DNA of 64,000 bases, from assembly GCA_021292165.1 (NCBI GenBank), contig CM037877.1, positions 113,359,289 through 113,423,288 of the forward strand, written 5' to 3'. The notes under the pieces are model-generated. The model saw only the letters and a program-made list of their open reading frames with translations, was not told where the DNA came from and did not search any database. The stretch comes from Shinisaurus crocodilurus. Taxonomy: Eukaryota > Chordata > Lepidosauria > Squamata > Shinisauridae. The translations under genes were made by a program, and so were the position numbers. This document shows, piece by piece, positions 1-64,000 of the stretch; the first letter of the stretch is position 1; each line of letters opens with the position of its first letter.

Positions 1-1499
1 ATTTCATTTCTATTTGGTTTTGATTTTAAAAATTACCGAAATCTGCAAAGTTCTTCATATTTGGGAGAGAAAAGACTTTTAAAAAATTGAATGCAGGAGA
101 AAGGATTGCTCATCCTTATTTATGAAGATTGAACGTTTTGAGGAAAGAATAATTTATACCAGGCACTCTGTGCATGTGTGTTTGTATATAGAGAAATAGA
201 GATATAAGAATGGCTAGTATAAAGTAGAGATAGCTTTAGCTGATGGCTCATATCCCCTCTTTACTTATTCCCATTAACAAACACAGAAAGAAATTTGTAC
301 AGCCATCAGCTTCTGTGGCTGTACACACACAGTAGTTATCATTGTCGTCTGGCCCCAATTTTCATTTACACAAAGGTAATTTAAAATGAGCATGCATTAT
401 GTCACTGGCATATAAGTAACCTTCAGCTGACACTTTAGAGCTCTCAGATCCCACCAAAGGGCCTTGCAAAAGGGCCTTGGTGCAAACGCAGCTCAGCGGG
501 ATCATCCTTTTTTGAGCGCTGCTGTTAAGCATCTGTTGTTGGGTGGGAAGAAGCGGTCATATCGTCTTGCCCCGGTTCCCATCATGGTTTGCTTAGGTAT
601 GATTAGGGTCGTGTAGTGTGTGTTAATTGTGCCATCTCTCTCTTTTTCAGCTTTATAGGAAATAAGCCTCGTTGTCTGGAATAGTTAACTCACTCGAGGC
701 CTACAGGCAAAGATTTGGCGGGCTCTGTCAAAACAATATGTGGATATCAGCCTCCTTAGCCCGGCAGCTCTGAGCCACCCAGGTCCTCCCCCTGCCCTTC
801 TCCTCTTTCCCCCATTCCTTTGGACCACACCCTTTTCCAACCTACTTTTCTTAATCCCCAGTGTACTTCCCTAGGCCTGATTACTTTGTAACATTGGGGA
901 AGCACAGAAGCTGGAGGATAATTAAGTTTGGATCCACACATTTGACCAGGATGTACCATTCCGATCCGTTACTATCTCTCTGTGACCACTTTAACCTCCC
1001 TGGACATACCAACAAGGATCTCAGGGTGGCAGTTCTAAAGAAATTGATATGAGTGGCTCGCTTGGAACGTGGGAGTACAGAACAAGGGATAATAAAGAAA
1101 TTTGATTGTGTTAATCAGGGACTCAGTAGGGACTATGGTTTCTATGCACATTATGAAGACCCTTAGTGCACCTTGTGCTTTGTATAACTGCTGCTTTAAG
1201 AGCATGGAATGCCTGCTGCAGATCTACCTGTTTAACTGTCTTTTCAGACTCAAAGCCTCCAGTTCTGCTAGCAGCATCTGATGCAGGTTGTAACCCACAA
1301 AAGCTCATGCTAATTTATTAAAAAGATCTGAACAACTGAAACAGTCTATAGTTGTGGTACACTTAACCTGTGAATTTGTAAACAGAAGGCTAACGTGGTT
1401 ATACTATAATATTATTATCTCTCTCTTGCTGTTGTTTGGATGAACAGTGATTATTATTATGAATCCTGCTTCTGGCTAGACTGTCGTCTTCCAGTCTAC
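1..1499. other. no recognised feature
   Basis: About 1.5 kb without a recognisable gene or repeat. Open frames here are short and have no coding character. A small direct repeat of AAAGGGCCTTG-type sequence lies near 456-480. I see nothing else to annotate. Confidence 0.5.
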
Positions 1500-1505
1500 T
1501 GTTTA

Positions 1506-1930
1506 TGTGAGATGGCATTGGCAGGCCAAGATGGTATAACTAAGGAGGAGTGAGACGCTGTGAAGGCAAAATTCAGGTTGCTTGTTGCTAGTAAAAAGCA
1601 ATATATGGAATTTTTGAATGACCTCAACTTTGCTGGCTGTGTGATTTCTTTGCTGACTGCGTAAACTTGCAGACCTGGTTTAAGCCAGTACAAGCTGAAG
1701 ATGTAACTAAACGTTCGTGTTAGAAGTTGCGAGGAAACCAGATAAGAATGAGAACACATTCTTCCCATGCTAATAACCAATCACAATGTTGATTCTTGCT
1801 AACATCATCCTTTTCTGCTTGCCTATCAGAAAGTATAAAAATTCCTTCCTGGATTTGTTCGGGGAACTGGGTGTGATCAGCTTCCACACAGCTGTGTTAA
1901 TTAATAAAGTTTTCTCTCTTTCTGCATCCA
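1506..1930 (+). mobile_element. probable solo LTR (endogenous retrovirus)
   Basis: The segment has the signals of a retroviral LTR in the right order: CCAAT at 1777-1781, TATAAAA at 1834-1840, AATAAA at 1903-1908, then a pyrimidine-rich stretch ending in CA at 1930. The short TATA-to-polyadenylation distance (about 70 bp) is usual for simple retroviral LTRs. The left edge is placed at the TG at 1506 but is uncertain. No primer-binding site, gag, pol or env follows, because a tRNA-derived SINE begins within about 25 bp. A solo LTR left by recombination between two LTRs is the simplest reading. The flanks show no clear 4-6 bp duplication. Confidence 0.5.
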
Positions 1931-1952
1931 AGGATTGTAAACGGAGTTTTTC

Positions 1953-2153
1953 CTTAACAATGCTCAGTGGTAGATCACCTGCTTTGCGTGGAAAAGATCC
2001 CAGCTTCAATCCCTGGAATCTCCAGACAATGCTGAGAAAGATTATTGTCTGAAACACTGGAGAGCCACCATCAGTCAGTGTGTAGTAAACAATATGGAAC
2101 TAGATAGACCAATAGTCTCACTCATTATAATGCAGCTACTTCTGTTCCTTTGG
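1953..2153 (+). mobile_element. tRNA-Ala-derived SINE, diverged
   Basis: The head keeps the tRNA-Ala A-box pattern (GCTCAGTGGTAGATCACC) and a weakened B box near 1985. It then follows the same body as the copies at 2858 and 29166: two imperfect 'tctgaaac..ggagagcc' blocks and an end resembling 'actagatagaccaatagtct'. It is the most diverged of the recognisable copies. Confidence 0.65.
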
Positions 2154-2224
2154 AACTAGTTGCTTCATGTTACATTAATGATTATCATGAGTGTAGCCAC
2201 TTCTAGCACAACGTATTTCATAGT

Positions 2225-2362
2225 GTCTATGCCAGCCTTCCCTAACCAGGTGCCCTCCAGGTGCCCTCCCATAATTGTGACCCGGCATGGTCATGGCTGG
2301 CTGGGAATTATGGGAGTTGTAGCCCAACACATCTGGAGGGCATCAGGTTGGGGAAAGCTGAT
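2225..2362. mobile_element. short foldback MITE, hAT-like
   Basis: The two ends mirror each other: TTCCCTAACCAGGTGCCCTCC on the left and CTGGAGGGCATC with GGTTGGGGAA on the right, with central 'ggctggctgggaattatggg'. This is the dispersed family whose best copy, with a target duplication, lies at 63239-63373. It has no coding capacity. Confidence 0.6.
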
Positions 2363-2857
2363 TGATGCAGTTCTTTTGGGTGCGAGTTCCCTTCTTATTT
2401 TTCTTTGCCCTCACAGTCCTCGGCCTTGTTTGCCCTCATTGCTTTTAATCCTGTTGGCTAGGGTGACCCGCAGGACCTTGTGGGTCTGATGTGAGGACAT
2501 CATGGATAACTGTAAACAAAACCATGAGTGTCACCATCGCCAGATCAAACTACATTGTGGCTAAATGAAGCTAAGGACTATGAGGGCAAAGAAGAAGGAA
2601 GGAAACGGTGCTGAGAAGAAACAGCCAAACAGTATCAAAATGACATGAACTTTGGAGGAAAACACCACCACCACCCCCGCTCCCTGTTATTTGTTTAGTT
2701 GGGTCTACCATGCTACTTCTGCAACAGATATTGAAACTGGAGGTCATTCGGCACAGCCCTGTAACATTCTGGACCTACGGGGCCATGCATAAGGTATATC
2801 CACCAACCACCATGAAGCTGTGAGTGTGATTTTATGAAAAAGCGGTGGAGAGAACTT

Positions 2858-3050
2858 AAATATCTCCGTGGCAGAGCCATCTGCTGTGCATGCAGAAGGT
2901 TCCTGGTTCAATCCCTGGCATCTCCAGGAAGGACTAGGAAAGACTCCTGCCTGAAACCTTGGAGGGCTGCTGCCGCCGGTCCATGTCGACAATACTGGGC
3001 TAGATGAACCAAGGGTCTGACACGGTACAAGGCAGCTTCCGATGTTCTTA
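2858..3050 (+). mobile_element. tRNA-Ala-derived SINE
   Basis: The tRNA-like head reads through 'ccgtggcagagcc' (A box region), 'tgctgtgcatgcag' (anticodon arm) and 'ggttcctggttcaatccctgg' (B box and T arm). The body and the end ('gggctagatgaaccaagggtctg', then 'ggcagcttcc') match the copies at 29166 and 1953. The first bases of the head are eroded. Confidence 0.75.
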
Positions 3051-4026
3051 TCACAATCTCTCAGAAACTTATAGAAGTGTAGTCAAAGGAGGCAAATAAG
3101 TAAGTACCGGTAAGCCCTAGTTGTTCATAAATGATTGGTGAATCCTAAAACCTCCTCCTCCTTCATCAAGAGATGTTTAATTCCCACAGGTGCAATCCAG
3201 ATTCATTAAACTCAGTGGGGCTTGTGTCATTGACCTCAATGAAAAGTGGATTATAGCCCACCTGATGACACTTGTTATGTATGTGGTACATGAAGGGAGG
3301 CTTAATGGCAAAGCTTCTCTGCCACCCACACGGATCCACCCAGCAATTTCTCAAATTTCAGAGTGGTTGATTCAGCTCAAGCAGAGTGCTCTGTCGTGGG
3401 CTTTAAAAACCTATTTAAATATCCCTTGCAAATGCCTCCCTCTCAGAGGAATTTGGAGGGGGGGGGATATCCACTTTTTTCCTCCATTTCTCAGAGTTTG
3501 TCATCCTTAAAACTTCGCCAAACTCTGTCTGGCTTAAGAAAATGAAACAGCAACAAAGCACCTGAATTCCCGCACAGTCACTCTTTGTCGTTTTAGAACG
3601 ACAGTTGCAGCGCTTTCTTTGGGTTATCAAGTCAAGTGAAGGGAATTCTGATTTGTTGCTTTTCTGAATCTGAGCATAGAAAGAGATTTTGAAGATTTCC
3701 AGATTAATATTTTTTTAAAAAAAACACAACACCTTACATATATTCAGTTTTTCAATATATTGTGGCTTGGAGCGGACTTCCACTCATGCGGTAGGACTTC
3801 CCTGTCCTGACCTGTCCTCTCCTCACCTCCTTCAGCCCACCTGTGTGCCCCCCAAATCTGTTTTGCAGGGTCCCCCAACCCTCTGGTGCAGATTTGAGGG
3901 GCATGTTGGGAGCTGTACCAGGGAGGGAAAATCTGTTCTACCAGCAGTTTCCCTTCTGATGAGGAATGACACTATTAGATCCAGCCCATGATCTCAGAAA
4001 ATGCAAATTAGATGCGGGCAAGGAAA
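3051..4026. other. no recognised feature
   Basis: Nearly 1 kb of apparently unique sequence. It holds a G run at 3457-3468, an A/T run at 3708-3725 and several short open frames without similarity that I recognise. Confidence 0.45.
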
Positions 4027-4885
4027 CTGAGGATCAGCCCAGACAAAATGGAGACTCTGTTGGTCAGTAGATAAGCCAATCTGGAACTGGGGGGTACAGC
4101 CTGTTCTGGATGGGGCTGCACTCCCTCTGAAGGAGCAGGCTCACTGCTTGGAGATGCTCCTCCTGGGCCCAAGCATTGCTCCCAGAGGGCCAGGTGACTA
4201 CTGTAGCCAGGAGTGCCTTTGCCCAGCTTTGGCTGGTACGCCAGCTCAACTGTGCCCCTTTGAGGAGAAGGCAGATCTGGCCACAGTGATCCATGCCTTA
4301 ATTACCTCTCAATTAGATTACAGTTATGCATTCTACGAGGGGCTGCCCTTGAAGAGTGTTCAGGAACTACAGCCTGTGCAAAACGCAGCAGCCATACTGT
4401 GCTTTAGAGACCATATATCTTGAACCAACTGCACTGGCTTCCTAATATAATGTGTTTTAATGCTATTTCCCCAAATGTAATAATGATTTTAAAAAGTCTA
4501 CACATTTTGTATGCATTTTTTCATTGGAGAACTCTATTGCAAAATTCAGAGAGGTGTGAACTTTGAAGGATAACTGAGTTTCGGTTTGCAAAAGTGCAAA
4601 ATTAGGTAAGTGTGCATTAAAATGCCAACTGTATCCATTTCTCCCCCATCCCCAGCTCTATCCCTGTGGAGTTTTAGACATGCTCTAAAACTATATTGTT
4701 TCATCGGGCCTTGGATGGATTTTAATATTGCTAGGCTTGTTTTTAAATAATGTTGGTTTTGCCCTATTTTGTTGTAATTTTATTGTATTAATGTAGTTTA
4801 TTTTATGATTTTAATTGAGCATTGGTATGAGAGCTCTGATGGGCAGAAAAGTGATTTATAAATACAATATATATTATTTATTATT
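4027..4885 (+). pseudogene. L2-like LINE fragment, reverse-transcriptase C-terminal part
   Basis: Translation across 4030-4440 gives a decayed post-RT region of an L2-like LINE. A 'SPDKME-LLVSR' block matches the better copy at about 55500, and near 4280-4400 an 'LATVIHALITSQLDY' block is followed by 'GLPLKSVQELQPVQNAAA'. These correspond to 'PSVVHALVSSRLDYCNALY' and 'GLPLKTVRKLQLVQNAAA' in the element at 13424-15277. Frameshifts and stops break it. An AT-rich 3' untranslated region runs to about 4885 and ends in TTTATAAATACAATAT-type sequence. The copy is 5' truncated, as usual for LINEs. Confidence 0.75.
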
Positions 4886-4892
4886 TACATTT

Positions 4893-4941
4893 TATTATTT
4901 ACATTTATTAATCACCCATCTGGCCGGCAACCGGCCACCCT
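4893..4941 (-). mobile_element. L2-like LINE 3' tail
   Basis: In reverse complement this is 'agggtggccggttgccggccagatgggtgattaata', essentially the 3' end of the LINE at 12341-15396. Only the tail is present, so it is an extremely 5'-truncated insertion or the end of a SINE that borrowed the tail. Confidence 0.7.
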
Positions 4942-4952
4942 ATATATACACC

Positions 4953-4998
<46 letters not shown>

Positions 4999-5086
4999 AT
5001 ATATAGGGTGTGTGTGTGTGTATATATATGTGTGTGTGTGTGTGTGTATGTGTGTGTGTATACACACACACACACACACACACACT
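4953..5086. repeat. compound (TA)n/(TG)n/(CA)n microsatellite
   Basis: Runs of TA, TG, TA, TG and finally CA follow each other directly. Because a TG block is followed by a CA block, the tract can fold on itself. It abuts the LINE tail at 4893-4941, a common place for microsatellites to grow. Confidence 0.95.
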
Positions 5087-5180
5087 TCCTGTGTCACAAG
5101 AACAATCATATATTGGGATAGGGGATCCCCCCCCCCATAGACCTTGTCTACATGAGTAAAAGAGATCTAATTCAATTAAT

Positions 5181-5206
5181 GAATTAGAATTAATTAATTC
5201 TAATTC
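5181..5206. repeat. perfect AT-rich palindrome
   Basis: The 26-bp segment is its own reverse complement, centred near 5193, inside a longer run of TTCAATTAAT-type repeats (5168-5212). It has no flanking target duplication that I can see. Confidence 0.8.
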
Positions 5207-5212
5207 AATTAA

Positions 5213-6249
5213 TGGGGACTAAAGATATTTATTCTATGTATCTTTTTAAATATATAACCTGTGAAAAAGGCAGAGTGGTTTACATGGGGCTCATAGTTGT
5301 CTCCCATCCGGTAAATGATCAAGTCCATCCATCCCTGCTTTGCTTTAACAGTGTGACAGTACCAGGGCGGTCCGATGCAAAAGAGGACAGGACTCCTGCA
5401 CCTGTAATGGTTGTGTCAAAGAGGGGATTTCTCTGTCATCTGGCTACCCTATACAGCACTGAGCATTTCCAGACAACTCACCATCCAATCATTTATAATC
5501 TGTATTAGCCTTTTCCTCTTTTCACAATGCCGTGAGCTTGATTGTACAAAATGACCTTTCCCTCTGTGGCCAGTTTTCCACTGGAATACAGTGGAGCAGC
5601 TTTCCCCTCCCTCCCCCCTCACAATCTCCCCCCCCACACACACACACACACAAAAACCTGCTCTGGAGGGCTGGAGGACCCTCAGAAGCAGATTTTTTGG
5701 GGGGTACGTGTGGGGTTGCAGCGGGGAGAGTATGAAGAGGTTGTGTCCCGCAAGTGGATTTCCACTTGTGCAAGGCTTGGATCCAACCCACTGCATTTTG
5801 GAATCTTGTTTTGTACATTGCCATGATATCTTCTGCTGAAGGGTGGTTGAAAAAACTGTTAATACCACTACTGCTACTGCTAGCGACAACAACAGCACCA
5901 ACAGCAGTAGCAGGGCCTGGGCAAGAGGAGAGGTGGACTCCCCAGGACTTCATCATGCTGGTGATTCTCAAGTGAAACATAAAAATGTTTCCCCATCTAA
6001 TAACTACCAAGTAGAAAGATGTCAACAGAGCCTCATTGACCATGCTTGGTTACAATGTGATTGCCCCACCCCAGGATAGAAATCCAGTTCATGTGTCTTC
6101 CAAAACCAAAATGTTATGACAAAATCCAAAGATGATCCCATGTTATGCCAAGCTGGGTAAACCACCCAAGATGTTGTTTTTTCTTGCCACAAAATAGAGT
6201 AAAAATAATTTAAATGTCTCCTTCCTTGCCAAGTGCAGGTAACTTTAAA
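5213..6249. other. no recognised gene; (CA)n at 5635-5652
   Basis: The overlapping open frames around 5449-6079 come from a C-rich stretch with a short CA run and show no known domain. A CAG/CAA-rich patch sits near 5860-5912. I see no exon signals worth calling. Confidence 0.45.
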
Positions 6250-6360
6250 CCAGGGCTGGCTCTCCAGATGTTTTTGGCCTACAACTCACATCCACCCTAG
6301 GCAACATAGCCAATGGTGAGGGAAGATGGGAATTGTAGGAGGGCCACAAGTTGCCCATTC
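6250..6360. mobile_element. short foldback MITE, hAT-like
   Basis: It starts 'ccagggctggctctccagatg', continues 'tttggcctacaactc', and closes with 'gggaattgtaggagggcc' and 'gcccattcctgc'. The halves are rough reverse complements and match the family at 63239-63373 and 34478-34808. Confidence 0.6.
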
Positions 6361-7285
6361 CTGCTTTAAACTATCTTGAAAGAAATTCCCACTTCTAAAG
6401 TAGGTCACCACTTTTCAATGACCTTTCCAAGTAGTCCTGTGTAGGCAGTTCTGGATAGAATTTTCAACATACTGGCAATTTCAGATTTTATTATATTCTG
6501 TACACTCTTGTTGAGAGGTTTGTATATGAATTGTCTGGGACAGTATCGAGTTGCATTGACGAAGGAAGAAACTACGAGTTGCAATTCAGTCTCAAGGGAA
6601 CCTGTACAATATATGAACGTTATACCTCTGATTGTATTTTATCTCCCTAGAACTTTTCTATTGATCTGCTCACAGTCACTACAGCAAGTTGTCCAGGTAG
6701 CAGATAATTTATGGGTTTATACTAGTGCCACAAGCCCTGTCTTGTATTACAGTGGGTTCTTGTTACACAGACATGTTCTCGCAGTAAATTTGACTTTCCT
6801 CTTATAAATCATGGAAACTTGGGCTTTCATCTGATTAAGGGCACAATCCTATGGTCCCGGGAGAACATCTCAGGGACCATAGGATTTTGTGGAGTCCCGC
6901 TCCTGAGATCGACCTTGGGAGCGGGACTCTGTGTCCTAATCCCCTCCCCCTTGCAACCACTGCATAGAACCATGGCAGCTGCTTCCTGAGGTCACAAATG
7001 TGACTTCGGGGAGAAGAAAAGGGGGCATTTTGCTGGGAGAGGCGAGGCTAGGATACAGCCCTGGTCCTGCCCCTGGCAACACAACCTCTCTAGATGGGCT
7101 CAGAAGCCCGTCTAGAGAAAACAACAAAAAGGAGGACGGAGTCGCCTCCATTGCTCAGTTTTGCTCTGCCAAGCGTCTGCCCACATTGCATAGGGTATTC
7201 AGAGCACTCTCACATTGGAGCGCTCCTTCAAGGGGCATACGATTGCTCCCATAAGAAATTAAGGCTGCAATTCCATATACACACC
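6361..7285. other. unique DNA with two small hairpins
   Basis: Two inverted repeats stand out. At 6839-6893 'gggcacaatcctatggtcc' is mirrored by 'ggaccataggatttt', preceded by TAA. At 7087-7116 'tctctagatgggct' is mirrored by 'agcccgtctagaga'. The first has the terminus of the Harbinger-like family at 56617-56725. No gene is recognised. Confidence 0.5.
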
Positions 7286-7289
7286 TCCC

Positions 7290-7447
7290 GGGCAAGTAAG
7301 ACTCACTCAACCCAGTGGGGCTTACTTCTGAGTAGACATGCAGTGAATTGCACTGGTAGGCTACAATCTATACACTGACCTGGGAGTAAGTTCCATTGAA
7401 TTCAATAGGACTTACTTCTGAGTAGACATGGATAGGATTGCACTATT
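7290..7447. mobile_element. two tandem 'TAAGTCC/GTAGACATG' foldback MITE units
   Basis: Two successive units carry the motif CTTACTTCTGAGTAGACATG (near 7320-7340 and 7409-7429). The second is preceded by its mirror 'gagtaagttccattgaattc' and ends 'ataggattgcac'. The same motif recurs at 7752, 10816, 33770 and 34985, so this is a dispersed short foldback family. The terminus CAATCCTAT resembles that of the Harbinger-like family. Confidence 0.65.
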
Positions 7448-7751
7448 TGTTGAATCATGTGGACTTACACTGATTAATCGGTTGCATATGAATAAAAATG
7501 GTTCAGGAGTGGGGTGGGGGGTGAAACATACTTCCCCCCCCCAAACTTTTAACATGTGAGAAAGTGTACAAAAGTTGCATTCCTTTGTCCAGGTCTTCAG
7601 ACACAACTCTGTCAAAGTTAATCACTTTTTAAATCCCATTTAATTTAATGGGCCCCAATACAATGGCTTTCACGCAATCAATGGGACAAGCTAGCCAGAA
7701 CTAACTTAGGGCATGTCGATTTCAATGGGACTTAAGCAGGACTAACAGAGC

Positions 7752-7835
7752 AATCCTATACATGTCTACTCACAGAAGCCCACAGAGTTAAATGGGGTTT
7801 AATCCCAGGTAAGTAGGTATAGGATTTCAGCCTAA
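7752..7835. mobile_element. degenerate foldback MITE of the same family
   Basis: It opens 'gcaatcctatacatgtctac', passes 'aatggggtttaatccc', and closes with 'gtaagtaggtataggattt'. The arms pair imperfectly. It is an older copy of the family at 7290-7447 and 10816-10893. Confidence 0.6.
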
Positions 7836-7960
7836 GCCTTAGTTTATATGCATTCAAATGTTCATATAGAGAAGGGTCCAATCGCTGTAGCCATGTGGGG
7901 ATAGTAGCATATGAGTTGGTGGGTCACACATTTTCACCTAAGCGTGCATTTTGCTCTGTA

Positions 7961-8329
7961 AAGCGGTGCTGAACTTTTTTCAGCCTGAGGGGGCCAAATT
8001 CCATTTCAGACAAACGGGGGGGGGGCGTATTCCAGTGATGGGCAGGACCAAAGGCAAAAGGGGCAGGGCCAAAATTACCAAAAATGCAAGCATATTGTAA
8101 TTTTAGAGCTCTTCCTGCCAGTAACTAAGAGTCAGGAGATGAATTTCAACCTGTTAGAGTGTGTGTGGGGGTGCACAAAGCTCAAAAACCACCAAATGAT
8201 TGGTGATTTGGGGGAAAGGGGGGTGAGCAGCGGAAGTGGGGTGTGGCCAAATTGAGGAACTTTGGAAGGCCATATTGGGACCCCAGACAGACTGGATTTG
8301 GCCGCTGGGCCTAAGATTCTCTACCCCTG
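7961..8329 (+). mobile_element. non-autonomous hAT element, about 370-bp family
   Basis: The copy begins AAGCGGTGCTGAAC (the family start is CAGGGGTGCTGAAC) and ends CTACCCCTG. The interior shares 'aggcaaaaggggcagggcc', 'cttcctgccagtaactaag' and 'aaaaaccaccaaatgattgg' with the copies at 24201, 30523, 35973 and 37842. Flanks GCTCTGTA and CCCTGTAC are a possible degraded 8-bp target duplication offset by one base. It has no transposase. Confidence 0.8.
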
Positions 8330-9961
8330 CCCTGTACGGACCAAAAAATTCATATGTAAAATTATCTACATGTTCATTTTTTTTCATCATTTGCAATTGC
8401 TGAGTTGAATTAAACATGAATTTTTTTATTGTAAAATGCATTTGCTATATGTACCAAGGTTTTCCATATGAGCCTTACTCTTTTGCTATAGGAATCCTCC
8501 TGTGAGTTGACCCCTGCCAGTCAGTAGCTGCCAGGATGGGTTAAACAGTGAGAGGGAGCCCTCTTCTGTTGGTGCGCGTGTGCGTGAGCAGCAGAGTGCG
8601 TGTGCGCATGGGAGATTTAAAATCCTGTCTGTGTGCTAGCAGAGGCCTGTTATTCCACACACAGATCTTCCAGAACTCAGCTCCCCCCTTCTCGCAGCGT
8701 GCAGCATGTTGTGAAGATGCCAGCCCAGCCTGCCTGTAATCCAACTTGCTTCCAGCTTCCCCGTTTGCAGATTAATCCATGGAGTCAGGAAACACTCTGT
8801 AACACCACAGGTCTAATTCTACCTGTTTATTCACTTAGCAAGTAAAGTTCTACAGAGTATACATTTCCTAGTTACAGTCCATGTGCAGAGTATAAATGCA
8901 TAGCAAGCATTACATCCAGTGGAGTAAGTTGAGCTTCACTCCACCTCAGCAAAGAAGTTACATTGTTGCAGTGACAAAAGTCCAGCAAGAAGAACAAAGG
9001 AGAAGAGAGAAAGCAGTCCTGCCTCTCTAAGATGGCCTCAGACAGAAAACAAGTTAGCACGTCATCAGAACATACAAACCATGTGACTAGCTCATAATGC
9101 TCCCACGGTCTAGGCTTCCCATGCGAAAAACACGAGAACCCAGAAAGACATAACAAACTTGTTTACAGCCATTCTGTTCTTTCCATGTGTAAACAGTGTG
9201 CTACAGCTGGTGAAGTGATACATATCACAATATCTTCTAGCAGTAAGGCCAGGTGCTTCATAAGGCAATACAGGACCAAGACAATGTGGGGCATCTTTGT
9301 TGACCAAGGAAAAGTGTGGGTGCGTGGAGGGTAAGTTGTAAGCAAGCACCATTTGTGACATTGCACAGCATCATCACTGATCATTGGGCACATCAGTGAA
9401 GGCATCCTTGATCTACCTGATAAGGTCTACAATTGTGCAAAGGTTCAATCCAATCCAATAAAAATTGCCACAGGTACAGCAAGTTAAAAAGTGCTGAAAA
9501 TTAACACATTTGTACTTTTTACTCTAAGCTATGGCTGAGCACATTTTTGGGTTGTATTTCTATGGCATGTGTAATATGTAGTCCTGGCCAATAAGGTGAA
9601 ATAGATGTCTTAAAACCAACAAACTAAATAAATAGATACTCCAGCCATGTAACTTTATAGTCTGAAGGGAAAGGAAAATCAGACAAGCAACTCAGCCCAT
9701 GCATTTGCCCAAGATGTCTTTATCGATATGGAGCCTGGGAGCTCATCAATATCTTTCTTCTATTTGAAGCTGCAGCAACACATCTCAAATCACCAAAACA
9801 TTGTTATCCATTTGTATCACTGGTGTCTGGGAGTAGATAACATAGTCTCATCAACTGCCCCGAAAATGCTGAGACCCTCACTAAAACCCTTAAGCCATCG
9901 GCTTCTCACTTTGTTATGCAGAGTCCTGAATTCCCCTGCCTTCCACAAGCTACTTTAAGCT
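8330..9961. other. no recognised feature
   Basis: About 1.6 kb without a gene that I can name. The minus-strand open frames at 8872-9405 show no known domain. A TATAAAT on the plus strand (8891-8897) and an AATAAA on the minus strand (about 8824-8829) point in opposite directions, so they do not make an LTR. Confidence 0.4.
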
Positions 9962-10049
9962 GCTCTTAAAGGGGCCATGGGCAAAATTGCAACTGAGCTA
10001 AAACTTTTAGCTTAGCTGTGATTTTGCCCATGGCCCCTTTAAGAGTAGC
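9962..10049. mobile_element. near-perfect 88-bp hairpin MITE
   Basis: The left arm 'gctcttaaaggggccatggg' is matched by 'cccatggcccctttaagagt' on the right, and 'gagctaaaa' meets 'cttttagctt' at the centre. Only a few mismatches separate the arms and there is no spacer. The superfamily is unclear and I found no second copy here. Confidence 0.75.
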
Positions 10050-10112
10050 TCTGCTTAGGCTCGAATGGGGGCCCACAGGGAGACAGCAAGCAGGGAGGGA
10101 GCAGACCTGAAG

Positions 10113-10178
10113 GTGTGTGCGTGTGCGTGTGCGTGTGCGTGTGCGTGTGCGTGTGCGTGTGCGTGTGCGTGTGCATGC
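10113..10178. repeat. (GTGTGC)n hexanucleotide tract
   Basis: About 66 bp of pure alternating purine-pyrimidine sequence with a CpG in every unit, ending 'gtgcatgc'. Such tracts can adopt Z-DNA. The long open frames on both strands here are translations of the repeat. Confidence 0.95.
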
Positions 10179-10815
10179 TCTACCTGCTGCCTCTGCTGGG
10201 TGAAAAGAAAAGGAGATGGAGGCTGCACCCGCTGGCCTAGACCAAGGGAGAGGTGAATGAGGGAATTTATCACATGATTCCTATCTTTATATTGCCAAAG
10301 CTTTTATTTCCTAACAGAGCTGACTTTGTTCCTCTAACAGGTGAAGTACAGTGTCAGAAGGAAATGCAAGGAACTTCCCCTTCTCTCTGAAGCTTCATGT
10401 TTGGCAGTGTGGGGCGGGTGGGTAAGCTTCACCTGTTGAATTTGTGCCAATCCTGACAATTTTAAAACAATAAGAAAGAGATTGCCCTGCCCTGCAAGCA
10501 CTGACCAACCCCCAACCCCCCCCCACCAGATATCAACAATTAAGGGTTTAAGTAAGGTAAAAAAATTTTACAAAAGCCACTTATAAAATATTATAAAATA
10601 ATATATAATATAATAATAATTATAATATATAAGATACTATATTATAATATAATTCTGGAAAAGTCATCCTAGCACTGGCACTGCTGCTGCTACCTCTTCT
10701 AGCAAGGAGCAGCATTTCACAGTTATCCCTCAATTACACAATACTTCTTCACACAATGCATAATCAATTTGCTGCCACAAGATGTGATGGTAAGTGTTGT
10801 AGATTGCTTTAAAAT
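10179..10815. other. no recognised feature; AT-rich at 10585-10650
   Basis: The stretch holds a poly-C patch (10515-10525) and a run of ATAATATA-type simple sequence. No gene or recognisable repeat is visible. Confidence 0.45.
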
Positions 10816-10893
10816 ATACACACTTCCCTGTGAGTAAGTCCCATTGAATGTAATAGGACTTACTTTTGAGTACACATGCATAGGATTGCACTG
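10816..10893. mobile_element. foldback MITE, 'TAAGTCC' family
   Basis: 'gagtaagtcccattgaatg' faces 'taataggacttacttttgag', and the right end reads 'cacatgcataggattgcac'. The copy is short and matches the units at 7290-7447. Confidence 0.65.
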
Positions 10894-11519
10894 TTATTCT
10901 GTTTTCAGAGCAGTGGTAAAGTTTACTTGGCTCTACCTGTGTACCCCATGTGAAAGTCTTTTTCTAACACATGCTGAAGTGAAATGGAGAAAGCTCTCTA
11001 CAGTAATGATTAGGATTATTCTGCAGGGATTTTGGGTTTTTTTTTTTTTTAATGCATTAGAAGGGAGTTAGCAGAAAACACACCCTCCTCAAGAGAAAGA
11101 AAGAAAAAATCCCAACTACCTCAAATAGCAGCAACAAACATCCATTTTGGCATTGTTCAATCACAGTGGTGTTGTTCTTGTTTTTTTGTTTTTTTTAAAT
11201 GAAGTACAATAGAGCCCACATGTGTGTGTGTTTTTCCTGAGTGGAGAAAATAGGAGCTTGTAGGGTGGGCCTGTGAACCATTTTGCACACTAAGAGATAT
11301 CTAAAAATGTTAAATATTATTATTTCTTTGGCAAACTACTAATGAGAACAAAGCCACCATGGAGGGTTCCATTTTTAAAGTGGGAGATCTTTAAAGCAAG
11401 GAGTTTCCTGCACAATGTGGGGAAAGTAGGCGGAAAGTTATGTTTGACTGAAATAATGGCATATTCCTCCACGGTTTACCCCTTCCTACCATTTGTTGTT
11501 GCCTCTATATTACATTTTA
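10894..11519. other. no recognised feature; T and A runs
   Basis: Contains T runs at 11037-11051 and near 11180, and no recognisable gene or element. Confidence 0.4.
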
Positions 11520-11605
11520 ATTGTAAGCTCTTTGGTGCAGGGAACTGTTCTCTTATACTCGGTACAGCACCATGCACATTGATGGTACAATAATAATAAT
11601 GACAA
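11520..11605 (+). mobile_element. LINE or SINE 3' end with (TAA)n
   Basis: 'taagctctttggtgcagggaactg', 'gtacagcaccatgcacattgatgg' and a TAATAATAATAA tail form a familiar vertebrate retroposon 3' end. Only the tail region is present. The family assignment is uncertain. Confidence 0.5.
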
Positions 11606-11859
11606 CAACAGCAATCACCATCATCATCATGGCTGGGTCTGGAGATCAAAGTGGCTTCAGAGTGGTCAGAGCCCTTAAACGGTTAGAGCATCCTGGGGTG
11701 GGTGGCGAGGGCATTTTTCTGTTTTCTTTTGTCTTCCAGCTAAAATTCAGCCCATCCAGATCAGCGCCATGGCACTGGGGAGACTTCTGGTCTCTACGTT
11801 TGTGTCTCTGTGATCTGTTATGGGTTCACCACTGCCTCCAGGAAGGACCAAGTCAGGCA

Positions 11860-12340
11860 AGTAGTCCAGCCTTGCTGCTTGCTGCTGCTGCTGCTGCCTG
11901 GGAGGGACCACCCGCACCACCGGTGGGACTGCTGGCTGCCCTTGCAGGACCGGGCCCAGCCAGGAGCCGCCCCACCCCACCTGCAACTGTGGGGCCATAA
12001 AGATCCGGCCCCAGCGGGGGCGGGTCACCGCCGCCGGGGTCGCCACCGAAGGGGCGACACCAAAGGGGGCCGCCTCTTTGGGGGAGCCACTTCGGGGGTG
12101 GCACGAGGGTGAGGGCCTGCCCCCCTGCTGAGGGGGATATAGGTGGGGCTGGGGTTTTTAAGAGGCCCTTCTTTTTGAAGGGCTTGGGGTTGATTTTAGG
12201 GGTGGGTCTCCCGCCTGATCGGCGGAAGCGAGGGGGCATGTGCCTCTCCCAGGGAGATGATGGAGGGAGTTCTGGGGGGCAAAATATACCACTGTTGAGC
12301 GGCAGGCAGCTGGCAGAACGCTAGGGGCAGGCCACGCCGA
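11860..12340 (+). other. GC-rich 5' region of the L2-like LINE
   Basis: Directly upstream of the long LINE frame the base composition jumps to strongly GC-rich and CpG-rich: CTG repeats at 11879-11897, then blocks such as 'cgggtcaccgccgccgggg' and 'ggcggaagcgagggggc'. This fits the 5' untranslated or promoter region of a full-length LINE. No convincing ORF1 protein is visible, and the left boundary of the element is not sharp. A host CpG island that the element landed beside is the alternative. Confidence 0.5.
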
Positions 12341-15277
12341 CTAAGGGGGACAAGGGATCGATGCTTAATACCTATCCCTTGTCCCGGGCCTGCCCAGAGC
12401 CAAGGGATAACTGGGGGATGTGTGGCTCCTCCCCCTGCCTTGCGTTTGCTGTTGTGCAATGCCAGGTCCGTTACCCAGAAAACATCTCTCATCCATGACT
12501 TGATCCTGGATGAGGGTGCGGACCTGGCATGTATTACGGAAACCTGGCTGGACGAGGCCGCTGCTCCAACTCTGGCGGCCTTGTGTCCGGCTGGTTTCTC
12601 GTATGCCCAGCAGCCAAGGGTTGGGGGACGGGGAGGGGGAGTGGCTGTTATCTATCGGGAGTCCTTGGTCCTTACCAGACTCCCTCTCCGGGAGACCAAG
12701 TTGATTGAGTGCATGTACTGGAGGTTGGGTCCCAAGGGCAGTCTGGGGATTCTGCTTGTGTACCGTCCACCCCGCTGCATGACAGACTCCCTGGCCGAGG
12801 TGCTGGAGGTGGTCTCTGGTGTGCGTGTGTTGTCCCCCAGGCTATTGGTGCTGGGGGACTTCAATGTGCATTCGGGGGCTGCCCTCACGGGGGCACCTCG
12901 GGACTTCATGGAGACCATGGCTTCCTGGGAGCTGCACCCTGTATTAACTGGATCTACCCATGTAGCCAGTCATGCACTGGACTTGGTTTTTGTTTCTGGA
13001 GAGGGGGGAAATGATCTGGAAATCGGGGGTATATCCACCACCCCCTTGTCATGGTCAGAACACTATCTGGTGGGGTTGGATTTCTTGATGCCACAACCCC
13101 TCTGCAGGGGTGAGGAACCTATTAGGATGGTCCGCCCCAGGCGTCTTATGGATCCGGATGGATTCCTGAACGCGCTTGGGGAATTGGAGCACACAAACGG
13201 TAGCTCGGTCGAGACCCTGGTGAACGACTGGAATGCTGCAATCACCAGGGCATTAGACCGAGTTGCCCCGAAGCGCCCTCTTCGCCTAAACAGAGCTCGC
13301 GCGGCGCCATGGTTCACTCCGTCGCTGCGAGCTCTGAAACAAGAGGTGAGAAGGCTAGAGCGCTGATGGCGTAATTCCCGCTCCGAAGAACACGGGTTAG
13401 AGCTGCATCTTCAGCCTACAGGGGTGGCAGTGAAGGCAGCAAAAAAGAATTTCTATGCTGCCTCCATTGCATCTGCGGAGTGCTGCCCCAGGAGGCTGTT
13501 CCAAGTGGTCCGGACTCTGGTCGGTCCAGTCGCTCCACTGGAACAGTCTAAAGCCTCCTGTGAGGCTTTAGCGAAGCACTTCGCAGATAAAATCGATCGG
13601 ATTAGGAGTGGGATATTGTGCGTCGTGGACACAGGGAGTGAGCGGGAGGAGGCCAATGGCAGACTGGTTTTGTGGGATCGGTTTCGGCTTCTTCCTTCTG
13701 ATGAAGTGGACAAGGTGCTTTCATCTGTGAGGCTGACCACCTGCTTGCTTGATCCTTGCCCGTCCTGGCTCATAATGAGCTGCAGGGAGAGACTGGGTGA
13801 GGGGATCAAGGCAGTGGTGAATGCCTCCCTCGAAGAGGCAGTGATGCCATCAGCCCTCAAGGAGGCAGTAATAAGACCGCTTCTAAAGATGCCCTCCTTG
13901 GATCCCCAGGATTTAAACAACTTTTGCCCAGTCTCCAATTTACCATTTCTGGGCAAGGTGATCGAGCGGGTGGTGGGTGCTCAGTTGAAGGCACACTTGG
14001 ATGAAGCCGATTATTTAGATCCGTGCCAGTCGGGCTTCAGGTCTGGACATGGGACGGAGACGGCCTTGGTCGCCTTGGTGGATGATATGAGGAGGGCTTT
14101 GGATAGGGGCGAATGCTCCTTTCTAGTCCTCCTCGATCTCTCAGCAGCTTTTGATACCGTTGACCACGGTATCCTCCTGGACCGCCTGGAGGGCTTGGGC
14201 TTGGGAGGCACTGTATTGCAGTGGTTCCGGTCCTTCCTCTCTGGAAGGTACCAGAGGGTAGTTCTCGGGGAGGAGGCTTCGGACTCTCGGCCGCTCACTT
14301 GTGGAGTGCCGCAGGGTTCCATCCTCTCCCCGATGTTATTCAACATCTACCTCAAGCCGCTGGGAGCTATCATCAGGAGGTTTGGGGTGCGGTGTCATCA
14401 GTATGCGGATGACATGCAGCTCTACCTCTGTTTCAAGTCCTCACCGAGGTTGGCCGTTGAGACCCCGTCCAAGTGCCTGGAGGCAGTGGCTGGCTGGATG
14501 GGAAGGAACATGCTGAAACTGAACCCCGACAAGACCGAGGTACTTCTGGTGGGGGACAAGGGGAGGTTAGGGGATGTTGACCTGGTGCTGAATGGGGTAC
14601 ATCTCCCCGTGAAGGACCAGGTCCGCAGCTTGGGGGTCATTCTAGACTCCCAGCTGTCCATGAAGGCTCAGGTGGCAGCTATGAGCCGGGCGGCGCTGTA
14701 TCAACTCCATCTGATACGGCAGTTGCGCCCCTACCTTCCTAATCACCTGCTCCCATCAGTGGTTCATGCTTTGGTCTCCTCTCGCCTAGACTACTGTAAT
14801 GCGCTCTACGTGGGGTTACCCTTGAAGACGGTTCGGAAGCTACAGCTGGTACAGAACGCGGCGGCTCGCCTGGTTAAAGGCAGCCGCCGGCGGGATCACA
14901 TCACGCCAGTGCTGAAGGATTTGCACTGGCTACCAGTTGCTTGCCGAGCCGAATTCAAGGTGTTGGTTTTGACCTTTAAAACCCTATACGGCTCCGGTCC
15001 AGTCTATCTCAAGGAGCGTCTCCAGCAACACCAATTGGGCCGCTCAACAAGATCTGCCACAGACGGCCTTCTCCTTGTCCCTTCAGCCAGAGCAGCTAGA
15101 CTGGTGGGGACGAGGAAGAGGGCCTTTTCTGTGGCGGCCCCCGTACTGTGGAACTCTCTCCCGAGTAACCTCCACCATGCCCCCTCTCTGCTGAGCTTCC
15201 GTCGCTCATTAAAAACCTGGTTATTCAGGTGGGAATATGGGGTGGGTCAAGATTTTAAAATTTTTATATTGTTTTAA
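12341..15277 (+). pseudogene. L2-like LINE ORF2 (endonuclease + reverse transcriptase), one nonsense codon
   Basis: About 978 codons in one frame, broken only by TGA at 13364-13366. The frame is already open upstream of the GTG at 12422, so the true start is probably upstream, in or before 12341-12421. Counting from 12422, an APE-type endonuclease shows N13 (LCNARS), E40 (TETW), YRPP, D146/N148 (GDFN) and an S-E-H triad at 212-214 where this domain normally has S-D-H. After the stop, counting from 13424, the reverse transcriptase shows LDLSAAFD (catalytic D238), GVPQGSILSP and YADD (327-330), then the conserved L2-type C-terminal region. It would nick DNA and prime reverse transcription of its own RNA. 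TGC at 13925 (NNFCPVSN) replaces an Arg seen in the copy at 50149-50532. Both the stop and this change look like CpG decay. L2 group is favoured; exact clade is inference. Confidence 0.9.
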
Positions 15278-15364
15278 ATGTATTTTATTGTTTTTATTCT
15301 ATGTACATAGCCCAGGGTGGCCAGTTGCCGGCCAGATGGGCGATAAATAAATATTAATATTAAT

Positions 15365-15396
<32 letters not shown>
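15278..15396 (+). mobile_element. 3' end and (TAA)n tail of the L2-like LINE
   Basis: A short untranslated region is followed by 'agggtggccagttgccggcc' and 'agatgggcgataaataaata', then TATTAATATTAATAA and (TAA)n to 15396. The same terminal block occurs alone at 4893, 17596 and 35497, which marks it as the mobile 3' end recognised by the LINE machinery. Confidence 0.85.
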
Positions 15397-15398
<2 letters not shown>

Positions 15399-15443
15399 GG
15401 TTATTAGCTGTTTCAGGTTGGTGATTGACAAGCCAAGTTGATA

Positions 15444-15609
15444 CATAGATTTCATAGATCATAGAGTTGGAAGGAGGCTACAAGGCTATTGAATCCAACC
15501 CCCTGCTCAATGCAGGAAACTAAAGGAGGGGTCTCCCATCCAAGTAATAAGCAGGCCTAACCCTGCTTAGCTTTCCACGCTCAGACAAGCTGGGCCAGCA
15601 TAAGCCACA
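15444..15609 (-). mobile_element. 5S rRNA-derived SINE
   Basis: In reverse complement the head carries 5S rRNA gene sequence ('aagctaagcagggttaggcc', 'ttacttggatgggagacc'), covering the internal pol III control region. The tail ends in a 'ccttccaactctatgat' block that resembles CR1 LINE ends. Confidence 0.85.
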
Positions 15610-16572
15610 AATATACATAAAATAAATAAATAAATAATAAATAGGCATTCCTAGATGTTCAGCCTTGGTTACCAACACATTGAATTAAAGAATGCATTTC
15701 TGCACAAAGAGAAAATTTGTAGTTGGGCCAAATAGTGTAACATTGCAAATACTGGCAATATAATAAGAGATAAGGATAAACACTTAATAACTATAGCCTT
15801 TTACCTCTTACTGCAGGGAAATTTAGGGAGAGGCAGAACATAAGGAAGATCAGAAAAGGAACCTATAGATCTAGCATCAGAAAGAAAGTAGTACTTCAAA
15901 CAGTAGAGTGAAGTTTGAAGGCCTGAGTACAGGATATAGGAGAGCAAAGAAAAATACTGAGGGTTCAGCACCAGTCAAGATTTTCAATTTTCAATTTTGA
16001 GATCCAAACCCTGAGAGGGAGGAGAGTCATGGTTACATGACTGTTAGTAATGAAGACTTTTCACCCATGTTGTTTTCATTCATTCATTTATTTATTTTAT
16101 AATAATGTTTATTTTTTATAATACTGTTGTATTTATTGTTAATGTTGTGTACACACACACACACACAGTTTATATTTATTGATTTGGGGTTTTCTTTTCC
16201 CCTCAGGCTTCCCTAAATGCAATACATAAATTCAAAGATTTCTGTGCTTAAAATACTGCAGTTTTGTGTGTTCCCTCTGATAACTTTTGTACTTGACCAT
16301 GCCCTTTGGTTGCCTGGCCATACCCTTGGCCACGCCCTCATGTTGCCTGGTCACGCCCTCTTGATCACAGCTTCATGTTGCTTAACCATACCTCTTACAA
16401 ATTCACATGTGTGTCCCTATTTTCATCTGTGAAATGTTGGAGGGTATGAGATAATTTCAGGCAGTGGAAAGATCCTTGCTGTTGAGTTCTCAAAGCAGAG
16501 GCACACAGCAGGGGAACTGTGCTGTATCTCTTCATCGATTCTTTTTCTTCTTCTTCTTCTTCCTCCTATCTT

Positions 16573-16606
<34 letters not shown>

Positions 16607-17595
16607 TGTAGGGGGCAAACAGACTTAAAAGCCATTCCAGAATCAGCCCTGGAGAGAGGCTACATAGACCAAGTTGATATTCTAGCCACAAAGGTAAAAC
16701 AAAACAGAAAATCAAGGCTGCTAATGCAATCTGAAGGAGAAGGAGGAGTGGGGGGGGGGAGGAGATCCATTCTAGGGATTATATGCTCAGGGGTGGTTAT
16801 ATCTTGAAATGTCTATGAAAAACAACAGATGGCCATGAGTACCATGCCCTAGTTGTGAGCTACTATATGGCAGTTGGAAACTGAACACTAGATTAGATAA
16901 ACACTTAGTTGACAGCAAGGCATTTCTTGGTTCTAATAATCTTAAACTGGCCAGCAAAAATGGTGACCAGCTAAGCCAAATACAAACCACCAGCCATACT
17001 GTTTCCTGCTGGGCTTTGAGATATGCCTACAAAGGCTGCAAAGAGCTGTGGTGAAACTGGCAAGGCGTGCCCCCACCTCTCTTTGCAGCACATCCTGACA
17101 AACCACATCATTATGGCAGTATTTTATTGTATTGGTTTGAAATTTATGTAAACAGCTTTGTACATGCTTATCAAAAGGCATCATCCACATCAACATCATT
17201 ATAAATTGGTAGTAGTAGCGTGGGGGTGAATTGATAATTAGAGGGTTTAAACTCCACTCTGGATTTCCTGCGGAGTGAGGGAAAGGTTTGTCAGTTTCAT
17301 GATTGCTCTTTACATCTTTGCATATAATTTGTAACCTTTAAGCCAGACATGATGCATTCTCTAGGTCAAATATTAGCTTCAATAAGCAGCTGTGAAACTG
17401 ACTTGTTTGACTTGGGAGAAACTCCTTCACTTCAGAGGTGAAACTGACAAGGAACCAGTGGGGATGCTTAACCATTTCCTCCTCACAATTTCCCCAATTA
17501 ACATCCCCCCCCCCCATGAAGTTGTTGTTAGCCTCACTGGGGAGGGGAAAGACAAGTACCTGTACCACCACCACCCAAAGTGGGGCTCACTATTT
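15610..17595. other. mostly unique DNA with microsatellites
   Basis: Simple repeats: (AC)n at 16150-16167, (TTC)n at 16545-16561, (TA)n at 16575-16601, and a G run at 16750-16760. No gene is recognised. Near 16300-16400 a CATGYTGCCTGGYCAC-like unit recurs three or four times at about 25-45 bp spacing. Confidence 0.5.
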
Positions 17596-17648
17596 ATTTT
17601 ATTTATTTATTATATTTATTAATCGCCCATCTGGCCGGCCACCCAGCA
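17596..17648 (-). mobile_element. L2-like LINE 3' tail
   Basis: The reverse complement reads 'ggtggccggccagatgggcg' then 'attaataaatataataaata', the terminal block of the LINE at 15278-15396. Only the tail is present. Confidence 0.7.
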
Positions 17649-18550
17649 CTAATAGCCACTTGTTAGTTGGGGAAATGGTTTAAACACCCTCTTCCCTAGC
17701 GCCGCTGCCCTGATCCAGTTTGGGCACCTCGAAGTTGCTTTTAATTATTTCCTTTTAAAATATATATCAGGAGATCCAATTATGGACCTCCTGCATAATA
17801 TGTATTCTAGCCCAGAGAGGGTTATGCTTGTGTTGCTCCCCTTCTGCTACTGACATTTGATATTCACTGTGTACCAGCAGTAGGGATATTTAACATACCC
17901 AAGTAGCTAGTTTTATGTCTGTTGATTTATTTCCCATTCTCCCCTGAGTCCTCACAGGGCTGCTATTCAATAAAAAGAAAAGGAAGGGAAAGGAGAACTA
18001 ATGGAAAGCATCCTGCCCCCTGGAACCTCCTGCTGACTTAATAGATTATCTGCTAGCAAAATAAAGCACGCGCTGCTTATGAGTCTCCAATCCATTTCTA
18101 TTCACCTAGGAAAAATAATGCTTTTAATGAAGCAGGAGCCTCACTCCATCAGCCTCAACTAATGCAAGGCATAAGCACACAGTACGTCTGATCCTTTGTG
18201 AACCGTGCTGCATGCCATGTATAGAAGAGTGAAAGTTCTGCTTTCAGTTTGAGAGAGCCTCGCGTATTCTTTGCAGCTTGCCTCTACGGTCACTTTCAAT
18301 TCTGCATAGAAATCTTAGAATGTTAAAACTATTTAAAACCAAACATTCTGGGGCAGGCAGGGGGAAACAGCAGCTTGCAGAAATGTTGTTGTAGCTAAAG
18401 AGCACTGTGCTTTTAGAATCAGAGGCTTCAGAAGTTTTGTTGTCATTTTTTAAAAGTGGTAGCAGGACATTAAGAGATCATAAGGAGTCATAAGGAGAAT
18501 CATAGCTGCTGCTGACCGACAGTAGCTATTGATGAAGAAGATTTACTACG
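17649..18550. other. no recognised feature
   Basis: About 900 bp with no gene, RNA or repeat that I recognise. Confidence 0.4.
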
Positions 18551-18696
18551 GAACATAAGAAAAGCCATGCTGGATGAGACGCAAGGCCTATCTAGTCCAG
18601 AGTTCTCTTCCCCAGTGACATTACAACGCCTACAAGTGGGGCATGAGCGCGATAGCACCCTCCCGCTCATATTCCCCAGCAACTGACATTCAGAGT
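18551..18696 (-). mobile_element. CR1-like LINE 3' untranslated end
   Basis: 'gaacataagaaaagccatgc' and 'tggatgagacgcaaggccta' through 'attccccagcaactg' is the reverse complement of the 3' end of the CR1-like fragment at 28640-29163, and matches the copy at 36968. No coding part remains. Confidence 0.75.
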
Positions 18697-19560
18697 AGGG
18701 GTGCGCATTGGATTTAGCTGAACCCCAAATCATGGAACAGAATTGGGCTGATTCGGAAACATTTGGGAGATGTCCGGATCGAAGCAGGTTTCCTCCAAAG
18801 TGGAGAAAATCTGAATCCTCCTGAAGCTTTGTAAGCAATTCGGAGATGCAAAGGGACACAGAGAGACAAGGCAGCGGGTCTGCAAAACTTGATAAGGAAA
18901 ACAGCAGGGCGGAGGGAGAGGGTGTGGTTCTGTGACTGACAACTCTACGGCGTCTAATCACAGTGCATGGCACTTTGGGGGAACGATGCTGAAGTAACAC
19001 ATTGTAGGGCTGTTCCAGTGTGCAGTGCTTTTTTGCTAGTTCTCTCAATTAGCAGCAGCAGGAAGAGTCTTGGTGGTGTCTGTGGGACCTGGGAGGGTGT
19101 TAGCATTGGGTGCTCGCTTGGAAAATGTTGGATGTTCCAAACTTTCTGCCTCTGCCACTGTATGCTCCACAGCCACCATGCAGCCCTGTCCTGTTGCACT
19201 TGCTGTGACTTTGGTGCCAAGGGAAGCAGAAAACAAAGACGTCCTAAACTGGTTTTCATTCATCATAGCTCCTAGGCCCTACACCTATCCTTCCAATATT
19301 TTGCAGGTTCCTTGTCTCTATACTGCATGCCATTTTCATACAAATTTCCAAAAAACACCATGGGGGAGCAAGGGCAGTGAATTACTTCCTCCCCCAACCC
19401 CCGAATGTGAAGATTCACCAAAATCACTGCACCTATCCTTATGAATTTTTTCTAGGTTTCTTAGCTAGGGCCACTTCTATTCTGTATGCCACTTTCATAC
19501 CAATTGGCCACAACAACCATGGGGGGGGGGGGGAGAAAACACACACATATATTTTTTAAT
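18697..19560. mobile_element. possible hAT-like element with internal tandem repeat
   Basis: It begins TAGGGGTGCGCATTGG, a form typical of hAT termini, directly after the CR1 tail. In the right half, two related blocks (about 19265-19350 and 19424-19505) share 'cacctatcctt', 'taggtttct/aggttcct' and 'atgccattttcatacaaatt'. I cannot find the right end or a target duplication, so the extent is a guess. Confidence 0.35.
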
Positions 19561-19575
19561 CCCCAAACTGTAAAG

Positions 19576-19800
19576 CAAGGGTGGAGAACTACTTAAAGTG
19601 GGGGCTGATTGCCCCCCTCTGGGCCCTCCATGGGCCAGATTACATTAGTAGGTGTGGCCTTGCCCCCTGACCACTTGGCCTTTCTCAGTGCTGAGAGAGG
19701 GATGGAGTTCCATGCTTCTCAGTGCTGAGAAAGGGACTTGGCTTGCACTGGGAGGAGCAGCTTCTCTCAGTGCCAGCTGAGTTGGGTGCCTCTTTTGTGT
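19576..19800. mobile_element. hAT-like repeat, family of 21748
   Basis: 'caagggtggagaactactt', 'gggccagatta', 'tggccttgccccctgacc' and 'gtgctgagaaagggacttgg' correspond in order to blocks in the longer copy at 21748-22205. Right end undefined. Confidence 0.5.
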
Positions 19801-21397
19801 GCCTCTCGCCATCCCCACTGGGTTTATTTTTCATTTAAGATATAACAAACATCAGAAACCATGGTCAGTCCAAACCATGCACATTAGGTTTTCTCTTTTA
19901 CAAATTACAGATCTCATCCTTTCAATACGATACAGAACTGCATTGGCAAACCGGAATAATCTTTTCATTTCTCCAGTATACAATGGCATGCTCAAGAGAC
20001 CTTCCAGAAACAGTATTGCTGGCATAATTGATTATTTGTTCTGGCAGGAGAGAGAAATTTGACATTTTATGTATAAACTCCGGTCAACAATTTAGTTTTG
20101 TTGGCAGGGGCTGGGGAGACGTTCTGTAAAACACTTTCTCATCTAATTCATGTTAACTGTCACTTTTTGTCATGATATGTTCAATGCTATATGTTGAATT
20201 TGCTAATATATGCATCGCAGAGCCTCATATCATGCCAGTAAAGAAACTTGTCTCCAGTGCAGGTATTACAGAAGCTCCAGAAGATGACTTGCTCTTGTGG
20301 ATTCATTGAAAAGGCACATTGAAAAGACACATTTATTTGGGGAACATGGATCTCTTTAAGCCTAATTTCCTGGATACAAAGAATAAAATGAGCAGCAGTA
20401 AGAAAAATGGTTCCCAGAATGAGATTTTAAAAAAGGGGGGGGGGAGGCAGGCTTCCCTGCAACATAATGCCTTGCAAATCTACAAAGACTGCCTCTTTCT
20501 TTCAGAGGATGAATGCAAGGCACAAAGCAGTGCATTACAGTATAGTCCATAAAGGACTGGATAAAATTCAGGTGAGACTTCACAGGTGGCACAAAAAGAA
20601 AAATTCTCAAAAGACTTCAGCTAATGATTGGCTTGCGGGTGTAGGTCATCCATCTAAAAAAAAAAAAAAAGGTTGTTATGCTTGCTGGCTGCCATGTTTC
20701 TTATGACCCTGGGGTCCAGTTAGAGTTGCAACCTGGAGATTCCCTTTGTCCCATTACATTCACCAGTAAATGCATCAGGAGACAAAGCAATGGCAGCTTC
20801 TCCTGATCACCACCACCCAGTCCTTTTTATCTGCTCCCTTCCACTGCCAGCAGCACACCTGGAGTCCTGCTATCTACTGCATGGAGTGGAGAGAATGGGT
20901 GGGGGGAAATCAGGGAAAGAAACAGATGAGAGAATTGGCTCAAATTGATGTCTCATCAGCAAATTCAGTGGCAAAGGGGGGGGAGGAAACATGGGTCCTC
21001 TGTTTATGAGCTTTGTGCAGACCTCTGTCTAGCCTGCTTCCTTCAGAAACATTTTCAGCTACTTAACATTACATCAGCAAGTTAACATGCTCTTAGTCCA
21101 TGTCTGTTAAAAAAACATGGTGGGGTGGGTATACTAAATTAAGTCTGAGCCAAAAGTACTCACTGTTTTGCAGAAACATATTTGGCAACATCAGGAAGTG
21201 GCCTCCCTTCTAGCAATTTTTTGGTGATTGCTTCAGAAGGGATCACCTTTTCTCGAAGCACTGCCCTCACTCTGAATTGACTTTGCTAGCCTTCTGTGAT
21301 ATCAACACACAGCCAAATCTAACTGGCCATGTAGCATTTTGACATCAGCCCATCCAAGTGATCCCTGATTGGCTGGAATTGCTCATGTGAGTAATTC
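19801..21397. other. no recognised feature
   Basis: Largely unique sequence with a G run at 20436-20446 and an A15 run at 20656-20671. No gene is supported. Confidence 0.45.
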
Positions 21398-21463
21398 GAG
21401 GAGGAGGAGGAGGAGGAGGAGGAGGAGCAGCAGCAGCAGTCGTCGTCGTCGTCGTCGTCGTCA
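21398..21463. repeat. three adjacent triplet repeats (GAG)n(CAG)n(TCG)n
   Basis: About 30 bp of GAG units pass into a few CAG units and then (TCG)7-type units. All three are trinucleotides in the same phase, so the open frames translate to homopolymer stretches only. Confidence 0.95.
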
Positions 21464-21747
21464 CCAGAGGAAATGGCAGCAAAATGAGAGGGGCATTTTG
21501 GGGTGAAATGCGGGGGGGGGGCTTACTGGCACTGATGGTCAGCTGGCAGCAACTTTTTTCCCAAGCATCCATCGGGGAATGAAACTGTGCTATGATATAG
21601 TGGGGGTGGGGGGTGGATGCCAGCCACATATGCAGTGGTAGTGGTGCAAACAGCAAAGAAATAAGAGTTATGTCACTCCCTTTTTCAGCTCCTTAAACAT
21701 ACACACACACGAGCCAAAAGTGATCAGCTGACATTTTTTGCCTAAGC

Positions 21748-22205
21748 ATGGGGGTGGGGAACTTTTATTGGCCCAGGGGCCAGATTGCCCCCCCCCACAG
21801 ACCAATCCAGTGGTCTGTATGATGTCAGGGGTTGGGGCCTTGCCCCCTCCAAGAATGTCATCCACCCCCACCCACTTTGCATTTCTCCATGCAGAGAGAA
21901 GCACAGAGCTCCATGCCTCTCTCTGAACAGAGAAAGGGACTCAGCTGGTGCTTAGAGGAGTAGCTCCTCCTGGCACTGACCAGATCAGGTGTCTCCATCA
22001 CACACTGTGTGTCAACTCAGTGAGGTGTTGTGCAGTGTGCAAGGGGTCACTTGGCCAGGGCCTGGAAGAGCGGCTCCTCCAGCTGCCAACTGAGCTATGT
22101 GCCTCCTTTGCATGGCACAGGGATTCCTCTTCCCTTAGGGTTGGGGGGGGGCATTAAGAGGGCGGGGCTTGAGAGGGAAACCTCTGTGGGTCAGATTGGG
22201 AACCT
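21748..22205. mobile_element. non-autonomous hAT-like element
   Basis: Starts CATGGGGGTGGGGAACTTTT, close to the common hAT terminus CAGGGGTGGGGAAC. It contains 'gggccagattgcccccc', 'tgggg ccttgccccctcc'-type blocks and a twice-repeated 'gcggctcctcc/gtagctcctcctggcac' unit, and is related to 19576-19800. The right end is approximate. Confidence 0.5.
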
Positions 22206-22518
22206 CTGTGGGGTCACTTGGTTTAAGATTGTACGAACCCAACTCTCAAGCTTCAAAAGCACAATAGATTTGTTTACCTAAGCCCAGTACTCACCCCTGT
22301 GCCTCCGGGGGGAATCAGCTTTTGTGCCCACCCCCAGAAGGAGCGGGAGAAGCTCACTGCAACCCCACGTTGACATACCAGGGCGGGACAAGTCAGCCTA
22401 TCGAAGCAGGCCTCTCGAAACCAGCTCTTGTTATTCCATTAGCTCTCACCCTCCCTGCACCCAGGATAGGTGTCAGTATGGGTGATCGCTGGTCACACCA
22501 GTGTTGGAAATTGTAATA

Positions 22519-22779
22519 CAGTAATACCTTGGATTGCAAGTAACTTGGTCTGAGAGCGTTTTGCAAGACAAGCAAAAGTTTTTTTAAAATTTTGACTTGA
22601 TAAATGAGCAAGGTCTTGCAAGACAACTTCGTAGGGATGTAACCGCTCACCTTGAGCAGGCGTAGCGGGCCGAAATCGGCCCCGCTCATGCCCACCAGAG
22701 ACTCGCTTTGATATAAGAGTGTTTTGGATTACAAGCATGTTTCCGGAACGAATTATGCTCTCAATCCAAGGTATTACTG
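22519..22779. mobile_element. pogo/Tigger-like MITE with TA duplication
   Basis: A 261-bp foldback element. The ends CAGTAATACCTTGGATTG and CAATCCAAGGTATTACTG are perfect inverted copies, flanked by TA on each side (22517-22518, 22780-22781), the target used by the Tc1/mariner/pogo group. The subterminal 'attacaagcatgtttccgga' resembles Tigger termini. A second copy lies at 54859-55107. Confidence 0.88.
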
Positions 22780-22781
22780 TA

Positions 22782-24192
22782 TTTCCTGCTTAAATCAATG
22801 AGGTAATGTAACCACTAGTTACAGTGGGAGGAAAGGGTTAGTTGAACAATCCCCTACTTCCGGCCTCTGTGGCCAGTGCTCTCTGAGACCAGCTCTCTCT
22901 CTACCTCTCCAACCATGATGCTTAGTCTGAGCTGGCTTCCAGCCAGTGATCTCCAATGAAGACTAATCTGCCTATATGCATCCTGCATATATGAATAAAC
23001 AGACTGTAAGTAAAACTAATAAATGTCTTTATTAGTTTTAAACCTCGTATGGACAATCCATTTCCTTTTAAGAGGCTTTTAGCAAGGGTTTAGCAACCCA
23101 TGTGGTGATAACCAGTTTCAATAAGCAGGCTGCGCATAAGGGGGAAAACTCTGCTTTGTCCTAACCAGTATAGGACCGACTCCTTCTCACCTGGTGGCAA
23201 TTGGCTAATCGTGAGCCAGAGCGCCTTTAAATAGGCTGGTAACAACAGGGTGGGAGACTGCAGGTAGGGGACACAGGAGCAAGGCATTGGTGAGCTCCCG
23301 GGGGCACCAAGAAGGCAGAAGGGGATTTCTTGCTAGCCATGGCTGTGTGACTTGGGTTCAGGAAAGGGAACTGCTTGGGGCCCGGAGGTGGGGGTGTCAC
23401 AAACAGTGCTGTGGGATTCAAGGGGCTGTGGCTCAGAAGCAGATCCCTCAGTACCTAAAGGTGAAGCCCAGGGGATGAAGAAAGTCATTGCACTGTCCCT
23501 GCCTGGACCCAGGGCCAGGACAAGCTTGCTGGCATTAGCAAGGCCTGCCACAGCTAAATTCACTGTGTGACTGTAGCTGTCTGATGCTGTAAGTTAATAA
23601 GCTGTGCTCCTAGTTCACCCAGCTCCTTGTCTCTCACCTCGTTACTTCTGCGGGGGCCTGTGATGCTTTCTAAAGCCCCAGCATTCAAAACTGGCCACAG
23701 GTTTATTATAAGAAAGGAAATCTACCGCAGAAAATTTATACAACGATCTGTACACCTGTCTTTTTCTTCTGCTGTCTTTTCCACTTTTCGTATATCTGTC
23801 ATTTTGCCCGCGAAAGTCAGATCTGCTTCAGTGAGCTCAGGCTCTAGGGTGACCCTGGGTTACTAGCTACCCACAATGCCTTGTTGAGTACAGCTGCCTC
23901 TTGGACCAGAGCCAATGTTTGGTTTTTGTTTTGTTTTTTTTAGAAATGTTGAATGTTCATACATGGGCTTGAAAGAATTATCCACTGTAACTTGTCTTTT
24001 CTAGTAACATATCTACTTTCTGCTAGTGAGATTTGTCAGAAGAGGGAATTAAAGAGAAGAAAATTTTATTGCAAGTTTCAGTGTGTTCTTCTGCTCCTGG
24101 ACTACTGCCCATGAGAAGCAAAAGGCATTGGCCAATACAGCTTGCAAGTAAAAGTAGAAGCTTATGTGCCATTGGCATAAAAAATTCTGGAG
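22782..24192. other. unassigned; a weak LTR-like stretch at 23050-23650
   Basis: A TTTAAATAGG near 23225 could be a TATA element and 'gttaataagctgtgctc' near 23590 a weak polyadenylation region, but termini and duplications are missing. The remainder shows nothing I recognise. Confidence 0.35.
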
Positions 24193-24200
24193 GCCTAGTC

Positions 24201-24576
24201 CAGGGGTGCTGAACCTCTTTCAGCCGGCGGGCTGAATCCAATTTCAGAGAAGCTCTCTGGGGCTGCATTGCAGTGATGGGTGGGGCCAAAGGCAAAATGG
24301 GTCAGGAACGAAGGCAAAAGGGGCGGGGCCAAAATGCAAAAATAAAATACCAGCACATTTAGCTTGGAGCTCTTACTGCCAGTAACTAAGCCTTTGGAGA
24401 GGCATTTTACTCTTTTAGAATGGGCAGAAAGGCCTGGAAACCACCAAATAATTGGCAGTCAGGTGAAAGGGGTGTGGCCAGTGGCAAGGGGCATGGCCAC
24501 CTGGGGGACCCTGGGCCGGGATTGAGGCTCCAGGGGGGGCAGATTTGACCCATGGACCTAAGGTCTTGCACCCCTG
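24201..24576 (+). mobile_element. non-autonomous hAT element with perfect 8-bp target duplication
   Basis: 376 bp from CAGGGGTGCTGAACC to CTTGCACCCCTG. It is flanked on both sides by GCCTAGTC (24193-24200 and 24577-24584), an exact 8-bp duplication, the hallmark of hAT transposition. The interior defines the family: 'gtggggccaaaggcaaaa', 'cttactgccagtaactaag', 'aaaccaccaaataattgg'. There is no transposase. Confidence 0.95.
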
Positions 24577-24831
24577 GCCTAGTCCCTCCCCCATCTCAAT
24601 GCTATAGAATCCATTGCAGAAGCAGGATTCACCCCTGAAGTCTCTCTCTCTCTCTCTCTCCCTCCGTCCTGGATGCTCCACATTAACATGTTTTATGGCA
24701 TGAAGATAGCAACCTAAGCAACAACATTGGCCTGCTTCCCAGGGAGCTGCCAAACCTGACCTGTAGTCCTGTACCACTTTAGGCTGCAGCTGAGGGTTCA
24801 CATATCGGGTGGCCACTTCTGCATTGCCCAA

Positions 24832-25430
24832 CATTTGCATAAAATAGGCAAGTGCTATGTGCTAATATATATGCGTAGATACAAATTTAGAAATAATTAG
24901 TATCCGTTCCATAGCATTATGTCTCACCAGAGTGGGGAAGACTGTGACCAGGTGACCTGTGTGCCCGCTCAGCCTGCTGTCCAGGTGCTAATTGTTGATG
25001 CGTGACTTCAAGGCCCCTGCTGGCTCTCCCTTCTTAGGGTTTTCTATCTTTAATGCGGACTCAGACTGGACAACCCACCACCACCATCATCGTCGTCGTC
25101 ATCATCATAATCACCATCATCTCTTTTTATTTATTTGTAAAGCAGCTCACCACATAACAGATGAACAGCAGTAAATATAATTTACAACAATGTATCAAAT
25201 GAACAACCGCAAATGGAACAGCAGTATTAAAAATAAAAATACAACAGGAACAATTGCAATTCATCATAGTGTTGTTATATAAATATGGAAGAAATACATC
25301 AAATATAACTACAAATAAACCAACCTAGTCCAACAGCTTCAAATAGAGGGCTGTCCTCTGACAGCTCTTCAAACAGAGGACTATCCTCTGTAACACAGGA
25401 CACATGGCCGCCCTACTCAGAGGACTGACT
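24832..25430 (-). mobile_element. unclassified dispersed repeat, split by a LINE 3' fragment
   Basis: The outer parts (24832-25070 and about 25366-25430) match the family at 60983, 26560 and 40850: 'ctaatatatatgcgtag', 'aagactgtgaccaggtgac', 'tttaatgcggactcagactgg', then 'gaggactatcctctgtaaca'. Between them lies 25072-25365, an AT-rich segment opening with (CAT/CGT)n, apparently a minus-strand LINE tail. No terminal repeats or coding capacity are visible. Confidence 0.55.
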
Positions 25431-26555
25431 GCTCCTTCATAGGGGGGGGGCAATGGAGAGGTGCAAGAACGAATGCCTCTTAAAACCTCTCAGCATGCTT
25501 CTGAATAAAGTTTCTTTGGGGCTTTGCAAGATGTTCTTGCAAAACTAGAACATTTGTGGAAGACAAAAAATGCATTAAAGGTGGAATTCGTAGAACCTTG
25601 ATGAGCTTAAATTTTGCTGATTCATACAACCTTGCTTTTAATGGCAGGATTCAAAAGAACTAGAAAGGCTTATTCGTGGCAATGTTATATGAAACATACA
25701 TTTATGAAAGCTGTATAAAATGAAATAGATCATACATAGTCTCCCCACCTCCAGCCCATGTTCTTTCTATCAAGGTTTTGCCCACCAAAAGTAATGAGTA
25801 CTTTAATCTTGATCCAGCAAAGAAAGAACTGCTTACCTGAAAGTACACATCCTTCAATTAGCTTCAATGAGACTAATCATGTACTTAAACTTGAGTGCAT
25901 CCTTTGGTATCTTTGCTGGATGGGGTCCATGCTGGATGTGCGTCTTTCAGACTTAATCAGGAAGATGAGTTGGAATTCTAGTTTGCCAGGAGCATCGTAG
26001 GGCAAACACTTTCTAAAATGGCTTGGGAAGGTCACAGCTCCAGGTCCCTGTATAAATTAGCTCTCGAAAGCACAGGACCAGAGACATGGGCTCATATGCC
26101 CTTCTGGCAGTGAGCCATCTGTGATTACAGTCACTGAATATCAAAGGTGAGGGCTAGGGCGGATGTAATTTGCCTCCCTTGATGGCTGGGACTCAGACTA
26201 CAAAGGGCTGAATCAGCTAGCTAGAAGGAATACAAAACAGGCAACAATGCCAAATGCCAACCCTGCCTGACGCTTCTGCGCCGATTTTGTACAGAAAGTT
26301 GAGTGCCCCATGCCTGAAGTTAATGAAAAAACGAAAGAGAAAGGAATCCCAGGTGCCGACTAAAATATTTATTGCCCAACACATTTCGGCTATGCCTGAA
26401 GTTGGCCATCAGCAACTAAGAGACTCAGTCCCAAAGTCAGCTTATAAGAGCCAGTTCACACAGGAGCCGCTGAAGGAGGCTTCATGTGCTGAGATGAGAA
26501 GTCCCTAGGTGACTGTTGCAGCTAGTGGTTTCTTCCAGCAGCTGCTCTAGCCGCC
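25431..26555. other. no recognised feature
   Basis: Unique-looking sequence with no gene or element I can name. Confidence 0.4.
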
Positions 26556-26559
26556 CACA

Positions 26560-27010
26560 GAGAGGTCCTTCCAACTAGAGGGGCCACTTGCCCTACATTA
26601 TGAAGGACAATTTGAAGGTGTCTTCTGTTTGAAGGACCGTCCGGTCCAGGTCTGGTTTAAAGCTAAAGATCCCTAAGAAGGGAGAGCAGGGGCCCTGCAC
26701 TTGCCCATCAACACTTAGCACCTGGATCATTGAGTTGGAAGGGGCCTACAAGGCCATCGAGTCCAACCCCCTGCTCAATGCAGGAAACTAGAGGAGGGGT
26801 CTCCCATCCAAGTAATAACCAGGCCTGACCCTGCTTAGCTTTCCATGCTCAGACAAGCTGAGCCAGCGTGAGCGTTTCAATTTATCGTAAATTATAGTAA
26901 TGCTTTCTAAATTTTCACCAATACATAGAAATCAATGTACGCACATTTTATGCAAACCCGTGCCCTCTTTTTGGTGCTGCATTTCCTCTTTGGGGTGCAT
27001 TGTGTAAATG
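26560..27010 (+). mobile_element. unclassified dispersed repeat, split by a 5S SINE
   Basis: The left part has 'ctgtttgaaggaccgtccgg', 'agaagggagagcaggggccc' and 'cccatcaacacttagcacct'; the right part resumes with 'tttatgcaaacccgtgccct'. Same family as 60983-61330. The 5S SINE at 26723-26875 interrupts it at 'tagcacctgg'. Confidence 0.6.
26723..26875 (-). mobile_element. 5S rRNA-derived SINE
   Basis: Reverse complement contains 'aagctaagcagggtcaggcc' and 'ttacttggatgggagacc', near-identical to vertebrate 5S rRNA genes, then the CR1-like tail 'ggccccttccaactcaatga'. It is inserted in an older dispersed repeat. Confidence 0.88.
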
Positions 27011-27128
27011 GCCAACCCTCTCCGTGTTGCCTCTTGCTGACGCTCCCTTTGCCTGCATCTTCATTGCTTCTCCTGGCTGGCAGGAGCGATTGGGGGCTTT
27101 CAGATAAAGCCTCTTTGCAGGCTATTTA

Positions 27129-27190
27129 AGGTGCAATCCTATGCATGGTTAGACAGAAAAAAGTCCTACAACTCCCAGCATTCCCCAGTC
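27129..27190. mobile_element. half of a Harbinger-like foldback MITE
   Basis: 'gtgcaatcctatgcatgg' and 'aagtcctacaactcccagca' match the left arm of the elements at 33541 and 56617. The right arm is missing and a SINE follows within about 20 bp. Confidence 0.6.
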
Positions 27191-27210
27191 AGCATGGTGT
27201 AGTGGGAGAG

Positions 27211-27444
27211 CCAGTGTGGTGTAGTGGTGAGAGTGTTGGACTGGGACTCAGGAGATCCAGGTTCTAGTCCCCGCTTGGCCATGAAACTCACTGGGTGACT
27301 TTGGGCCAGTCACTGACTCTCAGCCTAACCTACCTCACAGGGTTGTTGTGAGGATAAAATGGAGAGGAGGAGGAGGATTATGTAAGCCGCCTTGGGTTCC
27401 TTGCAGGAAAAAAGGCGGGGTATAAATGTAATAAATAAATAAAT
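27211..27444 (+). mobile_element. MIR-like tRNA SINE
   Basis: Pol III-type head with 'tggtgtagtggtgagagtg' (A box) and 'ggttctagtccccgc' (B box), a conserved core ('gggtgactttgggccagtca', 'cctcacagggttgttgtgag') closely like MIR/CORE SINEs, and the 3' end 'gtaagccgccttgggttcc' to an (AATA)n tail. An extra A-box-like 'tggtgtagtgggagag' lies just upstream at 27195-27210. Confidence 0.88.
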
Positions 27445-27948
27445 GTAGGGTCAATTTACTGTTTATGGGCTCTATATTGATCCAGTGTATAGTAGTACAT
27501 ATCGATCCAGATACAGCTGTCACTCTCCAGTCTCAAGAGCGGGCTGGTCCAGGGCCAACTGCAGTCCACCAGGAGAAAGGTGCAGCCTCTCCGTGGCACA
27601 TGAAAGGGAGCCCCATTCCTGCCTACATCAATTATCATTCTACTGCATTCACCCACGCAGCAGCAGGCTGAACAGGAAAAAGGACGCTCGGCTGGCAGGA
27701 GAAGGACTGCAGTGCAGTGAAACAGCCAGGCAGGACTTTCCAGCGTTGCCGTCCCGTTCCTTATATGCCTTGATACAGTCAGAAGAATCAAGTGGTCACG
27801 TGTTGCCCGGAGTGTCCCATTTCGGGCTGCAGGTGGGAGGGTTGCATGTCTTAATGCTCCCCACAGGGGAACCATTTAAGGAGGGCAGAGTGAAGTCACA
27901 ATCACACCCTCACAATGTTTCAGAACACATGGGATTGTGCACTGGGAG
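27445..27948. other. no recognised feature
   Basis: Open frames on both strands (27456-28030) show no known domain and no splice context I trust. Confidence 0.4.
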
Positions 27949-28604
27949 CCTAGGAAGCTGCCTGATATCATATCAGACTATTCGTCTATCTCAGGGGCGG
28001 GCAACCTTTTTGGGCCCTTGGGCCCTTTGATATTCCCCCACCACCACCCATTGCCTTCTTGGCTTTTCACTTTTCTTGCCCCTCCCTCTGGCTTCTCTCT
28101 CTTCTGTCCCCCCCCCCCCACCACACACCTTTCTCTAACCCCTTTTGCTGCCTACCTCTGTGATCACCTCAGCATTGCCAAAGCCCTAATGAGGAAGCAG
28201 GAAGTCAGTCGATTGGTCCCAACCTGCTGACTTCCTGCCTCCTCATTGGGGCTTCTGCTGCATGCAGAGATGAGGAAGGCAATGAAGGGGGGAAATCCCA
28301 GGCAAGGTCTGGGGAAGGTGATTGAGTGCATGGGTGAGGTTGGTGCACAGGTGGTGGAATGCAAGCGGGTCTCGTGGGTGCCATCATGGCTTCTGACAGT
28401 TGCCAATGCACCCATGGGTGCTGGGGCTGACCCCTAGTCTACCTAGTCCAGCACTGTCTACTCTGACTGGCTATCTCTCCAGGTCCTCTGGTCAAAGTTC
28501 TTTCTCATTACCTGCTACCTGATCCTTTCCTGAGTAGAGATGGCAGGGATTGAACATGGGACCTTTTCCACCCAAAGCACATACTCTACCACTGAGTTGT
28601 GGTC
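27949..28604 (-). mobile_element. tRNA-Ala-derived SINE split by a hAT element
   Basis: The 3' end of the SINE lies at 27949-27991 ('aggaagctgcctgatatc') and the rest at 28445-28604, down to the B box ('attgaacatgggacc') and A box ('ctaccactgagttgtgg') on the minus strand. Removing 27992-28444 joins the two parts at 'gtctatct|agtccag', as in the intact copy at 29166. Confidence 0.8.
27992..28436. mobile_element. hAT-like element nested in a SINE
   Basis: 445 bp starting CAGGGGCGGGCAACCTTTTT and ending ACCCCTA. Flanks GTCTATCT (27984-27991) and GTCTACCT (28437-28444) match at 7 of 8 bases. The start resembles the element at 57441-57936. A repeated 'tgaggaagcaggaagtcag' / 'ctgacttcctgcctcctca' inverted repeat sits near 28190-28250. 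Confidence 0.8.
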
Positions 28605-28639
28605 CCTATATCTGTGGGCAGCCTGCTACCTTTACACAC

Positions 28640-29163
28640 TGAGGGCTGAACTGCATGTTACCCTCAAAGTGAGGGATAGGATAGAGGTGTATACAATTAT
28701 GCATGGTATGGAGAAGGTGGGCAGGGAGAGGTTTTTCTCACTCTCTTCTAATCCTAGAACCTGGGGCCATCCAATGTAGCTGAACAGTGGGAGATTCAGG
28801 ACAGATAAAAGGAAGTCCTTCTTCACCCAGCACATACTAAAACTATGGATTTCACTTCCACAGGACGTAGTGATGGCCACCGACTTGGATGGCTTTAAAA
28901 GGGGATTGGAGAAATTAATGAAGGATAACACTATCAATGGCTACTAGTCCTGATGGCTCTATGCTGGGACTCAGACTACAAAAGGCAGAAGCATCATGCC
29001 TATGTACACCAGTTTCTGGGAACATGAGAGGGACAGTGCTGTTGCACTTATGTTCTGCTTGAGAGCTTCCCATGAGCATATGGTTGGCCACTGTGTCTGT
29101 GGGAACAGAATGTTGGACTAGATGGACCTTTGGTCTGATCTAGCAGGGCTCTTTTTATGTTCA
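28640..29163 (+). pseudogene. CR1-like LINE: C-terminus of the reverse-transcriptase protein and 3' end
   Basis: Frames across 28670-28930 read 'RDRIEVYTIMHGMEKVGRE', 'RTWGHPM', 'GRFRTDKRKSFFTQHILKLW', 'LPQDVVMATDLDGFKRGLEK'. This is the conserved C-terminal end of CR1-group LINE proteins (usual pattern F-x-Q-R-V-V-x-x-W-N-x-L-P). One stop at about 28778 separates the blocks. A 230-bp 3' untranslated region follows to 'gggctctttttatgttc'. The minus-strand copies at 36968 and 18551 carry only this end. Confidence 0.8.
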
Positions 29164-29165
29164 GG

Positions 29166-29365
29166 GCAGGGGCCATAGCTCAATGGCAGAGCACATAATT
29201 TGCACGCAGAAGGTCCCTGGTACAATCCCCAGCATCTCCAGGTAGGAGATGAGCCCTGCCTGAAACCCTGGAGAGATGCTGCCAGTCAGTGTCAACAATA
29301 CTGGACTAGATGGACCAATGGTCTGACTAGGTATAAGGCAGCTTCCTGTGTTCCTATGTTCTTCT
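29166..29365 (+). mobile_element. tRNA-Ala-derived SINE, best copy
   Basis: The first 72 bp fold along the tRNA-Ala cloverleaf: 'ggggccatagctcaatggca' (acceptor and D arm, A box), 'tttgcac' (TGC anticodon of alanine) and 'ggtacaatccccagcatctc' (B box). The body follows, with the end 'actggactagatggaccaat' and 'ggcagcttcctgtgttc', similar to CR1-type ends. It sits directly after a CR1 3' end. Confidence 0.9.
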
Positions 29366-30381
29366 CACAGAGTTGCCACCAAGAATGGAATCCCTGTGTC
29401 AAGTTCCCTCCCCAGCCCACTTTGGTGTATAATATCGCCCCACTATTTTCTTTTCCCTACTCAAGCAACGAGTGGTAGAGTGGTAGGAGTATCGCCTTAT
29501 GAGATGTCAACCTGATTCCTGAAATGAAGCAGCTGAGCAATTAAACTGGCAAGACACAGTCCACGTGTAGGAACTGTGGACTTACCATGTATTGTGATCC
29601 CAAAATGTTGTGTGTTTTCTTGCCACTACTCCACATCATTGACTGCCACTGATAGGAGCAGGGAAATGTGCAACATGAGGACACCACCGTAACACCGGTT
29701 AAGCTATCCTACACGTTATCATGGGGGAAAGGAGAACTTGACCTGGATTGTGCCCCAAACTTTACTCAGCTACTTCATTTCAAGAATGGGCTAGATGGGG
29801 CTTAAGTCCACAGTCCTATCAACTGGTCACTATTTGGGTATGAAGCAAAAACCAATCTTCCAGTATTATAGACCAAAAGCGTTAGAACTTCTTGAAACTC
29901 TATTCACAGGCAGGATTGTGTCAGATCTGTGTTTGGTCTATATTCAGCTCTCAATGAATAGCTGAGGGTGTTTTCCCTCCTCCTCTACTCCAAATATATA
30001 GGCCACGTCTGCTATTGATCCACGTTGCTTTAAGCTGTGGAGATCAAGTCACCTTGGTTCGTGGAATTACTTAGAAAAGCTCAAGGGATCAGGGGATAAT
30101 TGGAGAGGAAAAATAATTGATGTCATTTCAGTTCTTTTTCCCTTTTCCAGGAGGGAAGTCAAATGATAACTGAAGGACACAGAACTTTAAGATTGAAGGT
30201 GGGGGGGGGGGTAGGCCGTGCGGGGTGGTGGTGGGAAGCCTTATCTACCTAATATACAATTTAGCATCTTTGTTAGATGGGAGAATGCATAAAGGAAAAG
30301 GTTGAATAGCTTTTAGCTTAATATATTCTTCGGATCATAGAGACAGATAGAACAGTTGGCCTAGAAAAGATGTCACTTTAA

Positions 30382-30427
<46 letters not shown>

Positions 30428-30522
30428 CTAGCATTATTAGGAACAAGATTTCAGACAAATCTTGGAACAAATTCAAGGAAGTCGTGCCAGGAAAGAACTA
30501 CAGCTACCTTCAACATTGGAGG
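29366..30522. other. unassigned; inverted repeats and (CA)n
   Basis: 'cctgaaatgaagcagctgag' (29518) is mirrored by 'actcagctacttcatttcaa' (29768), and 'ggaactgtggactta' (29570) by 'taagtccacagtcc' (29803). A long decayed foldback is possible, but its termini are unclear. (CA)n occupies 30388-30424. Confidence 0.45.
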
Positions 30523-30863
30523 GTGGGGGCTGGCTGAACCTCTTTCAGCCCGAGGGGTGAATTCAGTTTCAGAGAAACTTTGGGGGGCCACATTCCAGTG
30601 GTGGATGGGGCCAAAGGCAAAAGGGGTGAGGCCAAAATAACAAAAATACCAGCATATGTTATCTTAAAGCTCTTACTGCCAGTAATTAAGCCTTAGGAGA
30701 GGCATTTCAACCTTATAGAATTGGGGGACGGGACCCATGCATAAACTATGAAACCACCAAACAACTGGTGGTTGGTGGAAAGGAGTTGGGCTTGTGGAAG
30801 GAACATGGCCACCTGAGAAACCCGTGGTGGCTGGATTTGGCCCATGCTCAGCAAGGTACCCCA
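30523..30863 (+). mobile_element. non-autonomous hAT element, about 370-bp family
   Basis: Interior matches the copy at 24201: 'ctgaacctctttcagccc', 'gatggggccaaaggcaaa', 'cttactgccagtaattaag', 'gaaaccaccaaacaactgg'. Both termini are eroded and no target duplication can be read. Confidence 0.75.
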
Positions 30864-31109
30864 AAATGGCAGCTCTGTGTTGAATTCTTCCCTCTTCCCC
30901 ACAACATGTAGGGCCACTTATCCCATGGACTGATGTCATCATGTCTCTGCCAGCGTCAGCCAATGATGTTGTGCAGGAAATGGAAGGGAGAAGGGGACCT
31001 TTACAGTGGCATCTCTGTCTTGGGTGTAATGTGTAGGTTTACCTTTGGGATAGGTAAATGGCTCAGCAGCTGATATGAGTTATGGGGCATACGGGGTTAC
31101 TGGTCAGGA

Positions 31110-31267
31110 GCAGGCCTGTGGCTCATGCTGGCTCTGAGCGTGGAAAGCTAAGCAGGGTCAGGCCTGGTTATTACCTGGATGGGAGACCCCTCCTCTAGTT
31201 TCCTGCATTGAGCAGGGGGTGGGACTCGATGGCCTTGTAGGCCCCTTCCAACTCTATGATCTATGAA
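31110..31267 (+). mobile_element. 5S rRNA-derived SINE
   Basis: 'gtggaaagctaagcagggtc' and 'tggatgggagacc' are 5S rRNA gene sequence. The end reads 'ggccttgtaggccccttcc' and 'aactctatgatctatgaa'. Confidence 0.9.
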
Positions 31268-31926
31268 GCCAGGACTTGAGTGGCAGAGCCAGATCAGGAG
31301 AAATCGGTTCAAGTTAGAAGATTACAGCTAGGCAGACCAGACAGGCAGGGAAGAGGCAGACAGAAGTGACCAGGATTCAAAGCAGACTTGCGATAGGAGC
31401 TAAACAAAGCTGGGGCAAGGCAAAGAGAAGGAGAAATAAGAGAGGTAGATTCAGAGATACCAGCACAGGAGTCAGCAAAACCAAGGAACTCTAAGCAAGA
31501 AGCCAGAGCCGATCCCACACATTTTTGCTGTTTGAGGTGAAAGACTGGACTGGCAGCGGAATCATACTTCAGCACTGGCGATGGGACAGTGCCCTGAGGG
31601 CAGTGGGCAAGCTTAGGGAGTGTAGGGTGGCCACACGGCACACACAGCCCTGTCCTCCAGCTGAGGGAAGCGTCCAAGAGGTTCAGGATGAATGACTGCG
31701 GAGTCGCTGCTGTTGCTGCCCCCGCACACCCACCCTCCCTCCCGCAGCCGCCTCAGTCGGCCTAATGGTGGGGCCAGACTTGTCAGGAGCTGCTAACCTG
31801 CCTGCCAGCAAACCTTTCCTCACTGTTGTTGCCAACAAGAGCAGGGAAGCCTGTGTGGTGTCAGGAGCCCAGTAATGGTTTTTCGTGGTTTATTTTGCAT
31901 TGCTTCTGAATTTGCAGTAAGAAGGA
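31268..31926. other. no recognised feature
   Basis: No gene or repeat is recognised in this stretch. Confidence 0.4.
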
Positions 31927-32031
31927 AGGGGCAGAGCATGCAGGAAGTCCCAGGTTCAATTGCCGACATCTCTGAGAATCCTGCCTGAAACCCTGAAGAG
32001 CTGCTGCCAGCTCAGAGCTGGTATAGCTGAC
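31927..32031 (+). mobile_element. tRNA-Ala-derived SINE fragment
   Basis: 'ggggcagagcatgcaggaag', 'cccaggttcaattgccgac' and 'cctgcctgaaaccctgaaga' match the anticodon arm, B box and body of the copy at 29166. Head and tail are lost. Confidence 0.6.
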
Positions 32032-32600
32032 AGGCCCGGATTAAGTCTGTCTGGGGGAACGGAGGAGTGTTAGATCCAAAGCAGGCTCCTCCCCGCCCTG
32101 CCCCTGGAGAAGTGCCAGTCGGCGCTGGCTCCAGGTGTTCGAGGGCCCTTGGGCAAGACACCCTCAATGGGCCCCCTCACACAGTGAGTTTGCCTTCTCA
32201 ACCTCATTGCCACCAGCTGCTCTTGCTCCTCCTCTGCTTTCTACTGCTTGCTTGACTGGCAGAGAGCCAGTGAGCAAGTAGGTAGTGGCATCTCCTGCTC
32301 CTCCTTCTCCCCAGCACCATTGTCTGGGCCAGAGCGAGAGGCAGGCGAACAAGCAGGTTGCAATGGTGAAGAAGAGGAACAACTCCAAGGGGTTCTTGTC
32401 AGTGGGCCCCTGCTGGGGTGTGGGCCCTCGGCATGTGCCCAACCATGCCTACCCTTGATGCCAGCCCTTCTGCCAGTGGCAGCGCTTCACTCGTCTGGAG
32501 TCAGGGGGGCCCTCCATCACAGCACTGCTCCTCTCCCCCATTAGGTGGAGACAGAGAGGCACCAACACACACCCTAACCCCCTCCAGCCAGCTATCAACA
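32032..32600. other. possible old hAT-like repeat
   Basis: 'caggcccggattaagtctg' and 'ggcccttgggcaagacaccc' are phrases common at hAT-type repeat ends, and 'cccagggccccact' near 42690 may be related. No terminal repeat pair or duplication is found. The C-rich open frames are not convincing genes. Confidence 0.3.
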
Positions 32601-33540
32601 TTGGGGGTTTAGGATTGCATCCTTAATTACACAATAATATGTATTTCCAGAGTTCTAGTTATTGCCACATTTTTATAAAGATCCCTACCATTTGGGGGCA
32701 TGCCACTGGTTACTTAATGTCTCCCGTAAAATCCATTTGATTTGAAAGTAAGAAAACCTTTGTATGGCACACTTATTTTATACTGTGAAGTTATATAAAC
32801 TAAGCAATGCTGAGAAAACACCATCTATTCATACATAGATAGTTTAGAAAGAAAGGAAAGTTACCTGCTTTTCTACTTTTCTAGTTTTCCTCACAGTCGA
32901 TAACATTGCTATTGAATTATAATGGCATAGGCTGTTACTGTAGGTATTAAATACATGCAGTATAAAACCTGATTCATTCAAAAGTGCCAACTGTGAGTGT
33001 CTTAAATCTGTCAGAAGAACTTTATATTGAAGCCTCTTGCCAAAATTGCAAAGATGGTTATTAAATGCTCCGGTTTTTTGCTTCTCTAGACAAGTGCCTG
33101 AGGCCAAGTTGAATGTTAATCTTCTTCTGCAGGTCATATATTGCCAAATTTTGTCACTAAATAGCCTGGCACTGTCTGGGTGAAGAGGGTGGGATGGATA
33201 GTGAGGGGAAATACATCAAGTTCACAAGAGCAGAGAAGAGTGTTGCAGTGATGTGCACTTGGAAAAAACCCCATCCGCTTCCTAGATGAAAATATGCCTA
33301 ATCAATCAGCCACACCCATTACATGGTCAGTTTCATTCCTCCAGCTTGGAATGTGTAAAACCTTCCGAGGAGCTTGGTGAGTCATATGGCAACCCTGTTG
33401 GCTTCCCTCAAAAGTCCTCCAGGGGTGGAATCTTCAAATTTGCTTTGAATTTCTCTTCAAGTAGGACAAATGGTTATGTTATTCCCATGTGAGCAGCGGA
33501 TATGTGTAGTTATTAATGAACAGACATTTCAGTTGATTAA
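32601..33540. other. no recognised feature
   Basis: AT-rich, apparently unique sequence; nothing to annotate. Confidence 0.45.
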
Positions 33541-33672
33541 GGGCACAATCCTATGTATGTTTATATAGAAACACACACACCACAACTCCCAGCATGCCTC
33601 AGCCAGCATGGCTGGCTGGGGCATGCTGGGAGTTGTAGGACATTTCTCTGTCTAAACATACATAGGATTGCA
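33541..33672. mobile_element. Harbinger-like foldback MITE
   Basis: A long hairpin of about 132 bp: 'gggcacaatcctatgtatg' against 'catacataggattgcac', and 'acaactcccagcatgcc' against 'ggcatgctgggagttgt', meeting at 'agccagcatggctggct'. TAA precedes the left end. Same family as 56617-56725. Confidence 0.75.
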
Positions 33673-33769
33673 CACTACTGGTTAAATCTACTGGTTAAAA
33701 TTCCATCTCTAGCTTATCAACTCTTCCTTTTTATCTGCACCAATCAATAGTAGTAGAATAGAAAATATT

Positions 33770-33848
33770 TACAGCACAATCCTATGCATGTTTAATCAGA
33801 ACCAAGTCCTATTAAGCTCAATGCGACTTACTCTTAGGTAGGTGGGTA
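33770..33848. mobile_element. foldback MITE fragment, 'TAAGTCC' family
   Basis: 'cacaatcctatgcatgttt', 'aagtcctattaagctc' and 'gcgacttactcttaggtag' match the units at 7290-7447. The right end is eroded. Confidence 0.55.
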
Positions 33849-34477
33849 CGGTAGATCATTTACCTTAATTGCCTTACTATGGAGTTGGGAAAATATATAA
33901 CATTTCTCTGCATTATGGTTTGTTGTTTGTTTGCTTCTTTGTTTGTTTAATCTAGCCAGCATCGTGGAAACAGAAAGGCATCACTATGGTTGATCTTGCA
34001 GATATTCTGTTTTCTGCTTCTGCTAGTTGGCTATGACTCATTGCAGATGTACTCTGCTTTGGAAATATAAATGTAGGCACCCCAGAACTTTGCAAAGAGA
34101 AGTTTCTTTTCCCTGTAAACATATCCCCGCTGTTTTAACAGAATACTATTTTCTTTCTTGACATTTTCCACCACTGAGAGTGGAACATCTGCTGCATGCA
34201 TTTCCTTTGTAAAGTGTCAAGCAGAGCATGCTCATTGTCATAAACAGAAGGCAATCTTTCATCATCTTTCTTCAACCTGCTCAATGATGGAATAAAGGGG
34301 CACATCAGATCATCGTGCTTAGCTGAACAGCATTTCTCCTTTTGAGATGCACATTTGGGGGAGATGCTGAGTGGTTACACCTCGGTCCTTCCTGTCCCTT
34401 TTGGCATCTGATTACAGCATAAACACCATGTCTTTCAAGGGCTTTGTGGCCTTTCCGGGCCCTGTCTTTATGGCCTA
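33849..34477. other. no recognised feature
   Basis: No gene or repeat is recognised apart from a GTTTGTTTG run near 33922-33950. Confidence 0.4.
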
Positions 34478-34625
34478 ATCCAGGAGTAGGCAGAAGGTAA
34501 ATCTCCAGATGTTTTGGATATTGGACATCAACTCCCATCAGTATCAACCAGCATTGCTAATGGTCAGGAATGCTGGGAGTTGAAGTCCAAACCATCTGGA
34601 GGTCACCAATTGGGGAAGGCTGCCT
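34478..34625. mobile_element. foldback MITE, hAT-like
   Basis: 'ctccagatgttttggatatt' faces 'aagtccaaaccatctggag', with 'gctgggagttgaagtcc' internally. It is a neighbour and relative of the copy at 34660. Confidence 0.65.
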
Positions 34626-34659
34626 TAAGTGATGCAAGACTCAGACCATTTTGGTCTTT

Positions 34660-34808
34660 TAGACCAGCAGTGGGCAGAAGGTAGCTCTCTAGATGTTTTG
34701 GACTTCAACTCCCAGAAGTCTGTGCCATCATGGCCAATAGTCAGGAATGCTGGGAGTTGAAGTCCAAAACATCTGGAGCTCTACTTTCTGCCCACCACTG
34801 GTCTAATC
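34660..34808. mobile_element. foldback MITE, hAT-like, second copy
   Basis: A nearly complete palindrome: 'tagaccagcagtgggcagaa' against 'ttctgcccaccactggtcta', and 'agatgttttggacttcaact' against 'agttgaagtccaaaacatct'. Two copies in a row, about 35 bp apart, suggest repeated insertion or local duplication. Confidence 0.7.
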
Positions 34809-34984
34809 TCCTGATATATCCAGTGTTGTAGTGGTAAATTTCGAAGTGGAAGAGCTCATCATGACAGTGTGTGTTTGCCGACCTCTGGACAGCACCAGGT
34901 TGGGGTAGGCTGGTGTACACCCCCCCCCCCCGCAAATAGTAGCAGTACATAGCATAATACCCAATTTATTAGCATCTGCCTCAT

Positions 34985-35055
34985 GGCTGCAATCCTCCGC
35001 ATAGTGGTATAAGCTCCATTGAACTCAATGGTGCTTCCTTCTGACTGCATAGGTT
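34985..35055. mobile_element. diverged 'TAAGTCC'-type foldback MITE
   Basis: 'gctgcaatcctccgcatagt', 'agctccattgaactcaatgg' and 'ctgactgcataggtt' follow the layout of the family at 7290-7447 with many changes. Confidence 0.45.
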
Positions 35056-35496
35056 CAACTTGTAAAACACATTGAGCTTTAACCAAAGATCTTCAGCCAG
35101 CAGAAATGCAACATTTAGCTTTAAATTTTAAAAATGCAAACCATCTTGCAATGAAGTGCTACCATTTAAACTGCTAGTGGGACCTAGGAGCTCCATCAAA
35201 GAAAAGGAAAGAAGTTTCCAGTCTCCACTTGATTATTTTCCTCATTCTCTATGCTAATCTGTCACAAATCATAGTAAAACTTAAAAGGTTCATTATCACC
35301 TCAATCACTTGCTGCAGCAAGGGATGGGGTGCAGATGGGGGTTTCCATCAATTACCCTGGCACTCCAGCGGATGACATCACAGCTGCTGCTCTGAAAAAA
35401 AGTCCCAGAGCTGTGCTCCCTCATGTTCTCTCTCCAGTACACCACTAGACACATCTCTGTCCCAGGTAAAGATCTGAAGGCTTGGGGAGTTCCCGA

Positions 35497-35547
35497 TGAC
35501 CGGGTGACCGGCCAGATGGGCGATGAATAAATATAAGAAATAAATAA
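35497..35547 (+). mobile_element. L2-like LINE 3' tail
   Basis: 'gggtgaccggccagatgggc' and 'gatgaataaatataagaaat' repeat the terminal block of the LINE at 15278-15396. Only the tail is present. Confidence 0.65.
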
Positions 35548-35698
35548 AATCTCATGGGCAGTTCTTCACATGTACAGTTGTATGCACAGGGGTTCTGCTC
35601 AGGCATTCAAAAAATTCAGGTAGGTTGTGGGGTGGAGCCTGATGTCATGATGCTGCCATGCCCCCAGCTTTATGCGTGTTCACTGAATGTGCTGTGAT

Positions 35699-35854
35699 GC
35701 AGGCCTGTGGCTCACGCTGGCTCAGCTTGTCTGAGTGTGGAAAGCTAAGCAAGGTCAGGCCTGGTTATTACTTGGATGGGAGACCTCTCCTCTAGTTTTC
35801 TGCATTGAGTTGGACTTGATGGCCTTGTAGATCCCTTCCAGATCTATGAATCTA
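35699..35854 (+). mobile_element. 5S rRNA-derived SINE
   Basis: Complete head with 5S-like 'gtggaaagctaagcaaggtc' and 'tggttattacttggatggga'. A small deletion in the tail removes the 'gcaggggg' part. Confidence 0.88.
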
Positions 35855-35972
35855 TTACTGGGACAACTCCAAGGGCTAGCGAGGGGTAGCACTGGACACT
35901 CCCTCAAAATATTTCCCACTACTCCAGCTTTCAGTCACACTATGTTAAGGTCCTATATAGCATGGATTAAAT

Positions 35973-36278
35973 CAGAGGTGCTGAACCTCTTTCAGCTCAA
36001 GGGCCAAATAGTTTTGGAGAACTTTCTCGGGGGGGCAGGGTGGGGCGTATTTTAGCTTAAAGCTCTTACTGCCAGTAACTAAGCCTTAGGGGAGGCATTT
36101 TGACCTTTTAGAATAGGGGGAAATGCACAAAAGCTGGGAAACCACCAAATGATTGGTGGTTGGGAGAAAAGGGGGCCAGGAGAAGGGGCTTGACTCTCTG
36201 GGAAACCCCAGAGGGCCAGACTGGGACTCAGGCAGGCCAGAGACATTTGGCCCACGGGCCAGAGTTTCTGCACCCCTG
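35973..36278 (+). mobile_element. non-autonomous hAT element with target duplication
   Basis: 306 bp from CAGAGGTGCTGAACC to TTCTGCACCCCTG. Flanks GATTAAAT (35965-35972) and GATTAAAA (36279-36286) match at 7 of 8 positions. Same family as 24201-24576, with an internal deletion. Confidence 0.9.
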
Positions 36279-36286
36279 GATTAAAA

Positions 36287-36967
36287 CCTAAGACCAAATA
36301 ATGGTCTTGGCTCCCTCAAACTAGTTTTTTCTGGAGTCATCCCTGACAACTGAACAGGACTTTATCTTCGGGTTGGAACTTGGAAGGCTGCAGGCAGGGC
36401 TTGTTTTGTATTTAATTTTTCTACAGCACCTAGCAACTTTGGGTCCTTTATGACAAGGAGTAGGCAGAATCGTGCCAGTTGGGTTCCTTGCAGGAGAAAA
36501 GGTGGGATATAAATAAAATATAATGAATCAATCAATGTCACAGCTCTAAGAAAAATATTGAAAAGGGGTTTGTCTCTGCCTACAGCTTGGCCACCAGAGT
36601 AGACTGAGGCACTGCTTCCTCTAGTCTAGCTTGGGGCTTCTTCACATTCTGCATACCTCTCTGCCAAAAAACAAAACATTTCTGCTACTATTTTCCCCAC
36701 CACCTCCAGAATAAACACGTGCACGTTAAGCCAATGCAGATAAATACATCACTTGCATCATGGGTTGCAGGAGCAAAACGTAGGACTGCAGCTTGCAGAA
36801 CTGGAAATTCTAGGTCCCAGTGCAGAAGCGCTGGACAAGGTGCCCTCTGGGGGAGGCCACACTACCCTGGCCACTGTCCCCCCTGCCATTTTCTCCCCAC
36901 CTGCCACTGCAGCAGTTTCTTCCTCCTTGCTGCTGCCCTGCCTGCCTGCCCGCCGCCTGCTTGGCAA
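36287..36967. other. unique DNA; SINE end at 36478-36535
   Basis: 'ttgggttccttgcaggagaa' and 'ggtgggatataaataaaata' at 36478-36535 are the 3' end of the MIR-like SINE (compare 27211). Otherwise nothing is recognised. The 36753-37124 open frame runs into a CR1 tail and is not a gene. Confidence 0.5.
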
Positions 36968-37230
36968 GAACATAAGAAGCGCCCTGCTGGATCAGACCAA
37001 GGGTCCATCTAGTCCAGCATTCTGTTCACACAGTGGCCAACCAGCTGCCCACGGGATCCCACAAGCAGGACATGAGTGCAACAGCACCTTCCCACCCATG
37101 TTCCCCAGCAACTGGAGTACATAGGCAAACTACCTCCGATACTGGAGGAAGCATATAGCCAATCAGGACTACTAGCTATTGATAGCCTTCTCCTCCATGA
37201 ATCTGTCCAATCCCCTTTTAAAGCTGTCCA
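36968..37230 (-). mobile_element. CR1-like LINE 3' end
   Basis: Starts 'gaacataagaagcgccctgc', continues 'accaagggtccatctagtcc', 'caactggagtacataggc' and ends in the last coding block ('gtccaatcccctttta'). It is the reverse complement of 28860-29163. Confidence 0.85.
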
Positions 37231-37430
37231 GAGTTCTGGATTCTAGTCCTCACTCAGCCATGAAGCTCACTGGGTGGCTTCGGGCCAGCCGTTGACTCTT
37301 GGCATAACCTACCGTACAGGGTTGTTGTGAGGATAAAATGGAGAGGAGGAGGACCATGTAAGCCACCTTGGGTTTTTTGCAAGAAGAAAAAAAGGCAGGA
37401 TATAAATGTAATAATAAATAAATAATAGGG
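37231..37430 (+). mobile_element. MIR-like tRNA SINE, 5' truncated
   Basis: Begins in the B-box region ('ggattctagtcctcactc'), keeps the core 'cagggttgttgtgaggataa' and the end 'gtaagccaccttgggtttt' with an AATAAATAAATAA tail. It joins the CR1 end without spacer. Confidence 0.8.
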
Positions 37431-37841
37431 CTTACTTCCAAGTCACTGTGCATAGAATTGCAGCCTGAGTCTGAAAATGACTATAATCTAATAATCTTTT
37501 CTTTCACCTGCCCTGCGTAATGAGGCAACTGTGCATGCTTTAACACTGTTCCTTCAGATAATAAGTCATTTTAATAGCAAAATTTTGCTTATTCTGTCAA
37601 CAGTCTTCAACCATTGCATTAAGCTTTCGGCTTTGATGATGTTTATATTTCCTTTTGACACTAGACGGATATTTCCTTACACATATTAAAAATGCGAGCC
37701 TATCTACGGAGTGTCTTGACAGCTGAGCTGCTAGGCTTACAGGACCATTTTTTAAAAATCATGTTGCAAATATTAATTTCATTGCATTGAAACAGAAGAG
37801 AATCTCTAAGTGAGAGCAGCTGTTGAAGATATGCTGCAATG

Positions 37842-38360
37842 CAGGGGTGGGGGACCTCAGGTCTGGGGGGGCCAAATCCACATCTTCCCTACTACAATAT
37901 GTAGTCGGGTCACCAGGCTGGGGCCAGCTAGAATGGCTTCAGGGTAGGATCCAGCCTGGAGACTGACAGCTGGACATCTAAGGCAGGGGTGAGGAAACTC
38001 AGGCTGGAGGGGGCAAATCTGACCACCACCATCCCGGCATCCCAATCTGGCCCCTTCAGGGTTCCCCAAGGGCCATGCCCCTTTCTCCCAACCACCAATA
38101 ATTTGGTGGTTCCCCAGCTTTTCTGCAGTCCCCCCCCCCCATTTTCAAAGGTTGCAATGCCTCTCTTACGCCTTAGTTACTGGAAGGAAGAGCTTCAGGC
38201 TACAATATGCTGGTGTTATTTGTATTTTGGCTTCACCCCTTTTGTCTTTGACCCCCGCCCGCTTTCCTTCAGCCTCCGCCTACCATTGGAATGAGGCCCT
38301 CCGAGAGCTTCTCTGGAATGGAATCCGGCCCTCAGGCTGAAAGAGGTTCAACACCTCTGC
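37842..38360 (-). mobile_element. hAT element with a duplicated terminus
   Basis: Outer flanks CTGCAATG (37834-37841) and CTGTAATG (38361-38368) match at 7 of 8, so the inserted unit is 37842-38360. Inside, two left-end-like sequences occur: CAGGGGTGGGGGACC at 37842 and CAGGGGTGAGGAAAC at 37984. From 37984 on it is the reverse complement of the family at 24201, ending CACCTCTG. Confidence 0.8.
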
Positions 38361-39092
38361 TGTAATGAATAAAAAGCTCTCCTCAACATGGATGCAACCC
38401 TGTTTCTTTTTACACGAATACGGTACATTTTCTGAAAGCTTCTCTTCTGTTTAACATCAGGAAACCTAAGCTTGAGCTGGCAGTCATCGGATCATGGCAG
38501 AAGAAAAGCACAAGATTTCAATCCTTCAGACTCCTATAAATGAGAAGGTGTGTGTGTGTGTGTGTATTTGTTTGTTTTAAAGCCACTCTCAAAATGTTGA
38601 CTTGCATGAGCCCTGTGCAGATAATAATTAATCCAGCCCTCCCCAACCTGGTGGTGCCCTCCAGATGTGTTCCACTACAATGAGTTGGCTGGTTTTAACA
38701 TTTCCTTCACCTATGTGGTGCTCCTGGCTGCTCCTCAGTCTATAATTTCCACCCCACTCACACTGTACCTAACACTGTCACCTAGTCCAGCCGTAAGCAG
38801 CTAAATTAAATGACCATCACTCACACACACACACACGCAGCTCAGAACAGATGAGAAAAGGGCCTCTCTCCCGAAGTCAGTCAGGAACTGCACTCCAGTT
38901 TGACTCCAACAGGCGACTGGCACTGGAACAAGAACAGGGCGGAGTGGGTGGAAGGCCACAGCTACATCCAAAGAGAGTGCCAGCGAGGGAGGGTGGCCAC
39001 TTAGGAATTGCCAAAAAAAGAGGAAACACATCGCCCCAAAAGAGGACAAAAGGACACCAATTTGCAGAGCATGTTCATTGATAGGGATAGAT
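38361..39092. other. mostly unique; MITE fragment at 38635-38700
   Basis: 'ccagccctccccaacctggt' at 38635 is one arm of the hAT-like foldback family. (GT)n lies at 38548-38566 and (AC)n at 38822-38836. No gene is recognised. Confidence 0.45.
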
Positions 39093-39162
39093 GCTGGCTG
39101 GGGCATGTTAGGAGCTGTAGGACTTTTTTCTGTCTAAACATGCATAGGATTGTGCCCTTATT
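39093..39162. mobile_element. right half of a Harbinger-like MITE
   Basis: 'gctggggcatgttaggag', 'cttttttctgtctaaacatg' and 'cataggattgtgccc' then TTA match the right arm of 56617-56725. The left arm is missing. Confidence 0.65.
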
Positions 39163-39822
39163 CTACATTAGTTTCAGAACAGGTTTGGCACTGGCGGGTG
39201 GTGCGTGTCTCTCATTCCACATCTAGTTGTACATTTGCCTGAGGCAGCAGTTCCAATACTCAGTCCCATTCTCCTGTGAATTGACTTTATTGAGGGGTGG
39301 GTCACACTGGGTCTTTAATTCATTCGGCTGGTAATTTAGGCTTTGTGAATTCCTCCACTTCAGGAAGCACCAGTTTGGCGCTGGCTGTTGTGATTGAGAA
39401 AAAACAGCATTCAGTGCTGCTTCTCTTTTATGTTCTCACAGCTGTCGATCATCCTTAAGGAGATTTTGTGGTTTCAAAGTACTCCCCACCACCACCCTGC
39501 ACCTCCTCCCACAGACTTTCTGATGTGATGAAATATTCTTTTGTATTGTTTGTTCATGCTAACTGGAGAACTTGAAAGAGGAACAGAGAGAAAAACCTCC
39601 TTCTCTCTCTCTTTTTAACTTTTCACTAACATTAGCTTCCTACTGCAATCGTATTCACCTTGAAGGATGAACACATCTGTTTCCAATCACTCATTCGATA
39701 GAAGCACTAAACAGCACAAAAGTTAATCATGTTCACATCTTGTTTTGTTTTGTTTTGAAAGGTCATGCGGATCCAGTTATGTATTGTTAACCCATCGTTG
39801 AGCCACAAGACTGGCCTTGGAT
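39163..39822. other. no recognised feature
   Basis: No gene or element is recognised. Confidence 0.4.
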
Positions 39823-40035
39823 CAGGGGTGAGGAACCACTTTCAGTCTGAGGGCCTAATTCCATTTTGGAGAAGCTCTCGCAGGGCAAATTCCAGAGGTG
39901 GGTGGGACTAAAGACAAGGGTGGGGCTGAAGGCAAAAGGGGAAGGGCTAAAACTACAAAAAGTACCCACATATTCAGCTTATGGGGTGGGGGCAAAATGC
40001 CTCAGCCAGGTAGCCCTAACAAATTAGTGGTTGAA
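39823..40035 (+). mobile_element. hAT element fragment, about 370-bp family
   Basis: Starts CAGGGGTGAGGAACC and holds 'gaggcaaaaggggaagggc'-like blocks and 'acaaattagtggttgaaag'. The right part is lost at the microsatellite that follows. Confidence 0.65.
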
Positions 40036-40037
40036 AG

Positions 40038-40038
<1 letters not shown>

Positions 40039-40123
<85 letters not shown>
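40039..40123. repeat. (GT)n(GA)n compound microsatellite
   Basis: About 33 bp of GT directly followed by about 52 bp of GA, both uninterrupted. The GA part is a pure purine strand. Confidence 0.97.
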
Positions 40124-40126
<3 letters not shown>

Positions 40127-40849
40127 CACACATTTGTGTTAGGCATCTCTGGGTTTTGCATGCAATACCCGGTATTCCTGAATGAGTCTGCTCTGTCAGT
40201 AATCACCTTCTTTCTGCTAGATGATGCCAATGTGAGTATTATGGAGCGTGATCACTTGTGAGGGTGTCAATTTTTGTGGCAAGATATGCTTCTGGTTTTT
40301 TGACAACTGTCTGAAAGATAGAGTGGCTTCTCAGAATAGAGAAATTGTCTATCCCTTCCCTAAATCATATTAAAGCATTTCTTTATTTCCTCTTTAGAAG
40401 GGGTAAGGGCAGCTTTTATATGCTTCTCAGGAGTTTTAATTAACCTATTTGAAGAAGGGTCTAAATTAGCCCTTATTTTTTCAAGGGAAAACATGATGTA
40501 CCAAGTGGTCTAGTAACCTGGATTCCAAAGAGCAACACATTCCGTGGGTTCTCCAAATGCAACCATGTTTATCCGGCAACCGTCTCTTTGCACAATGATA
40601 TAAATTGGCATGCCCCCCCCCATCATCAATCAGTGAGGCAGAAAGGCATGGTTATAAAGGCAGGAAGGGACCCCCTGCCATTTGTGCATGGAAAACAAGA
40701 ACAATTCTTTATAAGAGAGAGAAAGAGAAATATCCTCCATATTTTGCATTTCTCACCAATTTAGATAATGATTGAGTTTAGGCAACACAAACAGCAAGAA
40801 GCTTCTTGGGTCAGCTGTTCCCTACTAAAGTGGCCAAAAGATGAAACAG
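40124..40849. other. no recognised feature
   Basis: No gene or repeat is recognised. Confidence 0.4.
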
Positions 40850-41125
40850 ATTTGCATAAAATGTGTGTGTGCTAATTGATATGCACATATGCAAATTTAG
40901 AAATTATTATTATAATTTAAATAGAAATACAGTAGTATGGAAGACTGTGACCAGGTGACTGTTGACTGGCACCTTCAAGGCCCAGCTCTTCCTTCTGATG
41001 GGCCTCTATCTTTAAGCCAGACTTGGACTGGACACAGTGCCTTCAAAATAGAGGCCAGTCCACTGGCAGCCCTTCAATTAGAGGACTGTCCTCTGTAAAA
41101 GTGGCCACGTGGCCACCTTATAATC
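40850..41125 (-). mobile_element. unclassified dispersed repeat
   Basis: 'gctaattgatatgcacatat', 'gaagactgtgaccaggtgac', 'taagccagacttggactgga' and 'attagaggactgtcctctgt' run in the reverse order of the copy at 60983-61330. No termini are evident. Confidence 0.6.
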
Positions 41126-41224
41126 CTTATTGGTAGATTAGATGACAGCAGTCGTACTGTGCCCATCTTCAAAAGCGACAGAGAAGACCCACACAAGAAG
41201 AGCAATCTGTAAATTGAACTACAC

Positions 41225-41285
41225 CAGCCATCCGCAGCCTAATGCCCTCTGGATATGTCAGACTACAACTCCTATCATTCCCAGC
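41225..41285. mobile_element. foldback MITE arm, hAT-like
   Basis: 'caccagccatccgcagcct', 'aatgccctctggatatg' and 'actacaactcctatcattcc' are one arm of the family at 63239; the opposite arm is absent. Confidence 0.45.
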
Positions 41286-41484
41286 CCATTTCCATTTTTC
41301 AGCAGCAGGTCCATGTTCACAGTCAAGCGTGGCTCTGCCTTACGAGCTATTCAAATCTCGCCTCGGTCACAAACTCATTAGGCGGCCTGAAGCAGCAAGC
41401 CATTCTCCATCAGCCTCAGCTTCCATCTGCAATATGGGGATAAGTATACCAGTCTAACTTACAGGGTTGTCATAAGAATTACTA

Positions 41485-41582
41485 AGGGCACAATCCTATG
41501 CCTGTTTAGACAGACAAAATTCCTACAACTCCTAGCATGCTGGGAGTTGTAGGACTTTGTCTAAACAGGCATAAGATTGTAC
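41485..41582. mobile_element. Harbinger-like foldback MITE
   Basis: 'gggcacaatcctatgcctgt' faces 'acaggcataagattgtac', and 'cctacaactcctagcatg' faces 'catgctgggagttgtagg' with almost no loop. TAA precedes the left end. Confidence 0.75.
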
Positions 41583-43617
41583 ATTAAGTGAATGTATGTG
41601 TGAAGTGTACCAGGGACTTGAAACCATGCAATATAGGGTGCTTCCAGATGGAGGGCTCCTTGTGCTACCAATGAGAATTCTTTGCACAGCAATTCCATCT
41701 TCTTTTCTTTAATGGATTTTTTGCAATAAGGAGAAAGATGGCGAGAAAACATGCGAGGGTTATGAGTGGAAGATGATGACATCTGAACCCCACCTAAAAT
41801 TCTGTGAAAGAGGGCAGTTAACAGTGCAATAAAAGCCTCACCTGAAGCACCATTGGTGCAGAGTCCATATTTTGAAGATTTAACCCCACATTTGCTGTCT
41901 ATAGCCCATGGCATTGTATGGAAATGAGGATTTCAAAGTCTCCCTAGAGAAATCTCCTTGTCGTTGTTTTTTTTAAACACCATTGAAAATAAACTAGTCT
42001 CTGACAAGTGGCACATTGTTTCTTGAGGCTTCCATTTATTAATTAGTGCAGAGATCAGTGCTCTTTTGACATCAATACTGATTGCTCTGCCAGGGCTTCT
42101 CTCAGCAATATTCATGCAACTTGGACCTCTGGTTCAGTGAGTTCTCCCTCTGGACTCATTCCAGCACAGGTGGTGTTAGTGATCCCAGATTTTATTTTAA
42201 GTGCTTTTTCCTTACACAGCAAACATTTGCGTTTTTTTCATGCCGACCAGGTGAAGTCCCAGTTGAACATGCCCCTGACTAACTAACTTAACACTAACTT
42301 AAGATATTTGTCTTAATTAACATCTAACCTTTTATGAATGCTGAACTTTAGCATGAAGTAAACAGTCAAAAGCATTTGGACTTCTCTAACTTTCAGGTCT
42401 GCTAAACTCTCATTGTTGTCAAAACAGCCAGGGTAGGGAATCCTGGGTGGAGGGGAGGGAATTCTGGGGGGATACACTTGTGTTGTGTCCCTGTCAGTGG
42501 AGGCCAGGTCATCCAGTATTAGGAGCAGGGGAGGGTTTGCCCCACAGTAATAGTATCACCAGTGACAGCCATTCACATATCTGGGGAAAAGTAATGAGGT
42601 ATAGTCAGGCAAAACTCTGCGGGATGTGCTAAACCTAGGTCCTGTCCTTGGTAACCAGTGGTGCCATCAGAGCAGGACTTCAGGGCAAAAGCCCAGGGCC
42701 CCACTCAGCAGAATGAGCAGGGCCCCCCAAACAAAGCAGGATTGACTTACCACATTTTGAAGTACGTAAGTGAAATAATACACAGTACTATCCTGTAAGA
42801 CCATTAAGTCCAGAATCTAAATTTACCTAATCGCTGCACTGTTGATGACCCCAATGTGTCTCCAACAGGGGATGGCTTTGCCGCACCAGTCTTATTGGCT
42901 GGAGATGTTTACTTTGTCCCTTGTAAGTTATGGAGACTGTTGAGAACTAGTAAGTCTATCCATCTGCATAGCCACAACCTGGGTTCCATCTTTTGGTCAC
43001 ACCAAAGTGTGACAAGAACCAAGAAACAGCCACTGCTGGTGGCAATGTAGGTACACTCAAAGATTTTGGAAACACATTCTAGCAATAATAAATAAAATCC
43101 CTAACGAGAAATTGGCTCTTGATTCTAAGGTACTTTTGTTAATGCATTTCAAAGGACATATGACCAAGGATAAAGAGACACCACTTTTATATGATGTGGT
43201 AGGTAAAGTGATGGGATATGACAAGTTTGAACTAATTAACTTGGGCTGTTCAAACTACTGAGGGAAGTGTTCTTGTACTTGGTTTGAACAAGACTGGAAA
43301 TGGTTTAAATGATTTTGAAATTACAAGCAAATTGAAATGACTGGTAAACCCCTCCTGCTTATGTAAGGAGATTCCTTAAACAAATTGAATGTATTCATAT
43401 TCCATGCTAACAAAACTAATAAATGCACTGAATGAACTATTTAGGTAAAATATTGTGAGAATGGTAATGTTTATCTATGTAATGATTTGTTATTTTGGGT
43501 GGGTGGGTTATTGGATGGGACACACAAACACACACACACACACACACACAGTTTATCTTGTTGATTTACTTAAAAAAGAAAGAAAGAAGAAACAGGAACT
43601 GCCTTTCATATACCTAG
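41583..43617. other. mostly unique DNA
   Basis: Two kb without a gene I can name. A repeat-like phrase 'gccatcagagcaggacttca' / 'cagggccccactcag' lies at 42660-42700, and (CA)n at 43520-43550. Open frames are short. Confidence 0.45.
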
Positions 43618-43851
43618 GAATATGTGTGGCGTAGTGGTTAGAGTGTTGGACTGGGACTCGGGAGATCCGGGTTCTAGTCCCCGCTCGGCCATGAAGCTCA
43701 CTGGGTGACTTTGGGCCAGTCACTGACTCTCAGCCTAACCTACCTCACAGGGTTGTTGTGAGGATAAAATGGAGAGGAGGAGGATTATGTAAGCCGCCTT
43801 GGGTTCCTTGAAGGAAAAAAGGTGGGGTATAAATATAATAAATAATAATAA
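43618..43851 (+). mobile_element. MIR-like tRNA SINE, best copy
   Basis: The A box TGGCGTAGTGG and B box 'ggttctagtcc' are close to the pol III consensus. Core 'gggtgactttgggccagtca' and 3' end 'gtaagccgccttgggttcct' with an (ATA)n tail. Flanks TAGGAATAT (43615) and TAGGAAATA (43852) look like a target duplication of about 9 bp. Confidence 0.9.
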
Positions 43852-43860
43852 TAGGAAATA

Positions 43861-44225
43861 TTATTGTTTATTTATTTACAACATTATAGGCTGCCCTATA
43901 CCCAAAAAGTTCTCAAGGCAGCTTACAACATAAAATCAAACAAGTTAACAATTCAAGACCTAGAACAATAACAAAAGAAAAGCTGAGAAGTAGAGAATAA
44001 AAAGTAGCTGAAAATAGATGTAACAGGCTAAAGCACAGTTTTTTAAAGCCAGGAAATGTCTTTGCCTTGTGCCAAAATAACAACAAAGTAGGCACCAGAC
44101 AAGCCTCTCTGGGGAGAGCATTTCAAAATCAGGGTGCCACCATTGAGCAGACCCTTTTCTCAAAAGTCACCCTCAGATGCTGGACTGGGGGTGGGGAATG
44201 ACCCAAAGAAGGGCATCTGAAGAAG
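43861..44225 (-). mobile_element. L2-like LINE 3' region, decayed
   Basis: In reverse complement the segment contains 'tgctctccccagagaggctt' followed by an AT-rich region ending 'ggcagcctataatgttgtaa' and ATAAATAAAC. This matches the layout of old L2-like 3' ends (last coding part, then a short AT tail). Little protein similarity survives. Confidence 0.5.
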
Positions 44226-45274
44226 ACTTCAAGGTCTGAGTAGATTTAAACAGAAAATATATATCGCTGGATCATTATATTAGCGCCTTCTAGTTTAGAA
44301 GGCATATTTATCTCCCATTTCTTTCCATTGTCACTGCTTTCAACTGTCATTGGGATAGGATTTAAGCAATGTATAGCATACAGCCTATATAATACTTTTC
44401 TGAAACTATTATTTTTAATTGTTTTTCTTTGTTCCTGACAAAGAAAGAGTTAAAGGGAAAGCATGGGGAATCTTTAACAAAAAAAACAAAAACTCTTGCC
44501 TTCTTTAATGATGGGGAAAAACATATCAGTGTGTCTAAATGTTTAAAGAACTTTGATAAGAGCCCTTATTCACCAAAATATAGAATAACCCCTGCTGAGA
44601 AGCTAATATTTCAATCAGTGTTCTTTAATAAAGATATTCAAAAAACAGCAGGTTATTCATCTAAAAGCTTCTGCCGACATTTTCAAGTGATTACTTGCCA
44701 TAAATGTATTACATTCCAGGAGAACCCTGATGGGAAATGCTAAACGTGTAAGAATTTCTGGAGGCTCTTGTTAGCACCAGAAGTAGCAGAGAGTCTGTCA
44801 GGTTTTCCATTACAAAACCATGTTTTCCAGGAGACTTCTGCCGTTTAAAACAATCTCTTCAGTGAGAGAGTTGGTCAAGAGCCAAGAGTAAGATGGTTGT
44901 CAGTATCGCTTTAAATCAGAACATTTAAAATAAATAAATAAATAAATAAATAAATAAGGAAGGAAGGAAGTAAATAAACAGAGACTTCTTCAGCCAAACT
45001 TTCAAACATTTCAAGGCTAAAAATAGAAAGTAGTTCTAATTTGTGAAGGGCAAGAGGGACTCTCTCAAGCAGATAATCAGTTCACTTTATGTGGGACTCT
45101 CAATTATGGTTGCTAACCAACCATAATAAAATGTCCTACCTAGTATTAATTTAATTTATTTATTTGCTTTCAGGACAGATGGCAGAAAACTAATGGGCAA
45201 GGGTTTCCCCCCCCCCCTACCCGTGCTCTGGTGGGTGAGTGTTTTTGATTTCTTAAGCTTAGATAGCTTAGTGT
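44226..45274. other. unassigned; 104-residue open frame at 44429-44743
   Basis: The plus-strand open frame is lysine-rich with an 'HFQVITCHKCITFQENPDGKC' type end, but base composition and lack of context make chance likely. (TAAA)n at 44927-44956 and (GGAA)n at 44957-44969. Confidence 0.35.
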
Positions 45275-45346
45275 CATTATTGCCTGAAATTGCCTGAGCC
45301 GCCTTGGGTCCCAGTATTGGGGAAAAGGTGGGATACAAATAAATAC

Positions 45347-45393
<47 letters not shown>
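45275..45393 (+). mobile_element. SINE 3' end with (GAT)n tail
   Basis: 'cctgagccgccttgggtccc' and 'ggaaaaggtgggatacaaat' are the end of the MIR-like SINE. The tail has grown into about 48 bp of GAT units (45346-45393). A 5S SINE follows at once. Confidence 0.7.
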
Positions 45394-45567
45394 GTAGGCC
45401 TGTGTCTTACGCTGGCTCAGCTTGTCTGAGTGTGGAAAGCTGAGCAGGGTCAGGCCTGGTTATTACTTGGATGGGAGACCCCTCCTCTAGTTTCCTGCAT
45501 TGAGCAGGGAGTTGGACTCGATGGCCTTGTAGGCCCCTTCCAACTCTATGATCTATGAATCTATGTG
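45394..45567 (+). mobile_element. 5S rRNA-derived SINE
   Basis: Full-length copy: head 'taggcctgtgtcttacgctg', 5S-like 'gctgagcagggtcaggcctg' and 'ttacttggatgggagaccc', tail 'ctatgatctatgaatctatg', the terminal octamer-like repeat known from CR1 ends. Confidence 0.9.
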
Positions 45568-45870
45568 CAGGCTCTGGCCTGGACCACTGTAAACCACCGT
45601 GCTCCATCTTCAGATACACCTGCCCTGACCCCACACCAGATTTGCACTGGGTTGCATTTAGGGTGGCATTGAGGTGTCCACCCTCCATTGGAAGGTCTGT
45701 CTTGTCCAATCCGGTTTCAAAGCTAAAGAACCATAAAAAAAACTGTTGCCCATCAACCATTAGCACCTGAAGAGCAGGCCAAACAGGCAGGAAAACAGGT
45801 CACCTGGCCTCAGCCTTCCGCACTATGGTGAATGGGCTATATTTAAATTAGTGCTATGCTGAAAATCTCT
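45568..45870 (+). mobile_element. unclassified dispersed repeat, partial
   Basis: 'gtccaatccggtttcaaagc', 'taaagaaccataaaaa', 'cccatcaaccattagcacct' and 'aacaggtcacctggcc' match the family at 60983-61330. The ends are unclear. Confidence 0.5.
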
Positions 45871-46772
45871 CCCACATTTCCCCCCTGACCTTTCTCATTC
45901 AATTTGGTAGAAAAGAAATTGCTTTCAAAAATAAATTCAATGGTGAAGAGAATCTCAAAAAACAAAAACAGAAAAACACACATTCTCCTGGACTTGGTTT
46001 GGATTTCTTGTGCTTACGAGGTGGCTGAGGAGTGTGCGAAGGTATCCTGTTTTTTCATACCACACTTCCTCAGATGCGTTGTGGGCTGAGATGGCCCTGT
46101 ATGGAGGAAGAGGGCTCGCAGCCACCATGGGAAAGCAGTGACAAAGACTATTTAAAAACAAGAAAAAAGGGGGGAGTTTGAAAAGAAGGCAAAGCCTCTG
46201 GCTGCTACTATCTCTGACTGTTAAAAAAAGAAAAAGAAAAAGGGTATGTTAAGTCCCCCACCTCTGAAACTGTATCTAAAGTTTCCTTTAGACTGCCCCT
46301 TTTTGACTGCCCCCCTCATTCAGCACAGCCTTATTGGTAACCCTACTCCCAACATCCAATTGTGCAAAATAGTGGGTGAAGTCCAGTGACTAGGAATTTA
46401 TGGCCATAGAAATGCCCTTTGTGTGCTGCATGCAGCCTGGGAGGGGCTTGTGTATGCCTGTCATTATTGCCTGAAATCACTTTTGGGCAGAGTGTGAGCC
46501 AAGGGTAAATTCTAAGCATTTTTTTCCCAACTGCACAATAAGTGGGTGCAGCCCCCCCCTCCCCAATGTGTGAGTACCTCCCAAAAATTTCCTAATAGAA
46601 AAAAATAAATATGAAAGAGGGAAGAGTAAATGAGAAGGATTAGAGAAATGAAGAGAAAGGGAGACAGGAAGGAAGAAAGGAAGGATAGGAAAATGAAGAA
46701 GATGCCTTGCAAAGAATGGGTGAGATCGCCTTCCCTCCCTAAACTATAGTTGAGGACTGAGACTCCCTCCCC
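45871..46772. other. no recognised feature
   Basis: Nothing is recognised apart from purine-rich stretches (46615-46700). Confidence 0.4.
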
Positions 46773-47774
46773 CAGGGATGTTGAAGAGTCCTTGGCCTCG
46801 AGTCACGAGTCGAGTCACGAGTCTTTGGACCCGAGTCTCGAGTCGAGTCTCGAGTCCAAGGTCCAAAATGGTGACTCGAGTCCCGAGTCACTCCCAAAGC
46901 GGCGGCCCATGGAGGGAGCGGGAGGGTCTCAGCGAGAGGAACAAGAGCTGCCCTCCCTCCCGCGGAGACCCTCCCGCTCCTCCATGGGCCGCTGCCGCCC
47001 CCACTTACCATGGGCGGGTCCTTCCCTCGTCCCTGCTCTTGCCGCCGCCGCCGCCGCCGCACCAGGGATGCATTATGAGCCCTCCTGGGTTTGTAGTTCT
47101 CCGCGGCGGTGGCGGCGCAGCCCGATCTCGCTCTTCTGAGCGGTGCGGAGAGCGTTCTCCGTGCCGCTTGAGTCGCCGCTGCCACCTGCTGCCGCCTCGC
47201 CGCTGCCGCCTCGCCACCGCTCACGTCACCGCCATCACAGTTTCACCTCATCGCCACCCGCTCACAGCCACTGCCGCCGCCATCAAACGCCACATTGCCG
47301 CCATCACACGCCATGCCGCCCACGCCGGTCCCGTCATCACTTCCACCGCGGCGGAAGTGACGCGCCGGGACTCTGCTCCGGCGCGCTTGGCTGCCGCCAC
47401 TCAAAACAGAGCAGCGGTGGCCAAGCGCAGCAGAGCAGGGTCCCGGCGCATCACTTCCACCATGCCGGAAGTGATGACGGGACCGGTGCGGGCGGCGGCA
47501 TGCGATGGCGGCGGCGTGATGGCAGCTGTGTGCGATGGCGGCGGCTGCATGCGATGGCAGTGGTGGCTGCGTCCGGGTGGCGGCAAGGGAGACGGAGACG
47601 GCGGCGACGTGACCGGCAGCGGTGGCGGGCAACGGTGGTGGAGTCCTTGGGCTCGAGTCCCGAGTCGAGTCTCGAGTCCCATTGAAAAAATTGGGACTCG
47701 AGTGGGACTCGAGTCAGTGGGGGGACTCAGTCGGACGAGCGAGTCAAGTCGTCGAGTCCAAGTCCCCATCCCTG
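46773..47774. mobile_element. CpG-rich hAT-type foldback element, 1,002 bp, perfect 8-bp duplication
   Basis: Ends CAGGGATG and CATCCCTG are inverted copies, flanked by identical CCCTCCCC (46765-46772 and 47775-47782). Each end carries a cluster of GACTCGAGTC-type palindromes (left about 46797-46890, right about 47645-47765). Inside, two further inverted repeats stand out: 46899-46930 against 46963-46991 ('gcggcccatggagggagcg'), and a large one centred near 47405 with 'ggtcccgtcatcacttcc' (about 47323) and 'ggaagtgatgacgggacc' (about 47466), traceable over roughly 47160-47640. CpG is dense. Long open frames exist on both strands but translate to Arg/Pro/Ser/Ala-rich sequence without a domain. 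No transposase is present. Confidence 0.88.
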
Positions 47775-47782
47775 CCCTCCCC

Positions 47783-48867
47783 ACAAAACATATAATTGTG
47801 GGGCTGAGAGCCCTCTCCTCTGATTATAATTGTGGTGACTAGAATTTATCCTTTCACAAGATGGTTGGTTGTTGTCCTGCAAAATATGTTGAAGGTTTTG
47901 TATGGGATAATACTACTAGGGATGATAGGTTCTAAAGCTGTCACAGAGCAGAGGCTCCTCACAAAATGGCAGCTCAAAAACTGCGTAGCTGCGTAGCTAT
48001 CCTTAACCTGCAAATCTGTTGTAAGGACTTGGGAGCAATCGGTGCAACAGCAAGATCAGGTCCGGCTTTAACACAAAGAGAGGTAATTTTCATGTTACAT
48101 GGTAAAACATTTGGGAACAAATCCACCAGGAATTGGTGGAGAACCTTTTAGAAGCCAGGCACTTTACTAAAGGCGGGGGGTGGGAGGACGACTCTTGAGT
48201 TAGAAGACAGGGGGATTTCCTCTATTAGAGGAACAAAACACAGACATTACTGCAGAGTAACAAGAATCTTGTGTCTTATTAACAAAGCTCTCTGTAAATG
48301 CATATACATACATACATACATACATATGGCCTTAATTGTGTCTGGATGTCTTGTGCTCTTTGGCCAAACTCAGTCTGTAAGCCCTGGCAGCCTGCTGGGC
48401 TGAGCTGAGGCCTTGTCTCAGTCTGGGAGTCTCTCTGAGAGAATGTTGCCTCCTGAACAGCCTGTGCTGAATGGAACTTTCTGGAAGTCCAGTCATGCAA
48501 TATGAATGTTCTTCAAGGATTTTACAGTTCTTTGGAAGGGTGAAGGACTAATGCTGACAAACAGGAACCACAAGACCCCAAAGGGCCATGGGAATTGGAG
48601 TATGACACAATAGAAATGTGTGTCCTGTACTGTAGCTGCTGTTGTAATTGAGGGAAAATAGAAGCGTAGGAGTTGGAGGAAGGGGACAAGGAGCCTACAG
48701 AAAGTGCTGGAAGTAGAGTTCGCCTGTCCTGCGTTGGGCTGTCTGCTAAAAGGCACTAGAGAGAACTCTGTTACCCAGGCTGCATTTTACTGAAAGGCTG
48801 AGAAGGAAGAAGTCATTTCAAGGGCTGCTGAGGAGAACTGTAGCTGCAGGAGTACAGTTTGCTTTGC
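47783..48867. other. no recognised feature; (CATA)n at 48301-48326
   Basis: Unique-looking sequence; no gene or element is recognised. Confidence 0.4.
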
Positions 48868-48898
48868 TGTTGTTGTTGTTTGCTGCTGCTGCTGCTCC

Positions 48899-48944
<46 letters not shown>
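48868..48944. repeat. (GTT)n(GCT)n(TTA)n at a LINE tail
   Basis: The 46-bp (TTA)n part is the (TAA)n tail of the minus-strand LINE that follows; GTT and GCT units adjoin it. Confidence 0.9.
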
Positions 48945-50590
48945 TCTATACCAGCCAATAGCTGAAGCTCTCTGGGAGGTTTACAACAATCAATAAAAAT
49001 TACAATAAAATACATTGTAAAATATACAGAATAAAAACAAATTTAAAAATGACTCAAATAACTAAAACAAGTTAGTTCAACGCGACTTGTAAAAAAGTTA
49101 AAATAACCACCCCACTATGCACTATTTAGAGTTGTTAGAAGCCTCAGTGTAGAGGGCAGTCTTAACCTGGTGCCGAAAAGATAGTAGAGTTGGTGCCAGG
49201 CAGGCCTCAGGGGGGAGCTTGTTCCACAGTTGGGGGGCTACCACAGAAAAGGCCCTCCCCCTTGTTGCCACCCTCCGAACCTCCCTTGTTGAGCATAGTG
49301 TCTGGGTAGATTGTGGTTGGGAGCGGCATTCCGTAAAGTATTGTGGCCCCAAGCCATGTAGGGCTTTATTGGTCAAGACCAGCACCTTGAATTGGGCTCA
49401 GAAGCATACAGGCAGCCAGTGCAAGTGGGCCAGAACTGGTGTTATCTGTTCGGACTTTCTAGTCTCAGTGATTAGTCTGGCTGCTGCATTTTGCACAAGC
49501 TGCAGCTTCTGAACAGTCTTCAAGGGCAGCCCCATGTAGAGTCCATTGCAGTAGTCTAGTTTAGAGATCACCAGAGCATAGATTACTGAGACCAGGCTAT
49601 CCCTGTCCAGATAGGGTCATAGCTGGGCCACCAGCTGGAGCTGGTAGAAGGCACTCCATGCCACTGAGGCCACCTGAGCCTCAGGTGACAAAGATGGCTC
49701 AAGGAGAACCCCCAAGCTACGAACTGGCTCCTTCAAGGGGAGTGCAACCCCATCCAGAACAGGTTGAACACCCTCCATCTGGTCAGAGGAACCACCCATT
49801 AACAGCATCTCAGTCTTGTCTGGATTGAGCTGCAGTTCATTAGCCCTCATCCAGTCCATTGTCACAGTCCGGTTTAGCATATCCACAGCCTCACCTGCTG
49901 CAGATGAAAAGGAAAAATAGAGCTGCGTGTCATCAGCGTATTGATGGCAACACACTCCAAAACTCCAGATGATCCCACTCAGTGGTTTCATGTAGATGTT
50001 GAATAGCATGGGGGATAAGACCAACCCCTGTGGAACTCCATACTGGAGAGTCCATGGGGCCAAGCAATATTCCCCAAGAACCACCTTCTGGAGCCGGCCA
50101 TCCAAGTAGGAGAGGAACCACTGCAATGCAGTACCCCCTGCTCTCAACTCAGACAGCCACTCCAGAAGGATTCCATTGTCCGTGGTATTGAAAGCCGTCA
50201 AGAGATCCAGGAGTATCAACAGGGTCACACTCCCCGCCCCTTCTCCCGGTATAGGTCATCATACAGGGTGACCAAAGCTGTTTCCATGCCAAAACCAGGC
50301 CTGAACCCTGACTGAAATGGATCCAAATAATCATTCTCATCCAAGACAAGAGCACCTGGAGTTGGTTGGCCACCACCCTCTCAAGGACCTTGCCCAGGAA
50401 AGGAACATTCGCTACCGGCCTAAAGTTATTAAGATCTTCTGGGTCCAGGGAGGGTTTCTTCAGGAGTGGCTTCACCACTGCTTCTTTCAAGCGGCATGGG
50501 ACCACTCCCTCTCGCAAAGAGGCATTGATCACCTCTCTGACCTAGCTAGAGTGGAGCCCAGCCTTCACTAAAGCACTTTGCCTTTGAAAA
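48945..50590 (-). pseudogene. L2-like LINE, 5' truncated, decayed reverse transcriptase
   Basis: Minus-strand frames give, in order: 50532-50149 'INASLREGVVPCRLKEAVV' and 'LNNFRPVANVPFLGKVLERV'; 50228-49617 with motif A as 'LDLLTAFNTTDN' (the second Asp is lost), 'YGVPQGLVLSPMLFNIYMKP' and intact 'YADDTQLYF'; then 49385-49122 with 'KALHGLGPQYF' and 'RAFSVVAPQLWNKLP'. Stops and frameshifts separate them. No endonuclease part is present. The 3' end lies at the (TAA)n tail near 48944. It is older and of a different subfamily from 12341-15277, with a longer 3' region. Confidence 0.88.
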
Positions 50591-50938
50591 GAATTTCTTG
50601 CTGGCTAGGACAAGCACAAGGTCTGTGTGTGTAGGGATACATTTAGAAAGAAGGAAAAAAACAGTTATTTGGCTTTCTTTTAACCCATATGGTCAGTCAG
50701 TTGTTAATCTCTTGTACATACTTCCTACCTAAAAAATTGTTTAGGTAAATCGATTGTACTAGAATGAAAAAACATCAATGCAAGGCTGCTGGTGCAAAAC
50801 CAAGCTCTCTCCAATGCTGGCTTGTACTGTCCAACAATGCACCACCACCACCTACAGAGGCTTTGCTAGCTGACATATCTCATGGACCACCTGTTGAGCC
50901 ATCATTTACAGCTAAACTCTCATCTGTGCCTGCTGAAT

Positions 50939-51390
50939 TTAGGGATGGGCGAATTGCTCAAGGGGTGTGTGGAAGTGGGGTGAACTCGCCGCGCTCGACA
51001 CCCCCCCCCCCAAGCTCCTTGTGGCTTACCTTTCCCTGGCTCAGCTCACGTCCTCGCGAGACGAACCGGGGAAAGGAAGTTCTGGGTCCCCGTCGCTACT
51101 CTTCTGGGTCCCCGGCACTAGGTATTTTATGTAGAAAACAGGGGAAACCACCTTAAAGTGGCCGTGATTTGCATAAGCGGCACTTTAAGGTGGTTTCCCA
51201 TGTTTTCTACATAAAATACATAGCGCTGGGGACCCGGAAGAGTAGCGCCGGGGACCTGGAAGTGCGGCGAGCGGCTCGGTGAGTGGCTCAGCTGGTGGTC
51301 GCCGAGCCACTCGGGACGGATCGCGAGGAAGGGGTGCACGCCGAGCGCCCCGCGAGCTGAGCGCCAGGGTAAGTGCACACCCCTACGCAG
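50939..51390. mobile_element. foldback MITE inserted in the hAT-like gene
   Basis: GC-rich, with long inverted arms: 'gggtccccggcactaggtat' and 'tttatgtagaaaacagggga' (51105-51145) face 'tcccatgttttctacataaa' and 'atagcgctggggaccc' (51198-51236), around a short loop near 51172. Outer 'aggggtgtg' (50961) pairs with 'cacacccct' (51376-51384). A likely duplication is TGCTGAAT (50931) / TGCTGATG (51391), 6 of 8. Boundaries are approximate. Confidence 0.7.
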
Positions 51391-53369
51391 TGCTGATGAA
51401 CCTCTAGTGTTTGCTGATACCAATACAATATCTCCTGCTGCACCAGCAATACTCTCAAATGCCCCTGACTCTGCAAACAATCAGGAGAAAATTGGGGAAG
51501 CTCACAATGCTGTTGGAGATGCTGAAAGCACTTCATCTAAGCCAACCACATCTGGTGGCGTGTCAGGTCCTAAGGGTGTTAGGAAATCAGCTTCCAACCA
51601 GCTTAATCAAGCACACTGCAAAAGACAACTCCTTTGAACATTTTCATCAAAAGGGTTGACACTATGTTAGGTGTAGAGCATGCTTCAAGTTTCTCGACAT
51701 CGTAAAAATATTTTCAAAGAGTACTCAAATGCCCCTCATTACAAAAGAATGTGGGAGTATTTACAGGAATGAGACAATTCAGAAGTATCTGGAACAATCT
51801 TATCACAGTGGAAGCATTAAAGCGCTCCAACTGTCAACATTGACACCTGTGGAAACCACACAGGTTTCTTCTATGGGAAAAGCAAAATCCAAGGGCAATG
51901 AAAAACTAGCAGACAAAGTTGGCGCCCTCCTTTTGCACAATTATGGCGATGTAAAGAAACTGATTCTGAGTGTGTACTCATTTCCTGCAAGAGTAGTTGT
52001 GTGAGTAAGTTACCATCTGTTTTTTCCTGTAATAGTGCAGAATTGGTACATAGGACTGAGATGGACTTTCAAAATTTAACAAATGCCCACAAAGAATTTA
52101 TGCAGTGCGCTGTAGAAAGTGACAGAGACAGTCTCATCAAGAAATTGACTGAAGATACATTTGCGCTGTCCCTGAGGCACTGTGGCCCAAACCAGAACTG
52201 ACAAAATTTATGTAAAGGTGAAAGTTGTTACAAAATCTGGGGATGAACAGCAGTACTTTCTAGGTGCTAGTAGTGATACTTGCAGCTGTGGTGCAAAAGG
52301 AGTGCTGGATGCAGTTGAAGATGCCTGCAGCAAGACAGCTGGATTTGCAGCAGCTGGGCACGTCTTCATGCATGTATCTTCCTTGGTCACAGATTGAGCA
52401 TCTGTCAACTTAGGTGAAAGTCTGGTTTGTGGACTCTCTTCCAATCCAAAATGAGGGATAATGATCAAGAGTCTTCGGTCCCTCTGCTGAAGTTCTGGTG
52501 TGGAGTCCATCAGTCAAATCTTGCATGGAGATTGGATTAGTGAACTTAGTCGGTGAAGTTGGACACATGTTTCAGCAGCTTGTAGGGCTGAGCACATATT
52601 TCCACACATCAGGACTCAGATGCAGAGAACTTTGGGAACAACTGCTGTCTCCTTGCACTCCCCAAGCTTTTTGAGGCCAGGTGGATAGAGTTTTCCTTCT
52701 CACTACTGCATTCAGTCATAGTGTCTTGGCATTCCCTAGTCCTCATGATGAAGTCTGAGGAGAAGGCAGCACATGGGTTTCTTGCATTCCTCCTTAATGA
52801 AGATAAGATCTTCTGTCCTTTCTTACTAATGTAATTACAGTCTTCAGTAGGTACCAGAAGTCACCATCCTCAATATAGAGACAATTTTGGTAAAATCAAA
52901 GCTATGAAAATGAAATTTTCAATGGCAATGAAAGAACAGTATTTACTTGGTGGGTGGGTCAAGGCTTTCAAGGATGAAGCTGTTACACAGCCAGATGGAA
53001 CAGTGACACTGAAAGGAATTCAGCTGGTAACAAAGCACAAGAAGAGATGCAAGGAACACTACCAGTATGTATCTGACAGGAAAGATGTTGGAACTGTCTG
53101 TAATGAAGTAGTTGAATCTCTTGTTGAGTTCTTGAATCAACACTTTGAAGGTGATGCTGATCTGTTGCTGTTTATGAAGACTTTTGCCACCTAACAACCT
53201 TGAGTAAACCTGAAAGCTGTTCACAAGGTGCTAGGTACAGACCTCGATCTGGCAGAACTCTTGCTAGAACTAGTAGAATATTAGGATATACTTCAACTTG
53301 ACAGCATCAATGATGTTCACAAGATGACAATGTCCCATTTGGTCCATTTCTTGCATTATACAAAGAATA

Positions 53370-53621
53370 CAGGCAGTCCCCAGGTTATGAACGAGTTCCG
53401 TCCTTAAGAATGTCTTTAAGTCGAATTTGTATGTAAGTTGGAACAGCATAGCGTTCTATACGTTAAAATTGGCATTTACACAAATTGCGTAGATTACGCA
53501 AATTGTGTCGTGTACTACGCTATGTACTCTACGTAAATGACGTAGTGCCGGGGAACCCAGAAGTCCGTTCTTAAGTATGGGTTGTCTGTAAGTCAGACGT
53601 TCTTAATTCAGGGACTGCCTG
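53370..53621. mobile_element. pogo/Tigger-like MITE with TA duplication
   Basis: 252 bp from CAGGCAGTCCCCAGG to CAGGGACTGCCTG, flanked by TA on both sides (53368-53369, 53622-53623). Subterminal 'aagtcgaatttgtatgtaag' fits Tigger-type termini. It interrupts the hAT-like gene between 'HFLHYTKNT' and 'ENMTTLMAH'. Part of its interior ('tagtgccggggaacccagaa') recurs in the foldback at 50939-51390. Confidence 0.85.
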
Positions 53622-54092
53622 TACAGAAAATATGACAACACTCATGGCACATCTTCTAGTGGATAAGTCTCATCATGCTGATGTTGAACATCTCATCAGC
53701 ACAAGTGTCATGTTGAAGTCCATAACCAGAAACAGACTCTAAGTTGAGTCAGAAAATGAATACCTCTACATCTATCACAACATGCCACCTCTCATTGAAT
53801 GGGATCCTAGGGCATCAGTGCTCCTGTGGATGACTAAACAAGGGCACAGAACCAATGACACAGCTAAAGCAAGAGAGCAGATGTGGTTTAAAGGAATTTT
53901 CTCAGAGGCCTCCAAGCAATACCACTCACCCCACCCAGTTCCAGATGGTGGCGATCTTACCATCTTTTGGTTTTTTTTTTTAAAAGGAAATTCTGATGTG
54001 ATAGGTATAGTGTGAGAGGAGGTATGGCACATGGCACAATTATGTAGCCTTCTTCTTTGCGTTTGGACTGCTATGTGCCACTGCTGTATACC

Positions 54093-54462
54093 TACATGTA
54101 CTATTTATTTATTTATTTTATTTATACCCCACCTTTTTTCCTGCAAGGAACCCAAGGCGGCTTACATAATCCTCCTCTCCATTTTATCCTCACAACAACC
54201 CTGTGAGGTAGGTTAGGCTGAGAGTCAGTGACTGGCCCAAAGTCACCCAGTGAGTTTCATGGCTGAGTGGGGAATTGAACATGGATCTCCCGAGTCCCAG
54301 TCCAACACTCTCACCACTACGCCACACTGGCAATGAAAGAACAGTATTTACTTGGTGGGTAGGTCAAAGCTTTCAAGGATGAAGCAGCTACACAGCCAGA
54401 TGGAACAGAGACACTAAAAGGAATTCAGCTGGTAACAAAGCACAAGAAGAGATACATGTACT
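54093..54462 (-). mobile_element. chimeric SINE insertion carrying 124 bp of the hAT-like gene
   Basis: The 10-bp sequence TACATGTACT flanks the unit on both sides (54093-54102 and 54453-54462). Between lies, on the minus strand, a 124-bp piece (54329-54452) followed by a MIR-like SINE and its AT-rich tail. The 124 bp match 52924-53047 at about 95% (six differences), in the same plus-strand orientation. So one retroposition event inserted SINE plus gene segment, as a 5' transduction or template switch would. The two copies differ, so the donor may have been another locus. Confidence 0.8.
54103..54330 (-). mobile_element. MIR-like tRNA SINE within the chimera
   Basis: Reverse complement gives 'ccagtgtggcgtagtggtg' (A box), core 'gggtgactttgggccagtca', 3' end 'gtaagccgccttgggttcct' and an (AAAT)n tail at 54103-54125. 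Confidence 0.9.
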
Positions 54463-54519
54463 GTTGATACTTATGCCTCTGTACTCAACCTTTGCCTTCT
54501 TGAATGATTAAATCGGCAA

Positions 54520-56350
54520 AAGTGGGACTGATGCCATGGCTAAGGGAAGTAATTACCGTAATGCCTCTTTGTGGGAGGGGGTTGTTCCCTCTTCCTTAAA
54601 AGAGGAAGCAATAAGACTTGTAGTTAAAGAAAACTTCCCTTGACCCAGAAGATTTGTCTAACTATAGGCCAGTCTCAAATGTACTATTCTTCGCTAAGGT
54701 GATTGAGAAGATGGTGGTGTTACAACTCCAGGTGCAACTGGATGAAACTGACTATCTGGACCCATTTCAATTGGCCTTTTGGCCAGCACTGAGACTACTT
54801 TGTTGACTTGGTGGATGACCTACACCAGGATCTGGATGGGGGTAGTGCAACCCTATTACAGTAATACCTTGGATTGCAAGCATAATTCGTTCCGGAACCG
54901 TGCTTGTAATCCAAAACACTCTTATATCAAAGCGAGTCTCTGGCGGGCGTGAGCGGGGCCGATTTCAGGCCCACTACGCCTGCTCGAGGCGAGTTACATC
55001 CCTACGACTTGTCTTGCAAGACCTTGCTTGTTTATCACGTCAAAAACATTTTGCTTGTCTTGCAAAACGCTCTCAGACCAAGTTACTTGCAATCCAAGGT
55101 ATTACTGTAGTTCACTTGGATCTCTCAGTGGCTTTTGATGCCATTGACCATTGTATCCTTCTGGATTGCCTGGCAGGGCGGACCTGGGCATGCTGTTTTG
55201 CAGTGGTTCTGGCCCCTTCTGTCGGGCCGTGTTCAGAAGGTGGTGCTGGGGGATTACTGTTTGACTCCACAGCCATTGGCTATGGTGCCCCACAGGGTTC
55301 TATCCTGTCCCCATGTCATTTAATATTGATATGAAACTGCTGGGAGAGGTCATTTGGAGCTTTGAGTAAGGTGTCACCAACATGCTGGTGACACCAGGCT
55401 CTATTGCTTTTTCTCACCTAACACCAAGGAAGCAGCTGAAACCCTTGGACCCTTCCTGGGTTCGATAATGGGCCAGGTGAGGGTGAACAAGCTGAGCCTA
55501 AGCCCAGACAAGATGGAGGCGTTATTGGTCAGTAGAAAGTCTGACTCAGGGATTGGGATTCAGGCTGTTCTGGAAGGGCTTGCACTGCCCCTGAAGGATC
55601 AGGTTCATAGGTTGGGAGTGCTCCTTGATGCTACACTGTCCCTGGATCTTCCAGTGGTGGCAGCAGCAAGAAGTGTATTTGCATAAGTGCAAACTACGAC
55701 CGTTCCTGAGTTGGCCTGAGTTGACCACAGTTAGCTATGCCTTGGCTACACATCACATTTAGATTATTGCAATGCACTTTACATGGGGCTACCCCTGAAG
55801 AGTGTCCGGAAGTTTCAATTGGTGCAAAGTCTGGCAGCTAGGCAGCTAACTGGTGCATGGTATTAGGATCATATTACATCAGCAAGACCTTCACTGCTTT
55901 CCGGGCTCAATTCAAGGTGTTGGTCTTAACTTTTAAAGCCCTGAATGGCTTAGGACCTGGCTATCTAAGGGACTGCCTGTCTCACTATGAACCTTTCCAA
56001 ATATTGAAATCTGCTGGAGAGGCCCTTTTGAGGGCACCATTAACTGTGGAGGACCATTTGTTGGGCACACATGATGAAAGGGCTTTTTCCTATGTTGCCT
56101 CCAAATTATGGAAAGTGTTCCCTCAAGAACTACAATTGGACCTCACTCCTTTGGCCTTTAGAAAGGATGTAAAGATGCATCTTTTCAATTTAGCCTTTTT
56201 AAAATATGCAGGTTTTATCGTGTTAATGTTCTTACTGTTCTTGCTTTATTGTTGCAGGTTTGATCATAGTGTAGGTTTTGTTTGCCTTTTTTCATTTGTA
56301 TACTGCCTTGGGTAATATGGGATGGAAGAGAACACCACATAAAAATAAAT
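54520..56350 (+). pseudogene. L2-like LINE, decayed, split by a Tigger-like MITE
   Basis: Fragments in order: 'SLDPEDLSNYRPVSNVLFF'-like (about 54635-54690), 'DETDYLDPFQLAF' (54740), then after the MITE 'LDLSVAFDAIDHCILLD' (55115, motif A intact), 'GAPQGSILSP' (55280), 'LSLSPDKMEALLVSRKSD' (55495), 'GLALPLKDQVHRLGVLLDAT' (55577) and 'FKVLVLTFKALNGLGPGYL' (55910). The YADD block near 55385 is not readable. It ends 'actgccttgggtaatatgg' and AAAATAAATAAG near 56350. The subfamily matches the fragment at 4027. Confidence 0.85.
54859..55107. mobile_element. pogo/Tigger-like MITE, second copy
   Basis: 249 bp with ends CAGTAATACCTTGGATTG and CAATCCAAGGTATTACTG and TA on both sides (54857-54858, 55108-55109). 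It lies in the opposite orientation to the copy at 22519 and splits the L2 reverse transcriptase just before motif A. Confidence 0.92.
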
Positions 56351-56616
56351 AAGTAAAAAATAATGAAGCGATGCGTATGTGAAGCAGCCCTGGGTAAGGA
56401 AGTACACTGTGACAGCAAGATGGATTCATTTCAGTGGGACCACAATTCAATGTGCCTAGAATTGTGTTCTCCTCCAATATTTTCTATCATATCAAGAAAA
56501 ACTCCATCATCTAGCAAACCTTGCTTCAGCCAGAATGGAGATTTTATGAAAACCCTACTAACAGAAAAAGTGCCCCTCAACTCCCCCCACCCCCATAAAC
56601 AACTCAAATGCAGTTA

Positions 56617-56725
56617 GGGCACAATCCTATGCATGCTTTGACAGAAAATAAAGTCCTACAACTCCCAGCAGAGAATGCTGAATTATTGGACTTTTTTCTG
56701 TCTAAACATGCATAGGATTGTGCCC
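56617..56725. mobile_element. Harbinger-like MITE with TTA duplication
   Basis: 109 bp with ends GGGCACAATCCTATGCATG and CATGCATAGGATTGTGCCC, flanked by TTA on both sides (56614-56616, 56726-56728). A 3-bp TWA duplication with GGG-starting termini is characteristic of PIF/Harbinger. Other copies: 6839, 27129, 33541, 39093, 41485. Confidence 0.82.
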
Positions 56726-56728
56726 TTA

Positions 56729-57440
56729 TTTGCTTTTTCTGTTGAGAAAAACACCCGCAGTTCACCCTCCCCCTTGACTTAATTTTTGCCTGTGATCATT
56801 GCCAAGATAGTCTGATAGCCTACAAATAAATGGTCTGCCCACGAGAGATCACCACCGTGAGCAGCTTCCAGAAAGAAAGGCATCCATGGGTCTTAGGACT
56901 GTGGGTTTATTTTTAACAAATCTCGCCTATGTGCGGTTTTAAAATCCTTTTGTTATCAGCTACATGGCAGCCACCATTCCAGTGCTGTGTGTGGTTTATT
57001 CTGCCTTTTGGGAGTTTGCAGTCTGGAGGACAGGGTGGAAAAACTGCAAAGCTTCTATGACCTTCTGGCTTTTTCTCCCCGCCTCCCCGTCTTTTTCTCA
57101 TTCAAACATCTCCCTCACAGGTAGCTGATTTTGCTCTATCCATTGTTCCCGGCACATTTGGGAGCATGTAATACCACCGGAATGTGCTTCTGTCCTTCAT
57201 GGCCTCCGCTGCCACGGTGTATATGGACAGATCTCTGGATGAGCTGATGCAAATTGGAATAGCACAAAATAGGGCTTTATCATGGAGCGTCACTGAGTTT
57301 CAAATTCAGAAATTCTGACACCCCTGGCAGGGGGCGGGGGGGAGGATAAGTAATGCAAGGGCAGGATGTGAGAGGTCAGTGGTTGGATCCTGGAAGAATC
57401 TGGTAGGTCTGGGTTGGAGCCCTGGAGGAGTTACTGTAAA
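56729..57440. other. no recognised feature
   Basis: No gene or repeat is recognised. Confidence 0.4.
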
Positions 57441-57936
57441 CAAGGGGGAAGGCAGCCTTTTTGGGCCCATGGGCACATTTGGCAATTTGAGAAACTATCC
57501 TGGGCACCACCACAAAATGGTTGCCATGGGAGGCGTGGCTAATCACAAAGGGCAAGTAACCTGCCCCAATAGATTTCATAGATCACAGAGTTGGAAGGAG
57601 CGTACAAGGCCATCGAGTCCAACCCCCTGCTCAATGCAGGAAACTAGAGGAGGGCTCTCCCATCCAAGTAATAACCAGGCCTGACCCTGCTTAGCTTTCC
57701 ATGCTCAGACAAGCTGAGCCAGATTGTGTAGGAGGCAGAGGTGGGGTCCCAAAGGCATAGGAAATGAAGATGGCAGCAACTGGAGTTCCTCACTTTGTTC
57801 AGAAGTGATCCCAGCTGCCAGTAAGGAAATGTGTTATTTAAAAAGAAAAGTGGGAGGGTAGAGCACCTTGGCAGGTGCCAAGAAAGATGTCCAGGGAACA
57901 CACTGTTGCCCCTGGGCACCACGTTGCCTACCCCTG
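57441..57936. mobile_element. hAT-like element, split by a 5S SINE
   Basis: Left end CAAGGGGGAAGGCAGCCTTT and right end 'cgttgcctacccctg' pair as inverted termini with changes, and the left part resembles 27992 ('cctttttgggccc'). Flanks ACTGTAAA and CTCTAACC are at best a worn duplication. The 5S SINE at 57569-57723 lies inside. Confidence 0.65.
57569..57723 (-). mobile_element. 5S rRNA-derived SINE
   Basis: Reverse complement has 'aagctaagcagggtcaggcc' and 'ttacttggatgggag', then 'cgatggccttgtacgctcc' and the 'ctctgtgatctatgaa' tail. It is younger than the hAT-like element it interrupts. Confidence 0.88.
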
Positions 57937-57989
57937 CTCTAACCCATTTAGAGAGGTAGCATGTATCTAATGACTAAAAAGCACAAATG

Positions 57990-58175
57990 GTATACTGGTT
58001 AGGACAAGGGGAGACCCAGGTTCAAATCTTTACCATAAAGCGTGCTTGGTGACCCTCTCTCAGCCTGACCTACCTTGCAGGGTTGTTGTGAGGACAAAAA
58101 AGGGGGGGGAAGAACCATCTCCACCACCTTTAGCACTTTGGAGGAAAGGCAGGATATAAATGAAATAAATAGATA
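57990..58175 (+). mobile_element. MIR-like tRNA SINE, diverged
   Basis: 'tggtatactggttaggacaa' (A box), 'cccaggttcaaatcttta' (B box), core 'cttgcagggttgttgtgagg' and end 'ggaaaggcaggatataaatg'. It is clearly older than the copies at 27211 and 43618. Confidence 0.7.
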
Positions 58176-58978
58176 ATCTGTCTGGTGCTATCAAGTGCTT
58201 GGATCTGAATGCTAGCAAGCACCTGCAGCACGCAAGCAGTTAATCAGTTGGTAGAGAAGGCTATCCGGGTGACCTCCCTTAGTAATGAGTTGCCCAGACT
58301 TAAGGCAGTATAGCAGATCTGAAAGCTTACCGTATATATCAGGTGGTAGCATAGGATTGGCTCTGTGGGATCAACTGGTGCCGAGAATAAGGAGGGTTCT
58401 GGGCTATGCTGCTAATGTCCCTCCTCCAAGCAGGGAACAGGAACTAGTGTCTGAATACCAGCGCTCCTGGTTCAAGAAATGCAGTACTTGACACTGGATA
58501 GAACCTGGAGGAGTCTGGTAGGTGATGGGCAGAGCATGGCAGAATCTGGAGTTTGCTGCCTCTTCAGATTCCAACACTGGCTACCTAACATCGCACACGT
58601 CTGCTGTAAAAGCACTGGCTCATTGAAAATGTTACTTACCAGTAAATGCTGTAGGGATTTCCTGCTGTAGGGATTCAAGAATGGATGAAATGATTACTGA
58701 TAATGATGTTTGCTACCTTGAATTGATCAGGACATTTGCAATGTACAGACACTGCTCCTGGAAGCTATTATTTTGTCACCTCGGGTGATATATTTTTCTC
58801 ATTATTCCATGGCCAGAAATTACAAACAGATATTTTTGCTTGAAAAAAAATCATTTAAAATTTGGTCTTAGCAGCCAGCGTACTTCAGGCAACACATCCC
58901 CCAATTTTTATTATCACAGGAAAAAAAAACCTGTAGCAATTATATGACTTGAAAGAGCATTGGCAGACGTGACTTGGA
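58176..58978. other. no recognised feature
   Basis: No gene or element is recognised. Confidence 0.4.
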
Positions 58979-59046
58979 TTCCTGCATTGAGCAGGGGGTT
59001 GGACTTGATGGCCTTATAGGCCCCTTCCAACTCTACGTCTATGATA
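58979..59046 (+). mobile_element. 5S SINE or CR1 3' end fragment
   Basis: 'cctgcattgagcagggggtt' and 'ggccttataggccccttcc' are the last 70 bp of the 5S SINE. Without the 5S head it could equally be a CR1-type end. Confidence 0.65.
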
Positions 59047-60243
59047 ATGAAAGCTAAAGAATTGTGAGGTAGCCCCAAATGGAGGGTGGGGTGCCTCAGA
59101 CACCAGATTTAAAGGGTCAACCCCTTGATCCATTTAGGATTAGACCCAGTTCCCTCCAGGGTCCAGGATAATCCTAAATGGGTTCATGTTCCCCTTTTGG
59201 CCACTTCCCCTTCCCAAATTTACCTTGATGCTGGGTAAGGGGGGCTGTTTCAGAGCACCATCCAGGTAGCAGGACCTCAGAATTTTGGCTCTAGATGCTG
59301 CTGTGAGTATTGAGGGAAAATAGGAGCCATAGGAAATATAGTTCCCATGGTCCCCAGCATCCCTAAACAGTGCCACAAGCATATGCAGTGGCATTCTGAA
59401 ATGGCAGGAGTCATGGGAACTAATTTCCTTTAAAACTCAGAATGTCTTCCACAATGCAAGCATCTTTCTGATTTTTAAAGGTTGAAGACTAAGGCAGGAG
59501 ATTCCAAATATGCCTAGAAAAATGGGGGGAAATGTGGATCCTTTCAAAAGTAACATTCACACAATGTGGTTGATTCCAGATTTCCCCACATAGTGACACT
59601 GACTGGGTTTGCACAACACAGCAACCCATTGTGGGTAACTAGTCATGGTGGGTTCTCATGTCATGCAAACCCAGACAGCTTCCCACAGTGTGGCTTGTTT
59701 GGGGCAGCAAGCTACCCTGACAACTCATGGCTAGTCCTAGGGGTTGTTGAACCTGTGGTGGGCTGTCATGTCATCCAAACGTGGCAGACCAATCCTATCA
59801 TGGGATGTGGGAAGCAATGAGCAAACCCTTTGGCAAGAGTGGCAACATCCCCTTGCCGCTCTTGGTGATCTCTCCTGTGCTGCCACCAGTAACAGCTGGA
59901 CCACTGATGCCCAAGCAGCACTTTGGAGCAACCATCACTGGCTCGTATCCCTTTTTGGGTGGTGGTGGTGGTGGTGGTGGTGGTGGTGGCAGAAATGTAC
60001 CCAATTTGGACCATAATTTAAAAAATAGAAAAGAAATTGGTCCTTTGCAGGTGTGCACCTATGGCTGCTCAAAATGTGCAGACTTGCCTGGCCAATGTCC
60101 TGGTAAGTGTCTCTTCTCAAATTGCAGTAGGTAACATCCATGGACATTGACCAAGTGAAGCTGCACATAGGTTGTTTAGCACACACATTGGTGACACATG
60201 ACAACTGTCCATTGGCAAATCTGTCAATTGAAAAGCAAAGCGG
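59047..60243. other. unassigned; short direct repeats and (GGT)n
   Basis: 'ctcatgtcatgcaaaccc' (about 59655) and 'ctgtcatgtcatccaaac' (about 59764) are two units about 110 bp apart, each near 'gtggtggg'-type sequence. A pure (GGT)n tract lies at 59957-59989; the open frames across it are artefacts of the repeat. No gene is called. Confidence 0.45.
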
Positions 60244-60418
60244 CGAAGGCAAATCTGTGGCTCACGCTGGCTCAGCTTGTCTGAGCGTGGAAAGCAAAGC
60301 AGGGTCAGGCCTGGTTATTACTTGGATGGGAGACCCCTCCTCTAGTTTCCTGCATTGAGCCGGGGGTTGGACTCAATGGCCTTGTAGGCCCCTTCCAACT
60401 CTATGATCTATGAATCTA
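60244..60418 (+). mobile_element. 5S rRNA-derived SINE with perfect 15-bp target duplication
   Basis: TGAAAAGCAAAGCGG occurs at 60229-60243 and again at 60419-60433, so the inserted unit is 60244-60418. It includes 5S-like 'gtggaaagcaaagcagggtc' and 'tggttattacttggatggga' and the tail 'ctatgatctatgaatcta'. The perfect duplication marks a recent insertion. Confidence 0.95.
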
Positions 60419-60433
60419 TGAAAAGCAAAGCGG

Positions 60434-60982
60434 TCCTTTATTAGGCCCGTGAATTAAAACAAAAACACAGGCCTCATTAATGAAGTAACAACTGATGCAG
60501 CCAAGCACAGACTCAGCAGATCTGCCAAGCAAAAAGCATAGCCTTCTTTGCCTTTTGAAGTGCAGGCAAGTCAAGCCTGACAGACAGTGACTCAGTTGGA
60601 CAGCCAGGGGCACCAAAATAGCACTTTGAAGTGTCTTTGTTTGTTTTTTGCAAAAATTAATCCAAAATGAAAGGCTGGTGGGTGGTGTTGAATCTACGGA
60701 AGCAACATCTTCCCCGGTTAAACATCACTGATTTCAATGTCACCACTGAAGATAGGCCATGTGTGTTTTTTTCTTTTAATGCTCCATTTATAAATGCTTG
60801 ACTTAAAAAAAACAAAAACAGTTGGGGTCTCCGTACGTGTGTGGTGTGTTTCTTTCCGCACCTACAAATGGATTCTTCCAAGCATAACCCATGCCAGACC
60901 AGAAGACAAAAACAGTCTCTCACCACCTAAAGGGACTGTAAGATGTGAAGGGTCATCTCTTGTTCTTGATTAACATTTTAAG
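60434..60982. other. no recognised feature
   Basis: No gene or repeat is recognised. Confidence 0.4.
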
Positions 60983-61330
60983 GAGGTAGGGTGGCCAGGT
61001 GTCCTACATTACAGAGGACACTCTTTTATTTGAAGCTGTCCTCTGCTTGACACACTGTTCAGTCCAAGTCTGGGTTTGAGATCAAGAACCATAAAAAGGG
61101 AGAGCCAGCAGGGGCCTTGAAGTTACCCATCTACAGTTAGCACCTGGACCACAGACGGAGCTGGCACACAGGTGACCTGGATCTATTGAAATTATAGTGA
61201 TCATTTCTACATTTCCATCTATACATATAAATTGGAATATGCAAATTTATGCAAATCAGTGTCCTCTTTTCCGCTTCTCTGGCAATGTGTGAGCGACTTC
61301 CCCTAGGAGGAAGGGAGAGTTAAAGCTCCA
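60983..61330 (+). mobile_element. unclassified dispersed repeat, most complete copy
   Basis: 'gtgtcctacattacagagga', 'agctgtcctctgcttgacac', 'agtccaagtctgggtttgag', 'agttagcacctggacc', 'tatgcaaatttatgcaaatc', 'gtgtcctcttttccgcttct'. It shares this order with 24832(-), 26560, 40850(-) and 45568. Terminal repeats, coding capacity and target duplications are not visible, so the class is unknown. Confidence 0.6.
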
Positions 61331-61340
61331 TGGCAGAATA

Positions 61341-61593
61341 CATTTTTATTTATTTATTTATTTATTTATTATATTTATACCCCGCCTTTTTTCCTGCAAG
61401 GAACCCGAGGCGGCTTACATAATCCTCCTCCTCCTCTCCATTTTATCCTCACAACAACCCTGTGAGGTAGGTTAGGCTGAGAGTCAGTGACTGGCCCAAA
61501 GTCACCCAGTGAGTTTCATGGCCGAGCGGGGACTAGAACCCGGATCTCCCGAGTCCCAGTCCAGCACTCTCACCACTGTGCCACACTGACCCT
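61341..61593 (-). mobile_element. MIR-like tRNA SINE
   Basis: (ATTT)n at 61343-61371 is its tail on the minus strand. Then 'aaggaacccgaggcggctta', core 'tgactggcccaaagtcaccc' and head 'cactctcaccactgtgccac'. Nearly full length. Confidence 0.9.
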
Positions 61594-61649
61594 TGCCTAT
61601 ATGCATAAAGTGCCACGCTCAGCCCTTAGCATGTCCAGCTGAAGTATAT

Positions 61650-61816
61650 ACAGGCCTATGGCTTACGCTGGCTCAGCTTGTCTGAGTGTGGAAAGCTAAG
61701 CAGGGTCAAGCCTGGTTATTACTTGGATGGGAGACCCCTCCTCTAGTTTCCTGCAGTGAGCAGGGGGTTGGACTCAATTGCCTTGTAGGCTCCTTCCAAC
61801 TCTATGATCTATGAAA
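61650..61816 (+). mobile_element. 5S rRNA-derived SINE
   Basis: 'gtggaaagctaagcagggtc' and 'aagcctggttattacttgga' are 5S-like; the tail ends 'ctatgatctatgaaatct'. Full length. Confidence 0.9.
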
Positions 61817-61906
61817 TCTAAATCTCTAGTCTCGGTGCTGGAAAACACTTCCATTTTGAGACCTTGGAGTGTCACTAGCCAAATAGACAGTACTTGGGCT
61901 AGATTG

Positions 61907-62000
61907 GGGAACGGCCATAGCTCAGTGGTAGAGCACATGCTCTGCAAGCACAAGGACCTCAATTCAATCCCTGATGTCACCAAGTAAGACTGGGAAAGGC
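61907..62000 (+). mobile_element. tRNA-Ala-derived SINE, 3' truncated
   Basis: 'catagctcagtggtagagc' is the intact tRNA-Ala D arm and A box, followed by 'aattcaatccctgatg' (B box). Only the first part of the body remains. Confidence 0.75.
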
Positions 62001-63238
62001 TCCTATCACAAAGGAGAATTTTTGGGAGCAAATTCATCCTTTAAGTTTCTGGTTATCCAATTATCCATCTCAATGCCATGAGCTTTTTCTTTATATTCAT
62101 CTTGGTGCACCTTCATCTTCCTATGCATAAGAAATTATGTTTTGCTCAAGGGGATGCGAGCTCCATCCTTTAGTCAAACACCCAAAGTATAAAGTAGAAA
62201 TGAAAAGCCTATCATCATTATCAAACCTATTGCTTAATTAACTTGTGGTAGACCTGTCAGCTTAACTTTCAGGCTAACTCATTCCATATTCCAAAACTTC
62301 GACCCCGAACGCACTCAGAACTGATAGATGAACTTGACCCTGTAAAGGAGTATGAAGCATTTGAATGGAACATTGTTTCATTATGTCACATTTTGAAATG
62401 CTTTCTCCCTCTCAAGTTATGTCTATAGCTCCAGGGAAAATTTACAAATAGTTTCTGTGACTAAGTGTCTGCTCCTTCTGTAGCTGAAAAAGGTGATAAT
62501 GAAGTCTTTTAGCAGAATCTGTACCACTTACTGGAGTATACGAGAGTGAATAGTAAGAGCTGAATAGATTCTGACCACCAGCAAATGGAGGGAAGTGAAG
62601 GTTGTTTAAACACTTTAGATGGAGGATAAACACTCTAAAAATGAGGACAATCTACAGTCTATTAGGTTGCTTTGAATCAAGCGACATCCAGCGAGCAGAA
62701 AGCATTTCACATTATGATCAACTCTTTCCCTGCACACTGCATTGCAGCTAAGCATGATGCTGCAATGCCTAAGAATTTATGTATGGAATATTCTGTAGGT
62801 TGGAAAACTGAAATTAGACTTGAAATGGAAATTGGACTTGAAATTAGGGTGATCTACTGTTTGAGGATATTCTAGCTGATCAATCGCATGCCTTTTTAGC
62901 AAAACAATTCATTAACAGCCAGGTTCTGTTTAAATAAATGTGCATATTGCCTGGACCTCAATACAGAGGCATACCTGAGCTATTCTTCTTTATCAGTTTA
63001 AGAAATGGTACAATTTGATAAACCAATACTACAATGCATTGCTGAAAGGAGGAAAGGACACCTTTAATGTTTTCTGTTTCATTCCCTATTAGAGGGATAT
63101 ATCAGAACCAAAATAGGCTCAATATATACATAAATAAACAAACATTTCATTTATTAAAAGGAAATGAAACAAACAACTTCACCCGTTAAAATTTATCCTC
63201 ATTATTAAAACCAGCCAACAGCAACTAATCAACTAAAG
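62001..63238. other. no recognised feature
   Basis: AT-rich unique sequence without a gene or repeat that I recognise. Confidence 0.45.
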
Positions 63239-63373
63239 CAGTGTTCTCCAACCTTGGGTCCCCAGATGTTTTTGGCCTACAACTCCCAGCATGCCCCAGC
63301 CAGCATAGCTGACTGGGGCATGCTGGGAGTTGTAGACCAAAAACATCTGGGGACCCAAGGTTGGAGAACACTG
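63239..63373. mobile_element. hAT-like 135-bp foldback MITE with target duplication
   Basis: Nearly perfect palindrome from CAGTGTTCTCCAACCTTGGG to CCCAAGGTTGGAGAACACTG. Flanks AACTAAAG (63231-63238) and GACTAAAG (63374-63381) match at 7 of 8, as expected for hAT. It has no coding capacity. Confidence 0.9.
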
Positions 63374-63381
63374 GACTAAAG

Positions 63382-63982
63382 CTTTGATTAAAGCTTCTAG
63401 TCCGATTTGAAAACCTTAGTATGCAGTGCACTCCACATTGGGCAGTAGTTGCTTTGGTCATCAGATCCCTGAAGGAGTATCATTTTCTTGCCTCCAATTG
63501 CATCTCTGTGTGCCATTTATAAAAGAAGAAAAGTGATGGAAGATTCAATTTATAACCAAATGGTTGTGCGGTGAGCTCAGTTCCCCATTCCCTACTGTCA
63601 GCCAGAGTTATGCTGTTATCTCTATTCAGTTTATACCATGTGGTTCTTTGCAACAGTTGTTTCGCCCTTGTGGCTCATGGGCACTCTGCTCCTTTGCACA
63701 CTTCAATTCAAAAAGTGAAACCACAGAGGCTTGCAATATGATAGAATTCCATCACCCGTTGTCAGCAGGGCTTGATGATTCTTAAAGGGCAAGAAGGCAA
63801 CTGAAACAAAACTGGTCCTCATTTTCACTCGCAATCATGAGAACAATTTTCCTCTGTGGTCCCACTCCCCTTGCCAAATGCAGCATGGCTAGATTACCAC
63901 ATGTTGAAGTAAGTGAAGTAATATCCATCTAAAGAGCCCACCTATCCCCTGCAAGACTGCAAGACTATTCAGTCCAGTCTAG
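63382..63982. other. no recognised feature
   Basis: No gene or repeat is recognised. Confidence 0.4.
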
Positions 63983-64000
63983 AACAGGGCTCTCCAACCT
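63983..64000. mobile_element. left end of a hAT-like MITE cut by the window edge
   Basis: 'cagggctctccaacct' is the left terminus of the family at 63239 and 6250; the rest lies outside the window. Confidence 0.5.

What the first reader, a model, noticed from the sequence alone, without database searches (positions are those of the whole stretch)
46773..47774. 1-kb CpG-rich hAT-type foldback element with GACTCGAGTC arrays
Exact 8-bp duplication CCCTCCCC, CAGGGATG/CATCCCTG ends, dense GACTCGAGTC-type palindromes at both ends, and nested inverted repeats inside. The subterminal arrays look like transposase-binding sites. The element amounts to a mobile CpG island of about 1 kb in a CpG-poor region, able to seed promoters or boundaries where it lands. 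I know of no named family for it.
Basis: partly seen in the sequence, partly recalled or inferred. Interest (0 to 1): 0.75.

Follow-up and report, generated by a model that had tools for sequence, protein, structure and literature searches.

The report
Non-autonomous hAT transposon, CpG-rich palindromic core
This 1-kb stretch is a real cut-and-paste transposon of the hAT kind that carries no gene of its own, has hundreds of similar copies in the same animal genome and tens of thousands of relatives with the same ends; its CpG-rich middle appears to decay like ordinary methylated DNA rather than act as a protected CpG island.

Summary
Window 46773-47774 is a complete non-autonomous hAT-type element: exact 8-bp duplication, CAGGGATG/CATCCCTG ends, CGAGTC arrays at both ends, two long palindromes between them. 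Other copies share the termini with different 8-bp flanks (43 of 52 distinct insertions exact, 6 at 7/8). A dispersed repeat elsewhere shows the empty site with one CCCTCCCC (39 of 40 scored matches span the junction). The left end has 42,630 matches in the 2.19-Gb genome, reversed control 0; a CpG-core motif has 682. None of 19 copies sampled on one chromosome has the CpG core. Such copies can carry, between the same ends, the C-terminal dimerisation region of a hAT transposase (PF05699, 39.2 bits; Hermes, E 2.4e-5). No intact partner was found. The 'mobile CpG island' reading is weakened: CpG transitions in the core run 9.4 times above other C/G sites (bootstrap 7.1-13.2), as expected for methylated DNA. 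It is a new member of a known kind; whether Repbase or Dfam names it could not be checked.

The parts
46765..46772 (.). left copy of 8-bp target-site duplication CCCTCCCC
   Evidence: empty site with a single copy at C1:230448740-230448960 (L095)
47775..47782 (.). right copy of target-site duplication CCCTCCCC
46773..47774 (+). complete non-autonomous hAT-type element, 1002 bp; no Pfam family over its cut-off in the two open frames scanned (of 13 listed)
46773..46780 (+). left terminal inverted repeat CAGGGATG
   Evidence: shared by other copies
47767..47774 (-). right terminal inverted repeat CATCCCTG
46786..46889 (+). left subterminal CGAGTC array (inferred transposase-binding sites)
   Evidence: left ends of the two lineage consensuses 90.5% identical
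47641..47759 (+). right subterminal CGAGTC array (inferred transposase-binding sites)
   Evidence: right ends of the two lineage consensuses 93.3% identical
46899..46995 (.). palindrome 1 of the core
47297..47512 (.). palindrome 2 of the core as still recognisable in this copy (consensus 432-862, arms about 215 bp); holds ETS-like sites
46901..47640 (.). CpG-rich core (GC 0.705, CpG o/e 0.97); the consensus core matches none of the 19 main-lineage copies

Best explanation
The element is a non-autonomous DNA transposon of the hAT superfamily. Shown: it inserted at a single CCCTCCCC in an older dispersed repeat and duplicated those 8 bp; hundreds of matches to its CpG core and tens of thousands of matches to its left end exist in this genome; sister copies carry the C-terminal dimerisation region of a hAT transposase between the same ends. 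Inferred: a hAT transposase supplied in trans recognises the CAGGGATG termini and the CGAGTC arrays and moves any DNA lying between them by cut and paste. The CpG-rich palindromic core is then a passenger; its high CpG content reflects a CpG-rich founder and fairly recent spread (non-CpG divergence from consensus about 1.5% in the sampled copies), and copies are losing CpGs in the way of methylated DNA.
For: Ends, arrays and duplication. 52 distinct insertions among the held loci: 43 exact 8-bp duplications, 6 at 7/8, 2 exact if the boundary is moved 1 bp by eye, 1 at 4/8; offset control never above 6/8 in 583 comparisons. Empty site: 39 of 40 scored matches (of 113 candidates) to the joined flanks run through the junction, one aligned base by base. 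Numbers: 42,630 left-end matches, control 0; 32,970 array-motif matches, control 32; 682 core-motif matches, control 0. hAT relic: PF05699 39.2 bits, cut-off 21.4; Hermes chain 6dww_A E 2.4e-5; 150 of 150 scored loci, the best of 14,424 candidates, encode it with 100% identity; 4 of the 150 were fetched and 4 of 4 lie between the same ends (L089-L092). Only the ends are shared between CpG-core and main lineages (90.5% and 93.3%); consensus core against 19 main copies: no match. CpG change 9.4-fold.
Against: No intact autonomous element was found. The one transposase seen between these ends (L069) belongs to a different, nested hAT element. The peptide used for the relic was merged by hand from two decayed copies before one search found it verbatim. 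Binding of the arrays is untested.
Confidence: 0.94

Rival explanations
1. Mobile CpG island: the core stays unmethylated where it lands and seeds promoters or boundaries.
For: CpG o/e 0.98 here, 1.00 to 1.14 in the other CpG-core copies measured, 1.17 in the consensus of 28 copies. The consensus core holds 4 SCGGAAGTGA (ETS-like), 2 TGACGT(G/C)A and 5 GATGGCGGC against means of 0.00, 0.01 and 0.05 in 300 dinucleotide shuffles; the palindrome repeats most of these in its other arm, and the motif names are recalled.
Against: In the alignable core CpG transitions are 8.4% against 0.9% at other C/G sites, 9.4-fold (bootstrap 7.1-13.2); the end arrays of the same copies give 5.6-fold (3.6-9.2). 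With the GCC-repeat tracts left in, the core gives 5.7-fold. A protected island should show little excess. The sample is the 28 copies closest to the window copy, and the test speaks for the germline only.
Confidence: 0.08
2. Pack-type capture: the core is a host CpG-island promoter and first exon picked up by the transposon, read on the minus strand.
For: The minus strand reads CCATGGTAAGT, a start codon followed by a donor-like site, in 19 of 28 copies; ETS-, CRE- and YY1-like sites lie upstream of it.
Against: A sister subfamily copy (L094) has both palindromes but no CCATGGTAAGT, no core motif and no counterpart of consensus 294-435. No source locus without the ends was seen: 59 half-palindrome matches with another continuation, one of 59 fetched, and that one was an element again. 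The ZNF143-like spacing that I had in mind (recalled) is not met.
Confidence: 0.12
3. Not a transposon: a GC-rich tandem or palindromic local expansion with chance flanks.
For: The core is rich in GCC-type simple repeats.
Against: Dispersed copies with the same ends, different 8-bp duplications and an empty site.
Confidence: 0.01

Closest known systems
hAT superfamily, Hermes-type transposase C-terminal dimerisation region (PF05699)
   Same: 8-bp duplication, CAGRG-type termini (recalled), subterminal repeats, and a sister-copy peptide that aligns without gaps to positions 445-507 of the Hermes chain 6dww_A
   Different: This copy has no transposase; catalytic core and DNA-binding domain of its partner were not found
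Tgf2/Tol2 hAT elements of fish
   Same: Many short subterminal repeats at both ends; in Tgf2 17 and 18 copies, with the N-terminal zinc finger implicated in binding terminal and subterminal repeats (PMC4890040, passages seen)
   Different: Repeat motif here is CGAGTC; no autonomous copy in hand; no comparison of transposase sequences with Tgf2 or Tol2 was made
hAT MITE families such as Mar of Drosophila
   Same: Non-autonomous, conserved ends and duplications, transposase relics in related copies (PMC3517528, abstract and outline seen)
   Different: About 1 kb, with a CpG-rich double-palindrome core unrelated to the interior of the sampled main lineage; not shown to be an internal deletion of an autonomous element

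Membership tests
hAT superfamily | 8-bp target-site duplication | tested here: met
   43 of 52 exact, 6 at 7/8; empty site
hAT superfamily | short terminal inverted repeats of the CAGRG type (recalled) | tested here: met
   CAGGGATG/CATCCCTG, 8 bp
hAT superfamily | subterminal repeats at both ends | tested here: met
   10 and 7 CGAGTC; binding itself not testable
hAT superfamily | hAT transposase with the same termini | tested here: inconclusive
   relic dimerisation region between the same ends in sister copies; no intact gene found (each of limited reach)
MITE / non-autonomous derivative | no transposase, high copy number, conserved ends | tested here: met
   no Pfam family over cut-off in the two frames scanned
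MITE / non-autonomous derivative | origin by internal deletion of an autonomous element | tested here: inconclusive
   main-lineage copies share interiors and some hold the transposase relic; the CpG core matches none of 19 main copies
Foldback element | long terminal inverted repeats | tested here: not met
   terminal inverted repeat 8 bp; long palindromes are internal; arrays mostly direct
CpG island | length, GC and CpG o/e thresholds (recalled) | tested here: met
   1002 bp, GC 0.67, o/e 0.98
CpG island | protection from CpG decay in the germline | tested here: not met
   9.4-fold excess of CpG transitions; indirect, sample of 28 copies closest to the window copy
CpG island | transcription start or boundary activity | not testable with these tools
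   no chromatin or expression data
Pack-type gene-capturing transposon | host source locus outside the ends | tested here: inconclusive

The most novel reading that the evidence does not exclude
A hAT lineage took up a CpG-rich palindromic module with paired ETS-, CRE- and YY1-like sites and spread it to about 700 places or more, so that a housekeeping-type promoter switch was dispersed through a vertebrate genome; some copies act as promoters before methylation silences them.
Probability: 0.12. Interest if true: 0.6.

Novelty: new member of a known kind. Interest (0 to 1): 0.36.

Why it matters
A very abundant non-autonomous hAT family with shared ends and interchangeable interiors gives a clean set for testing which end sequences a hAT transposase needs. 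The CpG-rich subfamily offers hundreds of similar CpG-dense inserts in many contexts, a natural experiment on whether CpG density alone protects DNA from methylation; the decay pattern in the sampled copies suggests that it does not.

Tried and rejected
L069 as the autonomous partner: its transposase lies in a second hAT element with CAGGGCCGG-type ends and its own 8-bp duplication GGAACACG, nested in a copy of our family; rejected. The nesting was read by eye.

Autonomous partner by pattern: one search gave 769 hits, 100 listed; 99 of the 100 continue with AA as in the deletion copies L076 and L086, one with AC; not followed. (97 hits) rested on my wrong idea that the relic was an N-terminal piece fused to the C-terminus; one search shows the peptide running without gap along Hermes, so one search tests little. 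One search moved the test upstream: 75 hits, by eye mostly indel variants, a few odd contexts not followed. One search (PF14372) gave nothing, and its controls were silent too, so it says nothing.

Captured exon with a ZNF143 site: motif spacing not met, stretch absent in L094. 87-aa protein P0001: source 'ena' only, no context. NCBIfam gave no family for the relic peptide. Rfam and tRNA scans of the window gave nothing.

Text searches for a named family: listings only, nothing fitting among the rows shown (20, 11, 6, 3, 12, 12).

Full report
What is there. The window lies at G000:C2:113359289-113423288 of a 2.19-Gb assembly of an unnamed animal. The element occupies 46773-47774: CCCTCCCC on both sides, ends CAGGGATG/CATCCCTG, CGAGTC arrays in the outer 128 and 134 bp, and a 740-bp core of GC 0.705. 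CpG observed/expected is 0.98 inside and 0.25 in the other 62,998 bases. GACTCGAGTC with up to 1 mismatch occurs 12 times in the window, all in the element; 0.53 expected. The sites point mostly the same way at both ends, so the arrays are largely direct repeats of each other; one search lists the matching direct families.

Palindromes. In the majority sequence of 28 copies (996 bp) the core consists of one palindrome at 134-231 (91.8% self-complementary) and one at 432-862 (91.0%), with about 200 bases between them. In the window copy the same structures are worn: 46899-46995 (81.6%) and 47297-47512 (78.9%). The larger one still folds far better than shuffles (z -15.5).

It moved. Searching the genome with the element scored 40 of 5884 candidates; 30 loci were taken (L009-L038, L009 being the window itself), and 29 of 30 show both ends, L035 not. 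Nineteen further regions chosen from the array hits on C1 between 0.58 and 3.2 Mb (L070-L088) all show both ends; 17 of 19 have an exact 8-bp duplication and 2 have 7 of 8. Over every held locus except L064 the script lists 53 rows after dropping rows with an identical 30-base flank; L092 was split wrongly into two rows and is one insertion with GGTGTTGC on both sides, so 52 insertions: 43 exact, 6 at 7/8, L010 and L036 exact if a boundary is shifted one base (my reading), L037 4/8. L070 and L073 look like one duplicated insertion. Comparing 8-mers 9 or more bases away from the ends never gave more than 6/8 in 583 trials.

Empty site. The joined flanks with one CCCTCCCC match a dispersed repeat: 40 of 113 candidates scored, 39 run through the junction at 83-92% identity, the remaining one is the window's own right flank. 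One of them, fetched, reads ACTCCCTCCCCACAAAA without an insert.

Family size and lineages. The left-end 23-mer has 42,630 matches with up to 2 mismatches, reversed control 0. In the C1 sample 12 of 19 copies hold two such matches, because the left-end sequence recurs just inside the right array, 1.63 per copy on average; if that sample is typical, there are about 26,000 copies (inference). The core motif has 682 matches, control 0; it is seen in 27 of 29 CpG-core copies with both ends and in 0 of 19 C1 copies, so 682 is a slight undercount of that subfamily. The C1 copies have interiors related to one another (GC 0.46-0.54) and unrelated to the core, while the left and right ends of the two consensuses agree at 90.5% and 93.3%. 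The C1 copies come from one 2.6-Mb stretch of one chromosome. One copy picked from the core-motif list (L093) is 1026 bp with TATAATCC on both sides. L094 is a sister subfamily, 884 bp (AGAAAAGG/AGAAAAGC), with both palindromes and a longer loop, without the CCATGGTAAGT stretch and without a counterpart of consensus 294-435.

Link to hAT. Main-lineage copies encode on the minus strand a peptide that hits Pfam PF05699 (residues 30-98, E 6.1e-10, 39.2 bits, cut-off 21.4) and aligns to positions 445-507 of a Hermes transposase chain (E 2.4e-5). I merged the peptide by hand from two decayed copies; it was then found with 100% identity at 150 of 150 scored loci. These are the best of 14,424 candidates, so the identity is selected, but 150 perfect copies still point to recent spread. 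Four of these loci were fetched (L089-L092) and all four lie between the same ends. An intact partner was not found.

CpG decay. Twenty-eight copies (window plus L010-L038 without L028, which shares its flanks with L026, and without L035) were aligned. L011 and L014 share flanks and were both kept. The sample is the set closest to the window copy, not random. Over all sites CpG transitions are 8.5%, other C/G transitions 1.4%. Split by region with nothing left out, the ratio is 10.5 in the left end, 5.7 in the core and 4.1 in the right end. Leaving out GCC-repeat tracts, where alignment is uncertain, the core gives 8.4% against 0.89%, ratio 9.4 (bootstrap over copies 7.1-13.2), and the two ends together 5.6 (3.6-9.2); total non-CpG divergence in that core is 1.5%. 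The ends differ less from consensus than the core at CpG and A/T sites and slightly at other C/G sites, which I cannot fully explain; selection on the ends of transposing copies is one reading. For the 19 main-lineage copies the ratio was 3.7 and 7.5 in the ends but 1.9 over the whole gapped alignment, an alignment of deletion variants that I do not lean on. The core therefore loses CpGs as methylated vertebrate DNA does (established knowledge). This bears on the germline only and is indirect.

Motifs. The consensus core has 4 SCGGAAGTGA, 5 GATGGCGGC and 2 TGACGT(G/C)A sites, against means of 0.00, 0.05 and 0.01 in 300 shuffles (0, 0 and 1 of 300 reach the observed number); the window copy keeps 2, 4 and 1. 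Because the core is palindromic, most sites have a partner in the other arm and are not independent. Names of factors are recalled. SP1-, NRF1- and TATA-type motifs are not enriched.

Verdict. The element is a passenger-carrying member of a large non-autonomous hAT family. I know of no name for it, and the rows listed by six searches of the held papers gave none, but the repeat databases were not at hand.

Noticed in passing
L069:2608-7322: A second hAT element with CAGGGCCGG-type ends and its own duplication GGAACACG is nested in a copy of our family (outer duplication GGTAGTGC); it holds transposase pieces of 381 and 487 aa. The 487-aa piece hits PF05699 over cut-off; PF14291 matches in both pieces are below cut-off.
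   Followed up: partly
window 12299-15277: LINE-type retrotransposon with endonuclease (PF03372) and reverse transcriptase (PF00078) frames; explains the GC-rich stretch at 12-15 kb.
   Followed up: partly
window 49617-50255 (-) and 54846-56315 (+): Further frames that read like reverse transcriptase, apparently decayed LINE pieces (by eye).
   Followed up: no
L071, L072, L076, L078, L079, L081-L086, L088: The left-end sequence CAGGGATGTTGA(A/C)GAGTCCTTGG recurs just inside the right array in 12 of 19 sampled copies, as if one end had been duplicated.
   Followed up: partly
window 46680-46772 and 47783-47885: The element sits inside an older dispersed repeat with at least 39 other copies.
   Followed up: partly
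P0001: An 87-aa protein from a 678-base ENA contig is identical to the transposase relic over 86% of the query; its organism is not shown.
   Followed up: no
G000:C2:187855915, C2:209353927, C12:8659945: Odd sequence contexts upstream of the relic, possibly longer transposase copies; letters for them could not be had.
   Followed up: no
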